Of a stretch of DNA of 64,000 bases, positions 1 through 64,000 are shown one piece after another. The notes under the pieces are model-generated. The model was not told the origin of the DNA, ran no database searches, and was given only the letters and a program-made list of their open reading frames with translations. The position numbers and the translations under genes were made by a program. This DNA comes from Paenibacillus sp. FSL K6-3182 (GTDB taxonomy: Bacteria; Bacillota; Bacilli; Paenibacillales; Paenibacillaceae): assembly GCF_037976325.1 (NCBI RefSeq), contig NZ_CP150265.1, forward strand, positions 5,017,501-5,081,500. Reading direction: 5' to 3'. Positions within the stretch are counted from its first letter, which is position 1, and every line of letters starts with the position of its first letter.

Positions 1-401
1 TCCATTTGATTCGCTATATCAGGACGTACGTCCAGATCAATAAACGTATCATCATTCCGAGTTAGATGTGGCTCAAACATGTTCTCTTGCTTTAACAGCT
101 CGTACACTTTCTGAGATAGCGATAGTGTAAAATGTTTTTCCCTTTTCCCGCTAGCTCCTTCCGCCCCAGGATCTTTGCCGCCATGTCCTGCATCAATGAC
201 AACTTTGTATATCCTATCTGGTTTTCCATCCAAGGATTGCTGCTTCGTTGGAACAATTGGCGGATTGGCTGACAGAGCTTGCGACTTTTCTTCTTTGTTT
301 GCGGCAAAGCCAATTAAAGTTACACTAATTAAAACTAGAGTGAATAAAAGCACTATAAGCCTGACTATACGCGATTTTCGTTTTTTCGTATACGAGTACA
401 T
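1..401 (-). CDS. N-acetylmuramoyl-L-alanine amidase (Amidase_3), 3' end outside window
   Basis: Cell-wall hydrolase that cleaves the amide bond between N-acetylmuramic acid and the stem peptide. The first ~133 residues are visible: a basic N-terminus, one hydrophobic segment (about residues 14-33, signal anchor or signal peptide), a short linker, then VVIDAGHGGKDPGAEG, the hallmark start of the zinc amidase fold; its His and the Glu of REKHFTL are the expected zinc ligands. The start ATG is at 401 with AGGAGGAC six to seven bases upstream (404-411). The gene runs off the left edge, so C-terminal modules cannot be judged. CwlC/CwlD-like enzymes share this layout. Family is secure; the physiological role (sporulation, germination or vegetative growth) is not. 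Confidence 0.88.
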   Translation of the reverse strand, partial: MYSYTKKRKSRIVRLIVLLFTLVLISVTLIGFAANKEEKSQALSANPPIVPTKQQSLDGKPDRIYKVVIDAGHGGKDPGAEGASGKREKHFTLSLSQKVYELLKQENMFEPHLTRNDDTFIDLDVRPDIANQM

Positions 402-527
402 GTTGTCCTCCTAAGTAATAGATGTTTAGCAGCTTCTTTATTTATACATAATCCTCATTTCGAGCACTTCTCCAATTTGTAAACAAGTTGTATCTAAAAA
501 TGTTGAAATCCGTCGTCATATGAAACA

Positions 528-569
528 CAAAAAAACAGCCATCACCGATGGAAGCAGTGATGGCTGTTT
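528..569 (-). terminator. Rho-independent terminator of the TCS/lipoprotein operon
   Basis: A 13-bp perfect stem (533-545 with 557-569) closes an 11-base loop and is followed, on the minus strand, by a U-rich run. It lies 12 bases past the lipoprotein stop codon. Confidence 0.85.
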
Positions 570-580
570 AGAAACATGTT

Positions 581-1684
581 TTATTTGAACTCAATGATGT
601 AATTCATCGGTAACTGTACGGATAATTGGCTTTTAACTTGAGCGTCAAATGACTTCCAGCCGCTCAAATAGAGCTTGTTGCCCGATGGACTCCACTCCAT
701 TTGACCCGGATTTATTCCTTTGAATACCTCCTGTTCATTCAAAAGATTGTTTCCTTGCAATTTGGCAATATAGATATTCAGCGAATCTTTCGAGTAAGCA
801 ATATATTTGCGATCTCTTGTTAAACGGAAATTACCCACTTGCTCACCTAAAATCGTGGTAGCTTTATTGCGGCGATCATATGCAAACAGCAAATTGTTCT
901 CGCTGACAAACAAAATTTGATCATTATTGAGAAAGTCTACCGTCCCATCACGATTCAACAGATGATTATACAAACTGGAAATTCCAGTGCCGTCTATTTT
1001 ACCGAACAAAATCGATTGTCCATCATACATTTGTCTGATGATCAATACCGTTTCTCCATTATCAGAAATTTTCACATATCTCGACCAGCTTTTCTCACTT
1101 TCATACGGAACATCATATTTCTTCATCTTTTTAGTCGTAACGTCGTAAACGGCAAGCTTTTCTACTTTCTGATCATCCCATATGAAAAAAGAGAGATACC
1201 GGCTGTTGTTAGACCAGATCATCGTAGCCGACAAAGAGTCCTGCATATCCTCGACAGTAATCGCCTTGCCATCAATCTGGCTGTAGATCTTCAGGGTTCT
1301 GTTTTTGTTATTATCCCAACCGTATACTGCGATTTTAAGCCCATCTGGGGACACCATGCTTGCTTCTGAATATTGATTGAAATTCATAACCTCTTTCATC
1401 GTCTGATTCTTATAATCAAAGCGCTGCAAGGTTTGAGTAAAATCTATATTTTTGAGCATGCCTAGAATCTGCTCATTGTCTGTCCATCCGAGAATTTGGA
1501 TTTCACTCTCATCTTCCTCAAACATGCGATAGATTTTGCTTACTTCAAAATCACCGTTCGAATGGGCCAATTCTGGTGCCGCTTCTGTATCTGGTATAAC
1601 GACGGTTCTTGAATTAAATTTCGTAGATGCGCAGCCCGACAAAATAACGAAGATAAGCAGAGCAAATATTGATTTTCTAATCAT
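581..1684 (-). CDS. Lipoprotein with TolB/WD40-like beta-propeller repeats
   Basis: Predicted membrane-anchored extracellular lipoprotein of 367 residues. The N-terminus MIRKSIFALLIFVILSGCAS is a lipoprotein signal with lipobox SGC. The rest shows repeated blades of the kind S.DG..IA.Y (for example MVSPDGLKIAVYGWD, WSPSGNKLYLSGW), as in TolB/DPP4-type propellers. The ATG overlaps the stop of the upstream histidine kinase by 4 bp (ATGA), so the two are translationally coupled in one operon with the response regulator. Inference: it could be an accessory sensor or stress lipoprotein for the kinase. It is not a recognised enzyme, and no catalytic motif is seen. The function is unknown. Confidence 0.8.
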   Translation of the reverse strand: MIRKSIFALLIFVILSGCASTKFNSRTVVIPDTEAAPELAHSNGDFEVSKIYRMFEEDESEIQILGWTDNEQILGMLKNIDFTQTLQRFDYKNQTMKEVMNFNQYSEASMVSPDGLKIAVYGWDNNKNRTLKIYSQIDGKAITVEDMQDSLSATMIWSNNSRYLSFFIWDDQKVEKLAVYDVTTKKMKKYDVPYESEKSWSRYVKISDNGETVLIIRQMYDGQSILFGKIDGTGISSLYNHLLNRDGTVDFLNNDQILFVSENNLLFAYDRRNKATTILGEQVGNFRLTRDRKYIAYSKDSLNIYIAKLQGNNLLNEQEVFKGINPGQMEWSPSGNKLYLSGWKSFDAQVKSQLSVQLPMNYIIEFK

Positions 1685-3150
1685 GAGGTCACCTGCTTGT
1701 TATCAAATTGCGGGATGTGAACAATTACGCTTGTTTCTCTATCCTCGCTTTGGATTTGAATGGTTCCTTGATGCTCTTCAACAATGGCTTTGCAAATGCT
1801 AAGCCCCAATCCGCGGCTCCCGACTTCTTTCACAAGACGACCATTTTCTCTATAAAAGGGTTCATAAATGCGGGCTAAATGTTTTGGTGCAATGACATCT
1901 CCCTGATTTATAAAAGTGAATTGTATGACCTCGGAGATCAGACCTGCCTTCACTATAATTTCAGAGGAAGCATCGCTGTATTTAATCGCATTATCAATCA
2001 AGTTGATAAACAGCTGTCTTAATTTAGTTGGACTGCCCTCAATGATGAGATGATCTTCTAATTCGCAAACAATATTTTTGTTATACTTTTGGGCTTTAAA
2101 CGCCATACCTTCACAAACGCTTAGCAAAATAAACCCTGCATCAACCATTTCATAGGATGCTTTAGAATCTGTTTCCTTAGACAACTCCAATAGCTGCAAA
2201 ACCATTTCGTGAAGGCGAGCACTTTCATCCGCTATATGCGCAATACCTTTCTCGAAAAAAACCTCATCATTTTGCCCATTGTCTTTGATCATCTGCGCGT
2301 AGCCCATGATAGAAGTTAGAGGTGTTTTCAGCTCATGGGTAACATTGTCGTAAAATTGCTTGCGATGTTGGTTTAACTCTTTAAGGCGGTCACGGTCCTT
2401 TTCTATTTTGCCAATTTGAAGTCTAATTTTCTCAATCATTTGATTGAAGTTATGAGCAAGCTTGCCCAGCTCGTCCTTTCGGTTTAAAGAGATATGGACA
2501 TTAAGATTGCCGTTTATCACTTCCGTTGAAACTTTGGTCATCTTGACGATGGGCAGTGTAATGTTCCAGAACAATGCATAACAAAGCAGCAAGCCCATAG
2601 CGAAGATAGCGATCGTGACATACAAAATGACATCTAATATTTGCCTGCTGTTCTCATAAAGCATCGATACGTCTTTGGAAAATCGTAAAATACCTATTTT
2701 TTCACCGTCAATTACAACAGGATATGAAAAATAGATCGTAGATATTTTTTCTTGATGGGAGATGGTATAAGCGGTTTCTCCCTTGAGAGCATGCTTGAAA
2801 TCGTCTCCAAGTGGACTCATGAAGGGAGCACTGTCCGATGCAGCAAGCTGCTTGCCCTTTAATGAATAAACAGCCACTTGGCTAGACGTAATGTTTTTCA
2901 AATCAACAACCAACTCTTTAGACATCTGCTCGAAATAAATTTCATCATGACTGTAATGATTGATCATAAACGTCTGTTTTACATAAACATTGCTGTTTTT
3001 CTTCATCGTATTCAAATCCTGCGTAATGATGGTTTCGTTGCTGGATTCAATAATTTGCATGACAAAATGATGCAGCAGCAATAGCGAGGTGAAAAAAATA
3101 ACTAACAATCCGATTAAAAACTTAACCTTGATAGACTGTACCATATTCAT
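1681..3150 (-). CDS. Two-component sensor histidine kinase
   Basis: Membrane sensor kinase of 489 residues. Order: TM1 (about 9-31), extracellular sensor of about 140 residues, TM2 (about 171-195), HAMP (about 196-250), HisKA with phospho-acceptor His272 in NVTHELKTPLTSIMGY, and HATPase_c with N-box LIDNAIKYSD and G-boxes (SRGLGLSICKAIVEEH). The gene overlaps the preceding response regulator by 4 bp and the following lipoprotein gene by 4 bp, a tight three-gene operon. The OmpR-type partner makes it a class I orthodox kinase. The signal is unknown; the extracellular lipoprotein partner suggests envelope sensing (inference). Confidence 0.93.
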   Translation of the reverse strand: MNMVQSIKVKFLIGLLVIFFTSLLLLHHFVMQIIESSNETIITQDLNTMKKNSNVYVKQTFMINHYSHDEIYFEQMSKELVVDLKNITSSQVAVYSLKGKQLAASDSAPFMSPLGDDFKHALKGETAYTISHQEKISTIYFSYPVVIDGEKIGILRFSKDVSMLYENSRQILDVILYVTIAIFAMGLLLCYALFWNITLPIVKMTKVSTEVINGNLNVHISLNRKDELGKLAHNFNQMIEKIRLQIGKIEKDRDRLKELNQHRKQFYDNVTHELKTPLTSIMGYAQMIKDNGQNDEVFFEKGIAHIADESARLHEMVLQLLELSKETDSKASYEMVDAGFILLSVCEGMAFKAQKYNKNIVCELEDHLIIEGSPTKLRQLFINLIDNAIKYSDASSEIIVKAGLISEVIQFTFINQGDVIAPKHLARIYEPFYRENGRLVKEVGSRGLGLSICKAIVEEHQGTIQIQSEDRETSVIVHIPQFDNKQVTS

Positions 3151-3842
3151 TCCACATTCTTCTCGAATTTGTACCCGACACGAAATACCGTAGTGATTAT
3201 GTCATTGGCATCAAGCTTTTTGCGCAAACGCTGAATATGAATATCCACGGTTCGAGTATCACCAAAATAATTATAGCCCCATACTAAATCAAGCAAATTT
3301 GAACGAGTAAATACGCGTCCTCTAGAGCTCGTCAAAGTCATCAATAGGTCAAATTCTTTTGGTGTCAGCTCAATGAGCTCATTGTCTTTTTTGACCATTC
3401 TTTCGGGCACATTAATTTCTATCGTTTTGAACTTGATGATTGCTGGCGCTGCTTCTTCGTTCACAGCCGTTATAGGATTGATTCTGCGCAGTAATGTACG
3501 AATGCGGACGATTACTTCACGCATATCAAATGGTTTCGTAATATAGTCGTCGGCGCCAAGCTCCATTCCGATAACTTTGTCGGAAATATCAGACCTAGCC
3601 GTAATCATGATGATCGGAAGGATGTATTTCCCCATAATTTGCTTGCAAATATCAAGTCCGCTTTGATCGGGAAGCATCCAATCAAGCAGCAGCAGATCTG
3701 GCTTGAACTCTTCGATTTCTCTTAAGCCATCCTTGCCGTTATGCGCAAGCTTGGTTTGAAATCCCTCTTTCTGCAAGCCATATGCAAGCAAATCAGCTAT
3801 CGCTTCTTCATCTTCTATAATTAATATTTTGGTAAGCTCCAT
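3147..3842 (-). CDS. OmpR/PhoB-family response regulator
   Basis: Cytoplasmic transcription factor of 231 residues: receiver domain (about 1-120) with acidic pocket E10-D11, phospho-acceptor Asp54 in LLLLDWMLPD and Lys in ITKPFD, then an OmpR-type winged helix (about 135-230) containing LTPKEFDLLMTL and TRTVDIHIQRLRKKL. The frame is open to 3905, but the ATG at 3842 (MELTKILIIEDEE) is chosen because GGAGATG lies 6-7 bases upstream and the receiver fold begins there. It is the first gene of an operon with its kinase and a lipoprotein. Confidence 0.94.
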   Translation of the reverse strand: MELTKILIIEDEEAIADLLAYGLQKEGFQTKLAHNGKDGLREIEEFKPDLLLLDWMLPDQSGLDICKQIMGKYILPIIMITARSDISDKVIGMELGADDYITKPFDMREVIVRIRTLLRRINPITAVNEEAAPAIIKFKTIEINVPERMVKKDNELIELTPKEFDLLMTLTSSRGRVFTRSNLLDLVWGYNYFGDTRTVDIHIQRLRKKLDANDIITTVFRVGYKFEKNVE

Positions 3843-3904
3843 TCGTTCATCTCCATTCACCCTTGATCGTATCACAGCCTCGTTTTCACAAACAACTAAG
3901 CCCA

Positions 3905-4071
3905 CAAAAGTTTACAGTATTGAAACAAGTCGGATGCATAACAGTTGGATATACTTAGCATGCGCAAAAAAGCAAATATCGACTATTAAAATTTGAAGTT
4001 GCTCGCTGTTTACGAATAAAAAAAACGCAACCCTTATCGGGTTGCGCTAAATACATTTTGATTCGTAAATG
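3905..4071. other. Intergenic promoter region and terminator
   Basis: AT-rich spacer between the response-regulator operon (leftward) and the end of the small unknown gene. It holds the promoter side of the operon and the hairpin at 4018-4046. No gene is visible. Confidence 0.5.
4018..4046 (-). terminator. Rho-independent terminator
   Basis: Stem CGCAACCC/GGGTTGCG (4026-4033 with 4039-4046), 5-base loop, then a run of U on the minus strand (plus-strand A run 4018-4025). It ends the gene at 4072-4701. A near-identical terminator (21893-21920) follows its paralogue. Confidence 0.88.
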
Positions 4072-4701
4072 TTAGCCTATGCCATGTTCTTTTCGGATGT
4101 TGTACATTTCTTGAATCAACAGATCTCCTGGATCCCGGTTCAACTGCAAATGAATCAACAAGAAATGCAAAGAAATCGCACATACGTTATTTCCGCCTGT
4201 GAGCGCCGGAAATCCAGCTTCAAAGACTGGACCGTGGTCTTCCTTCCAAGCCAGACCTGCATGTACCTGCTCCGCAGCAAACTCTTCCGTTACTGCTTTT
4301 ATACATTCCGGTACGAGTATGTTGTCAATTATCGCTTTAGCCTCAGCTTCAGTCGTTGCTGGTTTTGGGAGGGGCTTGCCACCCTTCGTCTCCATAAGTT
4401 CAACGAAAAAGGAAGACATCCATACTGCAGGGTCATTGTCCGATTGGAACCTGTTAAGCAACTCATGCAGAAAAAAACCGCAGGAATATCTACTACCCGA
4501 CTCATCCTTCACATGAAATATAAAAACTGGGCCATAATCATGGAAATTCGAAACCTGTGCCTCAACATCGTTATAATGCATTCTTAAAGCTGCAAGGCCA
4601 TTATCGTAAACAGCTTTTATAAGCTCCGCCCATTCTTCCTTGGACATCTCTGTTTCCTCGCTATTTACTTCCAAGTCAGTTGTCTCATTGTTTAAGTTCA
4701 T
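4072..4701 (-). CDS. Unknown protein, copy A of a duplicated pair
   Basis: I do not recognise this 209-residue protein. It is acidic, has no signal peptide or membrane segment, and is probably cytoplasmic. Visible blocks include WAELIKAV near the start, YGPVFIFHVKDESGSRYSCG, a proline-rich GGKPLPKPAT linker, VPECIKAVTEEFA and a C-terminal LQLNRDPGDLLIQ. It is a close paralogue of the gene at 21941-22570: nearly colinear with very few length differences, about three quarters identical by eye. It is monocistronic, with RBS AGGAGA and its own terminator. The upstream ~100 bp and the terminator are also shared with the paralogue, so the whole transcription unit was duplicated. Confidence 0.82.
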   Translation of the reverse strand: MNLNNETTDLEVNSEETEMSKEEWAELIKAVYDNGLAALRMHYNDVEAQVSNFHDYGPVFIFHVKDESGSRYSCGFFLHELLNRFQSDNDPAVWMSSFFVELMETKGGKPLPKPATTEAEAKAIIDNILVPECIKAVTEEFAAEQVHAGLAWKEDHGPVFEAGFPALTGGNNVCAISLHFLLIHLQLNRDPGDLLIQEMYNIRKEHGIG

Positions 4702-4805
4702 AGTTCCACCTGTCTCCTATCATACTATCATCCTGTAAAGTAGGCTTCATTGCGATCATATCATACGGCAACTCTACTGCAAATCTATTATAGATTACCA
4801 CAAAT
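4702..4805 (-). promoter_or_regulatory. Upstream region shared with the paralogue at 22571
   Basis: About 100 bp upstream of copy A align by eye with 22571-22675: shared blocks include CACCTGTCTCCTATC (RBS on the minus strand), ACTATCATC, TAAAG.AGGCT, GGCAACTCT/GGTAACTCT and TACCACAAATG. Conservation beyond the RBS suggests that promoter and operator were copied along with the gene. No named binding site is recognised. Confidence 0.6.
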
Positions 4806-4856
4806 GGTTTCAGTCATCCAACAACGATACGGCAGCTCTGTCTTCATCCTCTTAAC

Positions 4857-4895
4857 AACAAGGGGAACAAATCCATTGGACTTGTTCCCCTTGTT
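4857..4895. terminator. Perfect 14-bp hairpin, probable terminator of the SleB-type gene
   Basis: AACAAGGGGAACAA (4857-4870) pairs perfectly with 4882-4895 across an 11-base loop, about 40 bases after the stop codon of the leftward gene at 4933. The minus-strand tail is only moderately U-rich. Confidence 0.65.
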
Positions 4896-4932
4896 TTCTG
4901 CACCTTGCAATGGTTCAGCGGCAATCTTACAA

Positions 4933-5928
4933 CTATTTTGCAAAGCTATGATTGTCGATTGTCACAATAACATCTAAGCTGGACCAAAACGATCCTTTGG
5001 AAATATCGGGATTGAAGAAATAAACGGCATTCTCCACATTATTTTTACCGTTAAGCGCATCTTTCGCTGCACGAAGTGAGCTTGCGTTTGGCTTACTTTT
5101 ATCTAAGAGTCCATTATGCGCTGGAGGAAACTGCTTGCCTGAATAAATGACGTCGCGTATCGTATCCGGAAACCGCTCATCCTTCACTCTGTTTAATATG
5201 ACATTCGCTAATCCAAGCTGTCCTTCATAGGATTCATTGCCTGCTTCAACCATCGTAATCTTAGCAAGCAGCATATAATCCGCATCAGTGAACGGTTTTG
5301 CTATTTGATCAACATTTGAAGGAATGATGACCTTGAGCTTTGTTCCCGGCTTGATCTTCGCCTTGCTATCGAGTCCATTCCATTTGAGCAGTTCTGATTT
5401 GGTGCTGCCAAACTCCTTGCTGATCTCATCCAAGCCGTACTCTTCTGTAATTACAGCAGGCTGTACTTTTATAAGTTCAATAACGTTTGACTCTGCATTC
5501 AACACCACGTTAGCATGCAGCATTTCTGACAATTGGCGCAGAGGAGCATACAGCCTATTGTCCTTTAAAAATGGCACCGCGTCCAATTTATAACGGGCTT
5601 CGTTAAAATATACGACTGGTACTCCATTTCCCAGCACAACTTTATCTTTGATTTCTGTATGTATTGTTACTTCTTCGTTTACATTATCCCAGCTCGACTT
5701 CGCACCGAACATATCAGCTATGCGGGCTACCGGAACAAACAATCTTCCTTCTGACATATAAAGCGGATCTGTTATCTTCACTATTTTCCCATTAAATTTA
5801 ATCGTCCAATCATCCGCAGCAGCTGCATTCCCTGCATGGACACTCGACATAGGTCCGATACAAAGCAGAAACAAACCCAATATCATGGTGATTATAAGAC
5901 CTCTAATCCGCTTGGCATCCCTGATCAT
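4933..5928 (-). CDS. Secreted cell-wall hydrolase: copper amine oxidase N-domain, LysM, SleB/CwlJ domain
   Basis: Exported peptidoglycan hydrolase of 331 residues. Signal peptide (about 1-35), copper-amine-oxidase-N-like domain (about 40-150; GRLFVPVARIADMFGAK, RLYAPLRQLSEML), a LysM-like segment (about 165-205; WNGLDSKAKIKPGTKLKV) and a C-terminal Hydrolase_2 domain of the SleB/CwlJ type (ADYMLLAKITMVEAGNESYE, GLANVILNRVKDERFP, with the putative catalytic Glu in VEAGNE). The frame is open to 5973; the ATG at 5928 is preferred because GGGAGG lies just upstream and the signal peptide starts there. This fusion is typical of Paenibacillus. The role may be spore-cortex lysis or general wall turnover. 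Confidence 0.9.
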   Translation of the reverse strand: MIRDAKRIRGLIITMILGLFLLCIGPMSSVHAGNAAAADDWTIKFNGKIVKITDPLYMSEGRLFVPVARIADMFGAKSSWDNVNEEVTIHTEIKDKVVLGNGVPVVYFNEARYKLDAVPFLKDNRLYAPLRQLSEMLHANVVLNAESNVIELIKVQPAVITEEYGLDEISKEFGSTKSELLKWNGLDSKAKIKPGTKLKVIIPSNVDQIAKPFTDADYMLLAKITMVEAGNESYEGQLGLANVILNRVKDERFPDTIRDVIYSGKQFPPAHNGLLDKSKPNASSLRAAKDALNGKNNVENAVYFFNPDISKGSFWSSLDVIVTIDNHSFAK

Positions 5929-6044
5929 GCGTACCTCCCAGTTAATTAAGTTGGTGTAAAATCCAACGTTCATCTTCTGGGCAAAATTATATCACAGTTT
6001 ATTGGGACTTTAGCATTAACATTTTCACAGAATTAACATAAGCC

Positions 6045-8351
6045 TTAGTTTGCCTTCTTCATTAGCCGGTACTGATTAGGTGACACACCATGCTTCTTCT
6101 TGAACACAGTAATGAAGTACGTACTGTTCAAAAAGCCAATTTGCTCGCTAATTTCCTTGATTCGAAGCGGAGTATGAAGCAGCAGCGATTCAGCCTCACT
6201 AAGCCGGAGGCTCGTAACATAGCTGGAAAAGGTCATCCTCATGTTCTCATTGAACAATTTACTAAAGTAAGGAACAGAGATATTGAGCGTAGCGGCGACA
6301 GCGTCTGCTGAGAGATCCCCATTTCGATAGTTCTGCTGAATATAATCACAAGCATTTTTTACCACTTCCTTGCTGTCCCTATATCGATTGCCCTTTAAAT
6401 CTTGAATAATATAATCAACCAGCTCCAAACAAAATTGATGCAGTTTTTCAATATAATTCAAACCTTCGATAACGCCAATCAAGGATTCCTTCTCATACTT
6501 TGTGCAAAGAGGAGCAAAGTTCACCATATTGCGAAACTCGTTGTCGATGCTTGAACCAAGCTGCTTTAAAATAGCATACATCTCCTTAATGGAATAAAGC
6601 TTAATTTCTTTGAATATAGCTTCGATCGTTTCACGAGAGCCACTGCTATCATTGAGCTTCAAATGATTCATTAGTACATGCTCTAGCTTAATGGGATACT
6701 GAACCTGCTTGCTTAATTTAGTTTGTATTTCGTCATAGTAATAGACGCTTTCACCGCTGGCTACAAACTGGTAATGAAGAGCCTCTTTTGCTGACTCATA
6801 CGATTTTGGCAACCCTTGAATCGTGCCTGCCCGAACGCCGACACCGATTTTCAATTGAAAGCTCATTAATTTTTCGACCTGATATAGAAATTCACCCATT
6901 TTAGCCTCGATGCCATTTTCTTCGTAATCATTTATGATGAAGACTAACGTATGGCTTCCCGTCACGATTTTTTCCAAGTCTGCAATATCCGCAAACACGT
7001 GCAGAGCAAGCTCATACATCGCATCGACGACAAAGCTCATTCTGTTTTCCAATTGCTCCTGCTCCAAAGCGATGATTGCCTGTTGCTCTTTAATAACCAA
7101 TACGAGCACACGCAGATCGTTTGGTTTCAGTTGAATGTTAAGCTTGCTGAAGTTCAGTGCAATATCGCCCTCATCCATCCGTCCCTCATGATTAAGCATA
7201 TCTCTAAGAAAAGCAGCTTTTAATCGATTACGATCCTTTACAGCCGAATCTTCAAGCGTCGTTACTTTTTGGATAAGCCCTTTGAATACATCGCTCATAT
7301 ATTCAACATCATCGTAGCTCTCTTCTTCAGAATAAGAAGGATGATTGAATTTAATCATTTTAACTATTTTGCCGAAGGGCGTATAAATTTTATTAAGGAG
7401 CAGCACCGTGGCTGCAATACTTACAATCAGAATAATCATGGAAATCATAATAATATTTTTGAGTACAGCAAGATTGTCCTTGGCCAAATATTCATAGCTG
7501 GTCGTATTAATGAGATACCATTCCAATTTGTCATTGTAAACGTAGGTGACAAGCGATTTCACGCCATCCACACTGCCTATAAAATTAGCGGATTTTGCAT
7601 CTGCATGAATAACCTTATTAATGTAGGCTTGGTCGCTGGTATCGTGAAGAAATAGCTCTGGCTTTGAGCCATTAATAATATTCAATCCGTTTTTATCCAC
7701 GATAATGAAGTTGGAGTACACAGAGTTGCCCATTTTATTAAACAGTTCCAAAATCGCGTTCAGCTCCAAATTGATAAAAATCGCATAGCCGTTTTTTGAC
7801 CCTGAATATGTAAAAATCAAGGAAAGCAAGTTGTTGTCATAGGCTTTGGATTCATAAATATAGCTCTGCTTATGAGGCAAAAATATCATTTTCTTCATTT
7901 GCTTCCGAACCTCAATGAGAGAAGGCGCATTTTTATCTATCGTTTGAATGGTTACATTCTTGCGAATCGTATGTATAAACCGGTCCTTCTCACCATTATA
8001 AAGATAAATCGAATTGATAGATTTGTTCGTAATTACGATATCGTTAATTCTGTTTTGAACCTTGAGGGAGTCCAATGGGCTTAGCTTATTCGAATAGAGA
8101 CCTTTTATTACTTCGCTATCATTTAGAAGCTGTTCACCTATTTGAAATACCCTCTCATATAATGCCTCAATGTTATAGTCGGTTTGAGAGAGCAATCTCT
8201 TGTACATGACAGAGGTATGCTTATCAATAATTCTAGTATTGTTATCGTAATTCAGAATGGAAATCGTAATAATCGCTATTACAAAAATAACAACATTCGC
8301 AACGATTATTCGACTTAAGAAACTTCCGCGCGTCTTTAAAGGCTTCAACAT
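6045..8351 (-). CDS. Membrane-bound AraC-family regulator with extracellular sensor
   Basis: Transcription factor of 768 residues that joins a transmembrane sensor to DNA binding. TM1 about 15-35, a Cache-like extracellular domain of about 250 residues, TM2 about 295-320, a long cytoplasmic linker, and a C-terminal AraC HTH (about 665-768; AATLNISVPYFSKLFNENM, IGFLNSTYFITVFKKKHGVS). The frame is open upstream, but the ATG at 8351 is chosen because AGGGATGG is well spaced and TM1 follows. A consensus cre box lies 24 bp upstream. It is the last gene of the leftward locus with permeases, binding protein and GH2 enzyme, and probably activates it on sensing a sugar outside the cell (inference; similar to RhgR-type regulators). 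Confidence 0.9.
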   Translation of the reverse strand: MLKPLKTRGSFLSRIIVANVVIFVIAIITISILNYDNNTRIIDKHTSVMYKRLLSQTDYNIEALYERVFQIGEQLLNDSEVIKGLYSNKLSPLDSLKVQNRINDIVITNKSINSIYLYNGEKDRFIHTIRKNVTIQTIDKNAPSLIEVRKQMKKMIFLPHKQSYIYESKAYDNNLLSLIFTYSGSKNGYAIFINLELNAILELFNKMGNSVYSNFIIVDKNGLNIINGSKPELFLHDTSDQAYINKVIHADAKSANFIGSVDGVKSLVTYVYNDKLEWYLINTTSYEYLAKDNLAVLKNIIMISMIILIVSIAATVLLLNKIYTPFGKIVKMIKFNHPSYSEEESYDDVEYMSDVFKGLIQKVTTLEDSAVKDRNRLKAAFLRDMLNHEGRMDEGDIALNFSKLNIQLKPNDLRVLVLVIKEQQAIIALEQEQLENRMSFVVDAMYELALHVFADIADLEKIVTGSHTLVFIINDYEENGIEAKMGEFLYQVEKLMSFQLKIGVGVRAGTIQGLPKSYESAKEALHYQFVASGESVYYYDEIQTKLSKQVQYPIKLEHVLMNHLKLNDSSGSRETIEAIFKEIKLYSIKEMYAILKQLGSSIDNEFRNMVNFAPLCTKYEKESLIGVIEGLNYIEKLHQFCLELVDYIIQDLKGNRYRDSKEVVKNACDYIQQNYRNGDLSADAVAATLNISVPYFSKLFNENMRMTFSSYVTSLRLSEAESLLLHTPLRIKEISEQIGFLNSTYFITVFKKKHGVSPNQYRLMKKAN

Positions 8352-8374
8352 CGAACCATCCCTGTCTTTTATTT

Positions 8375-8390
8375 TTGTAAACGTTTTCAA
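8375..8390. promoter_or_regulatory. cre box (CcpA site), full match to consensus
   Basis: TTGTAAACGTTTTCAA fits WTGNAANCGNWWNCAW at every position and lies 24 bp before the AraC sensor gene. It implies catabolite control of the regulator itself, by CcpA as known in Bacillus. Confidence 0.8.
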
Positions 8391-8496
8391 ACCCTCTAAC
8401 AATGAGCCGCATCGCAACAAGAATATACTCTTTATCTTGAAATAACGTCAAGTTCTACTTTGACTTTCTACTTATTTAATAACGAATTCAAATCCA

Positions 8497-8540
8497 AAAG
8501 CGCTTGGATACCTCTTTGTAAAAAGAAGGCCAAGCGCTTT
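8497..8540 (-). terminator. Rho-independent terminator after the GH2 gene
   Basis: Perfect stem AAAGCGCTTGG/CCAAGCGCTTT (8497-8507 with 8530-8540), 25 bases beyond the stop of the giant gene, with TTTTGG on the minus strand. Confidence 0.8.
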
Positions 8541-8564
8541 CGATTTGTTGCTTCTGAGTCTGCT

Positions 8565-11500
8565 TTAATCCATTAGTCTAACAATTGCCTGAGCACCTTC
8601 CGCACGAGTAGCTAGACCTTGAGGCTGAAATTGATTTTGTCCTACGCCTTCAAGAATTCCTAGGTCAAGAGCGGCATTTACGGAGTCTCTTGCCCACTCA
8701 TGAATCTGATCACTATCCGCAAATTGGCTTTGCTTAGCTGCTTCGGCTTTCTTGCCCGTTTTCACCTCATATGCTCGAACGATCATAACCGCCATTTCTT
8801 CGCGTGTTATCGTTTCATGAGGCGCAAATCGGGTTAGGCTTCGACCTGTCGCAATTCCGGCATTGCAGGCCGTTACTACCGCGGATTCGTACCATGCGTC
8901 TTTCTCCAAATCCGTAAACGATGTTGTCCCTTCAGTTTGCAATCCTAATGCACGAACCAACATTGTGATAAACTGAGCACGGGTTATTTTAGCTTGCGGC
9001 GCAAACTGTGTTGCATTCACACCAGTCACGATGCCTTTAGCTGCTAACCTCCTAATCGCCTGAGCTGCCCAGTGACTTTGAGGAACGTCACTGAATGACT
9101 TCTCGAAAGAGAGCACCCCATAAAGGCTTAAATGATTGATTTGCGTTTCAAGCAAACCATTGTTTTGTTTGCTCCGTAAAAATTCAAGCTCCCCATCTTC
9201 CTTGATGTAATAAATAGAAACCAAATCGCTTAAGTCTTCTTCAAATGCTGTAAGCTTTAACGTAATAGGCTCAGCTAAGGTGTTCAGCTTCTTCCGCTCA
9301 ACCTGATTTAAACTAGCTGCTGCCAGAGACAAATCATAGATATGACTTGATGCAGCAATAGCCGCATGTGCCTTGTTGGATGACTCCTTCAGCAAACGAT
9401 CAACGTCCGCTTGCGCTTTCTTCGTAAATAAGAAAGCGATAAAGTCATGCTTCTGATCCTTCGCCAGCTCAAGCAGCTGAGCAATGACTTTGCCCGTTAA
9501 CTCCAGTGATATACCATCAGCTTGGAATACGAGTTTATTCAGATCCTGAAGCCCCTTAGTATTTGCAGGAATCAGCACCTCCTTAACACCTTTTTGAATG
9601 GCTATAATAGCCTTTCCGTTTTCGGATTTGAGCTCAGATATGATCTGCTGCTCCTTACTTACACTAACGGATCCTTGACCTTCCCCTGTCGGCGTTCCCG
9701 TCTCAGGATCAGTCGGGCCGTGCACAACAGTGAAATGGATGACATAGATAAGCTTAGTTATACCATCCTCGGCTGTCACTTCTATTGAAGTTGTTCCCGG
9801 CAGACCTGCGGCTGGACTTAACTTGACAGTCGCCTGGCTATCCGATGTGTTGACTGTAACATTCGGTACCGAATGCATTCCAGCCGGCAGTGTCACATCA
9901 TAAGTCAGCTTGTTTTTCTCGAAAGAAATGATCGCTTCATTATTAATGCTTATCCCGCTGAGTGCTGCATCGGTACTTGGAAGCACCGCATTCGATTGTT
10001 TCAGCAATTTCGCATCCGCAAAGTTCCCATGATCGCTGACAACGCTATTGCCGCCATCAGTTACAATTAGCTTCAGCTCGCGTTTACCTGTGATGTTTAC
10101 ATTAATCTTCTTCGCTGCTGTACGGCTTTCCATGACATCACTATCAAAGAGCTTCTGACCATCTGCCCATACTTGGAAGGCCAATTTACCTACGTTAGTT
10201 TCTTGATCGACGCCTACGTAGGCTTCAAAGCTCTCAAAGCCCAATCCATCGATGTCATATACAATTTCCGAGTTTGCATGTGTGCCAATGCCTTTTGCAT
10301 ACGACTTGCTTCCCATGCCGTCAAATAAGGTTAATACATTACCTTGAATGCTGGAATCTTTTTTGACTTCCCCCCAGCCTGTCGTCGCCGAAGTCCAGTT
10401 CATATCGCTTAGATAGGTTGGCACATCGGCATAGCTAACGCTGTAATCATCATGATCGTCTAGTCTGACATTGATTGTGTTCATATACGCAGCAGCTAAT
10501 GTAATCGGTTTGCTAATGGAATTCGCCTCTATCCAGCCCGGGAATGCAGCGGGATGCGACCAGATCGAATTGATCTCAAACCGAATGGTTCCATCTGGAT
10601 TGACCGAGCTTTTGACCGAGCCATAACCATCTCCTTGTGCTGTAATACGTTTGCCCGTCTCGCCCAAAATCAAGGAAGCATAGTTAAAATTGTTCTTCGA
10701 GGCAACAAAGTCAGCTGTCCCGCGCTGCCCGGCATCATCTTTGCCATATTTGCTGAAATTTTTCTCATCCTGCGACCATGCCCAAGTCGGCTTCACACCG
10801 TACTGTTCATTTCCTTCGCCTCTAACCCGGAATGCCGTTCCTTCGTTTCTCCCAACCTGATCCTCTGGATAGGTCGACCATAGACCATTGCGATTCCATG
10901 TTATGCGGTCTGCTTTGGCTGCAATATCGAAGGCAACGCCAATAGAGTCATAGACAGCAGGCAGGTTTGTAACGGTATACGTGGTGGAAATCAACCCGCT
11001 CCCGTCAATGGATAACACAAACAATACTCCCGTTTGACCATAACTGCCGGCAATGTTCACGATTGCCTCGTTTCCAACAGTCATGCTGTTCATGCTCGAG
11101 AAAGTCCATGAGCCAAGGTTGGACGTAAAGCCCATATTCAAATAAGGACCCCCGGTAATGATCGTTTCTCCTTTATATGTTCCTTCTTGAATCATACCTG
11201 TTGCATTATTGAACACCAGTTTAAAGTCTTGCCCCGTAATAGTGGTTGCTGTATCATCCTTCGTAATGGCTGGGGCGCTACCCTCCGCGCCTGTGAAATG
11301 GAATATTTTGTTGCCGATACTTAGTTTATACTCATCCACTAATCGATTAGCCTTGTACCGATCGCTTTGGTAAAACTTCAAGCTCACGTTATCACCGAGC
11401 TTCCATGCTCTAGCCGGTATAATCAAATGACCGCTGGACATCGGTTCAATGGAAGGACCCGTTAACGTGCCTGATTGATTGCCGACCGTCCATTCGACCT

Positions 11501-14500
11501 TGATTTCGTTCAGATTCGTATGGTTAAAGCGGTTCTCAATCGGAAGGCTTAGCGGGGTTCTCGCACCTGGATTCGGCAAGGAATTGGCATTAATTCGAAT
11601 CGGCGAATAAGCCTTCTTCACGTTCCAGTACTCTGGTTTCTCCCGATTCCATGAATCCATAATTCCCCATTCCACTCTAAAACCGCAAACGGCTGTCTCG
11701 CAATAGGTCGTTAAATCCCGAGAATGCCAGATTGCACCTCCCAGAGCACCATCTGAGCCATTTATATTGTCCCAAGAGCGCTTGATGGACTCACCGTAGA
11801 AATCTTCGAAGGCAGGATCATCATTAAACCAGTCTTCATAATACACATACAGATGTGCGTACTCATCCACGATTTCCGGCTTATCAAGTCCTCCAAATTT
11901 CAAGCTATTATCCACATAATGAACGCTGAATAGGTCATTATATTGGCTCGGAGCGTTGTAACCGAAACTCGATTTAATCACACGCGTCGGATCAACGGCC
12001 TTCACATAATCATGGGTTGCTGCCACATTGCTTCCCCAACCGCTCTCGTTCGTGAGTGACCAGATTACGACGCTTGGGTGGCTTCGATCCTTCTCAATCG
12101 TTTCAGAGAATTGACCCATGAAATAACTTAGGTAATTCGCATCATTCAACCGAGGACCATTGACGAACATGACGGAATTTTCCTGCTCGACATACAAGCC
12201 GATTTCATCCGCATAATCCAGCACGTATTCGAATTGCGGCCAATGAGAAGCCCGAATATAATTGATATTGCCATCCTTGAGCTTTAACAAGGATTCCTTG
12301 TCATGCTCTGGATCAACTGCAACTCCTGCTGAGGGAGAGGATTGATGCCAATTGACACCACGGAGCTTGACTTCTTTTCCGTTGACCAGCATCTTATTCC
12401 CGACAACCTTAATCGTTCGAAAGCCGATCTTGCGAGTAATCGTTTGCACGATTTTACCGTCTTCCTTAATATTCGCAACCAGCTTATAAAGGTTTGGATG
12501 CTCTGCATCCCATTTCTGCGGATTTTTCACTGGAATGCTTACCGTTCGATTAAGATGCTGTGGATCCAATGCAATGACCCCTGGCTCGATGGGTACGATT
12601 TGTCCATCCGGATCAATTAAAGTAAGCTCGACAAGAGAATCAGACTCACTTCCATAAATCATTCCGACAGAAACGTTTAACATCGCATCGGTATAAGTTC
12701 CGTCAAAGATCGTTTCTGCATGCAAGCGGGTCAAGTAATTATGAGGCAGCGCAAACAGCTTCACTTCACCAATCAACCCTCGAACATGCTGATACTCGAC
12801 GAAGCCCTTCTCAGCCGTAATGCCTACGGTTATCCATGCGTTTTCGCCGGGTGTTACATAATCTGTAATATCACAATCAAACGTTGTAAAACCGCCGCGA
12901 TGCGTACGAACGAGCTTTCCGTTCACCCAAATTCTAGCGACATTAAACGCCGCTTCGAAACGCAGCATAACCCGTTGCCCTTGAAAGTCCTGCGGAATTG
13001 AAACGGATTTCTTATACACATTCTCGATATTTCGGTCTGGGAACCAGTCACCGCCCTGTTTACCGCGAATATCGAACCCGAGCACCTCTAAATTTGCCGG
13101 CACCTTAGCATCAGACCATGTCGAAGGTTCAACACTGTTTTTCCAAAATCCTTGTTCTGGCGTTTGTGTAAACTTCCAAGTTCCGCTTAAATTGATTACG
13201 GGATTCTGAACGCCGTTTACAGAATCAGGAAAAGGCGCAATGATCGGTCTCGCCCAGCCGTTCGTCGATGGTCCTACAGGTACTTCTGGCATCTCTTCAC
13301 TTGGATATCCGAGAACTTTGAACTCCGATATTCCCGTTTTGCTTCCAAGTTCGAAATCCGTAATGGTTATCCGAACATAACGCCTTGCTGCATCAAGAAA
13401 ACGATCCGTACTCACTTGCTCTCTATCCGAAGCGCTCGTTTGATCGACAGCCGGGTACCAATTCATGGCATCCGAAGACACTTCGATTTTGTACTTGTAA
13501 TTTTTGCTGTCCCTCCAAGTCACTGACGTACCCGTCAATTCATAATCCGCGCCTAGATCAACCTGAAGCCATTGACCTTTCCCTGAGTTGCTGGCAACCC
13601 ATGCGGTATCAACATTTCCATCTACGGCTTGAGCGGCCAAGCTTGCACTTTCTTCAGAAGAGGCTGTTGCCGCCTTACCTAGCGCTGCATTCGTTTCTTC
13701 TATGCTGATGCTGTATGAAAAATTGATAGCCGTGCTTTTATGTCCGTCTGCATTGGCATATGCTCTGATAGCCAAATCCTGCGTAATCGCAATAGGCTGT
13801 GTATAGAGCTTCTTCGCTGCCGAAACGATCGGATCCGAACCATCGATTGTGTAATAGATGGATGCACCCGCTACTGAACTAGATAATGCAACAGCAGTAT
13901 TCTCATTTACGATACCCGGCTCTGGGTTTGCTGATATCGCCACAACCTGATACAAGAATGAGCGGACTTCGCTTTCTTCCTTCCCTACTGCTTTCGCATA
14001 CGCCTTAATCGTTATCGTCGAGTCTATTGAAGAAGCGATGAGAGGAACTCCGGTCGAATAAAGCTGCTTGCTTAAAGATGTTATGGGATCGCTCCCATCA
14101 GTCGTGTAGTAGATGGCGGCATTAGGTTCTAAAGTGGATAGTCCGATCCGAGTACCCTCAGCAACTACTTTAGATGATACATCTGCTTGAACAGGAAATG
14201 CTTTGGATGTGTTATACAGCTCAAATTCCCATACCGCAGCAGCCAGGCCGACTTTCGCTACTTGATGCAACCTAACGTACCGAGTACTTTGCACCTCAAA
14301 TTTATACCATAGATCCTCTAAGTCTGTATTGCTATTCTCCGTAGCTACCGTCTTCCAATCGGTTCCATTATTCGAAACATCAATCGTAAATTGAGTAATA
14401 TAGTTTTGATGATTTGGATTTTTGCGTAAGACCGCATAATTGACTGGCTGTTGATTACCGAGATCGACAATCAAATCCCATACGCCAGCTTGCTCTGGTT

Positions 14501-16127
14501 GAGCGTAGGTTGTCATGTCACCATCAATGGCTCGCCCTGCTACGTTGCCCCAACCCGCTTCAACCGTCATCGAGGCATCGGATCCCCTTGCTAGGTTGGG
14601 ATACGCTGACAAGTCTTCAGTCGGAATCGTGTAATGGAGCGTCTGTATCTCACTTACCCCTCCGCCTTTCTCATCTACTGCGACTACCTTTATGCTTACA
14701 GTACTGTTGATCGTTAGCGGTTCAGAATAGAGTATTCTATTCTGAGATGTCGATGGATCGCTTCCGTCAATCGTATAGTAAATTGAGGCGGTTGCCGGCG
14801 TACTTCTAAGCGTAACCTTAGTGCCTTTAATAACGGAACCGGAATCTGGCGAAACCGAGAGCAGTGGAACAATCGCTGGGTCCGAATAAAGCTCGAGCTC
14901 GCCGATCCTCACTGCCGGCCAATCAGATCCTTCCTTTGCCTTCTTCGTAACGCGAATCCGAACATACTTCGCTTGAACGGAAGATAGGAGTATCCGATCC
15001 GTGATAATAGACGTATTGTCTGTGACCGTGTCAGCTATCAGCCATGGTCCGTCCGGATTCCCTGTACTGTACTCCAGTTGAAAGTCCTGCGTTGTTAAAT
15101 CACCTGAAGCGGCATGCTTGACGATCCACCTAGAAATGTCATAAGTATCTCCCAAATCAACCATCGCCCATTCGTTGGATAATGGGCTTGATCTCCAACC
15201 CGTATCGCTTGTTGACCACATGGTATCCATAGATCCATCTGTCATATAGCTAGGCGAATGCTGCGATAACGAGCTGCTGGCCGTTACACTCTTGCCAAGC
15301 GCTACATTCCCTTTCACCCTATCCTTCGGTATTTGATATGTTAATGTCAAAATGTCACTTATGCTTCCTCCCAGCTCATCGATAGCAACTGCTTTAATCG
15401 TTATGTCGCTATCGATCGTAAGCGGCTCATTGTAGAGCTGCTTGCTTGAAGAGAGTGTTGGATCACTGTCATCCGTCGTGTAATAAATGGCTGCAGCTGC
15501 GATCGAGCTCGTAAGCGTCACTTTGGTTCCTCTCTCAACAAGACCCGATGGGAAATCAGCTGATATTTCCGGCACCTCCGTAGCAGACGAATACAGCTCT
15601 AATTCGCCAATTCTAACGGCTGGCCAATCGGCTCCATCTGACGTTTTCTTCGTAATGTGAAGCCTCACAAATCTTGCACTAACCGCTTGATCCAATACGC
15701 GGTCCGTGAAACGAGTGGTATTCGCGGTCACGGTATCCGCCGTTTGCCATGGCCCGTTATCCGAATCTGTACTGTATTCGAGCTGATAGTCACTTGTCAC
15801 CAGAGTATCAGCACCACCGCTCTTCACGACCCAACGAGAAATCGCATAAGTTTCTCCAAGATCCACAACTGCCCATTCATCCGTAATTGGGCTCGTAGCA
15901 TATCCGGTATCACTCGTTGACCACATCGTGTCCATCGAGCCGTCTGCCAAATAGCTTGGTGAATGCTGGGCAAGCGAGCTGCTTGCCGTTACTGCCTTGC
16001 CTAATGCCAAATTGCCTGTATTCGCTGCTGCTGAAACCTGAATGGGCTGTGCATTCCAAGACACAACACTACTAGATAGAATGACTAAGCTTAGAAAGAA
16101 ATGAAGCAGAAACCTTCCTCTTCGCAT
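8565..16127 (-). CDS. Giant S-layer-anchored GH2 glycosidase with discoidin, chitobiase-C, NPCBM and SLH domains
   Basis: Surface glycoside hydrolase of 2520 residues. Signal peptide (1-34); four F5/8 type C-like domains (about 36-180, 275-425, 515-650, 815-945); four chitobiase-C/Ig-like repeats between them (IYYTTDGSDP motif, about 190-262, 430-505, 660-735, 740-812); GH2 jelly roll, Ig and TIM barrel (about 965-1500) with acid/base Glu1361 in WSLTNESGW and nucleophile Glu1422 in VDEYAH; a beta-sandwich region; NPCBM-like domain (about 1960-2090, FDGMGSKSYAKGIGTH); cadherin-like b1 domain (about 2105-2190); linker; three SLH repeats (about 2335-2520). RBS AAAGGAGG. Probably a beta-galactosidase-like exoenzyme held at the cell surface next to the cognate importer. 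The substrate cannot be read from sequence. Confidence 0.92.
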   Translation of the reverse strand: MRRGRFLLHFFLSLVILSSSVVSWNAQPIQVSAAANTGNLALGKAVTASSSLAQHSPSYLADGSMDTMWSTSDTGYATSPITDEWAVVDLGETYAISRWVVKSGGADTLVTSDYQLEYSTDSDNGPWQTADTVTANTTRFTDRVLDQAVSARFVRLHITKKTSDGADWPAVRIGELELYSSATEVPEISADFPSGLVERGTKVTLTSSIAAAAIYYTTDDSDPTLSSSKQLYNEPLTIDSDITIKAVAIDELGGSISDILTLTYQIPKDRVKGNVALGKSVTASSSLSQHSPSYMTDGSMDTMWSTSDTGWRSSPLSNEWAMVDLGDTYDISRWIVKHAASGDLTTQDFQLEYSTGNPDGPWLIADTVTDNTSIITDRILLSSVQAKYVRIRVTKKAKEGSDWPAVRIGELELYSDPAIVPLLSVSPDSGSVIKGTKVTLRSTPATASIYYTIDGSDPSTSQNRILYSEPLTINSTVSIKVVAVDEKGGGVSEIQTLHYTIPTEDLSAYPNLARGSDASMTVEAGWGNVAGRAIDGDMTTYAQPEQAGVWDLIVDLGNQQPVNYAVLRKNPNHQNYITQFTIDVSNNGTDWKTVATENSNTDLEDLWYKFEVQSTRYVRLHQVAKVGLAAAVWEFELYNTSKAFPVQADVSSKVVAEGTRIGLSTLEPNAAIYYTTDGSDPITSLSKQLYSTGVPLIASSIDSTITIKAYAKAVGKEESEVRSFLYQVVAISANPEPGIVNENTAVALSSSVAGASIYYTIDGSDPIVSAAKKLYTQPIAITQDLAIRAYANADGHKSTAINFSYSISIEETNAALGKAATASSEESASLAAQAVDGNVDTAWVASNSGKGQWLQVDLGADYELTGTSVTWRDSKNYKYKIEVSSDAMNWYPAVDQTSASDREQVSTDRFLDAARRYVRITITDFELGSKTGISEFKVLGYPSEEMPEVPVGPSTNGWARPIIAPFPDSVNGVQNPVINLSGTWKFTQTPEQGFWKNSVEPSTWSDAKVPANLEVLGFDIRGKQGGDWFPDRNIENVYKKSVSIPQDFQGQRVMLRFEAAFNVARIWVNGKLVRTHRGGFTTFDCDITDYVTPGENAWITVGITAEKGFVEYQHVRGLIGEVKLFALPHNYLTRLHAETIFDGTYTDAMLNVSVGMIYGSESDSLVELTLIDPDGQIVPIEPGVIALDPQHLNRTVSIPVKNPQKWDAEHPNLYKLVANIKEDGKIVQTITRKIGFRTIKVVGNKMLVNGKEVKLRGVNWHQSSPSAGVAVDPEHDKESLLKLKDGNINYIRASHWPQFEYVLDYADEIGLYVEQENSVMFVNGPRLNDANYLSYFMGQFSETIEKDRSHPSVVIWSLTNESGWGSNVAATHDYVKAVDPTRVIKSSFGYNAPSQYNDLFSVHYVDNSLKFGGLDKPEIVDEYAHLYVYYEDWFNDDPAFEDFYGESIKRSWDNINGSDGALGGAIWHSRDLTTYCETAVCGFRVEWGIMDSWNREKPEYWNVKKAYSPIRINANSLPNPGARTPLSLPIENRFNHTNLNEIKVEWTVGNQSGTLTGPSIEPMSSGHLIIPARAWKLGDNVSLKFYQSDRYKANRLVDEYKLSIGNKIFHFTGAEGSAPAITKDDTATTITGQDFKLVFNNATGMIQEGTYKGETIITGGPYLNMGFTSNLGSWTFSSMNSMTVGNEAIVNIAGSYGQTGVLFVLSIDGSGLISTTYTVTNLPAVYDSIGVAFDIAAKADRITWNRNGLWSTYPEDQVGRNEGTAFRVRGEGNEQYGVKPTWAWSQDEKNFSKYGKDDAGQRGTADFVASKNNFNYASLILGETGKRITAQGDGYGSVKSSVNPDGTIRFEINSIWSHPAAFPGWIEANSISKPITLAAAYMNTINVRLDDHDDYSVSYADVPTYLSDMNWTSATTGWGEVKKDSSIQGNVLTLFDGMGSKSYAKGIGTHANSEIVYDIDGLGFESFEAYVGVDQETNVGKLAFQVWADGQKLFDSDVMESRTAAKKINVNITGKRELKLIVTDGGNSVVSDHGNFADAKLLKQSNAVLPSTDAALSGISINNEAIISFEKNKLTYDVTLPAGMHSVPNVTVNTSDSQATVKLSPAAGLPGTTSIEVTAEDGITKLIYVIHFTVVHGPTDPETGTPTGEGQGSVSVSKEQQIISELKSENGKAIIAIQKGVKEVLIPANTKGLQDLNKLVFQADGISLELTGKVIAQLLELAKDQKHDFIAFLFTKKAQADVDRLLKESSNKAHAAIAASSHIYDLSLAAASLNQVERKKLNTLAEPITLKLTAFEEDLSDLVSIYYIKEDGELEFLRSKQNNGLLETQINHLSLYGVLSFEKSFSDVPQSHWAAQAIRRLAAKGIVTGVNATQFAPQAKITRAQFITMLVRALGLQTEGTTSFTDLEKDAWYESAVVTACNAGIATGRSLTRFAPHETITREEMAVMIVRAYEVKTGKKAEAAKQSQFADSDQIHEWARDSVNAALDLGILEGVGQNQFQPQGLATRAEGAQAIVRLMD

Positions 16128-16177
16128 TTCGAATGGGCCTCCTTTACCACTTATCGGTCAAGTCATCTTACTTTTAC

Positions 16178-17743
16178 TCATTTTGACGCTTGATTTGCTT
16201 TGAAATCATTGAATTGCTTCTGTACTTCAGCGATTATTTTATCGATTCCAGCTGACTTCAGCTTGCTCTTAAATTCAGGATAAAACTTTTCATAGTCGAT
16301 GAAGCCAGAATACGCAGCACCCACATACTCCGCCCCAACCGCGTCAATTTGAGCAATTTCGGATTTCACCGGATCAGCGTTGAAACGGAAGCCAAGTGTA
16401 GGCGCAACGACGGAACCATTATCCCATACCTTCAAGTTCTCAATGTAGCTCGGATCAACATTTTTACTAAAATGCTTCATGCGGATATCATCCCATGCCC
16501 AGTAAACCTGATTGTAGGTGGAGTTCTCAGCAATGCCTTCAACCGAAACCGCATCACCGTCAAGCTTATAATTCACGTCTTTAACGCCATAAGAGAACAG
16601 ATCATAATTCTGTTGATTGCTTCTGAACCAGTTAATAAAGGCCATAGCTCCTTCGCTGTTCTTGCTGGTCGAGAAAATAGACAATAGATTTCCAGCTGCA
16701 TCAAAAACATATTTAGGTTTTTCCGGATTTAAGAATACATCCTCCAGCTTGCCGTTTGGCAGCGTTTGTTTGAAGGCATCGATACGCTCTGATGTCTTAA
16801 GAACATTTGACCATGTCGCTGCGATTTTGCCATTGTTGAGTGCGGTTTCAGAATCTTTAATCTCCTGTGCATCTTTCGGCATCCAGCCATTCAAATACCA
16901 TCTTCTTTTTGTTTCTACTATTTTTCTGAAAATATCAGATTCAAAAAAGCTTTTAACTTCCAAATTCGGATCTGCCGGGTCAATGTAAGCTGGACCTGCG
17001 CCGTTATCGCCAAGAGGCAAATAGACATCGCCAAATTCTCTCAATAAGGCGCGATTGTTATCATTTGCAATTGGAACCATGTCAGGCTCATTTTTCTTAA
17101 TCGTATCTAAGTAGGCTTCGAAATCTGCTAATGTTTTAATTGGAGCCAGATTGTATTTCTCTCTTAAATCGCCGCGGATGACAAAAAAGTTATTGTTCTC
17201 AGCAGTCGGAACTAGAGTAGGAATGCCGTATATCTTATTATCAATAGATACGCTCAAGAAATTAGCAGCCGGTATGCTTTCTTTCAGCTGCATGCCTTGC
17301 TCATCGAGTAGATCATTGAGAGGAATGATGACATTTTTGGCCGTAATTTGCGACAGCCAGCTTACATGCGTCCAGGCCATATCATAATCCTCTCCTGAAG
17401 CGGCAATTAGATTAAGCTTGTTTGAATACTGATCCCATGGGAAATATGTAAATTGCAATTTGATGTTAAGTCCATCTGCTTTCAGCTTCTCTTCCATCGC
17501 CTTTTGAACGCCTGCCATATCCTTCGGTTGATCGCCTGGCAGAACAATTTTTACCGTTCCTACAGGCTTGGAGGTTTCTTCCGTAACATCGGGCTTCTCA
17601 GCACCCTCCTTATTTCCCGTCGTTGTTGCAGGGGCATTTGTTTGTTTGTTGCCCCCTTCATTAGACGAGCATGCAGCTAACATGCTAAGCAATAAAACGA
17701 TAACCATGACGAAACCCGATACTCTAATCTGTACTTTTTTCAA
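16178..17743 (-). CDS. Carbohydrate ABC transporter substrate-binding lipoprotein (LipO/LplA type)
   Basis: Extracellular solute-binding lipoprotein of 521 residues: signal MKKVQIRVSGFVMVIVLLL..., lipobox LLAACSS, a family-1 SBP fold and a C-terminal DUF3502-like domain typical of LplA/LipO proteins. It starts with TTG at 17743, supported by GGGAGG seven bases upstream; no better start is seen. It lies between two permease genes (upstream) and the GH2 gene (51 bp downstream), so it delivers the oligosaccharide released by that enzyme (inference). Confidence 0.92.
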   Translation of the reverse strand: MKKVQIRVSGFVMVIVLLLSMLAACSSNEGGNKQTNAPATTTGNKEGAEKPDVTEETSKPVGTVKIVLPGDQPKDMAGVQKAMEEKLKADGLNIKLQFTYFPWDQYSNKLNLIAASGEDYDMAWTHVSWLSQITAKNVIIPLNDLLDEQGMQLKESIPAANFLSVSIDNKIYGIPTLVPTAENNNFFVIRGDLREKYNLAPIKTLADFEAYLDTIKKNEPDMVPIANDNNRALLREFGDVYLPLGDNGAGPAYIDPADPNLEVKSFFESDIFRKIVETKRRWYLNGWMPKDAQEIKDSETALNNGKIAATWSNVLKTSERIDAFKQTLPNGKLEDVFLNPEKPKYVFDAAGNLLSIFSTSKNSEGAMAFINWFRSNQQNYDLFSYGVKDVNYKLDGDAVSVEGIAENSTYNQVYWAWDDIRMKHFSKNVDPSYIENLKVWDNGSVVAPTLGFRFNADPVKSEIAQIDAVGAEYVGAAYSGFIDYEKFYPEFKSKLKSAGIDKIIAEVQKQFNDFKANQASK

Positions 17744-17796
17744 TTGAATACCTCCCTATTTTCTCTTCTATAATGAACCTATTGCTAGGCTGCAAC

Positions 17797-18669
17797 CTAT
17801 CCTTTAACCGCTCCGATCATGATCCCTTTAATGAAATACTTTTGAACAAAAGGATACACAAGGACGATCGGCCCGATGGTAACGAGCACCATAGCCATTT
17901 GTGCAGAGTCAGAAGGCAATGTACTGTTGCCTACTCCGTAATTGCCGCCAGAGCTCATATAATTGATCATGGATTGAATTTTAAACAACATGAATTGAAG
18001 TGGATATAATTCACGGCTATCGATGAGCCACAGGGCTAAATTCCAGTCATTCCAGTAAGCTAAAGCGTAAAAAAGAGCGATAGTCGCTATAATGGGCGCC
18101 GATAGAGGGAGTATTATTTTTCTGAAAATATAAAGCGGGCTTGCTCCTTCTATTTCTGCTGATTCCATAAGCGCCGGCGGCAATGACTTAAAGTAATTTC
18201 GCACGAGAAAAACATTAAACGGGCTCACCAGCATCGGTAAAATTAGCGCGAAAATAGAATCTTTTAGATGCAGATACTTCGTAATGAATATATACCATGG
18301 AACAAGTCCCGCGTTGAATATCATCGGAATAAACACGAGAAGCGCGATAGCATTTCTGTACTTTACCTTCTGAACCGCAATCGCATAGGCTAGCATAGAG
18401 GTAATCAACAGACTTAGGAGGGTTCCTAAGACGGTCACGGCAATAGAGATCGTATAGGCGTTATAGATCTCACTGCTTGAGAAAATCAGTCTATAAGCAT
18501 CCAGCGAGAAGCGGTCAGGAATGAATCGATATCCATTTTTTACAATCGAGTTCTCATTCGTGATCGACACGATAATGGTGAGTATAAAAGGTATCGTCGT
18601 AAACAGACAAAATGCAAGGAAAATGACATGGAATAGAATTTGCGCTGCTCTTCCATTATGGTTGCTCAC
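17797..18669 (-). CDS. Sugar ABC transporter permease (LplC/YtcP type)
   Basis: Inner-membrane permease of 290 residues with six hydrophobic segments. The EAA loop appears as SAEIEGASPLYIFRKIILPLS, and the family-typical ending YFIKGIMIGAVKG is present. It is the second permease of the importer, 14 bp after the first. No ATPase gene is present in the locus, so energy is expected from a shared MsmX-like ATPase encoded elsewhere. Confidence 0.93.
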   Translation of the reverse strand: MSNHNGRAAQILFHVIFLAFCLFTTIPFILTIIVSITNENSIVKNGYRFIPDRFSLDAYRLIFSSSEIYNAYTISIAVTVLGTLLSLLITSMLAYAIAVQKVKYRNAIALLVFIPMIFNAGLVPWYIFITKYLHLKDSIFALILPMLVSPFNVFLVRNYFKSLPPALMESAEIEGASPLYIFRKIILPLSAPIIATIALFYALAYWNDWNLALWLIDSRELYPLQFMLFKIQSMINYMSSGGNYGVGNSTLPSDSAQMAMVLVTIGPIVLVYPFVQKYFIKGIMIGAVKG

Positions 18670-18683
18670 TACTCCACCCCGAT

Positions 18684-19649
18684 CTAAAACAATGAATGGT
18701 CATCGTTATATTTTTTTACTGCCCAGTTGCATGCAACAACGGTAATAAATCCGCATACCGATTGATAGAGTCCCACAGCAGCCGGCATGCTGATGTCGCC
18801 TACCGATTTAACTGCTCTGAACACATAAGTATCGATAACGTCCGTCGTTGCGAAGAGCAGCCCGTTATCACCAACGATGGAATAGATAGTTTGAAAATCA
18901 CCGTAAAACATTTTACCCACCGACAATAACGTAAGAATAATAATCGTTGGTACTAATAACGGCAGCGTAATGTAACGGACCTTTTGCCATCTTCCTGCGC
19001 CGTCCAGAGCCGCAGCCTCATAAAGCTCATCGTCGATCCCAACGATCGTAGCTAAATACATAACCACCGCATACCCCGTATTTTTCCAAATAAATACACC
19101 GACCAGAATAGAAACCCAGTACTGCGCGTTAGAATACCAATCAATCGTTGAAAGGTGCCATGTGTCCAACAGCTGATTCGCAATGCCGTATTTGGTACTG
19201 AAGACCAAATAAACGAAGTTCCCAACAACGATTGCGGAGAAGAAATACGGCAAGAACATAAGGCTTTGGTACAGCCTCTTGAGCAGACCATTTCTTAATT
19301 CATTTAGCAATAAGGCAAAAGCTACGGAGAACAGCGTACCGAAAACAATGTAATTGGCATTAATAAACAGCGTGTTAAATGTGGTTCTCCATGCGTATTC
19401 TCCATGAAAGAAAAACTTGAAGTTATTGAGCCCTACCCACTTGCTCCCAAACATACCCTCAAGAAAATTGTAATCTTTAAAGGCAATGACTAAGCCCGGA
19501 AGCGGCATATAGCTGAAAACTAAGAAAAACAATATTCCCGGCAGCGCCATCATGTAATACCAGCCATTTTTCCACAGTTCATAAAACAAACCTCTTTTTG
19601 ATTTGCGCACCTGATAATCCTTACTTGTAATTAGTGATACCTGACTCAA
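18684..19649 (-). CDS. Sugar ABC transporter permease (LplB/YteP type)
   Basis: Inner-membrane permease of 321 residues, first gene of the leftward polysaccharide-use operon. Family signs: MMALPGILFFLVFSYMPLPG near the start, AFKDYNFLEG, and the EAA loop YEAAALDGAGRWQKVRYITLP. It pairs with the LplC-type permease downstream. Confidence 0.93.
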   Translation of the reverse strand: MSQVSLITSKDYQVRKSKRGLFYELWKNGWYYMMALPGILFFLVFSYMPLPGLVIAFKDYNFLEGMFGSKWVGLNNFKFFFHGEYAWRTTFNTLFINANYIVFGTLFSVAFALLLNELRNGLLKRLYQSLMFLPYFFSAIVVGNFVYLVFSTKYGIANQLLDTWHLSTIDWYSNAQYWVSILVGVFIWKNTGYAVVMYLATIVGIDDELYEAAALDGAGRWQKVRYITLPLLVPTIIILTLLSVGKMFYGDFQTIYSIVGDNGLLFATTDVIDTYVFRAVKSVGDISMPAAVGLYQSVCGFITVVACNWAVKKYNDDHSLF

Positions 19650-20108
19650 ATGATTTCTCCCTTCTGCCTGCGGCTTGTTTGTAAGCGTTTTATATTTACA
19701 ATGCGATCATAGGGTTTGGAACCCCTTTTTGAAAATATCTCATTCCACAGAAAGGTTAATTTTTTTATGATTTGGGGCTTCATTTTTTTATGAAGATATA
19801 AATTTATTATGTTTCTTCCGAAAAAATCGAAATAAGGAAGAGAAATTTATAGATGGATTGTAATATAAAGTGCGACACCTAGGAATGCACAAAAAAGCCC
19901 ATGATCGGATTTGTGTAAAATGGAGGTTTTCACACCACCATAATTACAGAAAAATCCAACATGAGCTACTCTCATAATAACGTCATTTCTATGATGCTAA
20001 GCGATGATATTGAATTTAATAAAAGGAACGAGGAAAAAAGAGCCGTTTCCAAAAAAATGGTGTGTAAATTGGGTGAAAGTTGGTTCAGTTTTGCTTTGAA
20101 TTCATTGT
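19650..20108. other. Promoter region of the GH2 locus; no gene seen
   Basis: AT-rich spacer upstream of the first permease gene, between the operon start and the 3' end of kptA. It contains the cre-like site at 19679-19694. The short frame at 19961-20143 has no RBS and overlaps the kptA end, so it is not accepted. Confidence 0.5.
19679..19694. promoter_or_regulatory. Degenerate cre-like site upstream of the GH2 operon
   Basis: TTGTAAGCGTTTTATA matches WTGNAANCGNWWNCAW except for the CA near the right end. It lies 30 bp before the first permease gene. Weak alone, but supported by the perfect boxes at 8375 and 34195. Confidence 0.45.
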
Positions 20109-20657
20109 TTACAGCTTCACAAAGATACAGGAAGGCGGTATAAAATCAGAAAGCCAAACGCCATTATTAGCTAAATAAAAGCTGACGCCAAGAGATAATG
20201 CAAGCTCGGTGTTAACATGAAGAATGACGAGTTCTCCTCGCCTTTTTCCTGCAAGTGTTGCAAAATCAAGCGATTCCGAAAGATGAACATATTGTCTTCC
20301 CATTGGCTTTAAACCTTCAGCTAAAATAATATTCGAAACCTTAGTGTTCGTACCATGAAACAAGAGGGCAGGGGGCTTCGCCTCTTTATAAGTTATTCTT
20401 TCAACGCTGTGCCCATAGTTTGCACGAATAAAGGCACCGACAATTTCATATCGCTGCTTCTTACAATGGCGAACGACCTGCTCAATATCACTATTTTGAA
20501 TGCTGCTCCATCTTGCTTCATTCCGAATGGAGGAAACGAAATCATCCAGTTTACAAAATCCCTCTTGGTCTAAAGTAATGCCAAAAGCATCAGGTGAATG
20601 TCTTAAAATTTTACTCATGAACTTACTTAGAGATTCTTCTTGTTTTTCCGTTAACAT
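20109..20657 (-). CDS. kptA: RNA 2'-phosphotransferase Tpt1/KptA family
   Basis: Cytoplasmic enzyme of 182 residues. The family transfers the internal 2'-phosphate of RNA to NAD+, giving ADP-ribose 1'',2''-cyclic phosphate. N-terminal winged-helix-like lobe with SKILRHSPDAFG and LDQEGFCKLDD; C-terminal ART-like lobe with IRANYGHS, FHGT and GRQYVHLSE. The Arg-His-Arg-Arg set expected for the family is present as Arg19, His20, Arg78 and Arg121, so it should be active. RBS AAAGGAGG is strong. It lies 32 bp downstream of the nitronate monooxygenase gene and is probably cotranscribed. The bacterial role is unclear, since bacteria lack the fungal-type tRNA splicing that makes the 2'-phosphate. Confidence 0.93.
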   Translation of the reverse strand: MLTEKQEESLSKFMSKILRHSPDAFGITLDQEGFCKLDDFVSSIRNEARWSSIQNSDIEQVVRHCKKQRYEIVGAFIRANYGHSVERITYKEAKPPALLFHGTNTKVSNIILAEGLKPMGRQYVHLSESLDFATLAGKRRGELVILHVNTELALSLGVSFYLANNGVWLSDFIPPSCIFVKL

Positions 20658-20689
20658 TTTGTTGTCCCTCCTTTTTTCGGAAATTCATG

Positions 20690-21781
20690 TTATTGGGACT
20701 TGCCCGTCTCACAAATGGAAAGTGCTTGCCGAATCGTCTCCGCAACAATATCCTCCGCAGTTTGGCCAGAAGTAAGCATCCTCGTTCCTTGACCAGCCCA
20801 TAGGGACATATATTCTGAATTGTTTTGGCTGCTTGCAGCGTTTCTTATATCACGAGTCACGGTGTTTTGCGTAGGAAACGGAAGGGGCTCGATCCCGTTC
20901 TCTTCCCATTGCTTAACAAATGAATTACGTATGCCTCTAGCTGGTCGACCCGAGAAAGCTTTCGTAATAACCGTGCTCTCCTCTGTACTTTTCAGCAGAG
21001 CCTGCTTATAAACCTCATGCGCACCAGATTCAATCGCTGTAAGAAATCGCGTCCCCATCTGGACTCCCTGTGCTCCTAAAATAAGTGACGCTACTAAACC
21101 TCGTCCATCCATAATGCCACCCGCAGCAATGACTGGAATGCTCACACGATCTACAATTTGCGGTATCAAAGCAAATGTTCCAATATTTGCACCCAGCTGA
21201 TGTTCGGTTATATCAAACGTTCCTCGATGTCCGCCCGCTTCGCTGCCTTGGGCAACTATCGCATCGCAGCCTGCTTGCTCCGCCAGAAGCGCTTCGTTCA
21301 CCGTAGTTACCATCGCTACAACAAGAAGATTAGCCTCTTTAGCTTGCCGCAAGAAAGGCTCCGGAAGAATACCGAATGCTGTGCTGATTACAGGAACCTT
21401 CTCTTCGAGCAAAACAGCCATTTGTTGGTCAAAACGATCGGGAGTCGTCACATGTTCCGCACTCGCATGAGAAATTCCAAGCACATTCCGCATAAGGTTT
21501 AACTCTCGCTGAACTTCTCCAATTCGAGTATTGTGATCCGAAGTTTGCGTCGCAAACAGATTAACTGCAAAAGGCTTATCTGTCAGCTTGCGGATTTCAT
21601 TAATCGCTTCTCGAATGGCAGCCGGCTCCATATATGCAGCACCAAGCTTTCCTAGACCACCTGCATTCGATACTGCTGCTACCAACTTTGCAGTTGATGG
21701 CCCGCCAGCCATTCCAGCTAAAAAAAGCGGATAACGAATATTAAACCGTTGGCAAAGCTCAGTATGTAGATTTATATTCAT
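20690..21781 (-). CDS. Nitronate monooxygenase (2-nitropropane dioxygenase family)
   Basis: FMN-dependent TIM-barrel enzyme of 363 residues that oxidises alkyl nitronates (for example propionate 3-nitronate) to carbonyl compounds and nitrite. Motifs: NIRYPLFLAGMAGGPST, SNAGGLGKLGAA, AQGSEAGGHRGTF with the catalytic His of class I enzymes, IPVIAAGGIMDGRG and GAQGVQMGTRF for FMN-phosphate binding. RBS GGAG. First gene of an apparent two-gene operon with kptA. Confidence 0.92.
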   Translation of the reverse strand: MNINLHTELCQRFNIRYPLFLAGMAGGPSTAKLVAAVSNAGGLGKLGAAYMEPAAIREAINEIRKLTDKPFAVNLFATQTSDHNTRIGEVQRELNLMRNVLGISHASAEHVTTPDRFDQQMAVLLEEKVPVISTAFGILPEPFLRQAKEANLLVVAMVTTVNEALLAEQAGCDAIVAQGSEAGGHRGTFDITEHQLGANIGTFALIPQIVDRVSIPVIAAGGIMDGRGLVASLILGAQGVQMGTRFLTAIESGAHEVYKQALLKSTEESTVITKAFSGRPARGIRNSFVKQWEENGIEPLPFPTQNTVTRDIRNAASSQNNSEYMSLWAGQGTRMLTSGQTAEDIVAETIRQALSICETGKSQ

Positions 21782-21892
21782 GTTTTCTTCTCCAATTTGT
21801 TATGATTTTTGAATCATTAGCATCAACCCATTTATTATTCTTATTCTCTTAAATTGTACACTTTTTATGATCTTTGATCGATTTTATCATAT

Positions 21893-21920
21893 AAAAAAAA
21901 CGCAGCCTAATCAGGCTGCG
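21893..21920 (-). terminator. Rho-independent terminator, sister of the one at 4018
   Basis: Stem CGCAGCCT/AGGCTGCG (21901-21908 with 21913-21920), 4-base loop, U run on the minus strand. It ends the copy B gene. Confidence 0.87.
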
Positions 21921-21940
21921 TTAAATCCTATCCTCGTTAT

Positions 21941-22570
21941 TTATTCTAAGCCATGCTCATTCCGAATGTCATACAATCCTTGAATTAGCAGCTCCCCTGG
22001 ATCCCGATTCAACTGCAAATGTGTTAGCAATAGATGCAAAGAAACAGCACATACGTTATTTCCATCTATGATTTCTGGAAAACCCACTTCAAAAATCGGA
22101 CCGTGGTCTTCCTTCCAAGCCAGCCCCGCATGTACCTGTTCCGGAGCAAACTCTTCTGTTACAGCTTTTATACATTGCGGTACGAGTACTTTGTCTATGA
22201 TCTCTTTAGCCTCATCTTCATTCGTAGCCGGTTTAGGAAGAGGCTTGCCACCTTCTGTCTCCATAAGATCGACGAAAAAAGAAGCCAACCATACGGCTGG
22301 ATCATTATCCGATTGGAATCTAGCGATTAACTCGCGCAGAAAAAATCCGCACGAATACACACTGCCCGATTCATCCTTCACGTTAAATACAAAAACCGGG
22401 CCGTAATCTACGAAATTTGATACCTGTGCTTCAACCTCGTTAAAGTGCATTTTTAACGCTACAAGTCCATTATGGTGAACAGCCTTTATAAGCTCAGCCC
22501 ATTTCTCCTCGGACATCGCAGCTTCCTTATTATTTACTTCCTCGTTGGTTGTCTCATTATTCGTTGTCAT
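21941..22570 (-). CDS. Unknown protein, copy B of the duplicated pair
   Basis: 209 residues, no signal or membrane segment, not recognised. It is nearly colinear with the protein at 4072-4701. Strongly conserved blocks are EEKWAELIKAV, VEAQVSNF, YGPVFVFNVKDESGS, FRSQ-like RFQSDNDPAVW, GGKPLPKPAT, EQVHAGLAWKEDHGP and LQLNRDPGELLIQ. Substitutions are mostly conservative, which argues that both copies are under selection. It has its own promoter region and terminator. A DUF-type cytoplasmic protein; function unknown. Confidence 0.82.
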   Translation of the reverse strand: MTTNNETTNEEVNNKEAAMSEEKWAELIKAVHHNGLVALKMHFNEVEAQVSNFVDYGPVFVFNVKDESGSVYSCGFFLRELIARFQSDNDPAVWLASFFVDLMETEGGKPLPKPATNEDEAKEIIDKVLVPQCIKAVTEEFAPEQVHAGLAWKEDHGPIFEVGFPEIIDGNNVCAVSLHLLLTHLQLNRDPGELLIQGLYDIRNEHGLE

Positions 22571-22680
22571 CGTCTCACCTGTCTCCTATCCTACTATCAT
22601 CTCTTAAAGCAGGCTATATTTAGCTATCTCGTAGGGTAACTCTTCTTCAATACGATTATGGAATACCACAAATGCTACAT
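22571..22680 (-). promoter_or_regulatory. Upstream region shared with copy A
   Basis: Aligns by eye with 4702-4805, including the RBS block CACCTGTCTCCTATC and distal TACCACAAATG. Shared non-coding sequence implies shared regulation. The rest of the gap to 22743 shows nothing recognisable. Confidence 0.55.
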
Positions 22681-22743
22681 CTAATATTATAGGCATGTGT
22701 CAATCAGACTAGCAAACACTATACGATAGCAAATAGAGGATAT

Positions 22744-23784
22744 TCAACGGATTATTACAGAGGGAATGATGCAATTTTTAATCAGAGGCCATATATCACG
22801 AGGTTTGCTGACGATTTTGGAAGCTATGGTTACTATCAAATCTTTGGCCGGAATGCAAACAATAGCATTGCCTCCATCACCCATTGCCATATATGCAAAA
22901 TACCCATCCTCTTCCTGCAGCCACCACAAATAACCGTATTTGTTCGCATTCATTGCGATCGACTCATCATGCCATGTTTTGGAGACGATCTGTTTATCCT
23001 CCCAAATACCGTCATTTAAATATAGAAATCCAAAACGCGCCATGTCTCTGAGCGTTAAACAAAGCCCCCAACCCCCTGTCGAATTTCCGTTAGGGTCATG
23101 AATCCATCCTTTTAGGTTTTTCCCAAATACATCTTCGAGACCAAATGATTTCATTTGGCGATCAGCAATGATTTTCATCCCAATTGGCCCAAACAACTGC
23201 TCATTTGCAAACTCACGAGCGCTTTTACCTGTCGTGCGTGTCAATATAACCGACAGCAGATGTGCACCCGCAGTACAATACTGAAACTCGCCCATTCGCC
23301 CTTTTTGTCCTAATAGGTCAAGCGTATATTGGGTCCAATTCTTTTGCCTCCGCAGTCTGTCCAGCGGCTCCCTCACTCCCCCTCCTGGTTTCCATGTAAA
23401 AGGAAATGGCGCCGTCATCGTGAGAAGCTGCCGGATCGTTACCGCCCGCTTCTGAATGTCGCTAGCATCGGAAACATATTCGGGAAAGAAATCCAGTATC
23501 TTTTCGTCTACACTTTTGATAAATCCTTTGTCAATAGCTATGCCGATGAGGGCAGATGTCACGCTTTTCGTTACCGAAGCTACATGATGGGTATCACTAG
23601 CGATAAAGCTGTTTTCATACTTTTCAAAGGCGATATAACCCTTATGCACAACAACAATACCATTTAGATTGCTATATTGGGTTTTAATTAAATGGTTAAG
23701 TTCGGAGAACTTCTCTGTGTCCAAGCCGAGAGCTGCTGGCTCCCTCGTCCGCCACTCTGTTGTTGGCCAGTAATCTCTTTGCAT
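22744..23784 (-). CDS. Serine hydrolase of the beta-lactamase/penicillin-binding-protein class C family
   Basis: 346 residues, no signal peptide, so probably cytoplasmic. The SxxK motif is Ser70-Val-Thr-Lys73 (HHVASVTKSVTSALIG); the tyrosine motif is YCTAGAHLL; a Gly-rich strand near the C-terminus (MGDGGN) takes the KTG position. The ATG shares one base with the stop of the UvrA-like gene upstream (TAATG), so it is translationally coupled. In this family members may be esterases, D-aminopeptidases or beta-lactamases; absence of export argues against classical beta-lactam resistance. Context: AraC-GyrI regulator and UvrA-like ATPase in the same operon. Confidence 0.88.
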   Translation of the reverse strand: MQRDYWPTTEWRTREPAALGLDTEKFSELNHLIKTQYSNLNGIVVVHKGYIAFEKYENSFIASDTHHVASVTKSVTSALIGIAIDKGFIKSVDEKILDFFPEYVSDASDIQKRAVTIRQLLTMTAPFPFTWKPGGGVREPLDRLRRQKNWTQYTLDLLGQKGRMGEFQYCTAGAHLLSVILTRTTGKSAREFANEQLFGPIGMKIIADRQMKSFGLEDVFGKNLKGWIHDPNGNSTGGWGLCLTLRDMARFGFLYLNDGIWEDKQIVSKTWHDESIAMNANKYGYLWWLQEEDGYFAYMAMGDGGNAIVCIPAKDLIVTIASKIVSKPRDIWPLIKNCIIPSVIIR

Positions 23785-26198
23785 TATAGATACCTCCCGG
23801 TTAAGGACTTTGGATTTCCTTTCAGCACATCGGGTGAACCTTCTGCAATAATATAACCTCCTTCTGGGCCGCCACCTGGTCCAAGTTCTATCATCCAGTC
23901 GCAGGAAGCGAGAACAGCCGGGTTATGCTCAACAACGATTACAGAATTCCCATTTGCTACAAGCTCGTCTAACAATTCGATGAGCTTTGCGGTATCATAC
24001 AGACTAAGACCAGTAGTAGGCTCATCCAGTATATACAGGGTATTCCCTTTCCGCCTTCGGCCAATCTCTTTAGCGAGTTTAATTCTTTGCGCTTCACCGC
24101 CACTTAAAGTGGGAGTGGGCTGGCCCAGTTTTAAGTATCCGAGCCCCATTCGATCCATTACTTTCAAAGCTGTCACAATCACCTTGTTGTCTTCAAAGAA
24201 AACAACCGATTCCGAGACGCTCAGTTCAAGAATGTCATAAATATTTTTACCTTTGTATTCGACCGATAACGTGTCATGGTTAAACCTTTTCCCATAGCAT
24301 GCTGTGCATGGTTTTTCTATTTTCAAATTGCCGCCCAGCCAGATTGCCGTATGTCCACTGCCGTAGCATTCCGAACAAGCCCCTTTCGAGTTGAATGAGA
24401 AGTGGCCTGAAAATAATTTCCGCTTCACGGCTGCCGGCTGTTTGGCAAACAGGCTGCGAATTTTATCCCAAATGCCTATATAAGATGCAGGATTGGAGCT
24501 CGAGCTCCTGCCTATAGGTGCCTGTGATATTTCGGCATAGCCACAAATATGCTCCAAGCCCTCCAGCCTATCCGCAACCATTTGAGTCATCATGGCTTCT
24601 ACCTCATTGCCCATTTCGGTTTCTTCGTTGCCATCCTGCTTATTACGAAAATAGTTTTTCAGGAGAGGAAGCAGTGTATTTGAAATCAGCGAGCTTTTAC
24701 CGCTTCCCGACATACCTGCAATCCCGACCATTACACCTAAAGGAATAGCTGCTGTCACATTCTTGAGGTTGTTCGTTTTGGCATGTCGAATGGTCAGACT
24801 AGGTACTGTTTCAATACACGGATGTTTAGTTCTGGACGGCATGGGCATTTTGCCTGAAAGATATTGGCCAGTGATAGACTCCTTGCACTCGAGCAATCCT
24901 TCTAAATCACCCTCATAAATAACCTTTCCACCTTCAATACCCGCCATGGGTCCTATGTCAATAATGTGCTCAGCTATTTTGATTGCATTACTATGGTGCT
25001 CTACAACAATCACCGTGTTGCCCAGGTCTTTGAGTTCTTGTATAAATTTTAAAACATCCAATTTTTCAGACTCATGCAGTCCTGCAGTAGGTTCGTCGAG
25101 AACATAGATCATTGAATCCATTTTTGCATCCAAATGTGAATGCAGAAATAATCGCTGTATTTCACCACCACTCAAAGTTGGCATTTCTCTGTAAAGGGAC
25201 AGATGGCCGAGGCGTGCTTTAATCAAATTATTCGTTTTAAGCAATATTTCTTGCAGCAAGTTTTTCCCCATCATCGTGAACGTGTTTTGCTGGGACAAAT
25301 CTTCAAGTAATTCATTCACTTCTGAGATTGTCATCCGCCCAAGTTGACCGATATGCTTGCCATTTAACAGCACCGCTCTTGCTTCTTCACCCACTCTAAA
25401 TCCATGGCACTCGGAACATACAATATTAGCATACACACCATTTAACGGTTCTCCTCTATGAAGGCGAGTATGAAATATGTTCGTTAAACAGGCGCTTCGT
25501 TTTTCAGAATTGCCGTTTGCATAATGCCCATAGATGATTTCTCCCCTTACTTCTTCTGGCAGCTGTAAGAAAGGAATAGCTAAATATGAATGGAACTTCC
25601 TTTGAAATAATCGCAAATAACCAGGAGTTAAGCCGACTCCATCAAGAGCCTGCTCCAAAGTCATACGGCTATCTGAAACAAGTTTTTCCATGTCAACTTC
25701 AAAATACGATCCTCGCCCAGAGCACTTGATACACATTCCATTTGGAGAAAGGTTGGAAAAATAACTTGGCGACAATCGCTCCTCGCTATTTCCGCATTCT
25801 AAGCAGAATAGGTTGTCATTCACAGCTGTTCCGCAGTTGGAGCAAAGGATTGACCCTTCTCCAGCATAGAGCAGTGCCAGCCTATTCATAATATTGGTCT
25901 TTGAGCCTACGGTTGAGCGCGTGTTGCTTTGACAGATCGTATTTTGCTGCACGGCTATGGCTGGGCTTAAGCCTTGTATACTGTCGAATTTGTCTTCATT
26001 ATCAAGCCCAGCAACAATACCTAAGGATTGCAAGTATTGCTTGCGTCCTTCCTCAAAAATAATATCAAACACAAGGCTGGATTTGCCTGATCCGCTGACG
26101 CCAGTTGCTGCCACCAGCTTGTTTTTTGGAATTGAAATGTCGATGTTCTTGAGGTTATGCATTCGTGCCCCTTTTATCGTTATGGTTTTCTGCTCCAT
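23784..26198 (-). CDS. UvrA-like excinuclease ATPase paralogue (UvrA2 type)
   Basis: Cytoplasmic DNA-binding ABC ATPase of 804 residues, shorter than housekeeping UvrA (~940). It has two ATPase modules: Walker A GVSGSGKSS (about 33-41) and GMSGSGKSS in the second half; signatures LSGGEIQR and LSGGEAQR; Walker B VLDEPTAGLH and ILDEPTTGLS. Zinc-finger cysteines remain (CSNCG...CLECG, CIKCSGRG; CSECYGSG...CTACYGKR). The reduced length, mainly in the region between the first Walker A and the first signature, suggests loss of part of the UvrB-interaction region. Such proteins are associated with resistance to DNA-binding drugs (as DrrC). Operon with an AraC-GyrI regulator 26 bp upstream supports a drug-response role (inference). 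Confidence 0.9.
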   Translation of the reverse strand: MEQKTITIKGARMHNLKNIDISIPKNKLVAATGVSGSGKSSLVFDIIFEEGRKQYLQSLGIVAGLDNEDKFDSIQGLSPAIAVQQNTICQSNTRSTVGSKTNIMNRLALLYAGEGSILCSNCGTAVNDNLFCLECGNSEERLSPSYFSNLSPNGMCIKCSGRGSYFEVDMEKLVSDSRMTLEQALDGVGLTPGYLRLFQRKFHSYLAIPFLQLPEEVRGEIIYGHYANGNSEKRSACLTNIFHTRLHRGEPLNGVYANIVCSECHGFRVGEEARAVLLNGKHIGQLGRMTISEVNELLEDLSQQNTFTMMGKNLLQEILLKTNNLIKARLGHLSLYREMPTLSGGEIQRLFLHSHLDAKMDSMIYVLDEPTAGLHESEKLDVLKFIQELKDLGNTVIVVEHHSNAIKIAEHIIDIGPMAGIEGGKVIYEGDLEGLLECKESITGQYLSGKMPMPSRTKHPCIETVPSLTIRHAKTNNLKNVTAAIPLGVMVGIAGMSGSGKSSLISNTLLPLLKNYFRNKQDGNEETEMGNEVEAMMTQMVADRLEGLEHICGYAEISQAPIGRSSSSNPASYIGIWDKIRSLFAKQPAAVKRKLFSGHFSFNSKGACSECYGSGHTAIWLGGNLKIEKPCTACYGKRFNHDTLSVEYKGKNIYDILELSVSESVVFFEDNKVIVTALKVMDRMGLGYLKLGQPTPTLSGGEAQRIKLAKEIGRRRKGNTLYILDEPTTGLSLYDTAKLIELLDELVANGNSVIVVEHNPAVLASCDWMIELGPGGGPEGGYIIAEGSPDVLKGNPKSLTGRYL

Positions 26199-26224
26199 TT
26201 CATCGCCCCTTATTCTAGATTTGA

Positions 26225-27160
26225 CTATGCAAGAGGTCCTACTGGCAAATAAATATCTACGAAATGTTTTGTTTGTGGGTTTGGGTCTGGTTCGCTGACA
26301 TATACTTCAAAACTTGAAGTGTCACGAGGAAGATAACCGCTTTGGGGCAGCCATTCGCCGCATAAATAGTCCCAAGCCTCACTATACTCATTTTGGTATA
26401 TTTCAAAATGACCTACAGCGTATTTGCCGGAAGGTATAATCATGATTCCGACATCACTATCCCCTTTTTCGATGACCTTCGCAGCACTGCTTGGGATTGT
26501 CACACAAAGGCTGGTTCTTCTATGATGATCCTCTGTAATTTCCGGATGATCATGATAGATCGTCAACACTTTTATGCTGCTCGAATCGATGAGGTTCCAT
26601 TTGCTTAAATAAGCGAACAGCTGTCGCATGAGTGATTGAAAAACAAGTTTTAATTGTTCATAGCTGCCAAGATGTCTCACATAGGCAACATTCATGTCGC
26701 CAATCGTCTCAATGGTTACCTTTCCTTTTACCTTATTTTCATCATCCTTTTTTGTCATTTTCAGCATACTTTCATGATAAGGAGATATTTTTATCAAGTC
26801 TTTGCAATTCTTGCGATGTTGATTTCTATAATAGCTCGGGCTTACACCATAATAATTTTTAAACGCCCGTGAAAAAATCGCAGTATCCGTAAAACCAAAT
26901 TGATAAGCGATAGCCGTAACTGTCCTATCTGGCCGATGAATGAGAAAATTTAATGCTTTCTCCAGCTTCACTCGATTTACGTATTGCAGCAATGATTCAT
27001 TCACGATCCCTTTAAAAATTTTATGAAAGTGATACTTTGAAAACCCGGCAATGGAAGCAAGCTCATCTAGTGAAAGAGAATCACATACATTTGCTTCTAT
27101 ATAATCCTGCACTTTATGAATGCGACGCAAATACTCTTTTTTACTTTGAGAAATTGTCAT
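26225..27160 (-). CDS. AraC-family regulator with GyrI-like effector-binding domain
   Basis: 311 residues. N-terminal AraC HTH (about 10-110; LDELASIAGFSKYHFHKIFKG, YQFGFTDTAIFSRAFKNYYGVSP), then a GyrI/Rob-like ligand domain (about 150-310; VAYVRHLGSYEQL, DDHPE-like YHDHPEITE, CVTIPSS, AVGHFEIYQNEYSEAWDYLCGEWLPQSGY). The family binds amphipathic drugs and activates resistance genes. It is the first gene of the operon with the UvrA-like ATPase and the serine hydrolase, and probably controls them. Confidence 0.92.
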   Translation of the reverse strand: MTISQSKKEYLRRIHKVQDYIEANVCDSLSLDELASIAGFSKYHFHKIFKGIVNESLLQYVNRVKLEKALNFLIHRPDRTVTAIAYQFGFTDTAIFSRAFKNYYGVSPSYYRNQHRKNCKDLIKISPYHESMLKMTKKDDENKVKGKVTIETIGDMNVAYVRHLGSYEQLKLVFQSLMRQLFAYLSKWNLIDSSSIKVLTIYHDHPEITEDHHRRTSLCVTIPSSAAKVIEKGDSDVGIMIIPSGKYAVGHFEIYQNEYSEAWDYLCGEWLPQSGYLPRDTSSFEVYVSEPDPNPQTKHFVDIYLPVGPLA

Positions 27161-27338
27161 ATATGATCCCTCCGCACCTTCAGGAGCAACATTACTCCAT
27201 TACAGAATACAGAATAACATATGTTAAAATATGTTTTTCCAAAAACGAATTAAATAATGTATTACATTTGTGTATTGTTCTGGCATCAGATGAAGTTTAG
27301 AATGAATAAAACTTCAAGAGAAGCGAGTGAGGACTAAA

Positions 27339-27983
27339 ATGAGAATGTGGATTGAAAAATGGAAACACCTTTTAGGCATTCTTTCCATTCCTCTTCAGGG
27401 GTTTATTTATATGGGGATTGCCAGCAATGTTGGACCAGACATTATTTTGGATTATTTTTGGATAGATACGTTAATTCCTTTTGTAAAATGGTTTATCTTC
27501 CCTTATATAAGCTGGATGCCCGTTTTATATCTTAGCTTTTTGTATCTGGCTATTAAACATCGCAGTATTTATTGGCGTACTCTATTGATCTATAATATTT
27601 CCGTCATGGCGTGCAATGTTGTTTTCTGGTTTTTTGCTACCCTTGTACCTCGGCCCGATGTTGATGGCGCTGACTTGGCAAGCAGGCTTGTTAATTTTAT
27701 TTACGAGTCTGACGCACCCTTTAACTGTTTTCCAAGTGTCCACTGCTTAACGAGTTATTTGCTATTCATAACTTTGAAACGTGAATTAGTTGTCAAACTG
27801 TCTGTTAGAGTCTTTATGTACATTTTGTTGTGGCTTATTATCATTTCAACTGTCTTCACCAAGCAGCATGCACTCATTGATGTATTTGGGGGAATTCTCT
27901 TCGCTGAAGTGACATACCAGATTGTCCATTATATCTCATCTCGAAATCAGCGGCGTGACAAGCTGGCTACTACAAGTATGTAG
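27339..27983 (+). CDS. PAP2-superfamily membrane phosphatase
   Basis: Integral membrane protein of 214 residues with about six hydrophobic segments. PAP2 motifs: an RP site (VPRP), CFPSVHCLTSY with the phosphate-binding SVH, and TKQHALIDVFGG with the nucleophile-positioning His and Asp. It likely dephosphorylates a lipid phosphate such as phosphatidic acid or undecaprenyl pyrophosphate, or is inositol-phosphoceramide-synthase-like. A GTG at 27327 is possible, but the ATG at 27339 is preferred because AGTGAGGA sits six bases upstream. Monocistronic, divergent from the AraC-GyrI gene. Confidence 0.85.
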   Translation: MRMWIEKWKHLLGILSIPLQGFIYMGIASNVGPDIILDYFWIDTLIPFVKWFIFPYISWMPVLYLSFLYLAIKHRSIYWRTLLIYNISVMACNVVFWFFATLVPRPDVDGADLASRLVNFIYESDAPFNCFPSVHCLTSYLLFITLKRELVVKLSVRVFMYILLWLIIISTVFTKQHALIDVFGGILFAEVTYQIVHYISSRNQRRDKLATTSM

Positions 27984-28126
27984 TAATGGACTTATGATCA
28001 TTACAAAGGGCTGGAAAGTCGAGGTAACAAAAGGGAGGACCATCCCAGAAATCGGAATTGGGTTTAACTGGAAAAATTACATAATGGGGAGTAGGTTTCC
28101 TGCAAACTTGCTTCCTCCAAAGAAGA

Positions 28127-28155
28127 CCGTTCCCCTATTATGCATAGGAAAACGG
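28127..28155. terminator. Imperfect hairpin between convergent genes
   Basis: CCGTTCCCCTAT (28127-28138) pairs with ATAGGAAAACGG (28144-28155) with two mismatches. It lies between the PAP2 gene and the oppositely read gene at 28171. There is no clear U run, so the terminator role is tentative. Confidence 0.4.
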
Positions 28156-28170
28156 CCGCCGCTTAATTTA

Positions 28171-30570
28171 CTATTTTACTACTTCTTCCCGTTCTCCCCA
28201 AGTCGTCACTCTGACGCTAACTAGAGGCTTCGGATCGCCTTCGAATTTACAACTGAATGATAGCGGCTGTCCACCCGTTCTTACGATTGGCGCATCGGCG
28301 GAAGCATGAATGGTTCTTAGCAGATTCCAGTTCTGATCATAAACTTTACCGATTCTGTCACCTTCACAAACGAGATATTGGTTCACGAAAACTTCTGTAT
28401 CAAACGTCATATAAACACCATTCGTATAAAAAGTTGGACGTTTAATCGAAGCATCATCGTTACCATATGAAGGAATGACACGCAGCGTAAATTTTAGCGG
28501 TTGATCCGCATAACGGTTGAAATACGTCCAATCTGCTCCCCCTGGCTGGCCTGGCTGCAGCTCCGCCGGGTTGCATACGAGCGGTTTTGAGATATGGACA
28601 GGGTATAAATTCCACTTCCCTTCACTTGAGGCTTCCAAATGCCAGTCGCTTTTCGGATCCTTCAACCGTTCCCGTTGTTCGGATGTGAAGGCGCCGACTT
28701 GTCTTGCTGTCTCCCACTCGCGCACGGATGTAAATACCGACTCGATGTTACCGTTACGACCAAGCACCTGCATATCGGCAACTAAAGCAAAACCAGCGTT
28801 GAAACCTGCCGCTTTCGATAATACCCACTCTATTTCATCAGGTGACGTCGCTTCGAACTGATCGGAAGCAGAACGAACAAGAAACCATCCAAGCATTGAC
28901 GGAATGAAGTTACGGGCAAAATACCGCTGGTTGGTAAGCCGCCATTCAAGCTGCCCTTCACGTGTTGCAGCACCCCAAGGCTCGCCCCAATTGAACCTTG
29001 TGAATACATGCCACAAATAGTTCGGAACGACAATGCTAGCATCGTTAATAACTTCTTCTCCCCAGCCGTCATAACACATTTTCACAAAACGATTCACTCC
29101 GTACCCGTCATGACCTGTTGCATAGCAGCCTTCCAAACCATCAAATGATATTTGCTTCAAGCCTGTTTTCATAAATAGATCGTTGATGCGAACGCAATAT
29201 TCGTCCTGCAGCTCAATGTTCGGGAAAAATACATCGTAAGGGTGATCCCATAGTCGACCTATAAGCGTACCACTTTCATGCGTCGCGATGGTTGTTCCAT
29301 TTGCTCCACGCTTAACGCCTGTAATCTTCCACGGCGCGCTTTCTGTAACTCCATCATATTCGATTTGTTCACTTCCGATTTGTGCTGTATGCCGGAACAA
29401 ATGTAGTTGAAACGGCGCGGGATCATCAATCTCGATACAATCTGCTTCTAAGTCGACCATTGCAACTAATCGCGACATACCTGCCATTTGCAGCCTTTCA
29501 TCCGGCACTGGCGTTACATAGGAATCATTTAATGTCGTAAAGTTGGATAGTGTATGCACGCCGACATGAACACCCTCACCTTCTGCCATTGCCACAGAAG
29601 ACTTTAAACCCTCATCCCCATTCGGGAAGCTTTTTGGCTTCAGAGCGAAATGTCCCCAATTGATGAAAGGATCGGGATGATACACGTATTTGAGACCAGC
29701 CATTTTCGTAAAACGTATGGCTTCGGACATTGTAGATTCAGAGAAATCTGTAATCAGGTAGGATTGGTTTGCCATAGGCGATATTTTACCCCAGACCCCT
29801 TCGATCATAGGATGAGGCAGCCCTTCTCCAATCTCAATCGCTTCAATCGTCTCAAGCACATGCTGTAACTCACAACCGAACAAAGCAATACTTGTTCCAA
29901 CGATTGATGCGTCGTCCCCACTTATGGGCGCTACTTGAACAAGCGGTAAGTTCCATGCCGGACGACGAAAGCTCTTCAACCGATTTCTAGCAAATGCCTG
30001 CAGCAGGCTTCCTTCGCTTGTCGGCCATGCTGCGCAAACATCATACTCGAATTTACTATCGGATATTTGCTGACTGTCAGGATCCGGCTTTACGTTCCCG
30101 TTGTCCGAATAACTTTGCTGCACATTTTCCAATCGATCAAGCTCGATCGGCCACCCCCCAACAGTCTTGATATTCAATGCCTGAAGGCCGATTGCGAATT
30201 GTCCATTATGAACGACACCAACCGATTCACCGATTGAACCGGCAACCGTTGTCATATACGGTCCCCATATGACACCATCCACATCGGCGCCTTCAATACG
30301 CTGAATCTCAAATGTCGCATACTGCGATTTTTCTACTATTAATACATCGACCACAGCACCGCTATCTGCAAATTCAAATGTTATTAGCCCCAGTACCGCA
30401 TTCAAGGATGCCTGCGAAGGCACTTCCATTCGACCATCGATGACAATGCGTATAAGCACAGTAGTTTGCGAAGTTGATGCATACGCGTGATCCCTACTAT
30501 CGTTCATAGCTGTGATTTGACCTTTTTCGTTCAACTGCAATTTTAAGGCTCCAGCGTTTATGGTATACAT
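28171..30570 (-). CDS. Unrecognised large carbohydrate-locus protein, putative TIM-barrel glycosidase
   Basis: 799 residues, no signal peptide or membrane segment. I do not recognise a named family. The N-terminal ~230 residues look like a beta-sandwich; the middle has barrel-like strand motifs (TKMAGLKYVYHPDPFINWGH, FPNGDEGLKSSV, VGVHTLSNFTTLND, QISFDGLEG with an acidic pair at a strand end); the C-terminus (about 650-799) is again beta-rich. This two-part plan resembles GH36/GH31-like clans, but no catalytic signature can be assigned. It ends an operon with two permeases and a binding protein, so a cytoplasmic enzyme acting on the imported sugar is likely (inference). An upstream ATG at 30594 has no RBS; the ATG at 30570 has GGGAGA about 10 bases before it. 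Confidence 0.75.
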   Translation of the reverse strand: MYTINAGALKLQLNEKGQITAMNDSRDHAYASTSQTTVLIRIVIDGRMEVPSQASLNAVLGLITFEFADSGAVVDVLIVEKSQYATFEIQRIEGADVDGVIWGPYMTTVAGSIGESVGVVHNGQFAIGLQALNIKTVGGWPIELDRLENVQQSYSDNGNVKPDPDSQQISDSKFEYDVCAAWPTSEGSLLQAFARNRLKSFRRPAWNLPLVQVAPISGDDASIVGTSIALFGCELQHVLETIEAIEIGEGLPHPMIEGVWGKISPMANQSYLITDFSESTMSEAIRFTKMAGLKYVYHPDPFINWGHFALKPKSFPNGDEGLKSSVAMAEGEGVHVGVHTLSNFTTLNDSYVTPVPDERLQMAGMSRLVAMVDLEADCIEIDDPAPFQLHLFRHTAQIGSEQIEYDGVTESAPWKITGVKRGANGTTIATHESGTLIGRLWDHPYDVFFPNIELQDEYCVRINDLFMKTGLKQISFDGLEGCYATGHDGYGVNRFVKMCYDGWGEEVINDASIVVPNYLWHVFTRFNWGEPWGAATREGQLEWRLTNQRYFARNFIPSMLGWFLVRSASDQFEATSPDEIEWVLSKAAGFNAGFALVADMQVLGRNGNIESVFTSVREWETARQVGAFTSEQRERLKDPKSDWHLEASSEGKWNLYPVHISKPLVCNPAELQPGQPGGADWTYFNRYADQPLKFTLRVIPSYGNDDASIKRPTFYTNGVYMTFDTEVFVNQYLVCEGDRIGKVYDQNWNLLRTIHASADAPIVRTGGQPLSFSCKFEGDPKPLVSVRVTTWGEREEVVK

Positions 30571-30645
30571 AGTTCTCTTATCTCCCTGCTGCATAATTTT
30601 TCATTTAAGCGCATCCTTAGATCGATACCTAGCTTTTCAAAATAA

Positions 30646-32253
30646 TTATGATTTTAAATTGTCGTCATATACTTGTTGCGCTTCGTTTAACACATCATCG
30701 CCGCCCATCTTTTTCCATTCAGCTACAAAACTATCGAATTCGCTCAGCGGTTTGCGACCCGTAATAAAATCTATAAAATTTTGCAGTGTATACTGTTTCA
30801 ACTTATCTTGCGTTTCATTGTAGATGGGCTTGTTGAATGGTGCTAGAATATCAATATTTCTCGTTCCCTTGGCACGTGTATCCTTCGCAAGCTGACGCAG
30901 ACTTTCTTCAGATGTATATGACGTTTGAAATTCGTAGTCATTGAACGAGCCTGCCATCGAGTAACCGCCAAGCCCTATTTTTTTGCGTTCTTTCTCGTCT
31001 GTATATGGAGCGATGAATTCAACCGTTCCTTTGTCGCTCTTATTCCAATGGACACCTTTCTCTCCAAAGTTCATTTTTTCATAAATTTCCGGATCAAATT
31101 GGCTAGCTTCGAAAATTTGCATGTATTTAATCAGTTTATCCTGGTCTTTTTCTAAATGCTTACCGAACATAACACCCGATGCAAAGGCTGGGTTGTACTG
31201 TGATATGCCGTATTTCCCATCGGGTCCCTTAATTCCGCCTTCAATTGCAAAATTAAAGCCCGGGTACTTCTTAGCCAGCTTGTCATACCACTGTTCCCCA
31301 CCAAGGAATGCGTTGCCCGGCAAGAACGCCCACCAATAATATTCAATCGCTCCTATTTTGTCCGTAAGCACTTTGTCTTCAACATTATTACCTTTATTAA
31401 CGACAAATTCGGGATCAATCAATTCATTTTTATACCAACGATTCAGAACTTCAAGCGCTTGCTTCGCGCCTGGTTCAATTTCTCCGCGGACGATTACTCC
31501 ATCTTTCTCACGGAATATATTAGGATAAGCATCATAAGCGCCAAACACGGAGCTGAAAATAGATTCGATATTTTCACCTGCTGCAGTGATGCCATACGTA
31601 TCTTTTTTACCATTACCGTCAGGATCCTCGTTCCGGAATTTCGTCAATGCAGCTTCCATCTCATCAAGCGTTTCCGGTGTTTTTGTTATGCCTACTTTTT
31701 TCAACCAATCTTCACGAAAACCAAGCTGTATACCATCGATACCAATATCCCAGATGACCGGTAATCCATAGATTTTCCCATCTCTTCTTATATACTTAAA
31801 TGGATCTTCCCCAAGGTAACGTTTGAGCCATTCCGTATATTTCGGCATATTTTGTTCAATTAATTGTTGCGGAATTTCAGCGGCAACATCCTGTTGGAGA
31901 AATTTATCGTAATCCGTAAACGATGGCTCTTTCCACCAATCTGGAATTTCACCAGAGGATATAAGAAGGTTCAGTTTTTCTTTCATCGCTTCCCTGGTTG
32001 ATGCAATACTTTCCAAATCGACGTTGTACTTCTCTTTCAGTGCATTTAATCCGACAGAGTCTGTCGTTTGATTCTCATCTAAATTCCAAAACATCAATTT
32101 CATTTTTTTATTCGTCGCTTCTCCACCGACTGCCGATTGTTTATTCCCATTATCAGTCTGATTACCCGAGGAATCATTTTTGCCGCATCCCGCCATGATC
32201 GACATCAGCATGACTGTGGATAGCCCTCCTAGCAATATACGCTTTTTCATCAT
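30646..32253 (-). CDS. Carbohydrate ABC transporter substrate-binding lipoprotein
   Basis: 535-residue exported lipoprotein: signal ending MLMSIMAGCGKN (lipobox AGC), a Ser/Gly/Asn linker, then a large type of family-1 SBP as in LipO/YtcQ proteins (GIDGIQLGFREDWLKKVG, DPDGNGKKDTYGI). It follows its two permease genes by 45 bp and precedes the putative glycosidase. It binds the oligosaccharide for import; the ligand is unknown. Confidence 0.92.
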   Translation of the reverse strand: MMKKRILLGGLSTVMLMSIMAGCGKNDSSGNQTDNGNKQSAVGGEATNKKMKLMFWNLDENQTTDSVGLNALKEKYNVDLESIASTREAMKEKLNLLISSGEIPDWWKEPSFTDYDKFLQQDVAAEIPQQLIEQNMPKYTEWLKRYLGEDPFKYIRRDGKIYGLPVIWDIGIDGIQLGFREDWLKKVGITKTPETLDEMEAALTKFRNEDPDGNGKKDTYGITAAGENIESIFSSVFGAYDAYPNIFREKDGVIVRGEIEPGAKQALEVLNRWYKNELIDPEFVVNKGNNVEDKVLTDKIGAIEYYWWAFLPGNAFLGGEQWYDKLAKKYPGFNFAIEGGIKGPDGKYGISQYNPAFASGVMFGKHLEKDQDKLIKYMQIFEASQFDPEIYEKMNFGEKGVHWNKSDKGTVEFIAPYTDEKERKKIGLGGYSMAGSFNDYEFQTSYTSEESLRQLAKDTRAKGTRNIDILAPFNKPIYNETQDKLKQYTLQNFIDFITGRKPLSEFDSFVAEWKKMGGDDVLNEAQQVYDDNLKS

Positions 32254-32298
32254 TTCAACCAGCCCTCTCTGTTTATGAAATATTATCTATTAGGGGGG

Positions 32299-33195
32299 TT
32301 ACCCTTTAATAGCACCAATCATAACGCCTTTGACAAAATACTTCTGGATAAATGGATATACGACCAGCATTGGAATGATCGAGAACATGACAACCGTGGC
32401 TTGCAGCTGTCTTCCCGAAAACTCTGTTGTTTTACCGATATTTTGAATGACGCTGTTAATATCCGCCATGTTGTTCTGGATAATAATTTTGCGTAAAACA
32501 ATCTGCAGTACTTGCTTATTAGGATCTGAAATGTAGATCATGCTGTCAAACCATGCATTCCAGTGGCCCACACCTACCCATAATGCAATCGTAGCCAGCA
32601 CTGGCTTCGATAATGGAATGACGATCTGAGTAAATATCCGCAAGTAACCTGCACCATCCACACGTGCCGATTCTTCCAGTTCTTCCGGAATCGAACGAAA
32701 AAAATTTCGCATAATCAACACGTTAAACGCACCAATCATACCTGGAATAACAAGAGACCAAATCGTATCAAGCATATTCAGCTCCTTAATAAGCAGATAC
32801 GAAGGAATCGTCCCCCCAGCAAACAACATCGTGAACAAAATCATGCTTGTAAACGATCGGTTGAAGGGAAGGTCTTTTTTTGCTAATGGATAGGCGGTTA
32901 TGGCTGTGAAAAATATAGATAATATAACACCCAGCGCGGTTCGAATAATCGTATTCCAGTATCCCGTCCATAGCGCATCGAACTTAAAGGCCAGCTTGTA
33001 GCTCTCGAATGTGAGCTGTGTCGGCAACCATATGAAGCCTGATGAATAGGCAGCACTATCTGCTCCTGCGCCATCTAAAGAAATCACGACCTGCGTCCAA
33101 AAGGGATACAATGTGATAAAGATAATACCTGCCAGAATGAGATACAAAAAGACGTCGACTATTTTGTCTGCCGCTGATTTTTTTATGTTAATCAT
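32299..33195 (-). CDS. Sugar ABC transporter permease (LplC/YtcP type)
   Basis: 298-residue membrane protein, six hydrophobic segments, EAA loop EESARVDGAGYLRIFTQIVIPL and the usual ending YFVKGVMIGAIKG. RBS GAGGGAG. Second permease of the importer, 30 bp after the first. Confidence 0.93.
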   Translation of the reverse strand: MINIKKSAADKIVDVFLYLILAGIIFITLYPFWTQVVISLDGAGADSAAYSSGFIWLPTQLTFESYKLAFKFDALWTGYWNTIIRTALGVILSIFFTAITAYPLAKKDLPFNRSFTSMILFTMLFAGGTIPSYLLIKELNMLDTIWSLVIPGMIGAFNVLIMRNFFRSIPEELEESARVDGAGYLRIFTQIVIPLSKPVLATIALWVGVGHWNAWFDSMIYISDPNKQVLQIVLRKIIIQNNMADINSVIQNIGKTTEFSGRQLQATVVMFSIIPMLVVYPFIQKYFVKGVMIGAIKG

Positions 33196-33225
33196 CGTTC
33201 TCGCTCCCTCGTCTAATTAAGAAAA

Positions 33226-34176
33226 TTACCATATGGCATGCTCCTTGCCGCCGATCCATTTCACTATCTTATTTACGATAACGATCAGGATCAAAGCAAC
33301 CACGGATTTGAACAATCCAACGGCCGTCGCGTAGCTATAGTTCATCTCAATTAAACCTTTACGATACACATAAGTATCGATTATGTCTGAAACGTTATAC
33401 ACTTTGACATTATACATATTGAATATTTGATCAAAACCCGCATCCAAAATACCGGACATTGATAGAATAAGCATAATGGCTATAACGGGCGCAAGCATCG
33501 GTATAGATATATAAACCATCCGTTTAAACCGACCAGCTCCGTCGAGTACAGCCGCTTCGTACAACTGCGGATCGATACTCGAAATGGCTGCGAAATAGAT
33601 AATTGAACCCCAACCGAAGCCTTGAAAAATACTCGTCGCCACAAGTATAGTGCGGAAGTAGCGATCATCTGCCAAGAATAACATCGGATCGCCGCCTAAT
33701 AGTTTTACAATGCCATTGATAGGACCGTCCAAGGAAAACAACGTAAAGAATATCCCAGCCATGACAACCCATGATATAAAATGAGGTAAATAGGATACAG
33801 TCTGAGCTAACCTCTTGAATTTCATATTTGAAATCTCACTCAATAACAATGCAAAAATAATGGGTACCGGGAAACCAAACACCAGCTTGCTTAAACTGAT
33901 AATTAGTGTATTTTTCAACACAGTGTAGAAATACGTGTCGTTCATGATCTTTTCGAAATGATGAAGTCCAGCCCATGGACTTCCGATGATGCCCTGTGTA
34001 ATTTTAAAATCTTTGAATGCCAACAATACGCCGTACATGGGGAGATAATGAAATAAAATGTAATAGACAACTGCCGGAATCATCATAATCAGCAGCACAC
34101 GGTATTGTTTATATTTTTTTATCTTCTCCCTCCTCAGCACCTGTTTCGTGCTAATTGCCCTAATCGTATCGCTCAT
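33226..34176 (-). CDS. Sugar ABC transporter permease (LplB/YteP type)
   Basis: 316-residue membrane protein; family motifs YYILFHYLPMYGVLLAFKDF and the EAA loop YEAAVLDGAGRFKRMVYISIP. First gene after the YesN/YesM pair and a terminator, so it has its own promoter; RBS AAAAGGAGG is directly followed upstream by a perfect cre box. No ATPase gene is nearby. Confidence 0.93.
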   Translation of the reverse strand: MSDTIRAISTKQVLRREKIKKYKQYRVLLIMMIPAVVYYILFHYLPMYGVLLAFKDFKITQGIIGSPWAGLHHFEKIMNDTYFYTVLKNTLIISLSKLVFGFPVPIIFALLLSEISNMKFKRLAQTVSYLPHFISWVVMAGIFFTLFSLDGPINGIVKLLGGDPMLFLADDRYFRTILVATSIFQGFGWGSIIYFAAISSIDPQLYEAAVLDGAGRFKRMVYISIPMLAPVIAIMLILSMSGILDAGFDQIFNMYNVKVYNVSDIIDTYVYRKGLIEMNYSYATAVGLFKSVVALILIVIVNKIVKWIGGKEHAIW

Positions 34177-34194
34177 TGCTTTATTTCCTCCTTT

Positions 34195-34210
34195 TTGTAA
34201 GCGGTTCCAT
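34195..34210. promoter_or_regulatory. cre box (CcpA site), full match to consensus
   Basis: TTGTAAGCGGTTCCAT fits WTGNAANCGNWWNCAW on both strands. It touches the RBS of the first permease gene, so CcpA would act as a roadblock or overlap the initially transcribed region. Confidence 0.8.
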
Positions 34211-34291
34211 TGTGCTAAAGAGAATATAACATAGGAAACTTATTTAATAATTATCAAATATTTTAGAAATGATGCAGTTTATTACGGAGTT

Positions 34292-34321
34292 AAAAAAACC
34301 CGTCCGGCTAGCCGGCGGGCA
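34292..34321 (-). terminator. Rho-independent terminator after the histidine kinase gene
   Basis: GC-rich stem CCCG(T)CCGG/CCGGCGGG with one bulged base, followed by U7 on the minus strand. It separates the regulator pair from the transporter operon. Confidence 0.85.
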
Positions 34322-34347
34322 AAGTTGAATTTGGGAGATTAAGTTGT

Positions 34348-36060
34348 TTATACTGTGGAACTATACAAGCTTTGTGGAATAACGATAGTCATAACTGTAC
34401 CATAGCCAAGTCGACTTTGGATGGAGATGCCGTATTTAGTGCCGAACCGCAGTTGCAGACGCTCGTTGACATTTCTGAGGCCATATCCTGTCGATTGCAT
34501 CGTAAGTATCGTATCGATCGTCTCCTTCTCCATACCTGGACCGTTGTCTTCAATCGCGAAATTGATCGTCCCTTTATCAAGCCAGGCACTAACATACAGT
34601 AGACCCTTTCCATTATTTTTCTGTTTGATACCATGCTTGATCGCATTTTCTGCGAGCGGTTGAAGAATTAAATTTATTGTTGAATACTCGTTAACCTCCT
34701 CATCAATTTTATAAACCACATCGAAGCTATAATCACCCATAACCTGAATAATCTCAATATAGGATTTGATATTTTCCAATTCGTTACGCACAGTAATAAT
34801 ATTGTTGCCTTGATTAAGAGCCGTTCGATAAAATTTCGACATCGATGTAACGATATGACTAATTTCCGGCGCATCGTTTTTGAGCGCCTTCCAATTGATG
34901 AATGAGAGCGTATTGTATAGGAAGTGAGGATTGATTTGCGATTGCAGCGCTTTCAGCTCTGCCTCTTTCTGAATGATTTTACTTCGATAAGTTTCATCGA
35001 TCTGTTCATTAAGTCGATTAAGCATCTTGCCGAATCGATTAGTCAGTTCGCCGATTTCATCCCTGGCCTCACTTTGAACCTGTAAATCCAACTCCCCCCA
35101 TTCGACCCGTTTCATTATCGCATTGAGTGAGAATATCCGTTTGATAAATGTTTTGGAAAAGATCGAAATAATGATCAGCAAGCTGACAATACAAGCAAGG
35201 ATCACGATTAGCGTCGCATTAATGATTGAACCTGCGTTATGGGACACAAGTGCTGCGGGTACGAAACAATAGACCGTCCAATTAGCCTGCACGATCTTCT
35301 TCTTGACAAGAAACATTTCCGTTTGACCGATGCGTACCGTCCCCTCATTCATTTTCGTCATTTCTTTGAAGTCAAAGGCAATCAACTTTGCACTTTGATT
35401 CGCATATACGATCCGGTTATTGCCATCAGAGATAATGACAGCATACTCCTGATCTAGATCGGTAATGTTTTTGAAGAAACTATTCTCATTAATTCGCATA
35501 TAGACCATATTCGTATTAGCCTCTTTTAGAGTTTTTGGGAATTTATGAATGACAAACAGTTCGTTATCCTCATATTTCCATAGCGGTTCTATCCCCTTCA
35601 TAGCTTCGTTGTACCATGGCTTCTCATTAACCCGTTTATATGAGACTACTGAATCGCCGAATTCTGGAACAGTGCTTTGCGTGTAAAAGGTAATTTTCTC
35701 AATGTCCTTGTCAAGGTTCATCATCATGATAAAATACGGATCCAAGAAATCTTTCAAATCCCGTGAAAGATTGACTAAGTCGATATAATCGTTGGCTACA
35801 ATTTTCTGAAACATCTTAGTGAATACGATCGACCGAATCGCATGATTGTAGCGTTCAACCGAATTGTCAATACTCTGAGTAACGGTATTCACATTCTTAT
35901 CAATCCCTTGCAATGCCTGCAATTTGAGCATGTCCTTTGATTGATTGTAGGCGTATATGCCAAGCACCATAATAGGAATGATAATAACGATTAAATAAGA
36001 AAGAAATAGTTTTTGATTAAACCGTAAACGATTGAACAAACCATAGATCAGCCGTTTCAT
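34348..36060 (-). CDS. YesM-type sensor histidine kinase
   Basis: 570 residues: TM1 (about 18-40), extracellular Cache-like domain (about 41-280), TM2 (about 285-305), HAMP (about 306-360), His_kinase domain with the phospho-acceptor in LQSQINPHFLYNTLSFINW, and HATPase_c with LQPLAENAIKHGI and DNGPGM. It starts 3 bp after the stop of the YesN-type regulator, so the two form a pair. It probably senses the binding-protein-bound or free oligosaccharide imported by the adjacent system (inference). Confidence 0.94.
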   Translation of the reverse strand: MKRLIYGLFNRLRFNQKLFLSYLIVIIIPIMVLGIYAYNQSKDMLKLQALQGIDKNVNTVTQSIDNSVERYNHAIRSIVFTKMFQKIVANDYIDLVNLSRDLKDFLDPYFIMMMNLDKDIEKITFYTQSTVPEFGDSVVSYKRVNEKPWYNEAMKGIEPLWKYEDNELFVIHKFPKTLKEANTNMVYMRINENSFFKNITDLDQEYAVIISDGNNRIVYANQSAKLIAFDFKEMTKMNEGTVRIGQTEMFLVKKKIVQANWTVYCFVPAALVSHNAGSIINATLIVILACIVSLLIIISIFSKTFIKRIFSLNAIMKRVEWGELDLQVQSEARDEIGELTNRFGKMLNRLNEQIDETYRSKIIQKEAELKALQSQINPHFLYNTLSFINWKALKNDAPEISHIVTSMSKFYRTALNQGNNIITVRNELENIKSYIEIIQVMGDYSFDVVYKIDEEVNEYSTINLILQPLAENAIKHGIKQKNNGKGLLYVSAWLDKGTINFAIEDNGPGMEKETIDTILTMQSTGYGLRNVNERLQLRFGTKYGISIQSRLGYGTVMTIVIPQSLYSSTV

Positions 36061-36063
36061 CGT

Positions 36064-37617
36064 TTATGCCTCTTCTCTGTATTTGGAAGGCGTTCGGCCA
36101 AAATGATTTTTGAATAACGAGCTGAAGTAGGAGAAGTTGTTATAACCAACATCCTGGCCGATATCGATAATTTTACGATTGGTTGTTATAAGCAGTTCCT
36201 TTGCCTTTTCCATTCGGTGCACGGTCATGAACTTATTAAGACTTATCCCTTTCTGTTTCTTGAATAAATGGCTCAAATAACTAGGAGATAAATAAACCCG
36301 CTCCGACAATAATTCCAATGACAAGTCAGTCTGATATTCGTTCTCGATTATTCGGACGACTTCATCGATCGCTTTGGAGGTCGCTTCCAAATTCGTTTCG
36401 CAGAAAGACTCGTTTTCCTTTAGAATACTCAGTACTACTTTACGCAAATCGCTCAGCTTTACCGTTTTATAGATGTCCTCCAAACTATGCTTGAATCTAT
36501 CGTTATTCTTTTTTATAGAGGCATTGAATGCAGCTTTGACAATTTCGGTGCACACATATTTTACATAGATAACCGTTAAATGCTCACTGTTTTGTAGAGC
36601 ATCAAACAGTTGCTCGACATACAGTTGCGCGATATCATATCGGTTGTGCTGAATATTTTGCGTCAATTGCGTTAACACATCATTTACTGCTGCTGTCATA
36701 TCGCCCTGAGCAAATGATGTGCGGTTTGCCAGCATCACCGTACCCTCATCGAAAAAGAACTTGTTTTCCAGCATCGTTTCCATTTCATGAAATTGTTTGT
36801 GGAGCTGCTTCACATCATCCATCAATCCGCTGATCACAACACAAATATCATTATCGTACATATCCTGGAATATCCGGATCAATTGCTGGCCAAGCTCCGT
36901 TATAGCTTCCAGCGACTCGTCGGGGGCTGTTTCCAAGAACAGCAACGCTTGAAACTCATTCAAATGAATAAAATCGACGTTGCGATGAATGAGTTCGCCC
37001 AACTGCTCTTCGATATCGAGATCAAGCCGATCGAAAAAACGTTTACGAGAATCCAGCATCAGCATCCGCATGTAAGGATAATTATCGAACCTGCCGGTAG
37101 GCACCTTCAGATCTCGTTTGTCATCCGCCTCCTCTGCCTTGCTGAGTATAATATCGGTAAGCTGCTTCTGCTTTTCGTATCTGACTTCCTTCAAATAGGC
37201 AGCTTCTAGTTTTTCCTGCTGAACCTTCAATTTCAACGCTTCCTCGCACAGTTCGATGACCTCGGTCATATTTTTAATAAATTCGCTAACCTGCACAGGT
37301 TTTAATATATAATGGATTGCCTTCAGATCGATTGCCTTCTGTGCATACTCGAACTCACCATAGGCGCTCATAAACATCGTTTTGATAGGCTTACCTAGTT
37401 CACGAACCTTCTCAGCTAGCTGTAATCCGTCCATGCCGTTCATCCGGATATCGGTGAGCAAGATGTCAATATCATGGCTTTCGATATACAAGAGAGCGCT
37501 TTCACCACTGTCAGCTTCAAAGATCTCCAAATGCAGACCGTATTTATCAACGAGAAACCTAACGCCGTCCCGTTCGAACTTGTCATCATCAACAACAAGC
37601 ATTTTTAACAAGTACAT
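36064..37617 (-). CDS. YesN-type response regulator, receiver plus AraC HTH
   Basis: 517 residues: receiver (about 1-120) with DDD at 10-12, phospho-acceptor Asp56 in ILLTDIRMNGMDG and Lys in LKPV; a long helical middle region; C-terminal AraC HTH (about 415-515; LSERVYLSPSYLSHLFKKQK, QDVGYNNFSYFSSLFKNHFG). A GTG at 37623 could also be used; the ATG at 37617 (MYLLKMLVVDDD) is preferred. Neither has a strong RBS. Partner of the downstream YesM-type kinase and probable activator of the neighbouring sugar operon. Confidence 0.92.
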   Translation of the reverse strand: MYLLKMLVVDDDKFERDGVRFLVDKYGLHLEIFEADSGESALLYIESHDIDILLTDIRMNGMDGLQLAEKVRELGKPIKTMFMSAYGEFEYAQKAIDLKAIHYILKPVQVSEFIKNMTEVIELCEEALKLKVQQEKLEAAYLKEVRYEKQKQLTDIILSKAEEADDKRDLKVPTGRFDNYPYMRMLMLDSRKRFFDRLDLDIEEQLGELIHRNVDFIHLNEFQALLFLETAPDESLEAITELGQQLIRIFQDMYDNDICVVISGLMDDVKQLHKQFHEMETMLENKFFFDEGTVMLANRTSFAQGDMTAAVNDVLTQLTQNIQHNRYDIAQLYVEQLFDALQNSEHLTVIYVKYVCTEIVKAAFNASIKKNNDRFKHSLEDIYKTVKLSDLRKVVLSILKENESFCETNLEATSKAIDEVVRIIENEYQTDLSLELLSERVYLSPSYLSHLFKKQKGISLNKFMTVHRMEKAKELLITTNRKIIDIGQDVGYNNFSYFSSLFKNHFGRTPSKYREEA

Positions 37618-37623
37618 CACCAC

Positions 37624-38211
37624 ATTTCGCCAGAAATATTTTCAATGGGAGTTTACCACTAACTTAAGCTATTCATATACCAATACAGTACTATACTTTC
37701 CAGTTCATTAACAAACACATCTTTACCAACCAGATACCCGACAAAGGTAACTGGTACGATAACACCTTTTCCAGTGCATCTTTGGCACAATGAAATCTGA
37801 ATTTCTTTATATAAATGAATTTGAAAGTAATGAACATTTTAATTATGAACTATCAAAATATATCGATTACTACAATAACAAGCGTATTAAGACAAAATTA
37901 AAAGGAATGAGTCCGGTACTGTACCGGACTCATTCCCAGAAAATCGCCTAATAAAATAACCTGTCTCACTTTATGGGGTCACTTTAATACCTCTACTCAG
38001 CTTTTTAATTATCGTTTCATTCCTTAATGCTTAATCCTAAAGAATTATGCAAAAACAATAATGCTAATGCATTCCTAGCTTCACATGATTAAAGAGTCAG
38101 CCTCCGAATAAAGCCAAACAAGCTGACGCCGTTAAAATACCGGAGCCAGCTTTCAGCACATTGCGCTTTTCAATTATCTTTTATCTGCGGCCTTGTCCCC
38201 TCCCTACCTAT
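37624..38211. other. Gene-free region: YesN promoter side, large palindrome, decayed-operon trailer
   Basis: 588 bp without a credible gene. The right third holds the 33-base palindrome at 37904-37936. The left part is presumably the promoter of the YesN-type gene. No cre match or repeat was seen. Confidence 0.5.
37904..37936 (-). terminator. 16-bp perfect palindrome, probable terminator of the decayed operon
   Basis: GGAATGAGTCCGGTAC, one central base, then its exact reverse complement. The minus strand continues TTTTAATTTTG, a U-rich tail, so it fits a terminator for the leftward GH3/GPH operon 276 bp away. The opposite side has no U run. Confidence 0.6.
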
Positions 38212-39007
38212 TCATATGTTTTTAGCTGCTCCTAGCACTTTTAAAATTTGCGGGAATTGCTTATCTAATTTATAGAAGTAGAGAATAACGGCCATGAGCG
38301 CACTAATGAAAATCGGCAAATAGATGTACATGAACAAAATTGAGGAACGAGCGGATTCGCTAATATGCTCCTGACCACCAACATAACCTCCAAATGCGAG
38401 CATACAACCGACTATCGCGGCGCTAAGCCCGCTGCCTGCCTTTGAGCCGAAGCTTCCAGCGCTGTAAACTAAACCTTCTGTTCGCATGCCTGTTTTCCAT
38501 TCTCCATAATCTACGGTGTCTGCAAGCATCGCGAACATCGTTGCAGCTAATGGAACGCCGCCAAGTGATTTGATCACCGACGCGATGATTACGATTTTAA
38601 TGCTAGTTGGATCAATAACCGTAATCGCGGCTCGGGACCGTATTTTGGACTACTGCTGGCTTAACTCTCTCTTTCGTCGTGCGGAAAGTAATCAAGAACA
38701 ACACCGCTGCAATCGCACCATAAATAGTAAACGTCATCATCCATCCCTGTTTGCCGCCGCCGAATGCATTTACGATGGGAACCGTCATGGTCGAGACGAG
38801 CACTGCGCCAAAGATAGCCATTAACATACGGAATATGTTAAGCAAAGATCGCTCATAAGGATTTTGTATAATCAATGAGTTCAACACACCATAAGGAACG
38901 TTCGCTCCTGAATAAATAATGTTGAGAATGAGATAGGTCACGTAAGCGTAAATATCTCCAACGCCATACCCAAGCTTCTCCGAAAATGAAAGTATAGTCT
39001 GTTCCAT
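38212..39007 (-). pseudogene. GPH-family sugar:cation symporter, multiply deleted
   Basis: Two fragments in different frames belong to one glycoside-pentoside-hexuronide symporter. The N-part (38612-39007) starts EKLGYGVGD but jumps straight to IYAYVTYLILNIIYSG, skipping about 80 residues (TM2-3 region) in frame. After VVQNTVPSRD the frame shifts; the C-part (38212-about 38630) reads TSIKIVIIASVIKSLGGVPL, AATMFAMLADTVDYGEWKTG and ends normally at ...LGAAKNI, with about 100 residues missing between. About 265 of ~460 expected residues remain. RBS is intact. It was the second gene of an operon with the GH3 remnant. Not functional as a transporter. Confidence 0.9.
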
Positions 39008-39029
39008 AGTAGCAACCTCGATTGTATGA

Positions 39030-39178
39030 TTATTTTTGTCCGTTTAGTTGGAGAAGAAGCTGTTCGACCATTTCATCTGAAAAAGCACCTTTAAATGCCA
39101 AGCATCCAAGCCAGAGTACATATCTGCTTTTTCTTCCAATGTCGTTTGTACAACCATTTTCTTTAGGTCACGATTCAT
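39030..39178 (-). pseudogene. GH3 beta-glucosidase remnant: N-terminus joined to probable C-terminus
   Basis: Starting at ATG 39178, the first 30 residues (MNRDLKKMVVQTTLEEKADM, YSGLDAWHLK) are the classic start of a GH3 beta-glucosidase (family pattern MTLEEKAGLCSGLDFWHLK). The reading then changes frame: the continuing frame stops at 39044, while the next frame gives GAFSDEMVEQLLLQLNGQK and stops at 39030, which fits a GH3 C-terminal tail (inference). About 700 residues are gone. The GPH symporter start follows 23 bp later, so this was a beta-glucoside uptake operon. Its loss by internal deletion parallels that in the symporter gene. Confidence 0.82.
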
Positions 39179-39207
39179 ACTGAATCCCCCATAAATAAAC
39201 TCACAAA

Positions 39208-39223
39208 CTGTAAAGCGTTTTCA
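39208..39223. promoter_or_regulatory. Imperfect cre-like site between the decayed operon and its regulator
   Basis: CTGTAAAGCGTTTTCATT contains both cre half-sites (TGTAA, TTTTCA) around CG, but with one base too many in the left half. It lies between the divergent GH3 remnant and the AraC gene. Suggestive only. Confidence 0.35.
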
Positions 39224-39313
39224 TTTTTTACTCCACACTCATTATAGATGATCAAAAAATCGGAAATATGGTATGATTATTTGAATAAAAGTAAATTTAT
39301 TTGGAGGCATTAG

Positions 39314-40585
39314 ATGGAATTTAATCCTTCCTTTTTAGCTAAATTACTTCATGAGAGCTTGCAGCTGCCCGTTTATTGGTTGAGTGCGGATGATCCAAGC
39401 GGGCAGGAATATTTTGAATCCAACGCTCCTATCCCATTTTCCGCCTTACTAAATACTGAATACTTCCAGCAATTAATAAAACGAACCTGGGATAAAACTT
39501 TTCCCGTTATACAGACAACGGAGTTTGAGGAATTTTTTATCGTGCAGCCCGTTTATTCGAATTTGAAGCGAGCAGGAACCATTATTATTGGTCCCTCAAT
39601 TGACTATGTTCCTTCCGAGGAAACCGTTCGAAATCTCATGAATGATAATAATATTCCTAGAAGACTCCATCCAGCTTGGGATGAATATTTGCGCAGTCTC
39701 CCTCTTGTTTCCAAGCAGAGATTATTTCACATTGGCATCATGGCACATTGGATTGTCAATCAAGAGACGTTAGAATTGATGGATGTTCTTGAGTATAATT
39801 TCCGGTTGGGCCAACGGTTTTTGTCAGAGGAAGCTATCGAGTTATCGATGTCTAATATGAAGGAATTTTCTATTCTTCACACGAGCCGGGAATTTGAACA
39901 GATATTATTACGGCATATTAAGAACGGTGATAAAGCTGCACTTAAGAATCTATTCGTAATGGGTGTAATTGGGGAGGCAGGCACACTATCCAAACGAAGC
40001 CATTTGAGAAGCCGCAAAAATATTGCCATCTGCGCAATTGCTGTAGCCATTCGAGCGGGTATGGAGGGCGGGCTGTATACTGAGCTGGCATATCGCTTAA
40101 GTGATACTTACATTCAGCATATTGAGGATTTAACGGATGTTCGCTCGGTTGAAACCGCGATGATAAACGCCTTCTTAGATATTACGGATCGCGTTAGCGA
40201 AAATCGGAAAGGCACCGTTTCTAAGCCAATCGCGAAATGCCGCGAATACATTTTTAATCATTTATATGATGTGATTTCTATCTCTGAGCTGGCTGAGCTG
40301 ACTGGACTTAACGGTACCTATTTATCCACCCTTTTCAAAAAAGAAACAGGACTCACGATCAGTCATTTCATCCATCAGGAGAAAATAGAAGAAGCTAAGA
40401 AGCTGCTCGATTTCACAAGTGAATCGGTCTCAACTATCGCTACTCGTTTGAACTATTATGACCAGACTCACTTTATTAAATCGTTTAAAAAACATGCCGA
40501 TATCACACCTAAGCAGTATCGTGATCGAAAACGGAATGGTGATAAAAAGCCCACAAAAATATCCCCTCCAAGTTCGCTCTCTTGA
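39314..40585 (+). CDS. AraC-family regulator with large N-terminal sensor
   Basis: 423 residues, no membrane segment. N-terminal ~300 residues form a ligand-binding region of the kind found in YesN-like orphan regulators; the C-terminal AraC HTH (about 310-410) contains SELAELTGLNGTYLSTLFKK and IATRLNYYDQTHFIKSFKKH. RBS GGAGG ten bases before the ATG. It is divergent from the ruined GH3/GPH operon and is the natural candidate for its regulator; it is intact although its targets are destroyed. It may also have other targets. Confidence 0.9.
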   Translation: MEFNPSFLAKLLHESLQLPVYWLSADDPSGQEYFESNAPIPFSALLNTEYFQQLIKRTWDKTFPVIQTTEFEEFFIVQPVYSNLKRAGTIIIGPSIDYVPSEETVRNLMNDNNIPRRLHPAWDEYLRSLPLVSKQRLFHIGIMAHWIVNQETLELMDVLEYNFRLGQRFLSEEAIELSMSNMKEFSILHTSREFEQILLRHIKNGDKAALKNLFVMGVIGEAGTLSKRSHLRSRKNIAICAIAVAIRAGMEGGLYTELAYRLSDTYIQHIEDLTDVRSVETAMINAFLDITDRVSENRKGTVSKPIAKCREYIFNHLYDVISISELAELTGLNGTYLSTLFKKETGLTISHFIHQEKIEEAKKLLDFTSESVSTIATRLNYYDQTHFIKSFKKHADITPKQYRDRKRNGDKKPTKISPPSSLS

Positions 40586-41022
40586 GCGACCACTTTGCGG
40601 GCTGCGCAGTCAGCCCGAGTGAATGGATCAGCTGGAGCCATTGCAGCTATACAAAGAGAACTGCTCTACGTTATTGAGTTTACAATAGTGCAGTTGAAAA
40701 TCACCGAGTTTGATTTAAACTCGATCCTCACTCGAACGGCTGCTAACCTTAATGGTCAAAAGCAATTTGCTCCTCTTCACTGCCAGCAACACATTTCGTT
40801 CCCAAAACTCAGCTGGCGGTAGAAAATAAAGCATTAAACTGGGTGTCTTTATTCCACGCTGATTCTCAATTGTAATATCGTCAGACTTCATACAATAAGT
40901 TTTAGACTGACCTCAGAAATTGAAACAGCGACAGCCAAGGACAAAAAATAAAGTCCTAGACTATCGCTGTTTCATTGAACTACCGTTCCTCGTTAGTTGA
41001 ACTTTACTGTGCTTAATATTAC
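40586..41022. other. Gene-free region with hairpins
   Basis: 437 bp. It contains a hairpin CGAGTTT/AAACTCG (40705-40723) and the long hairpin 40921-40974. A frame of 75 codons at 40595-40822 begins TTG, has no RBS and no recognisable product, so it is not accepted. The first part may be a degenerate intergenic repeat, but only one copy is in the window. Confidence 0.45.
40921..40974. terminator. 11-bp hairpin with inner stem, probable terminator
   Basis: TGAAACAGCGA (40921-40931) pairs perfectly with 40964-40974; AGGAC and GTCCT form an inner stem. It lies 49 bp beyond the stop of the leftward gene at 41023. There is no strong U run after it. Confidence 0.5.
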
Positions 41023-41442
41023 TTACGTAAGACTATCTAACCAGCCACGATAGTACTCCGCTTGAGCGCAAATGCTCACTGATCTTAATTCCTTTTCGAA
41101 TTCAAAAATATCGACTACATCATTTACTCGTGCCTGTTCACCAACCGTAAGTTTATAAACCTTTCTGCCCACACCCATGGACAACTGCATTGGTGAAGTA
41201 AATACGTTTTCGGTTGCACCATTACAAGCAATGAGAATGTTGTCCTTTTCTAATTCCTCTCTAATACTTATCAATGCATCAAAAAAGCAACCACTTTCGC
41301 TGAATAATTGCCTTTCGTCATAAAATAACTGCAACAGAACCAACTCTGAATTATGAGGAGCCTCTTCAAATAAATAGAACTCACCATTAGATCGTTCACC
41401 ATTAATATGAATCAGTTGTACTTTTATTTTCTCAACATCCAT
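41023..41442 (-). CDS. Unknown small cytoplasmic protein
   Basis: 139 residues, acidic (many Glu), no signal or membrane segment. Not recognised. Visible: IHINGERSNGEFYLFEEAP, a middle helix FFDALISIREELEKDNILIACNG, and MQLSMGVGRKVYKLTVGEQA. Size and charge resemble small immunity-type proteins of contact-dependent toxins, but no toxin gene is adjacent, so this is only a loose comparison. RBS AAAGGAGAA supports expression. Confidence 0.75.
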   Translation of the reverse strand: MDVEKIKVQLIHINGERSNGEFYLFEEAPHNSELVLLQLFYDERQLFSESGCFFDALISIREELEKDNILIACNGATENVFTSPMQLSMGVGRKVYKLTVGEQARVNDVVDIFEFEKELRSVSICAQAEYYRGWLDSLT

Positions 41443-41543
41443 TCTAGCTTCTCCTTTGTTAAGCCAACTTGTATTGTCTTTAACTAACGTCTCTCGTTAG
41501 AGTAACAGTTGTATTAGATCGAACGCTCGTTGTATCTCTCTTT

Positions 41544-41939
41544 TTATCTTGGAAACTGAATTTTTTTAAAAATCGTATCAATCAACCATAAACCTATTGC
41601 GACAATAAAAACTGAGTACACAAAAACACTGGCGTACTTAAAAAGAAAAAGGAAGCCTTCTGATTCGGTAAGAGAAAACAAATACAAAATAATAACTGCA
41701 AATATTAGATGTGAGGCTAACCCCATGAGCATGCCCATCATTTTTTTTATTACCTTCATTTTTAAGATAATCATGTCTGTAATTAATGAACACGGTACGC
41801 CTATTATTAAGCAACCGATGAATGAGTACATAAAATAGATGAAAAACGGTGCATAACCATGAAATTCCACAAGAATTAACGAAAGAATTACTGTTGTGAT
41901 TATACTAGAAATTATCTTCCTACTAATATCAATTTTCAT
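41544..41939 (-). CDS. Unknown membrane protein, four predicted TM segments
   Basis: 131 residues with four hydrophobic stretches (about 9-24, 30-57, 68-88, 98-121) and basic loops (ILKMKVIKKMMG). Not recognised. A GGGGGAG sequence lies 13 bases upstream, a longer spacing than usual. It is read in the same direction as the unknown gene at 41023, with about 100 bp between; a link is possible but not shown. Confidence 0.7.
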   Translation of the reverse strand: MKIDISRKIISSIITTVILSLILVEFHGYAPFFIYFMYSFIGCLIIGVPCSLITDMIILKMKVIKKMMGMLMGLASHLIFAVIILYLFSLTESEGFLFLFKYASVFVYSVFIVAIGLWLIDTIFKKIQFPR

Positions 41940-42233
41940 TAAAATTGTAAGTCTCCCCCTTGTCTATGGATGATTAATAAACAAATCTCCCATTATTTCA
42001 GTGATGGATTCCATGAAGATTTTAAACATAACTGCCCGATATTTGAAAGGCTACCAAGGTGCTGGTAGCCTATTGTCATGGTGCTATCGTGTCCCGTTAG
42101 CTTAATAAAGCATCGTCGCATCGGCAGTCTAATACTTTATTTTCTCAGTCTACAACTTTATTTTCCTAGTCTAACACTTTATTTTTCAGTCAAGAACTTT
42201 ATTTTCTTCTAACTTCTGCTACTCCTGTTGTGC
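41940..42233. other. Gene-free region with a 21-bp tandem array
   Basis: Spacer between the membrane protein gene and the SDR gene. Its only clear structure is the array at 42126-42209. A short imperfect dyad, CTACCAAGGTGCTGGTAG at 42051-42068, precedes it. Confidence 0.5.
42126..42209. repeat. Four tandem copies of a ~21-bp unit
   Basis: Units begin at 42126, 42147, 42168 and 42188 (periods 21, 21, 20). The consensus is close to AGTCTAAAACTTTATTTTC plus two variable bases. The period equals two helical turns. It lies just past the stop of the SDR gene (24 bp). Confidence 0.8.
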
Positions 42234-43184
42234 TTACGACTCATAAAAATTACTAGTCAGCTCCATGCTTAAAACCCATAGCTTCGCCGAATTTTCAGTA
42301 TCGATAGCGTATTTAGGATAGCTTCCCGAACCAAATATGTTTTTCAATTGCTCTACACCTTTTTCGCTTTTGGATGGTGCAACTATCTCTCGCTTGTGGT
42401 TAATTAGCTGGCCTGTTACATCGCGGAATTCATCTGAAGTACAGATATAAAAATAATTGTCTGCCATGCCGGCTGGTAGCGGATTCGTTAAATTTTGAGC
42501 CGTAGCAAGCACTTTCCAAAATAGGCTAAGTTTGCTTATCGTTTCTTTTGATAATTTTACTCGGTTGATCTGAAGCGCATTGATTTTAATTCCCTTGCTT
42601 TTCAATTGTTCAGCTAATTTGAAGGTTAATATCAATAACGCCATTTTGGAGTCTCCGTACATCTTATATACACTGTAACGCTGCTTGTTTTGCAGTTCAC
42701 CGCGTAAATTATCGAAGTCAATTTTTCTTTTGGGATCGAAGAAATTTTTAATATTGGTCGTACAGGCATTAAGAATTCTCGGGTCCTGCGATTTTTGAAG
42801 ATGGTCTGTCAGCAAATTAGTCATTAAGAAGGGACCAAATGTGTTTGTAGCAAAAGACAGTTCAATATGTTCAGGACTAAGCTTATATTGCTTTTCTCCA
42901 TGATTTAAGTAAGCTGCGTTATGTATTAAAATGTCCAAACGTGAGTATTTAGCTTTGAATGCAGCGCAGAATAAACGAATAGAATCAAACGATGAAATAT
43001 CCAGCTCCATCAAATCTACATTAACATTGTTTGCTGCTAGTATGATTTCTTGTTGCACAGGTCTACTAATCTGCAAATTGCGGCAAGCCATGACAACATG
43101 ATATCCTTCGGTTGCAAACTTCAGCGTTGCTGCTTTTCCGATCCCCGAATTTGCTCCTGTTATAATAACAATCTTAGCTTTCAT
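42234..43184 (-). CDS. Short-chain dehydrogenase/reductase (retinol dehydrogenase-like)
   Basis: 316-residue cytoplasmic oxidoreductase. Rossmann motif TGANSGIGKA for NAD(P) near the start, HNAAY at the NNAG position, and the catalytic pair YGDSK (YxxxK). The size and GANSGIGKATA-type start match the protochlorophyllide reductase/retinol dehydrogenase-like branch. The frame is open to 43223, but the ATG at 43184 (MKAKIVIITG) has AGGAGG six bases upstream. Substrate unknown. Confidence 0.87.
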   Translation of the reverse strand: MKAKIVIITGANSGIGKAATLKFATEGYHVVMACRNLQISRPVQQEIILAANNVNVDLMELDISSFDSIRLFCAAFKAKYSRLDILIHNAAYLNHGEKQYKLSPEHIELSFATNTFGPFLMTNLLTDHLQKSQDPRILNACTTNIKNFFDPKRKIDFDNLRGELQNKQRYSVYKMYGDSKMALLILTFKLAEQLKSKGIKINALQINRVKLSKETISKLSLFWKVLATAQNLTNPLPAGMADNYFYICTSDEFRDVTGQLINHKREIVAPSKSEKGVEQLKNIFGSGSYPKYAIDTENSAKLWVLSMELTSNFYES

Positions 43185-43223
43185 GCCGAACCTCCTATTG
43201 GATATTTTACGGTTACCCTTCAA

Positions 43224-43622
43224 GATTTGATTCTTAAGCGCTTGAACAAATGCTTTTAGTGCTTTTACACAGTTATGTCTTCTCTATTTTGATGATATTA
43301 TGGTGCGAAGGAATTGTTTCGATTTTATAAGCTGCGTTATCAGTTGGGTTCTTGAGAAAAATTGATTAGATGTCAATTGTTTGGGTGTGTTACTCAAGCT
43401 GTATATCAATAATATATCGTATTTTTTCAATTAATAGTGCATCTTACAAAAACTATGAGACACTTATGAATATTAGAAATAACGGCTATTGATGAAATAG
43501 TCAGCTGACGATATACTGACAACATAGGTCGTGAAGAACACGCCGCTGTCATACAACCATTCCTGTTTGGGAGTGTTTGTATGACAGCGGCGTTTTTATT
43601 TTGTAGAGGGGAAGTGTAAGTT
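43224..43622. other. Intergenic region with promoter side of SDR and leader of the nuclease-like gene
   Basis: Nearly 400 bp between divergent genes. The left part is AT-rich promoter DNA without a recognised operator; the right part holds the leader hairpin at 43540-43593. No open frame with an RBS was found. Confidence 0.5.
43540..43593 (+). terminator. 17-bp leader terminator/attenuator before the nuclease-like gene
   Basis: ACGCCGCTGTCATACAA (43540-43556) pairs perfectly with 43577-43593 across a 20-base loop, then TTTTTATTTTG follows. It is a strong intrinsic terminator reading rightwards, yet no rightward gene precedes it and the next start codon is only 30 bp away. It therefore sits in the 5' leader of the gene at 43623 and should cut its transcription unless relieved. 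Confidence 0.8.
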
Positions 43623-44273
43623 ATGGCATCTCAATTTGATCACAAATATAAGGAATGGTTACAAGCCAATATTGATTCAGAGAGTAATCATAGAAGACTT
43701 GAATTGCTCAATAAGGGACTTGGCCACGGAACAGTTGAATTTCTACGATCAGTATGGTTCCCTGCTGTCGGACATTTTGATCATCTGCTGCCTGAATGGG
43801 AAGTTCGCGATTTCAATAATGGCTATCGATATCTGGATCTTGCCTATATGCCAGGTGCCGCAAAAGGTGGAATTGAGATTCAAGGATATGCGTCCCATGC
43901 TCGAGATCTTGATGTAAGACGATTTAAAGATTTGTGTAGAAGGCATTGTTTGTTAGCTCTTGACGGTTGGATGCTGCTGCCTGTTGCTTACCCTTCTATT
44001 ACGGACGAACCGCAACAATGCCAGCAGCTCGTTCTTGCTTTCATAGGTAAATTTATTTCTTCAGATGTGCCTTCACAGCTAATGAGCTCTGAAGCGGAAA
44101 CATTACGACTGGCACAACGTTTGCTCCGACCAATAACTCCCTTAGAACTCGCTGAGCATCTCAGAGTAAGTGATCGACATGCAAGGCGTATTTTGTACAA
44201 ACTCGTTGAACTCCAACTTTTAGAGGTATCAAGTGGCCACCAACGTTGCCGTACCTTTAAAATTCGATTGTAA
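43623..44273 (+). CDS. Nuclease-like (PD-(D/E)XK/DUF559-like) domain plus winged helix
   Basis: 216 residues, cytoplasmic. The N-terminal part (about 25-150) has the pattern VRDFNNGYRYLDLAYMP...GGIEIQGYASHARD, resembling DUF559/Vsr-like PD-(D/E)XK folds, with Asp in YLDLAY and Glu in IEIQG at the metal positions; the usual Lys is replaced by Gln, so activity is uncertain. The C-terminal part (about 155-216) is a winged helix (TPLELAEHLRVSDRHARRIL, YKLVELQLLEVSS). RBS GAGGGG. Preceded by a leader terminator and followed by tandem repeats and a relic of its own 3' end. Proteins of this kind are common in Paenibacillus and often called transcriptional regulators; function unknown. Confidence 0.75.
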   Translation: MASQFDHKYKEWLQANIDSESNHRRLELLNKGLGHGTVEFLRSVWFPAVGHFDHLLPEWEVRDFNNGYRYLDLAYMPGAAKGGIEIQGYASHARDLDVRRFKDLCRRHCLLALDGWMLLPVAYPSITDEPQQCQQLVLAFIGKFISSDVPSQLMSSEAETLRLAQRLLRPITPLELAEHLRVSDRHARRILYKLVELQLLEVSSGHQRCRTFKIRL

Positions 44274-44348
44274 CGTTATACGTCGTAGGAGCATGAGAGT
44301 GGGTAATGCGACGGTGATAGTCTAAATTACGTGCGTGTGTACATGAGT

Positions 44349-44571
44349 CAGTAATACTCAATGTAACTTGGGTGTGGACTTGTGTCGGTAATGCTCAATG
44401 TAAAATCGGCGTGGGGTTATTTCGGTAATACTCAATGTTGCTTGGACGTGGGTTTGTTCCGGTAATACTAGATGTAACTTGGGCGTAGGTTTGTCTCGGT
44501 AATACTCAATGTAACATCGGCGTGGATTTTTTATCGGTAGTTCTCAATGTTGCTTGGGCCTGGGTTTGTGT
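44349..44571. repeat. Six tandem copies of a 37-bp unit
   Basis: Copies begin at 44349, 44386, 44423, 44460, 44497 and 44535. The unit core is CGGTAATACTCAATGTAACT followed by TGGGCGTGGGTTTGT. The period is 37 for the first four steps and 38 for the last. Divergence between copies is moderate. No spacers, so not a CRISPR array; 37 is not a multiple of three, so not a coding repeat. A degenerate earlier copy may precede 44349. Confidence 0.88.
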
Positions 44572-44637
44572 GGGTCAAAGTTGCGTGGGGCGTTTGAATT
44601 CTTACTGTGACAGAAGAAGCAGCTTGGGTGGCGGGTG

Positions 44638-44807
44638 TTACGGACATAGGTTCCGCTATTTAATAAATTTAGCTCTTTTTTTGATCTTAACGGACATAGG
44701 TTCCGTTATTTACTAGAAAACCAGAGTATCTGGAGTGTTTCAACACATATAACGGAACATATGTAAACCTCCCAAGGTTCTCAAATAGCGGAACTGATGT
44801 CCGTTAG
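44638..44807. repeat. Dispersed inverted-repeat element, copy 1
   Basis: Two forward units (44638-44661 and 44687-44711; core ACGGACATAGGTTCCGCTAT) face two reverse units (44748-44767, eroded, and 44782-44806; core AATAGCGGAACTGATGTCCG). The same two-forward/two-reverse plan occurs at 50411-50596. No protein is encoded. It could fold into a long cruciform or RNA hairpin, and is REP/MITE-like in layout. Confidence 0.85.
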
Positions 44808-44917
44808 AAAAACTTGAGCAGGTTACGATTGTAGATAAGCATACAGATGTTGTATTTTCGCCATTGAATGGTCAATGTTCCTACGGTTCTCCCTAATTTC
44901 ATATCCATGATTTGCTT

Positions 44918-44992
44918 AAACTCGGCGAAATGCAGCTGTTACAGGTATCATGTGGTCATCAACGTTTCCGGACCTTTAAAATTTGGTTGTAG
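44918..44992 (+). pseudogene. Relic of the 3' end of the nuclease-like/winged-helix gene
   Basis: 25 codons reading KLGEMQLLQVSCGHQRFRTF-KIWL-stop match the last residues KLVELQLLEVSSGHQRCRTF-KIRL of the gene at 43623. The nucleotides align through the stop codon. Only the C-terminal fragment survives, 645 bp downstream of the intact copy, with the 37-bp array and the inverted-repeat element between. Confidence 0.85.
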
Positions 44993-45200
44993 TGATGTAT
45001 ATCATAATAGTTGGGTGCGGGATTCAGAAGGTGACAGATAAAGTAGCAGGGGTGGGATAAATAATTTCGTCGATAATATCGGAGTATTCATAAATAAATT
45101 ATAATAACCATCGTTTACCAACGTCAGCTATAGTCCTAAGTTACTTTTTCTAAAATTCCCCCAATGACAAATGCCCCGAGTGCTGCACACAGCAAAATAA
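44993..45200. other. Gene-free spacer
   Basis: Short AT-rich stretch between the relic and the siderophore operon terminator. Beyond a few bases resembling the region downstream of the intact nuclease-like gene, nothing is recognised. Confidence 0.4.
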
Positions 45201-45236
45201 AAACAAGAACCCCCTCGGACGAAGTGGTTCTTGTTT
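45201..45236. terminator. Terminator of the siderophore import operon
   Basis: AAACAAGAACC (45201-45211) pairs perfectly with GGTTCTTGTTT (45226-45236), with a U-rich tail on the minus strand, 24 bp beyond the last permease gene. Confidence 0.8.
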
Positions 45237-45259
45237 CTGTTCTTGTTTGTTGCTCCTTA

Positions 45260-46312
45260 TTAAGAAGACCTCATTAACAAATACAAAAAATAAGGAACGC
45301 TAAGCATCGTTACAAATATTCCAGCTGGCATATCAGGTCCTGACACAAGTGCCCTGACAATTGTATCCGCACTAAGTAAAATGATTCCACCGATCATACC
45401 CGATGCAGGCAATAGAAACTTATGGTCCGAGCCTACTAGCTTGCGTGCCAAATGCGGACTAATTAAACCGATAAAAAAAATCGAGCCGCCCAAAGCAACA
45501 CTGCCTGATGCCAAAGCAACTGCTGCGAGCGCCAAGCTTACAAACGACTTTCGGACGTTCACACCTACTCCTGTAGCTGTTGTATAACCAAGACCAATCG
45601 TATTCAGCAGGCTAGATTTATACCATACGTAACCGGATAAGAGCAAAACCCAAGGAGCTAGAATAGCGATATAGCTCCATTCGTCTCCCCACAGATAACC
45701 GGCTTGCCATTTTTGCGCGAATACAAACTGATCGTTATTAAGCTTAAGCGTCAGGAACAACGTTACTGCACCGAGTCCTACATTAATAGCGACACCTGTT
45801 AAAATAAGACGGGTTGGAGACGGAAACGCTCCTTTTCTATAAGCCAGCAAATAAATCAATAATGCAGCCAGCAATCCGCCTACAAAGGCGAGCAATGGCA
45901 AAAAAATAGCAGAGGACATACTTGTAAGTCCGACAGTAGAAATAAAGAGTAATACAGCTAAGCCTGATCCCGCGCTAATGCCAATCATTCCCGGATCAGC
46001 CAGATCATTGCGAAGAATGCCTTGCATGACTGTACCTGAAGCGGCCATCCCCATGCCAACTAACACAGCCAGCACGATGCGGGGAAGTCTAAACTTAAAT
46101 ACGACCAACTCGTTTTTCGCCGTACCATTGCCAAATAACGTTTGAATGACATCGACTGGACCAAGCGACATTTTACCGAGATTCATACTGCATATCGCGC
46201 CAGCGATAAGAAGAACGAACAATGAGACCACGATAAAAATCCGTTTGCGCTTCGCTCGTTGGTTATATGGATCAGCTGCTGATGGCTTTATACGACTTAG
46301 CTCAGCATTCAT
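45260..46312 (-). CDS. Iron-siderophore ABC transporter permease (FecCD family), second
   Basis: 350-residue membrane protein with about nine hydrophobic segments. FecCD motifs: RLPRIVLAVLVGMGMAASGT, MQGILRNDLADPGMIGISAG, and FIGLISPHLARKLVGSDHKFLLPASGMIGG. The ATG overlaps the stop of the first permease gene (ATGA). No ATPase gene follows, so a shared FhuC/YusV-like ATPase is expected. Confidence 0.94.
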   Translation of the reverse strand: MNAELSRIKPSAADPYNQRAKRKRIFIVVSLFVLLIAGAICSMNLGKMSLGPVDVIQTLFGNGTAKNELVVFKFRLPRIVLAVLVGMGMAASGTVMQGILRNDLADPGMIGISAGSGLAVLLFISTVGLTSMSSAIFLPLLAFVGGLLAALLIYLLAYRKGAFPSPTRLILTGVAINVGLGAVTLFLTLKLNNDQFVFAQKWQAGYLWGDEWSYIAILAPWVLLLSGYVWYKSSLLNTIGLGYTTATGVGVNVRKSFVSLALAAVALASGSVALGGSIFFIGLISPHLARKLVGSDHKFLLPASGMIGGIILLSADTIVRALVSGPDMPAGIFVTMLSVPYFLYLLMRSS

Positions 46313-47346
46313 TCAAGGTCACTCCTCACTCTGCTCGAAATGAACAGAAAAAGCGGGACACCAAGCATTGCAAACACAATGCCAAGTGCTACTTCATTCG
46401 GACGATTAACTAACCGCCCCGTCAAATCCGCAGCCAACATGAAAATGCCGCCATATACAGCTGATGCTGGGATGATATATCGGTAATCAACACCGACGAT
46501 TAGCCTCATTAAATGGGGAACGATTAGCCCAACAAATGCTATAGGGCCAACAAGTACAACAGATAAGCCGGAAAGGATGAGAACCGCTAGCGTAGATAAT
46601 AGCTTAATTTGCGTTATACGCTGCCCGAAGCCCACCGCAATATCTTCTCCAAGACTTAATATGGCAATGGAAGGAGACAAAACAAAAGCAAGAATCATTC
46701 CTCCTACAAACCAAGGCGCAATTAGTGCGAGCTCACTCCAAGTTGCCCCGGCCACACTGCCGGCTGTCCAATAGGAAAGCGCTTGTCCAACGTTAAATCG
46801 AATGGAGACAAAAGTACCCATTGCCCCAAACAGCATTGTAATGGACATACCAGCAAGGACGAGCCGCTGGGGAGTCATGCCTCGTTTGTTAAGTGATGCG
46901 ACTAGGTAAGTCATGACGGCTCCAAGACCCGCTCCTGCAAAACATACAAGAAGCTTATCCATATAACTAATACCCGGTATAAATGCAAGAACGAGCACCA
47001 TGGCAAAAGCTGCCCCCGAGTTTACGCCCATTAAGCCTGAATCAGCAAGCGGGTTGCGGGTCGTTCCTTGCATAATCGCTCCAGCCACCGATAAGCTGAT
47101 TCCTACTATAATGTCAGCAACCGTTCGCGGAAACCTTAGTGCTTGAATGATTTGATGTTCTGGTATGTCCGGATTAAAAGAAAATACTGCAGTCCAAGCA
47201 ATAGAAATATCCATTCGTGCTGCACCGAATGAAATTGATGCGGCAGCGGCTATCAAGAGCAGCAGCATGCCAAGGAGAAGAAATAGCCCAAAGAAAGCTC
47301 TGCCGCGAAATACGGGATTTATACGGTTGGTTTTTATCGCAGCCAT
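46309..47346 (-). CDS. Iron-siderophore ABC transporter permease (FecCD family), first
   Basis: 345-residue membrane protein; motifs RFPRTVADIIVGISLSVAGAI, MQGTTRNPLADSGLMGVNSG and FVGLIVPHLMRLIVGVDYRYIIPASAVYGG. It begins 6 bp after the binding-protein stop and overlaps the second permease gene. It forms the heterodimeric channel with it. Confidence 0.94.
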   Translation of the reverse strand: MAAIKTNRINPVFRGRAFFGLFLLLGMLLLLIAAAASISFGAARMDISIAWTAVFSFNPDIPEHQIIQALRFPRTVADIIVGISLSVAGAIMQGTTRNPLADSGLMGVNSGAAFAMVLVLAFIPGISYMDKLLVCFAGAGLGAVMTYLVASLNKRGMTPQRLVLAGMSITMLFGAMGTFVSIRFNVGQALSYWTAGSVAGATWSELALIAPWFVGGMILAFVLSPSIAILSLGEDIAVGFGQRITQIKLLSTLAVLILSGLSVVLVGPIAFVGLIVPHLMRLIVGVDYRYIIPASAVYGGIFMLAADLTGRLVNRPNEVALGIVFAMLGVPLFLFISSRVRSDLE

Positions 47347-47352
47347 CCTAAA

Positions 47353-48354
47353 TTACTTGCCTGCAGCCGTAGCTAACAAGCTATCCGTAATCATATCAAG
47401 CTGAGTCCTTAGGGAATAGATATCCGTGTAATAAAACAAACCAAAAGGAGCCTCTATAACACGCTTTTCCTTAACTGCAGCTATACTGCTCCAAACCGGA
47501 TTGTCTGACAAATCGTCCATACCTTCCCACGAACTGCGCAGCAATATATCCCCAACATATTGCGGCATTACTTCCATAGAGATCGTTTGGCTTTCAGCTG
47601 CTTTCGACTTTTCAAGCTTCTTCTGAATGATCTCTGGTCCTTTCATGCCTAAATAATCGTAAACGATTTGGGAGCCACGACCATACTGCTTGCTCTCGAT
47701 AACCAGCATTTCCTTCTTGTCGCCTTCGACAATCGTGATCGTTTTATCAAGTATTCCAGCCGAACGAAGCTTCTCCTTGCTAAGTTCCACTTTGTTGTTG
47801 AAATCATCCAGAAACGCTTTTGCTTCCTTCTCCTTGCCGAATACCTCGCCTAGCTTCATAATCCGCTCTTCTGTAGATACCTGATCGGCAGCAATGAGAA
47901 CAGTTGGCGCAATATCCTTTAAATTACTGTAGCTATTCTCAGAATTCACGATAATCAGATCAGGATCCAGCGCCATTACTGCTTCTGGACTCGTTTCATC
48001 CCAATGTCCTAATGATTCTGCCCCTTTCAATTGCTCTGAAAAAGCCGCCCCGTCATACACCTCGGAAATCCCGATTGGATTGACACCTAGTGCAACGATG
48101 TCGCCTAGCATATACAAAACAACAACACGTTTTGGGTTTGCTGGAACGATGACATCTCCTTTAATAGTAGAGATCGTGCGAGTGCCTTCTTCACTTACCG
48201 TCTCGGAATTTGGTGAAGCCGTTGCGGTAACGTTTACTGCAGATCCAGTAGAGTTAGTCCCAACATTCGTCCCCCCACTAGAGCAAGCGCCTAGCAGCAA
48301 CGTTAAACTGAGCAGCGTGCTCAGGATTAGTAACGATTTTTTATTCCTTTTCAT
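47353..48354 (-). CDS. Siderophore-binding lipoprotein from internal start
   Basis: Nested in the AraC frame. ATG 48354 has GGAGG about 10 bases upstream, a Fur box and a sigma-A promoter, and begins a complete lipoprotein (MKRNKKSLLILSTLLSLTLL, lipobox GAC). The product of 333 residues has the usual length of FeuA/FhuD-type Fe3+-siderophore-binding proteins. I take this as the main functional binding protein delivering ferric siderophore to the two downstream permeases. Confidence 0.8.
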   Translation of the reverse strand: MKRNKKSLLILSTLLSLTLLLGACSSGGTNVGTNSTGSAVNVTATASPNSETVSEEGTRTISTIKGDVIVPANPKRVVVLYMLGDIVALGVNPIGISEVYDGAAFSEQLKGAESLGHWDETSPEAVMALDPDLIIVNSENSYSNLKDIAPTVLIAADQVSTEERIMKLGEVFGKEKEAKAFLDDFNNKVELSKEKLRSAGILDKTITIVEGDKKEMLVIESKQYGRGSQIVYDYLGMKGPEIIQKKLEKSKAAESQTISMEVMPQYVGDILLRSSWEGMDDLSDNPVWSSIAAVKEKRVIEAPFGLFYYTDIYSLRTQLDMITDSLLATAAGK

Positions 48355-49311
48355 ACTAATAAAACCTCCGCTTTTGTATTGGTAATGATTATCACTACCA
48401 ATTACACTATAGCGTCGTAATCTTGAGGCGCCAATGGACAATTTAGAACTGAAGCGCGGACTATCTTCCGATGTTGCCTTTTCTCGTTCCATGGCCTGAT
48501 ATCGTACTGGAGACAAACCGGTCTGTTTTTTAAACAGTCGGCTAAAATAATATTCATCCGCATACCCGACTTGCGACGCAATAACCCGCAAGGATGACCT
48601 CGTCTCCAGCAGCAGCTTTTTGGATTCATTTATACGGATCTGAATGAGATATTCAATGGGACTAGCTCCCGTTTGCTGCTTAAATTTCGTCGATAAATAA
48701 CGAGGACTATAATTGTATTGATTCGCAAGAAAATCAAGCGTGATTCCTTCTTGATAGTGATTATGAAGATAACGTATCACTAGCTTCACGAGATCCTTTT
48801 GACCGTTTTTCGAATCGAACGTTTTTTGATTCCGCAATACCTCATGAACAAATTGATAAAATAAACCCTTTATCTCCACACTGCCAAGGCTGCCTGAATT
48901 TTTTAATGTCTGCTCCATCGAGGACATCAGAAATAACATGGCGCGCGGTTCCTCCGGTTCAAATCCATATTGGATTTCAAACGGACTTTTACGCTCGAGC
49001 CACTGCCTCATTTCCCTCCAGCCAGAAAAAGCGAGCTTCGCTCGATAAAATAAAAAATAAAACTCAAACTCTTCCTTCGCTTCGATCTCCAATATCATCC
49101 CTTTTGATCCGTGCAGCAAATAAGATCGCCGTGTCTGATGAATGACATCGTCAAGTATCAAATGTGCCGAGCCACGAACTCCAAAAATAAAGCCACTAGC
49201 GGGAAAGCGATAATTTACCATACACTCACCAGCATTCATGACCGTGTGCCTAATATCAAATATTTTAGCAGCTGAATGATTCCAAATCGCAATTTGCTCT
49301 TCGAACTTCAT
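47353..49311 (-). CDS. AraC regulator in one open frame with a siderophore-binding lipoprotein
   Basis: 652-codon frame. Residues 1-150: cupin-like ligand region; about 190-285: AraC HTH (LDFLANQYNYSPRYLSTKFKQ, ASQVGYADEYYFSRLFKKQT); 286-319: linker that is simply the translated promoter of the next unit; 320-343: lipoprotein signal with lipobox LLGACSS (Cys343); 344-652: siderophore-binding fold (NPKRVVVLYMLGDIVALGVN, ALDPDLIIVN). RBS AGAGGAGA. In B. subtilis, Btr is a natural AraC-SBP fusion next to feuABC, but it lacks a signal peptide. Here the secretion signal lies in mid-protein, so either a fusion intermediate, a lost stop codon, or two overlapping products (see internal start at 48354). 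Confidence 0.85.
   Translation of the reverse strand: MKFEEQIAIWNHSAAKIFDIRHTVMNAGECMVNYRFPASGFIFGVRGSAHLILDDVIHQTRRSYLLHGSKGMILEIEAKEEFEFYFLFYRAKLAFSGWREMRQWLERKSPFEIQYGFEPEEPRAMLFLMSSMEQTLKNSGSLGSVEIKGLFYQFVHEVLRNQKTFDSKNGQKDLVKLVIRYLHNHYQEGITLDFLANQYNYSPRYLSTKFKQQTGASPIEYLIQIRINESKKLLLETRSSLRVIASQVGYADEYYFSRLFKKQTGLSPVRYQAMEREKATSEDSPRFSSKLSIGASRLRRYSVIGSDNHYQYKSGGFISMKRNKKSLLILSTLLSLTLLLGACSSGGTNVGTNSTGSAVNVTATASPNSETVSEEGTRTISTIKGDVIVPANPKRVVVLYMLGDIVALGVNPIGISEVYDGAAFSEQLKGAESLGHWDETSPEAVMALDPDLIIVNSENSYSNLKDIAPTVLIAADQVSTEERIMKLGEVFGKEKEAKAFLDDFNNKVELSKEKLRSAGILDKTITIVEGDKKEMLVIESKQYGRGSQIVYDYLGMKGPEIIQKKLEKSKAAESQTISMEVMPQYVGDILLRSSWEGMDDLSDNPVWSSIAAVKEKRVIEAPFGLFYYTDIYSLRTQLDMITDSLLATAAGK
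48378..48402 (-). promoter_or_regulatory. Fur box inside the AraC-lipoprotein linker
   Basis: TGGTAATGATTATCA (48380-48394) differs from the 7-1-7 Fur consensus TGATAATNATTATCA at one position and lies within a wider dyad ATTGGTA/TACCAAT (48378-48402). It sits just downstream of the -10 hexamer, so iron-bound Fur would block the internal promoter. Confidence 0.85.
48406..48434 (-). promoter_or_regulatory. Internal sigma-A promoter for the binding-protein/permease operon
   Basis: On the minus strand TTGGCG (48429-48434), 17-bp spacer, TATAGT (48406-48411), directly upstream of the Fur box. It lies within the coding sequence for the AraC C-terminus. Confidence 0.75.
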
Positions 49312-49345
49312 GATGTTTCTCCTCTAATGCATTACTTTTTTATTC

Positions 49346-49368
49346 ATTATAATTGAAAATCGTTCTCA
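49346..49368 (-). promoter_or_regulatory. Fur box and -10 of the AraC gene
   Basis: TGAAAATCGTTCTCA (49354-49368) fits the Fur 7-1-7 pattern TGANAAN.NTTNTCA; the -10 hexamer TATAAT (minus strand, 49346-49351) overlaps its edge. The AraC gene begins 35 bp further on. Iron therefore controls both starts. Confidence 0.75.
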
Positions 49369-49421
49369 ATTAAAGTGTGACCAACGAAATATTCGTTTAT
49401 GGAGTTCCAACTAACATAAAA

Positions 49422-49445
49422 AAACACACCCGTTTCGATGTGTTT
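49422..49445 (-). terminator. Weak terminator after the DUF4386 gene
   Basis: AAACACA/TGTGTTT stem (49422-49428 with 49439-49445) with a U run on the minus strand. Confidence 0.6.
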
Positions 49446-49459
49446 ATCATGCGTATCCG

Positions 49460-50139
49460 TTATTTTTTTATTGCCTGAGCATCTATCGCCGATAAGTTAA
49501 ATCCTTTTACAATCAGCCATATTGGAAAAATGATTTCAAAGATTGCCCCCGGAATATACAGTACCATTCCTACGTCATGGCCAATAATACCGAAACATCC
49601 ACTTGCGAATAAAGCTGCGTATCCAATTAGTCCAATAATTGATATGATTCTTGGAATAAGTTTCGATCGGTACAATAAATAGCAAAACATCAAGCTGCCC
49701 ACGCTAAGAGCTAACATCCCCATATCAAATGCCGCAAAATGTCCTTTTACAGCTAAAGCAGCCATGGTCTGAAACTCATTACTATCCGCTGCTCCTGTAG
49801 CAATATATTTCTCACTTAACAGGACTAGCAATTGCAGGGCGACTATACTCACGATAAGAAGTACAGACTCAATAATTCTCGAACCAAAGTAACCAAGTGC
49901 CAAAGCCTCATCTTGTTTTTTCAATATGGGGTACATCAGCATGGCAATACCTACAATGGCTGCGCAATTAATTCTAAAAACATACCTGTTATTACTTTCA
50001 TTCTATCCGGGTAAAGATGTTCAAGAAACAACTGCTTGTTTAGAACCGATTCTATAAGCCCATTTCCTGCCATATAGGCTGCCGTTGCTATAAAAAATAA
50101 TACCCCAACCATTATTGCCGTCTTCCTGTTTGCATTCAT
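49460..50139 (-). pseudogene. DUF4386 membrane protein broken by a frameshift
   Basis: The start (ATG 50139, RBS AAGGAG) gives MNANRKTAIMVGVLFFIATA..., the usual N-terminus of DUF4386 proteins, and runs to ITGMFLELIA before stopping at 49951. The remainder continues in another frame from AAIVGIAMLMYPILKKQDEA (residues preceding the second ATG at 49942) to a normal C-terminus. Together about 225 residues with six to seven hydrophobic segments, the family's full length. A one- or two-base indel near 49961-49970 explains it. The protein is of unknown function. A sequencing error cannot be excluded. Confidence 0.85.
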
Positions 50140-50410
50140 ATTCTAACTCCTTTGCATTATAATTACCCGCTCGATATAAGTAATATATCTACTAAGAAGT
50201 GTTGGATATAGATACTAAAGTATGTTTTTGAGGTATGGTTATTGAAGTGTTGGTTTTTGAGGTATAGTTTTGAGTCGACACCTTCACACTCCGAGTTATG
50301 GTGGAGGATAGAGTTCAGATTCATCAAGCTATCGCCTTTGTGTGATTGGAAACATAGCGTTCTTATTACATTTACTTAAAAAATAGGCCGAACCCCGCTG
50401 CACGAGCATG

Positions 50411-50596
50411 TTACGGACATACGTTCCGCTATTTGCGTAATTACGTCTACTTTTGGCTGTCTTACGGACATAGGTTCCGCTATTTGCTTTAAAACGAGTC
50501 TTTTTTGAGTGCTACAGCACAAATAGCGGATCTCATGTCCGTTAATGTGTCAAAACCTCCAAAAATTCAAAATTAGCGGATCTGATGTCCGTTAGC
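50411..50596. repeat. Dispersed inverted-repeat element, copy 2
   Basis: Forward units at 50411-50435 and 50462-50486 (core ACGGACATAGGTTCCGCTAT, the first with one change) and reverse units at 50520-50545 and 50571-50595 (core TAGCGGATCTCATGTCCGTT). Better preserved than the copy at 44638. All four units keep GGACAT/ATGTCC and the CCGCTA/TAGCGG ends. Confidence 0.88.
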
Positions 50597-50657
50597 GATG
50601 AAAGACAACACCTCTCGGGTCAAACAAAGCGAGGTTATCCGTAAAATATACGTTTAT

Positions 50658-50687
50658 AAAAAAAAACCACTCCTACCAAAGGAGTGG
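50658..50687 (-). terminator. Rho-independent terminator of the YhgE/Pip-type gene
   Basis: CCACTCCT/AGGAGTGG (50667-50674 with 50680-50687), 5-base loop, U9 on the minus strand. Confidence 0.87.
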
Positions 50688-50730
50688 CATCAAATCAAAC
50701 TAATATAGACTAATAACTAACGAATATAGC

Positions 50731-51912
50731 TTAATAACTATTTTGTAATGCAGCCTGCGATAAAACTTCTTTTTCTCTCTTAAAACTAGCAGCAAGCAGA
50801 ATTAGAAGGAAGCCTCCTCCGATGTACCACAACATGTACGCGTTGGAGCTTACGGCATCCAGTCCTCCGAAGTACATTACCTCCCTCATTCCTACAGCGG
50901 CGAATCGAAGCGGCGTCCAAGAATAGATCCAATCATGCGATGTTTGGGACAGAAACTCCGGTGCCATGTTAAGCAGCGGCATAGAGAAAAACATAAGCAG
51001 TACGAGAATCCCCATTGCCGGCATGCCAATCCAGTTCAACAGTGCGGACTGCAGCATATAGAATGTCGCACCCACCAGCCATAGGAATAACCACGTATCC
51101 CACGCCTGCGCTAGCTCCATACCATACCAAGAAGAAGCCATCCAGACGAGAAAGCCTGATGCGATACCAACGATGACAACTCCTGCAGCAGGCTGCATCG
51201 AGATTGAGGACAATCTGCTTGCTCCAGCTTTCATTGCGTTGCCGCCTGCGATAAACAGAATTAATGCTGTCACTAAGCTGCCCATCCACATAATTTGTGT
51301 CAGTAAACCCGGTGCATTGCCAGCAGCATTGTTCGTACCGACCGTATGCACAGTCTCTTCCTGCACATTGATCGGGGAGAGCAAAGCTTGGGCAGCAGCT
51401 ACGGTTACTTGCTGCGTTTTCTCACCTATTTGCACAAGCATCGACTTAGACAACTCTGCTCCAGTCAACTTCATCGCTTGCCCCAGACTTTGTTTCACAA
51501 GCGTCGCAGCTTGTGAGTTCGACCCTTCACTTACAATAATCTGAACAGTCGCTGGCTTCGGTGACGGTCCAGCTAATGAAGCGATTCCCGCGCTCAAATC
51601 AGCTGGAAGAATCATTGCTCCATAATACTCTCTATTATCAATTCCCGCGCGTGCTTCTTCTTCCGAACTAACAATCGTCCAAGAAATGGGCAACTGATCG
51701 TTTTCCATCAGCTTTTGTTTCAACATTTCACCCACCGCAAGCGAACCGCCAGTTGGTATGTTCACAGATTGGTCGAGCGTGACAAGCGCCACAGGCACAT
51801 CCTTGGGCTTTGTGCCAAGCACCGATCCCATCATTGCCGCTCCAAAGACGACGAGCACGACCAGAACGATCAACATTCCGATCCACGTTATTTTTTGTTT
51901 AAAAATCCCCAT
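50731..51912 (-). CDS. YhgE/Pip-type or ABC-2-like membrane protein
   Basis: 393 residues: one N-terminal TM (about 8-30), an extracellular domain of about 200 residues (ALVTLDQSVNIPTGGSLAVG, YYGAMILPADLSAGIASLAG), then five to six TM segments. This plan is that of YhgE/Pip-family and DUF3533-like proteins (phage-infection protein, exporters). The frame is open to a TTG at 51948, but the ATG at 51912 (MGIFKQK) with AAGGAG upstream (12-base gap) is preferred. Divergent from a TetR-type gene, so it is probably an inducible exporter or permease (inference). Confidence 0.82.
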   Translation of the reverse strand: MGIFKQKITWIGMLIVLVVLVVFGAAMMGSVLGTKPKDVPVALVTLDQSVNIPTGGSLAVGEMLKQKLMENDQLPISWTIVSSEEEARAGIDNREYYGAMILPADLSAGIASLAGPSPKPATVQIIVSEGSNSQAATLVKQSLGQAMKLTGAELSKSMLVQIGEKTQQVTVAAAQALLSPINVQEETVHTVGTNNAAGNAPGLLTQIMWMGSLVTALILFIAGGNAMKAGASRLSSISMQPAAGVVIVGIASGFLVWMASSWYGMELAQAWDTWLFLWLVGATFYMLQSALLNWIGMPAMGILVLLMFFSMPLLNMAPEFLSQTSHDWIYSWTPLRFAAVGMREVMYFGGLDAVSSNAYMLWYIGGGFLLILLAASFKREKEVLSQAALQNSY

Positions 51913-52087
51913 GATTTCTATCCACTCCTTCTCTCTATTAATTAACAAGGTGTTGATTAGCGTTCATGTTGTTAATTATAATGAGATGAGGGAAAAGTAC
52001 AATAATCACTTCTATCCACAGTGTTCATTACTCATCATTCCTTTTAACGTCTGTTCATTAACTCGAAAAATAGGGGGATTATATACC
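51913..52087. promoter_or_regulatory. Divergent promoter region with inverted and direct repeats
   Basis: AATTAACAA (51940-51948) and TTGTTAATT (51969-51977) form a dyad 20 bp apart; GTTCATTA recurs at about 52022 and 52047, with a related GTTCATG at 51963. These are candidate operators for the TetR protein. Confidence 0.45.
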
Positions 52088-52702
52088 TTGAGTGATAAAC
52101 TTGATCGCAGGCAAATTCGTACCAAGCAGCTTTTATATGAAGCGCTGATGAGCTTGATTGAAGAAAAAGGTGCTGATACCGTCACTGTGACTGATGTTGC
52201 TAACCGGGCGAATGTGAACCGGGGCACTTTCTACTTGCATTACCGAGATGTGCCTGATATGCTTCAGCAGCTGAAAGACGAAGTATTTGCCACTGTAGAA
52301 GCATGCGTCATGAAATTCGATATAATGGAAGCGAGAACGTATCTCGACAAAGATGAACCGTATCCGCAAAGCATCAAAATTTTCGAAGAGCTAGCCCGTC
52401 ATGCCGATTTTCTTCGCATCATGTTTGGACCAAAGGGTGACATGTCGTTGGCGATTCAATTTCGCACATTGCTCGCTTCACATATTTATGAGAAAATCAA
52501 AATCTTGCCTCAGCATAAAGTCGTCATGCCGCCCGAATATGTCGTAGCCTATATGACATCGGCCAACTTTGGCATTTTCATGCACTGGATCGAATCTAGA
52601 CTAAGCCAAACCCCGACGCAAATGGCCAAGATGATGATCCGAATCATGAACTATGGGCCTTTAGTTTCATTTGGCCTTAAGGATGCGCCGTCTGGGAGTT
52701 AA
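52088..52702 (+). CDS. TetR/AcrR-family transcriptional regulator
   Basis: 204 residues. N-terminal HTH: DRRQIRTKQLLYEALMSLIE, VTVTDVANRANVNRGTFYLH, YRDVPDMLQQL; C-terminal ligand domain resembles the TetR_C type seen in YhgE-linked regulators. The start is TTG at 52088 (LSDKLDRRQ), ten bases after AGGGGG; the frame is open far upstream, but that part is non-coding promoter DNA. Divergent from the YhgE/Pip-type gene, which it probably represses. Confidence 0.88.
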   Translation: MSDKLDRRQIRTKQLLYEALMSLIEEKGADTVTVTDVANRANVNRGTFYLHYRDVPDMLQQLKDEVFATVEACVMKFDIMEARTYLDKDEPYPQSIKIFEELARHADFLRIMFGPKGDMSLAIQFRTLLASHIYEKIKILPQHKVVMPPEYVVAYMTSANFGIFMHWIESRLSQTPTQMAKMMIRIMNYGPLVSFGLKDAPSGS

Positions 52703-52744
52703 AATAATTTTCGCTTAATCATCCTCTATGTGTCGCTTCATAAA

Positions 52745-52779
52745 AAAGACAATGAAGCCCTATTAGCTCCATTGTCTTT
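52745..52779. terminator. Bidirectional terminator
   Basis: AAAGACAATG (52745-52754) pairs perfectly with CATTGTCTTT (52770-52779). It serves the convergent TetR and MerR genes. Confidence 0.82.
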
Positions 52780-52791
52780 ATCTCAACATAC

Positions 52792-53184
52792 TTAATCATC
52801 CAACGTACGAAATGATCGCAAATAATTTTGGATGTCCCCTTGCGGGGTTTCAAGCAAGCCGGAAAGCATTTTTTGCATGCCATGCAGCTTTTTAACTTTT
52901 TCATCGATCTCTATAATTTTATTCCGTACTAATTCCTTTAACAGCTCCTCATCCATGTCTTGACTAAGCATTTGCAAACCTTCTTGGATTTCCTTTAACG
53001 AATAACCTAATGATTTCGCATCTTTGATGAATTTAATCTTTACAAGATAATCATCAGAATATATTCGGTACCCACTTGCTACCCGGCGGGGAGCAGGCAG
53101 AAGCCCTCTCTCCTCATAATAGCGGATAGTAGCCATGCTTAATCCCGTTTTCTTTGCCAATTCACCGCGTGTCATCCCTTCCAT
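52792..53184 (-). CDS. MerR-family transcriptional regulator
   Basis: 130 residues: N-terminal winged HTH (GELAKKTGLSMATIRYYEER, GLLPAPRRVASGYRIYSDD), then a coiled-coil dimer helix and a short C-terminus without conserved metal-site cysteines. The ATG at 53184 (MEGMTRGEL) is chosen for GGGGGA six bases upstream. It lies 35 bp downstream of the hydrolase gene, in an operon whose promoter has a MerR-type layout; autoregulation is likely. Confidence 0.88.
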   Translation of the reverse strand: MEGMTRGELAKKTGLSMATIRYYEERGLLPAPRRVASGYRIYSDDYLVKIKFIKDAKSLGYSLKEIQEGLQMLSQDMDEELLKELVRNKIIEIDEKVKKLHGMQKMLSGLLETPQGDIQNYLRSFRTLDD

Positions 53185-53219
53185 GAGTGTCCCCCAGACT
53201 ATTAGCAAAAATAGTTCAA

Positions 53220-54674
53220 TTACATTCTCTTTTTTGTATAAACCGCATTAAACTTCACTTCGGGATATTCCGGCGAATGACCGTTAAGGAGAGCCTGCTG
53301 TTCATCTTTTAAATATTGATCAAAAAAGGCTCTTACATAGGACCGAGTTATATCAATATTATGCGCTGGTTTAATGCCCTTAGCAAAAATTGATGGCGAT
53401 ATAAGCGCTATATCCGTGAAGCTCTGGTGATTAAAATGATCGATGGTCAAATAGTAAGTGTCATTTGTGCTTCTCGTCATCACCGACTCCAAATCAGGAG
53501 TAAACTCCTCATAGAAATAATTGTTCTTTTTCGTATTCGTTGGATCTAAGCTCGCTGCTGTACTGCTGGACATCATATACATAAAAGGCTGCTGCAATCC
53601 CGTATGGGCAATTTCACCCCAAAAGCCGCCTTCTAAGCTAACACCTGCCTTGAATCGCTTGTCCTGTGCGAGTGCTTCAGCAGTCGTTGCTCCTCCATAG
53701 GAGTGTCCAAATATGCCAACGTGATCTAAATCGAGCTTGCCTTCGAACAAACCATTAGGGTCCGACGTGTTCCATTTTGTTATCGTATCCAGCACAAAGG
53801 ATGCATCTGCTGCACGAATGCCAACGCCCTTGATGTTGTAGTTGTATAGCTCTGCCGAAGATGGAAACTCAGGTGTTGCTTCATAAAAAATAGAGCGCCC
53901 ATCAGGAAATTTAACTTTAGCCGATGAATAGGGATGGTCCATGCCGACAACAATGTATCCGTGGCTGACCAGCTCCTCGATAGCTGTTATGCTCTGGAAC
54001 CGGGTTGATCGAATTCCTGGAGAGAACAGCAATACCGGATAGCTGCTTTTATCTGAAGACAACTCCGCTCCAGCAACAGCATGCGTAGGAATTGCTGTGA
54101 CATGACTGAATATCTGCTTCGGAATACCAAATACCAAACTGATCGCATCCCCGAGTTCAGCTGGATAATGCTCCACTTTCTTACCTTCCATTTTACTCCG
54201 ATCAGCAGGATACCAAATATTCAGCATAAGCTCCCGTTTGTCACTAAGGTCATCTCCAGTTAAGATCTCATCGCGCGTCACATCTGTTAAATGCTGTGAA
54301 ATGGTCCCAATCCCATAACTTCCAGTTGGCTCAGGCATTGTAAACACGGGCAGCAGTCTGCTCAAATACATAGAAGAAACCGAAAGAGCCAATACGACAA
54401 CAGTTAGCAGACTGTTTTTTAACAAACGCTTAGTGCGGACTTTGCTATGCGGCTTAGCCAATCTAAGGACCAGTACAATGATAAGCATCAACACAGCGGC
54501 ATAGGCCGGAACCATCTGTATGCGAAAATGATCGATTATTCCATGCAATAATACAACCAACACTAAGGACATACATAAAACGGCATTCAGCCGCCGCTCC
54601 CTTTTGCCAAATAGGATTCCCGCCGTGACTGCAATAATGACCAAAATAACAAATACCTCTAATACTCGCATCAT
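53220..54674 (-). CDS. Membrane-anchored alpha/beta hydrolase (PAF-acetylhydrolase/dienelactone-hydrolase-like)
   Basis: 484 residues. The N-terminus has three to four TM segments (about 1-120, ending near VLALSVSSMYLSRLL), then an extracellular alpha/beta-hydrolase domain. Nucleophile elbow GHSYGGATTA (GxSxG); oxyanion motif YPVLLFSPGIRSTR; a late HFNHQS supplies the probable catalytic His; DHPYSSA nearby. The layout matches PAF-AH-like lipases/esterases of Gram-positive bacteria. RBS GGAGG seven bases before the ATG. It is the first gene of an operon with a MerR regulator. Confidence 0.88.
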   Translation of the reverse strand: MMRVLEVFVILVIIAVTAGILFGKRERRLNAVLCMSLVLVVLLHGIIDHFRIQMVPAYAAVLMLIIVLVLRLAKPHSKVRTKRLLKNSLLTVVVLALSVSSMYLSRLLPVFTMPEPTGSYGIGTISQHLTDVTRDEILTGDDLSDKRELMLNIWYPADRSKMEGKKVEHYPAELGDAISLVFGIPKQIFSHVTAIPTHAVAGAELSSDKSSYPVLLFSPGIRSTRFQSITAIEELVSHGYIVVGMDHPYSSAKVKFPDGRSIFYEATPEFPSSAELYNYNIKGVGIRAADASFVLDTITKWNTSDPNGLFEGKLDLDHVGIFGHSYGGATTAEALAQDKRFKAGVSLEGGFWGEIAHTGLQQPFMYMMSSSTAASLDPTNTKKNNYFYEEFTPDLESVMTRSTNDTYYLTIDHFNHQSFTDIALISPSIFAKGIKPAHNIDITRSYVRAFFDQYLKDEQQALLNGHSPEYPEVKFNAVYTKKRM

Positions 54675-54733
54675 ACATAACCTCCAACTTCATCTCAGAC
54701 TTCAATTATGGATAGCCGTAATTGATAAGATAG

Positions 54734-54765
54734 AGCATAAATGTTGAAGTATACTTCAAGGTCAA
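54734..54765 (-). promoter_or_regulatory. MerR-type promoter of the hydrolase/MerR operon
   Basis: Minus strand: -35 TTGACC (54760-54765), 20-bp spacer, -10 TATGCT (54734-54739). The spacer holds the perfect 16-base palindrome TTGAAGTATACTTCAA (54744-54759). An overlong spacer with a dyad is the hallmark of promoters distorted by MerR proteins. Confidence 0.75.
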
Positions 54766-54882
54766 GCTTTAATTGAGACAAATAATAAAATTTCCCTGAT
54801 ATACTTGTTTTATATTAGGAAGAATCTTAAAACTTATTTCATAGGAACAACAACTATTTAAAAAAAATCAAAAAAATAAAGC

Positions 54883-54913
54883 TTGAAGGTGACGTAACGT
54901 CACCAAATATACT
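54883..54913 (+). promoter_or_regulatory. MerR-type promoter of the MerR-methyltransferase gene
   Basis: -35 TTGAAG (54883-54888), 19-bp spacer, -10 TATACT (54908-54913), with the perfect palindrome GGTGACGTAACGTCACC (54888-54904) filling the spacer: the textbook MerR arrangement. It places the RNA start near 54920, which decides the start codon of the gene. Confidence 0.82.
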
Positions 54914-54938
54914 TGAAATGATGAGGGAGGTCGAGTGC

Positions 54939-56141
54939 TTGAGGAGACTGGAAAGCCCATTCCTAACAACGGGTCAGCTCGCACAGCGAACAGGAATAAC
55001 GATAAGAACACTCCGCTATTATGACAAAATCGGATTGTTAAAGCCTGCCAAACAAAACAATTCATCAACCCGTCTATACAGTAAAGATGATATGACACGG
55101 CTGCAAAAAATTCAGATGCTTAAGTTCATCGGATTATCGCTATCTGAAATTAGTCAAATTATGTTTAATGAAACGCAGGCCGAACGAGAGCTGCGAAGCT
55201 CGTTGAAAACGCAAAAGGATATCATCCAACACAAAATCGCTCATATGCTGGACGTATCCAAAACCATTGATGAAGCCATGGCTATGATTGATGATCAAGG
55301 TGAGGAATTGAATTGGGAAGGTTTGGCTAGCATTATCCAGTCAATACATAAGGAAAAAGAATGGTGTGAGCAATACTATAATGCCGTTCGCCTGCAGACG
55401 CGAATCCGGCTTTATGACCAGTTTAGTTGGAACAAAATCGGATGGCATCGGTGGTTCTTTGAGCATCTTGGCTCTCTTCCCGATCTAAAAGTGCTGGAAC
55501 TTGGATGCGGAGACGCTGCCTTATGGAGTAGAAATGCAAACCTTATTCCCGAAACCTGGAGTGTTACGCTTACGGATCTATCGCAAGGTATGCTTGATGA
55601 GGCTAAGGTTCTTTTAGGTGGACATAGCGGGAGGTTTAAATTTCTGCTTGCCGACGCCCAGGCTATTCCATTTCACGATAATGAATTCGATATCGTAATT
55701 GCCAATCACATGCTCTATCATGTGCTCGATATTAACCAAGCTGTATCAGAAATGCACCGAATTCTAAAGCCTGGCGGACACGTGTACGCCTCAACGATGA
55801 GCAAGAGCCATTTGCAAGAAATAGAACAGTTAACTAAAGCTTTTGATCCGAATATTCAGGTGTTGGACCCTGTGATGGAACGATTCCATTTGGATAATGG
55901 GAGTGAGATGCTGCATAACTTTTTTATGGAGATTAAACAGATCCGGTTTGAGGATTATATGCTGATTGATCATGAGCTGCCTCTTGTTCAGTACATTACA
56001 TCAACGCCGATGAACGCGAGAAAGATTCTTGTTGGTGAGAAGCTCGACCAATTCAAAACTTATTTACAGGCTAAAATCACAGAAAAAGGGAGCCTCTATA
56101 TTACGAAAGATTCCGGGTTCTTTTATGGCAAAAAACAATAG
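54939..56141 (+). CDS. MerR-family regulator fused to a SAM-dependent methyltransferase
   Basis: 400 residues. N-terminal MerR HTH (about 5-75; [40 protein letters not shown]), dimer helix to about 130, then a class I methyltransferase (about 180-300) with motif [39 protein letters not shown] and the post-motif [13 protein letters not shown]. The TTG at 54939 is chosen: GAGGGAGG lies eight bases upstream, whereas the ATG at 54918 would fall at the RNA start. Fusion suggests a regulator that senses or modifies the same small molecule. It is followed 19 bp later by the Nudix gene. Confidence 0.88.
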
Positions 56142-56160
56142 AGAATTAGGAGAGATACTT

Positions 56161-57111
56161 ATGACACCTAATATTCAAATCGTGAAAGAAGAGATTTTAT
56201 CTGACAACTGGTATCTTCTAAAAAAAATAATATTCAATTACCAAAAACGTGACGGCAGCTGGGAAACGCATTCTCGGGAGGCGTATGATCGCGGCAACGG
56301 CGCTGCAATTTTACTTTATAACCGGGAGAAACAAACCGTAATTTTGACTCGTCAATTTCGAATGCCGACTTATGTTAATGGAAATGAGACAGGGATACTT
56401 ATTGAGGCTTGCGCAGGATTACTGGATAATGATTCACCTGAGGATTGTATTCGCCGTGAAACAGAAGAGGAAACCGGATATAAAGTAACGAATGTGCAAA
56501 AGATTGGGGAAGCTTATATGTCCCCTGGGTCCGTCACTGAAATTTTATATTTTTTTGTAGCTGAATATACCTCGCATATGCATACAGGTCAAGGTGGTGG
56601 CGTAGAACAAGAACAGGAAGAAATCGAGGTGCTGGAGTTATCTTTTGAGCAGGCGCTGAGCATGGTCGAAAATGGTGAAATACGAGATGCAAAAACAATT
56701 ATGCTTCTCCAATATGCTCAATTGCATGGGCTGCATCAGCCTATCAGCAAGCCACAACATATATTAATAGCAGGTCCTTACCGCTCCAATACTGGTGATG
56801 ATCCGGTGCTGATCAAGGCTAATATGCAGCTGATGAATGAATCAGCTCTAAGCGTTTATCAGATGGGACATATGCCTGTCCTTGGGGAATGGTACGCCCT
56901 CCCTCTCATCGAAACCAGTGGATCACAACGCATCGGAGATGCGATTTTCGAACGGATATTCCACCCCTCCTCCACTCGTTTGTTATCCCATTGCGACGCC
57001 GTTCTACGAATAGGAGGACCGTCCAAGGGAGCCGATGAAATGGTAAGCACAGCTGTAGCCAAGGGGAAAAAGATATATTACAATCTCGCTGAAATTCCAG
57101 TATTAAGCTAG
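56161..57111 (+). CDS. NudK-like Nudix hydrolase fused to a DUF4406 domain
   Basis: 316 residues. The N-terminal Nudix domain (about 1-195) resembles GDP-mannose/ADP-sugar pyrophosphatases of the NudK type: [30 protein letters not shown] and the Nudix core RETEEETGY, then [18 protein letters not shown]. The C-terminal ~110 residues (about 200-316; [47 protein letters not shown]) match DUF4406/nucleoside-deoxyribosyltransferase-like proteins. Start ATG 56161 has AGGAGAG. The two domains are normally separate genes. Probably cotranscribed with the MerR-methyltransferase gene. Substrate unknown, likely nucleotide-linked. Confidence 0.85.
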
Positions 57112-57290
57112 CCATCGCGCTACGGATTGATGCTCGAATTCACCATTTCTGACGACAACTTCCAGAAATATATCGTTGATCTCATATTTGTTGCTGAACC
57201 TTCACTTTCCATCTGCCTCGTTCTATTTTTATCGCCTAATTAAATGTTAGAATAGAGAGATCAATTCAATCTATATTAGGAGCATGAAAA
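57112..57290. other. Short intergenic region
   Basis: No gene or clear terminator. It contains the promoter side of the DUF3817-MFS gene with RBS AGGAG. Confidence 0.4.
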
Positions 57291-58751
57291 GTGCGAGGAC
57301 ATCCAATTCACATTTTACGAATCACAGGTTTTCTAGATGGCATTTCATTACTTTTATTATTATGTATCGCTATGCCCTTGAAATATATATGGGGAATAGA
57401 GCAAGCCGTGACCCTTATGGGAAGTATTCACGGAGGGATTTTCAGTTTATATGCTGTAGCGATACTTTACGCAGCTATTCGAGTGAAGTGGAGTTTGCTT
57501 TGGCCTGCAGCAGCAGTAATTGCGGCTTTTGTGCCATTAGGCAACTTTTTGCTCGATTGGAAGCTGAAGAAGGCACAAGCCAAATATAGCGTAAAACCAT
57601 TCAACTATGCCATATTAGTGTACAGTATCGTTTTTTTCTCTTTTATTGATTTATTTGCACAGCTGCCGGTTATGAGTACTTTTGCCGCTTCCGTTGGTGC
57701 AAGCTCGTTTATTGTAGGCATTGTTGTTGGGCTTTATTCATTAACCAATACGTTTGGCAACATATTGTCAGGTATTATGACGGATAAGGTAGGGCCGTTC
57801 AAAATACTAATGATCGGTTTGCTTCTGACAAGCAGCGCATTGCTGCTATATCAATTCGTTGACTCTCCAGTCGTATTAATAATCGTACGAATCATTCATG
57901 GTTTTGTGGCCGGATTAATTGTTCCAGCTGCGTTTACTTTCTCTGCAAATACTACGATAAATAATGAGCAAGGGAAAAAAGTTGCCTTCACGGGTACATT
58001 TGTTGGATTAGCCGCCATTATTGGACCTGCTTTCAGCGGAATTATGGCAAGCAAAACTTCCGTACCCTTCGTTTTTACTTGTGTAGCTGTATTAGGATTT
58101 GCACTCGCCATTTTGTCTGCAATTTTTCTAAGCAAGTACAAACCATTGAAGAAAGAAAAAGAAAAAACGATCGAACAAGCAGCAGGCTCATTCTTTAATG
58201 CAGGTGTTGTAAAAGCTTATGGCGGTGCCTTTTTCTTAATGTTCTCTCAAGGCGTAATCGCTTATTTGTTGCCGCTGCATGTTCAAACGCTTGGATATGA
58301 TTCGAAACTAAGCGGTACGCTAATGAGCACTTTTGGGATCATCGCTGTTCTCATGTTTGTACTTCCTACAAACCGTATATTCGATCGCGTTTCCCCATCA
58401 CGAACGATGGCATTAGGCATGGGTTTAATGGGATTAAGTCAGCTGCTTATTAGCCAATCGTCAACGACATTAGGACTTTATTTTGTTTTAGGACTATATG
58501 GTATCGGCTTTGCTTTCTTGTTCCCATCCATCAATACGATGCTCATTAGAGCTACGCCAGCAGAGCTTCGCGGGAAAGCTTATGGATATTTCTACGCCTT
58601 CTTCTCTCTTGGTGTGGTTGCAGGCTCATCCGTTCTGGGATGGCTTCCTTTCAACATTATCGAAGGGTTCATCTTTACTGGAATCATCCTTCTGTTATTT
58701 ACTGCTTTCATCGCCTTGAACAAGCAAAAAGAGCAAGCCTTCAATCACTAG
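57291..58751 (+). CDS. DUF3817 domain fused to an MFS transporter
   Basis: 486-residue membrane protein. The first ~95 residues (RITGFLDGISLLLLLCIAMP, LKYIWGIEQAVTLMGSIHGG) are a DUF3817 domain with three TM segments. From about 105 it is a 12-TM major facilitator with signature A-like GIMTDKVGPFKILMIG and RIIHGFVAGLIVPA. Start GTG 57291 with RBS AGGAG eight bases upstream. Probably a small-molecule exporter. The fusion is unusual compared with the free-standing forms of both domains. Confidence 0.87.
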   Translation: MRGHPIHILRITGFLDGISLLLLLCIAMPLKYIWGIEQAVTLMGSIHGGIFSLYAVAILYAAIRVKWSLLWPAAAVIAAFVPLGNFLLDWKLKKAQAKYSVKPFNYAILVYSIVFFSFIDLFAQLPVMSTFAASVGASSFIVGIVVGLYSLTNTFGNILSGIMTDKVGPFKILMIGLLLTSSALLLYQFVDSPVVLIIVRIIHGFVAGLIVPAAFTFSANTTINNEQGKKVAFTGTFVGLAAIIGPAFSGIMASKTSVPFVFTCVAVLGFALAILSAIFLSKYKPLKKEKEKTIEQAAGSFFNAGVVKAYGGAFFLMFSQGVIAYLLPLHVQTLGYDSKLSGTLMSTFGIIAVLMFVLPTNRIFDRVSPSRTMALGMGLMGLSQLLISQSSTTLGLYFVLGLYGIGFAFLFPSINTMLIRATPAELRGKAYGYFYAFFSLGVVAGSSVLGWLPFNIIEGFIFTGIILLLFTAFIALNKQKEQAFNH

Positions 58752-58766
58752 TGCATAGCTGCAAAA

Positions 58767-58803
58767 AAAAGACAGCATTCCATTCAACTGGAGGCTGTCT
58801 TTT
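58767..58803. terminator. Bidirectional terminator
   Basis: AAAAGACAGC (58767-58776) pairs with GCTGTCTTTT (58794-58803), with A and T runs on either side. It serves the MFS fusion gene and the oppositely read kinase gene. Confidence 0.85.
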
Positions 58804-58815
58804 TCTTTCTCCGCT

Positions 58816-59586
58816 TTAGCCGCTATTTACTGTTGTTCTCCAGCGGGGTTCGTCAGGACATTCTCCGACTCTAGCCGCAATGATTACCGATAAATAGTCT
58901 TGTATCACTTCTCGGGTAACATCCATTTGGACAAGATACAAATCTGCCAATGTTCTCTTTAATCCCCTGACCACCTCTATATCCTCTGTACCTTCAGGCA
59001 CGGGTGTATACTCTACCAAAAATACAGTTCTTGCAACATCATATAAAAAATGTCCGTGACACACATTCATGAAATCGATAACTTTTGTCTGACCATTGAA
59101 TAATAGTATATTGCCTGGATGAAAATCACCATGACAAAGTGTGTCTCCATCCTTCAATTCACTCCATTTTTGCAATACGCCTTCTTGTTCCATTGCATTA
59201 GCCGATGACGCATTTATTATATTGTATTTTAAAAATGATTTGTAATCCGGCACATTGCTAGTGCTAACTCTGTTCTGTAAAATCGACTTATGAAGCTTGG
59301 ACATATGCTCCGCGCATCCATGGAGATCACCTGTTTTCAAAACCCAATCGAGCAGTGATTCGCCCTCCGCTTTGTCATAAATAATACCCATTCGCTCTTC
59401 ACAACTAATCATTTCATATGCCTTTGGTTTTGCGAAGTTCATATCATTAATGGCTTGTGCGTTTCTAAACTCTCTTTCCACATCACTTTTTGGATAACCG
59501 TGCACGAAAAGCTTAAGCACTGTCCCTTCTTCCCATTCATATACCGATGCGGTATTGCCTTCTCCGATTAATTTCCCATACTTCAT
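58816..59586 (-). CDS. APH-family phosphotransferase
   Basis: 256 residues, cytoplasmic kinase-like fold. GEGNTASVYEWEEGTVLKLF is the glycine-rich loop with the ATP Lys; catalytic loop LCHGDFHPGNILL (Brenner motif HxDxxxxN); metal Asp in VIDFMN. Members phosphorylate aminoglycosides, choline or other small alcohols; this soil-bacterium subfamily is uncharacterised. Starts at 59625 and 59595 are also in frame; 59586 (MKYGKLIGEGN) is preferred because homologous proteins begin there, though its RBS is imperfect. Monocistronic. Confidence 0.85.
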   Translation of the reverse strand: MKYGKLIGEGNTASVYEWEEGTVLKLFVHGYPKSDVEREFRNAQAINDMNFAKPKAYEMISCEERMGIIYDKAEGESLLDWVLKTGDLHGCAEHMSKLHKSILQNRVSTSNVPDYKSFLKYNIINASSANAMEQEGVLQKWSELKDGDTLCHGDFHPGNILLFNGQTKVIDFMNVCHGHFLYDVARTVFLVEYTPVPEGTEDIEVVRGLKRTLADLYLVQMDVTREVIQDYLSVIIAARVGECPDEPRWRTTVNSG

Positions 59587-59715
59587 TGATGTCATCTTTC
59601 CTTTCCAAATGGCTGCTTCATTCATGGTATCATCTATACTTTTCTACCAATAATCATAGCATATTATGGAAATTTGCGAATTTTACTAGAACTCGCTATA
59701 AAAAAATAAAACAAA

Positions 59716-59737
59716 AAAACGGCATTTCTGCCGTTTT
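59716..59737 (-). terminator. Terminator of the DrrAB-type operon
   Basis: AAAACGGCA/TGCCGTTTT stem with a 4-base loop, A/U-rich on both sides, 56 bp beyond the permease stop. Confidence 0.85.
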
Positions 59738-59793
59738 AATTAGAGCGATTGGTGGAGCTTGGCGCTTGCATCAATCAAACTCCACGCTGTTCA

Positions 59794-60609
59794 TTATGTC
59801 CGGCGCATATAGGCGCGAACCGTAATCGGTGCAAAGATCGCTACGATCACAATTGCTCCGATCAGAGAGATAGCCAAATCCCAGCCTACCGTTCCAGAGT
59901 TGGTCAAATCACGGACGGCACTGACAAGATGGGAGACCGGATTGATGTTGACAAACCATTGAAGCCATTTCGGCATTGTATCAACCGGCACAAAGGCATT
60001 GGAAAGAAACGTCAGCGGAAACAGCACAATCATCGATATCCCTTGTACGCTTGAGGCAGTACGGGCAATGACGCCGAAGAAAGCGAAGATCCAGCTGATT
60101 GACCAAGAACAGAAGATCACAAGTAGAGCAGCGATGGCCACATGGTCAAGGCCTCCATCAGGACGATAGCCCATAATGTATCCCATAGTTAAAGTGAGTA
60201 CAGTAGCAATAGTGTACCTAATGGTGTCTGCAAGCAAAGCTCCAGCTAACGGAGCAATTCGTGAGATTGGCAATGACTTGAACCGATCAAATACACCTTT
60301 GTCCATGTCCTCACGCAATTGAACGCCAGTAACAACTGAGGTCGTAATTACAGTCTGCACGAGAATGCCGGGAATGATGACGGGCAAATAACTGATTACG
60401 TCACCTGAGATGGCACCGCCAAAAATATAGGTAAACATTAAAGTAAAGATGATTGGCTGAAGTGTAACATCAAACAATTGCTCAGGTGTGCGACGAATTT
60501 TAAGCAGGCCGCGATAAGCCATCGTTAATGAATTACGAATGGTTTGACCAAAGCTCGTGTGGTTTTTCAGCTCACGATCAAATCCTGATTGAATGGAAGT
60601 GCTTTTCAT
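59794..60609 (-). CDS. ABC-2 type permease (DrrB family)
   Basis: 271-residue membrane protein with six TM segments. Family signs: RNSLTMAYRGLLKIRRTPEQ, VSYLPVIIPGILVQT, DRFKSLPISRIAPLAGALLA and LFPLTFLSNAFVPVDTMP. Its ATG overlaps the ATPase gene stop by 4 bp. It forms a drug or lipid exporter with that ATPase. Confidence 0.93.
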   Translation of the reverse strand: MKSTSIQSGFDRELKNHTSFGQTIRNSLTMAYRGLLKIRRTPEQLFDVTLQPIIFTLMFTYIFGGAISGDVISYLPVIIPGILVQTVITTSVVTGVQLREDMDKGVFDRFKSLPISRIAPLAGALLADTIRYTIATVLTLTMGYIMGYRPDGGLDHVAIAALLVIFCSWSISWIFAFFGVIARTASSVQGISMIVLFPLTFLSNAFVPVDTMPKWLQWFVNINPVSHLVSAVRDLTNSGTVGWDLAISLIGAIVIVAIFAPITVRAYMRRT

Positions 60610-61637
60610 ACTTTTACCGCCTCCGCTTTATTGGATACATCGGACGCTAGTGCAGCGTCCTCTTTAACACCATGACCTGTGATTGTGAGGAACACCTCAT
60701 CAAGGGTAGGTTTTTGTACGCTCATTTCTGCCAAATGAATACCTCTCTCACGCAGTGCGATAAGCAGATCTGTGACCAAATCGGCATCCGCCATAGGGGC
60801 CGTAATCATTCCAGCTTCATATAACACAATTGATTGTGTTTTCAGCACATGTTCAACCGTTTGACGAGCTGCTTCGATGTCCAGCGGGTTTTGTACTCTT
60901 AATTGCAATGAGGAGGTACCTACTGAAGCTTTCAGTTCATCCACCGTGCCCTCTGCCACTACCCGACCGCGATCGATAACTGCGATTCTATCAGCCAATT
61001 GATCCGCCTCATCGAGGTACTGTGTCGTTAACAGCACGGTCGACCCCGTCTTCACTAGCCGGCGAATCGTATCCCACATTTGAGCACGCGTACGCGGGTC
61101 GAGCCCTGTAGTCGGCTCATCCAAGAAGATAAGCGGCGGCTGTGCGATAAGACTCGCTGCCAAATCCAAGCGGCGGCGCATGCCGCCAGAAAAGTTTTTC
61201 AACGGCCGCTTCGCTGCTTCCGTCAAACCAAACTCCTCAAGCAAATCATCTGCTTTACGCTTCGCTTCTGAACGCCCGAGCCCTAGCAGCCTAGAGAAGA
61301 TAACCAGGTTTTCTGTAGCGCTTAGAGATTCATCAACCGATGCGTACTGGCCGGTTACCCCAATTAATTGACGAACAATCTGCGATTCCTTTACTACATC
61401 GTGCCCGAAGATGCGCGCCGAGCCTGCGTCTGGTCGAAGCAAGGTTGCAAGCATACTAATCGTTGTGGTTTTGCCAGCTCCATTCGGACCAAGCACACCG
61501 TAAATTGAACCAGCGCGTACATTCATATTCACGCCATCCACAGCCCGATTTTCACCAAAGGTTTTTACGAGTCCGTTCGCTTCGACAGCCCAATCACCGT
61601 GGTTTGGCTCTATTTTCTTCTTATTTACATGAACCAT
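60606..61637 (-). CDS. ABC exporter ATP-binding protein (DrrA family)
   Basis: 343-residue cytoplasmic ATPase: Walker A GPNGAGKTTT, signature NFSGGMRRRLDLAASL, Walker B PPLIFLDEPTTGLD, H-loop region TTQYLDEA, and a C-terminal DUF4162-like tail with SVQKPTLDEVFLTITG as in daunorubicin-resistance DrrA. RBS AGGAGGA. First gene of the two-gene exporter operon; no linked regulator is seen. Confidence 0.94.
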   Translation of the reverse strand: MVHVNKKKIEPNHGDWAVEANGLVKTFGENRAVDGVNMNVRAGSIYGVLGPNGAGKTTTISMLATLLRPDAGSARIFGHDVVKESQIVRQLIGVTGQYASVDESLSATENLVIFSRLLGLGRSEAKRKADDLLEEFGLTEAAKRPLKNFSGGMRRRLDLAASLIAQPPLIFLDEPTTGLDPRTRAQMWDTIRRLVKTGSTVLLTTQYLDEADQLADRIAVIDRGRVVAEGTVDELKASVGTSSLQLRVQNPLDIEAARQTVEHVLKTQSIVLYEAGMITAPMADADLVTDLLIALRERGIHLAEMSVQKPTLDEVFLTITGHGVKEDAALASDVSNKAEAVKV

Positions 61638-61985
61638 TGTAATTCCTCCTATACAACTGTTGATAACGTGATGGTAACGTACCTTTGTAAACTGAATTTA
61701 AACAAAAAATGATCCGCAGTTTAAATCTTACGTTTTATCGAGCGCTAAAATTCTATCACTGACCTTAAATTCACAGAAATGAAACATCCCACTTAAAAGC
61801 AAGTCACCAAAAAAAGCCCCTATTTCTCTGCCGATTGCAGAAAATAAGGACTTTCTAACTGACCGCCATTTGAATTAGGGTCTGTTTTAGAGCTATGTCA
61901 TAAACTTAAGGCTATGATACGATCAGAGTATTTCATAGCTTTTCATCTTATAATTCTAAACGTAAAAAAAAGCAGCTCAATCCTT
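61638..61985. other. Intergenic region upstream of the exporter
   Basis: About 350 bp holding the exporter promoter side and the terminator at 61809-61852. A chance stretch GTTTTAGAGCTATGT at 61884-61898 resembles the start of some type II CRISPR repeats but is single. Confidence 0.5.
61809..61852 (-). terminator. Terminator of the truncated Lrp gene
   Basis: On the minus strand a 16-17-bp stem with one bulge and G-U pairs (61816-61832 with 61837-61852) ends in U7. It lies 134 bp past the Lrp remnant's stop. Confidence 0.65.
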
Positions 61986-62208
61986 TCACTTACTAATTAC
62001 AATAGACAGCTTATAATTAACATGATTATTTAATTCGGTTAAAAATAGATCCAGCTCATGGTTGGATGGAAATCTGCACTCCAAAAGATAACAACCATCT
62101 CCACTGATTTTGAAGTTGTTTAAGATGTACTGCTGTTGTTTCTCAATATAGGCCAAATAGGGCTTATGTTCCGTGCCTTTTGTATAAATATTTATAAAGG
62201 AGTGGATT
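61986..62208 (-). pseudogene. Lrp/AsnC-family regulator, only the effector domain left
   Basis: Reading leftwards to a stop at 61986, about 72 codons give IHSFINIYTKGTEHKPYLAY, then LNNFKISGDGCYLLECRFPS, ELDLFLTELNNHVNYKLSIV-ISK. This matches the C-terminal RAM/AsnC effector domain (pattern AFI.V......F......V..C...TG..DYLL). The HTH half (~75 residues) and the start are missing; beyond 62208 the sequence belongs to the oppositely read metallo-hydrolase gene. It therefore ends at a deletion junction. Confidence 0.78.
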
Positions 62209-62922
62209 GCAAATAAAACCTTTTTGATTGATCCATTCTTGGCGAAAAAGGGGGCAAATCCTCCGTTTCCAAATACGTTGAATCAGGATACATTTAACCA
62301 AACAGTAGATCTCCCCATTTCAATCGAAGAGATCGTAGATGTAGATGTCGTTATTGTCACTCATTTACATCCTGATCATTTTGACGCCGCGGCGATCGAA
62401 GCATTGCCGAAAACTATTCCTATAATTGCACAGTCTGAAGATGATGTCGCAGTCATCCGAAAAGCAGGTTTTCAAAATGTACAATCGATAGATCGTATTT
62501 CGTATATAGAAGGCATTAGCTTAACTAGAACAAAGGGAAAACATGGTATTGGCGAAATTGGAAAGATGATGGGCGAGGTTTCTGGTGTTGTCTTTAACCA
62601 TCCGGATGAAAAAACACTTTATCTTGCAGGAGATACGATATGGTGCAATGATGTTGAGGACAGCATCAGACTGCATCATCCTGAAGTCATCATTGTAAAT
62701 GGAGGGGCTGCACAATTTCTTCAAGGCGATCCGATCATTATGACAAAAGAAGACATTTATCAAACCTATATGGCAGCTCCGCAATCAACCATTATCGTTT
62801 CACATATGGAAGCACTCAATCACTGCTTATTAACTCGAAGAGAATTACAAGCATTCCTTGATGAAAAGGAACTTTCAAAACATATTTTAGTACCTATTGA
62901 TGGTGAATCCATCACTTTTTAA
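62209..62922 (+). pseudogene. MBL-fold metallo-hydrolase lacking its N-terminus
   Basis: From about 62209 the frame reads ANKTFLIDPFLAKKGANPPF, THLHPDHFDAAAIEALP (HxHxDH zinc motif), KGKHGIGEIGKMMGEVSGVV, LYLAGDTIWCND, HMEALNH, and ends normally at DGESITF. UlaG-like hydrolases of this group carry about 15-20 further residues (KIQLIRNATLVI-type strand) before the LIDPF motif; these, the ATG and the RBS are missing. The only nearby start is TTG 62224 without an RBS. Catalytic residues are kept, so a small amount of product is conceivable, but the gene looks 5'-truncated. Confidence 0.75.
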
Positions 62923-62951
62923 ATAAAAAAAAATTTTCCTCTGGCGTAATT

Positions 62952-62978
62952 AGGCTGTCGAGAAACTCTCGGCAGCCT
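62952..62978. terminator. 12-bp hairpin between convergent genes
   Basis: AGGCTGTCGAGA pairs with TCTCGGCAGCCT (one G-U pair), 3-base loop. It lies between the metallo-hydrolase remnant and the SufR-like gene. No strong U run. Confidence 0.55.
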
Positions 62979-63038
62979 TCAATATGTCTAATTTATTTAA
63001 AGTGCTACTAATAATACAGGATTCAAAGTACTTTATAG

Positions 63039-63698
63039 CTAACTATTTTGTTCCATAACCTTATAAACACAGTTTCTTCCGCCTGACAAAATATGCTCTA
63101 CGCGTTCGATCTGAACTTCACTGCCTAGCACGGATTGAAAGAGGCTTAACTCATTTTTACATAACCCGGCACAAGCAGCAGCAGCTTCACAGATTGGACA
63201 ATGCTTCTCTATAAACAAAAGGCTTCCATCGCCTAGATCCTTGATATCAGCCATATAACCTTCTTTTGTGCGAATATCAGCCAGTTTCTCCAATTTTCCA
63301 ATTAGATGAGGTTCCCCGCCAAGTTGGAAAAGGTATTGCTCCAGCATTTTTTTATTTCGTACTGCCAGCAGCTTATCCAGCCCCTCGATTCCGAAAGCCT
63401 CTCTCATAGATTGAAGCAGACTAACTGACAATTCCGAATACCCGCTCGGAAAAAATCGATCAGCTTCAGGCGTTAATCTCCATAGCTTGGCCGGTCGTCC
63501 CATCGGACGGGCTTCTTCTTCATACGTAACTAAGCCTTCTTCTTTCAGTGCATTTAAATGCTGGCGAATAGCCATTCCAGACAATAGAAACTCTGAGGCT
63601 AATGCCATAACATCCATCCCACCCTGCTGCTTCAGCAGATTAACGATTCCTCTTCGCGTCTTCGTTGAGGAATCTTTGTTCGTTTGACTTCCGCTCAT
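63039..63698 (-). CDS. SufR-like HTH regulator with C-terminal cysteine cluster
   Basis: 219 residues. N-terminal winged HTH of the DeoR/ArsR type (TRRGIVNLLKQQGGMDVMAL, SGMAIRQHLNALKEEGLVTY), a central domain, and a C-terminal CPICEAAAACAGLCKNEL motif followed by a later Cys (GGRNCVYKV), as in iron-sulfur regulators of the SufR type. Such proteins sense redox state or metals. The frame is open to 63722; the ATG at 63698 has AAAGGAGGT eight bases upstream. Divergent from an MFS gene that it probably controls. Confidence 0.87.
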   Translation of the reverse strand: MSGSQTNKDSSTKTRRGIVNLLKQQGGMDVMALASEFLLSGMAIRQHLNALKEEGLVTYEEEARPMGRPAKLWRLTPEADRFFPSGYSELSVSLLQSMREAFGIEGLDKLLAVRNKKMLEQYLFQLGGEPHLIGKLEKLADIRTKEGYMADIKDLGDGSLLFIEKHCPICEAAAACAGLCKNELSLFQSVLGSEVQIERVEHILSGGRNCVYKVMEQNS

Positions 63699-63744
63699 TA
63701 TAAGGACCTCCTTTTGAGGCAACTGACTCTATATCACTCTCTAT

Positions 63745-63773
63745 ATTTTAAATAAAAATGTTGACAAAGTCAA
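63745..63773. promoter_or_regulatory. Divergent promoters sharing a palindromic operator
   Basis: TTGACAAAGTCAA (63761-63773) is a perfect dyad. Leftward: -35 TTGACT (63768-63773), 17-bp spacer, -10 TAAAAT (63745-63750). Rightward: -35 TTGACA (63761-63766). A protein on the dyad would cover both -35 boxes, as expected for autoregulation by the SufR-like protein. Confidence 0.7.
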
Positions 63774-63867
63774 AGCTGAACTGTAGCCTAAACTTTATAA
63801 AGAAATATGTTTACTAAGTATCCGGATATGGCGTATACATAAAAAATTTTGTTGGAGGTTACAGGCA

Positions 63868-64000
63868 ATGCCGAATCATCAAAGCATTTTCAGTCCACGT
63901 TACTTTGCACTATCGATAGGAATTATTTTGTCAGTGATGGCAGTAGGATTTGAAGGCTTAGCCGTAACCACGATCGCTCCTTCCATTGCCGGTGATTTGA
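63868..64000 (+). CDS. MFS transporter, N-terminus only (cut by window edge)
   Basis: 44 codons are visible: a polar start (MPNHQSIFSPRYFALSIG) then the first TM segment and GLAVTTIAPSIAGDL, the motif C-like start of DHA2-type drug:H+ antiporters. RBS GGAGG is well placed. Divergent from the SufR-like gene, suggesting an inducible exporter. Confidence 0.8.
   Translation, partial: MPNHQSIFSPRYFALSIGIILSVMAVGFEGLAVTTIAPSIAGDL

Follow-up and report, generated by a model that had tools for sequence, protein, structure and literature searches.

An AraC-type regulator and a siderophore-binding lipoprotein in one reading frame, with a predicted Fur-controlled promoter inside it, in Paenibacillus and related genera

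Results

Organization of the locus

The window, a stretch of 64,000 nucleotides from Paenibacillus sp. FSL K6-3182, contains an open reading frame of 652 codons on the minus strand that runs from its ATG at 49311 to its stop codon at 47353 with zero stops inside, and that joins an AraC regulator to a siderophore-binding protein (SBP). The frame, its parts and its neighbours are as follows:

47353..49311, minus strand: fusion ORF, AraC regulator plus lipoprotein SBP, giving the long product of 652 aa
48802..49311, minus strand: regulator N terminus (roughly residues 1-170), beta-rich and then helical in the AlphaFold2 model
48493..48768, minus strand: AraC DNA-binding domain, residues 182-273 (Pfam PF00165/PF12833)
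48283..48354, minus strand: lipoprotein signal sequence MKRNKKS...LLGAC, residues 320-343, with lipobox LGAC and Cys343
47356..48183, minus strand: siderophore-binding domain, about residues 377-652 (Pfam PF01497 at 431-622; AlphaFold2)
46309..47346, minus strand: FecCD-type siderophore permease 1 (NCBIfam matches, under equivalog cut-offs)
45260..46312, minus strand: FecCD-type siderophore permease 2 (NCBIfam matches, under equivalog cut-offs)

HTH_AraC and HTH_18 were both found over their gathering scores within residues 182-273, and Peripla_BP_2 at residues 431-622 scored 79.5 bits against a gathering score of 27.5. The closest solved structures to the SBP domain are of the FhuD type (3hxp, 3g9q). 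Residues 281-327, which form the linker, have a pLDDT below 50 in the AlphaFold2 model and are thus predicted to be disordered; a hydrophobic helix is predicted at 327-342, with KRNKK just before it, and by motif the ORF carries a signal peptide and lipobox behind a usable start. The original prediction was that no stop codon separates the AraC HTH from a lipoprotein signal at residue 320, which would begin a 333-residue short form, and the single 652-codon frame, the internal methionine at position 320 and the remaining length (652 minus 319) all agree with it. The two permeases are the next genes downstream. Paenibacillus sp. FSL A5-0031 contains a 100% identical match to the ORF (L169), and none of the 1511 plasmid records with a match covers 80% of the query at one place.

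A predicted promoter and operator within the linker

The DNA that encodes the linker contains a candidate internal promoter (P2), and a further candidate (P1) lies ahead of the whole ORF:

49354..49368, minus strand: Fur-like box TGAGAACGATTTTCA of P1, with 3 mismatches and weaker than the internal one
49346..49351, minus strand: TATAAT, possible -10 of P1 (sequence match only)
48458..48464, minus strand: ATAGTCC, predicted distal operator half-site that fits the consensus ATnnTCC, spaced 22 bp from its proximal partner
48436..48442, minus strand: proximal operator half-site ATTGTCC (consensus ATnnTCC), abutting the -35
48429..48434, minus strand: P2 -35 TTGGCG (sequence match)
48406..48411, minus strand: P2 -10 TATAGT, with a 17-bp spacer to the -35 (sequence match)
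48380..48394, minus strand: internal Fur-like box TGATAATCATTACCA, with 1 mismatch in 14 defined positions, read as DNHYQ
48365..48369, minus strand: GGAGG, candidate ribosome-binding site for the short product (sequence match)
48352..48354, minus strand: internal ATG (residue 320), at which the short product of 333 aa would start (sequence match)

The linker had been described as the translation of a -35/-10 pair, a Fur box and a ribosome-binding site, and each of these elements was located in frame on the minus strand. That description mentions neither the tandem ATnnTCC repeat nor the Fur-like box and TATAAT that precede the ORF. AraC/XylS regulators typically bind a tandem direct-repeat operator near the -35, and P2 has a sequence match to such an arrangement as well as to a 7-1-7 Fur box; the two ATnnTCC copies, 22 bp apart next to the -35, are a predicted AraC-type operator. 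The P2 -35/-10 pair scores 9/12, and the 5 kb scanned hold 9 such sites against 10.8 expected. The sigma-A scan by itself gave no excess, so we turned to conservation instead, and we consider the pair credible, despite its chance-level score, because the Fur box is conserved in the fusions.

Upstream of the ORF, a Fur box with at most two mismatches occurs within 200 nt in 112 of 171 family members, and the three-mismatch box of the source locus lies outside these 112. An AraC operator at P1 was rejected, as there was no enrichment (9/171 with at most two mismatches over both half-sites, against about 8.4 from shuffles).

Conservation of the internal elements

We compared two overlapping sets of relatives, which together hold 170 distinct fusions: 103 lipobox fusions, which are the 105 distinct full-length ORFs minus two Btr-like genes (L019, L039) that have no lipobox, and 80 named loci, the best 80 of 294 relatives, each of these 80 with a lipobox. 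An alignment (A3) comprised the source locus and 56 of the 78 usable named loci. The genera with a fusion include Paenibacillus, Cohnella, Lysinibacillus and Brevibacillus. Permeases like the two at the source locus are absent from the 3 kb downstream in 60 of the 80 named loci.

Every one of the 103 lipobox fusions has an in-frame Fur box that departs from the consensus at no more than 3 of its 14 defined positions (48 are perfect; 110 positions were tested), whereas control windows from other parts of these ORFs have one in 10 of 1449 cases; all 80 named loci have an in-frame box too. Its first four codons are nearly fixed, with GAT for D in 78/78, CAT for H in 77/77, TAT for Y in 95/97 and AAT for N in 92/102, while the same choices are made at frequencies of 0.69, 0.80, 0.73 and 0.67 elsewhere in those ORFs. 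Moreover, third-base identity at unchanged residues reaches 0.76-0.90 over residues 291-314 versus 0.46 overall, which gives this region the four highest values among windows with more than 2000 comparisons (182 rows collapsed to 170 distinct; L193, whose frame is broken in the SBP, excluded). The linker peptide is poorly conserved, at an amino-acid identity of 0.12-0.49 per window over residues 273-314. Codon choice, together with variants that keep the DNA box, rules out a peptide motif DNHYQ in place of a DNA element, and since the two operator copies are read in different frames, no peptide motif explains the operator either.

Both half-sites, each with at most one mismatch and exactly 22 bp apart, were found in 119 of 163 fusions compared with 72 of 287,920 control positions; the search demanded a -10 in frame and a -35 with TT as its first two bases, and 7 of the 170 fusions were unanchored. 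By our first criterion the -35/-10 pair is missing from 10 of 103 linkers. A start codon with a ribosome site is present in 98/103, of which 85 lie 21-26 codons before the cysteine and 13 lie 10-15 codons before it; the control value of 629/3673 is not like for like, since each locus contributes its best candidate out of several, whereas the control counts single codons. The source genome itself has nine lipobox fusions, three of which have a poor operator (L036, L037 and L038, with 5, 4 and 8 mismatches to the pattern). A genome-wide search there with the operator-plus-promoter pattern at up to two mismatches gave 9 matches versus 0 for the reversed control, and all three perfect matches lie within fusion linkers; the operator pattern by itself at two mismatches gave 113 versus 23.

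Retention of the fused frame

The full-length sets were selected for an open frame, so only a search with the AraC part provides a fair test of frame retention. In 99 genomes, of which each had up to 24 candidates scored, 145 of 150 among the matches listed sit in open frames of 644-746 aa (counted by eye, as were the exceptions). Close relatives thus do not all have an in-frame stop before the promoter, the outcome that would have refuted the original prediction. The five exceptions among the matches listed comprise one stop in the linker, two breaks or early ends in the SBP and two Btr-like genes. The one with the linker stop, L132, is an AraC remnant behind which no SBP was found, and L135, a more distant unfused relative, also has a stop codon in its linker. 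The fused frame is open in independent genomes at 68-72% identity as well, and together with the AraC-only search this rules out a one-off fusion.

The distance from -10 to Fur box varies in threes in 92 of 93 cases, a count that covers open-frame rows only and in which one other phase would place a stop in the -10 or the Fur box. Among 15 unfused loci, which include near-copies, the phase of the Fur box with respect to the SBP varies, with 8, 5 and 2 loci in the three possible phases. The fusions always have it in a single phase, even if one more phase would likewise leave the frame open.

Unfused relatives, split derivatives and trees

Among the 20 loci from the pattern search we examined 14, which comprised five unfused Btr-type loci, two fusions (L264, L277) and seven without a nearby relative, which are probably chance matches. 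The five unfused regulator and SBP loci, from two genera, have the operator, the -10 and the Fur box where the two genes join, with one mismatch inside the -35 (ATGG for ATTG). Two of their regulators exceed the 900-bit cut-off of the Btr equivalog (921.5 and 972.6), one is just under it (892.9) and two score 513 and 530; the three highest-scoring (L269-L271) have a tandem ATnnTCC as at P2, by sequence match only. In split derivatives from three genomes, an operator with 1-2 mismatches lies ahead of a separate SBP gene. The rest of the retrieved stretch holds no further operator with at most two mismatches, and no Fur box with at most two mismatches was found; L128 has one with three. The derivatives L128, L285 and L286 have lost the hydrophobic segment and retained AraC-SBP continuity, and L264 is still fused without the lipobox cysteine.

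Our trees include 34 of the 170 fusions and hand-picked comparators and were midpoint-rooted for drawing only, on which any use of "clade" or "sister" depends. In the AraC-domain tree the sampled fused domains form one group that also contains nested Btr-like split pairs (L285 is outside the tree), and classical Btr-type domains fall elsewhere. For the SBP domains, monophyly of the sampled fusions was rejected: the fused domains are interleaved with separate and Btr-type SBPs, and supported branches force at least nine changes in a tree with several long branches. The suggestion that the fusion is an intermediate towards Btr thus holds only in part. The fusion is widespread and kept and classical Btr AraC domains lie elsewhere in the tree, which speaks against it, while Btr-like genes that lack the internal promoter and the signal are nested inside the fusion family and speak for it.

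Discussion

Our analyses suggest that the fusion ORF is a nested two-product gene, whose single frame encodes both a Btr-like regulator and a FeuA/FhuD-like lipoprotein, with the SBP-coding sequence common to the two, and on the sequence evidence we consider this reading likely. The earlier idea of one locus with two products is well supported by the conserved frame and by the predicted internal promoter, Fur box, start and lipobox, and the recurrence of this layout across many related genes suggests a control circuit built into one gene, not an accident. We infer that P1 and P2 are both used, that Fur and the AraC domain bind here and that a ligand activates the regulator. P1, apparently Fur-controlled, would drive the long protein, in which the AraC domain is followed by a disordered linker, a hydrophobic helix and the SBP, and P2, within the linker-coding DNA, would drive a short lipidated SBP that serves the permeases. 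At low iron Fur would leave both promoters; a ferric siderophore bound to the SBP part of the long protein would then turn the AraC domain into an activator of P2, which would raise the output of SBP and of permease.

The SBP of the long form may reside in the cytoplasm or outside the membrane. We tentatively propose, at slightly less than even chances, that one SBP sequence serves two compartments, as a cytoplasmic sensor in the long form and an exported lipoprotein in the short one, with the linker as its own switch, and that splitting gave rise to Btr-like pairs at least once. A membrane tether of the long product, as in the original prediction, is possible, and the nested derivatives manage without a membrane segment. 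If the hydrophobic segment were inserted, the long-form SBP would lie outside and might be cut off by signal peptidase II, which would alter sensing.

Btr (YbbB) of Bacillus subtilis, which works with FeuABC, also has an AraC HTH followed by Peripla_BP_2 in one protein; its SBP domain is not known to have an export signal and is cytoplasmic, and a separate lipoprotein gene adjoins it. The fusion ORF shares the domain order, the link to a siderophore-binding lipoprotein and permeases and, as far as sequence matches go, the operator, -10 and Fur box found at loci of regulators over or near the Btr cut-off. It differs in that its SBP domain is the transport lipoprotein itself, with signal, in-frame lipobox Cys343 and predicted internal promoter, in that the permeases follow directly with no separate lipoprotein gene there, and in that its AraC domain lies in another part of the tree; against the Btr equivalog NF049932 it scores 102.5 bits (cut-off 900), with the best stretch at residues 135-278. 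FeuA/FhuD-type lipoproteins resemble the short product in PF01497, lipobox, FhuD-type structure matches and, at this locus, permeases downstream, but the short product is encoded within a regulator gene, as its 3' half. Genes with internal promoters that yield N-terminally shortened proteins likewise have one frame and two starts; in the fusion, however, P2 is probably activated by the first domain that the gene itself encodes, and the short product would be exported as a lipoprotein. The literature titles and abstract openings that we searched describe no fused regulator-lipoprotein with an internal promoter, which is weak evidence of absence.

A different reading, possible but rather unlikely, is that the long form is a transmembrane one-component receptor, inserted N-in through the lipoprotein signal with AraC at the membrane and the SBP outside, where siderophore capture, perhaps on permease docking, would be signalled to AraC and the short form would be an extra lipoprotein. 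ToxR/CadC-type regulators have a cytoplasmic winged-helix DNA-binding domain, a single hydrophobic segment and an extracytoplasmic domain, and the modelled helix behind KRNKK would allow the same layout, although with an AraC domain and a lipoprotein signal as the segment. The lipobox in 103 of 105 full-length ORFs fits such a receptor, but the short form requires the signal anyway, so its conservation is uninformative about the long form. Moreover, the three nested derivatives without the segment remain continuous from AraC to SBP, L264 stays fused without its cysteine, and lipoprotein processing would sever the very link on which signalling depends. Such processing is central to the improbable case of a self-splitting polyprotein, in which insertion and lipidation of the long form would be followed by signal peptidase II cleavage, to yield the SBP and an AraC protein whose signal-peptide tail keeps it membrane-bound unless an intramembrane protease frees it; the lipobox is compatible with this, but it leaves unexplained why fusion and not adjacency is retained. 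That AraC and SBP simply act separately and the absent stop has no function is disfavoured and very improbable: the poorly conserved, predicted disordered linker would suit it, but the open frames among the AraC-only matches listed, the spacing in threes and the single Fur-box phase argue against it. A sequencing or assembly error that hides a stop at the source locus has practically no chance of being correct and is refuted by the open frames of the independent genomes.

A predicted cis-regulatory region of operator, promoter, iron box and ribosome site is kept as coding DNA under dual constraint in many paralogues and orthologues, of which 170 distinct ones were compared. An uptake lipoprotein hidden within a regulator gene calls for caution in annotation, and with nine lipobox fusions in the source genome, several siderophore systems could become assignable and testable on this basis. 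If true, this arrangement would be a very compact control circuit that combines sensing and capture in one, often stand-alone, gene, and it would offer a natural test of how substrate-binding proteins turn into the sensors of regulators.

Results

One frame, with a putative promoter inside it

As the original prediction had it, the AraC regulator and the siderophore-binding lipoprotein (SBP) share one uninterrupted frame. The -35/-10 pair, Fur-like box and ribosome-binding site that had been placed in its linker were all located between the helix-turn-helix (HTH) and the SBP domain, as was an internal ATG.

Features of the fusion locus in the window
49311 to 47353, minus strand: fusion ORF, unbroken, 652 codons
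Residues 182-273 of the fusion: AraC-type HTH
Residues 431-622 of the fusion: Peripla_BP_2 domain
48464-48458 and 48442-48436, minus strand: ATnnTCC half-sites (sequence match), 22 bp apart, in the fusion frame
48434-48406, minus strand: putative internal promoter TTGGCG-17-TATAGT, in the fusion frame
48394-48380, minus strand: Fur-like box (sequence match, one mismatch), in the fusion frame
48369-48365, minus strand: GGAGG
48354-48352, minus strand: internal ATG, opening a lipoprotein signal that ends LLGAC343
Downstream of the fusion: two FecCD-type permease genes, the first beginning 6 nt past the fusion stop
Upstream of the whole fusion ORF: a second, weaker Fur-like box (sequence match, three mismatches) and TATAAT
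49422-49445, minus strand: terminator-like hairpin upstream of P1, the putative promoter region of the whole ORF

AlphaFold2 gave well-defined AraC and SBP parts and a helix at 327-342; residues 281-327 and 344-375 fell below pLDDT 50, with no confidently predicted fold for the DNA-constrained linker, and at a pTM of 0.46 the placement of the domains carries no meaning.

The open frame is kept among relatives

In a full-length search covering 60 genomes, the matches listed included four relatives whose unbroken fusions are 71-72% identical, together with many more paralogues; the genome holding the window itself has nine lipobox fusions plus a single Btr-like relative that lacks the lipobox. 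Full-length sets are biased towards open frames, so the AraC part was used alone as a second query (99 genomes, at most 24 candidates scored per genome). Among the matches listed, counted by eye, 145 of 150 lay in open frames of 644-746 aa; close relatives do not all carry the in-frame stop before the promoter that was to be sought in them. The five exceptions were each read. L132 is an AraC remnant whose frame stops within the linker and after which no SBP was found. In L133 the frame is broken within the SBP domain, and in L134, with a frame of 606 aa, the match to the SBP is cut short; the other two, of 591 and 596 aa, are Btr-like genes. A further set of loci, the best 80 of 294 relatives with one genome per species and patterns in the AraC part, came from Paenibacillus, Cohnella, Lysinibacillus, Brevibacillus and one strain labelled Bacillus; one of them (L193) is broken in the SBP.

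In L149 and L177 the fusion has another family member next to it in tandem, and in L198 on the opposite strand; judged by eye, a flavin reductase-like gene follows in L149 and L198. L282 and L283 are very similar plasmid regions filed as Lysinibacillus fusiformis and Stenotrophomonas rhizophila, of which the latter label looks doubtful.

Constraint on the putative internal promoter and Fur box

Every one of the 103 fusions with a lipobox has a Fur box that departs from the consensus at no more than 3 of 14 positions (110 positions examined; 48 with none, 29 with one, 16 with two, 10 with three), against 10 of 1449 control windows, as do 80 of 80 fusions in the set of 80 (the two sets overlap, 182 rows reducing to 170 distinct). 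In the fusions the box is read in one constant phase, though a second would also be open, and its first four codons almost always use the synonym that fits the box. All three phases were seen among 15 unfused loci (8, 5 and 2), some of them near-copies of one another. With no frame condition imposed, 93 of 103 linkers yielded a -35/-10 pair, 87 with a 17-bp spacer, and the distance from -10 to Fur box changes by threes in 92 of 93. Promoter scores reached at least 8 of 12 in 88 of 103 linkers versus 66 of 947 control windows. Where the residue is unchanged, third-base identity reaches 0.76-0.90 across residues 291-314 and 0.61-0.68 across 279-290, compared with 0.46 gene-wide, and a start codon with a ribosome site is present in 98 of 103 fusions (85 at 21-26 codons from the Cys).

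A candidate tandem operator next to the -35

When 163 of the 170 linkers were anchored at their -35, a direct repeat emerged: (g)ATnnTCC, found at -30 and at -8 with a spacing of 22 bp, its second copy running into the -35. Both half-sites, with at most one mismatch and exact 22-bp spacing, occur in 119 of 163 linkers versus 72 of 287,920 positions in other parts of these ORFs. The two copies are translated in different frames (D-x-P, then x-S-I), which argues that selection acts on the DNA. Tandem repeats two turns apart beside a -35 are typical of AraC-family activators.

Within two mismatches, the operator-plus-promoter pattern has nine hits in the window's own genome and none in a reversed control. 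The three perfect hits all lie in fusion linkers, three further hits (two mismatches) in other fusion linkers, and one lies upstream of the Btr-like locus's separate SBP; the remaining three lipobox fusions match poorly (4, 5 and 8 mismatches). The pattern (two mismatches) also overlaps the 3' end of L125 (G000:735039), a related lone AraC gene, and the last hit, with two mismatches, lies at G000:6262714-6262772 (minus strand).

Upstream of the whole ORF the repeat was looked for and showed no enrichment, in contrast to the Fur box there (112 of 171 with at most two mismatches, versus 0.26% of shuffles). Since the repeat is present in the linker and not enriched upstream, it is probably the internal promoter that the regulator targets.

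The same candidate switch at unfused loci

The pattern also matched five loci in two other genera (L263 and L265; L269, L270 and L271), with a mismatch falling in the -35. At each of them the regulator ORF lacks an export signal and terminates shortly within the operator; next come the -10, the Fur box, an SBP lipoprotein encoded by its own ORF, and a permease. These regulators match the NCBIfam model of Btr, the AraC-SBP regulator of B. subtilis, over nearly full length, though the fetched stretches omit their first residues, scoring 513.4, 530.0, 892.9, 921.5 and 972.6 bits, where the cut-off is 900; Peripla_BP_2 was matched as well by the three that were scanned. This agreement strengthens the case for the operator. 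Generality is slightly weakened by the stop in L132's linker and by three paralogues whose operators match poorly. Because the same switch sits at these junctions, the fusion linker is, judged by sequence, the counterpart of the switch separating Btr and its SBP gene.

Phylogeny of the two parts

A midpoint-rooted AraC tree places the 34 sampled fusions in a single group (97/90) that also takes in L132 and three derivatives; classical Btr-type AraC domains form a separate group (97/87). Two unfused AraC genes adjoin the fusion group. One, L135 (G032), has a single stop (TAA) between the half-sites, followed by linker, Fur box and SBP already in one frame, and its junction possibly pictures the ancestral state. 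Also inside the fusion group are the Btr-like L128 and L019 (100/100, beside F_L075), which have neither promoter nor signal. The neighbouring separate SBP bears the operator with one or two mismatches in three genomes (L128, L285, L286); no Fur box within two mismatches was found at these SBPs. L264/L284 (G223) is a fusion whose operator and Fur box each show two mismatches; it has no lipobox Cys, and a separate SBP and permeases lie downstream. Fused SBP domains do not form one group in the SBP tree, where several branches are long and single placements unsure; the domains have, to judge from this tree, been exchanged among fused and other genes.

Discussion

Our best reading is that the fusion would encode two nested products, its internal promoter being controlled by Fur and by the gene's own AraC domain. 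This promoter would give rise to a short SBP lipoprotein. The long product seems to be needed because the frame is kept, and the short one because its start, with ribosome site, and its lipobox are kept.

In Btr, the SBP domain serves as sensor. The continuity of AraC and SBP parts outlives loss of the signal or lipobox, which suggests that the SBP acts as the regulator's sensor, whether or not it crosses the membrane. Finally, in 60 of the 80 loci (best 80 of 294) the 3 kb downstream, cut by contig ends in a few, showed no permease similar to those of the window, so that many fusions may be stand-alone capture genes; the partner transporter may lie elsewhere or be of another kind.
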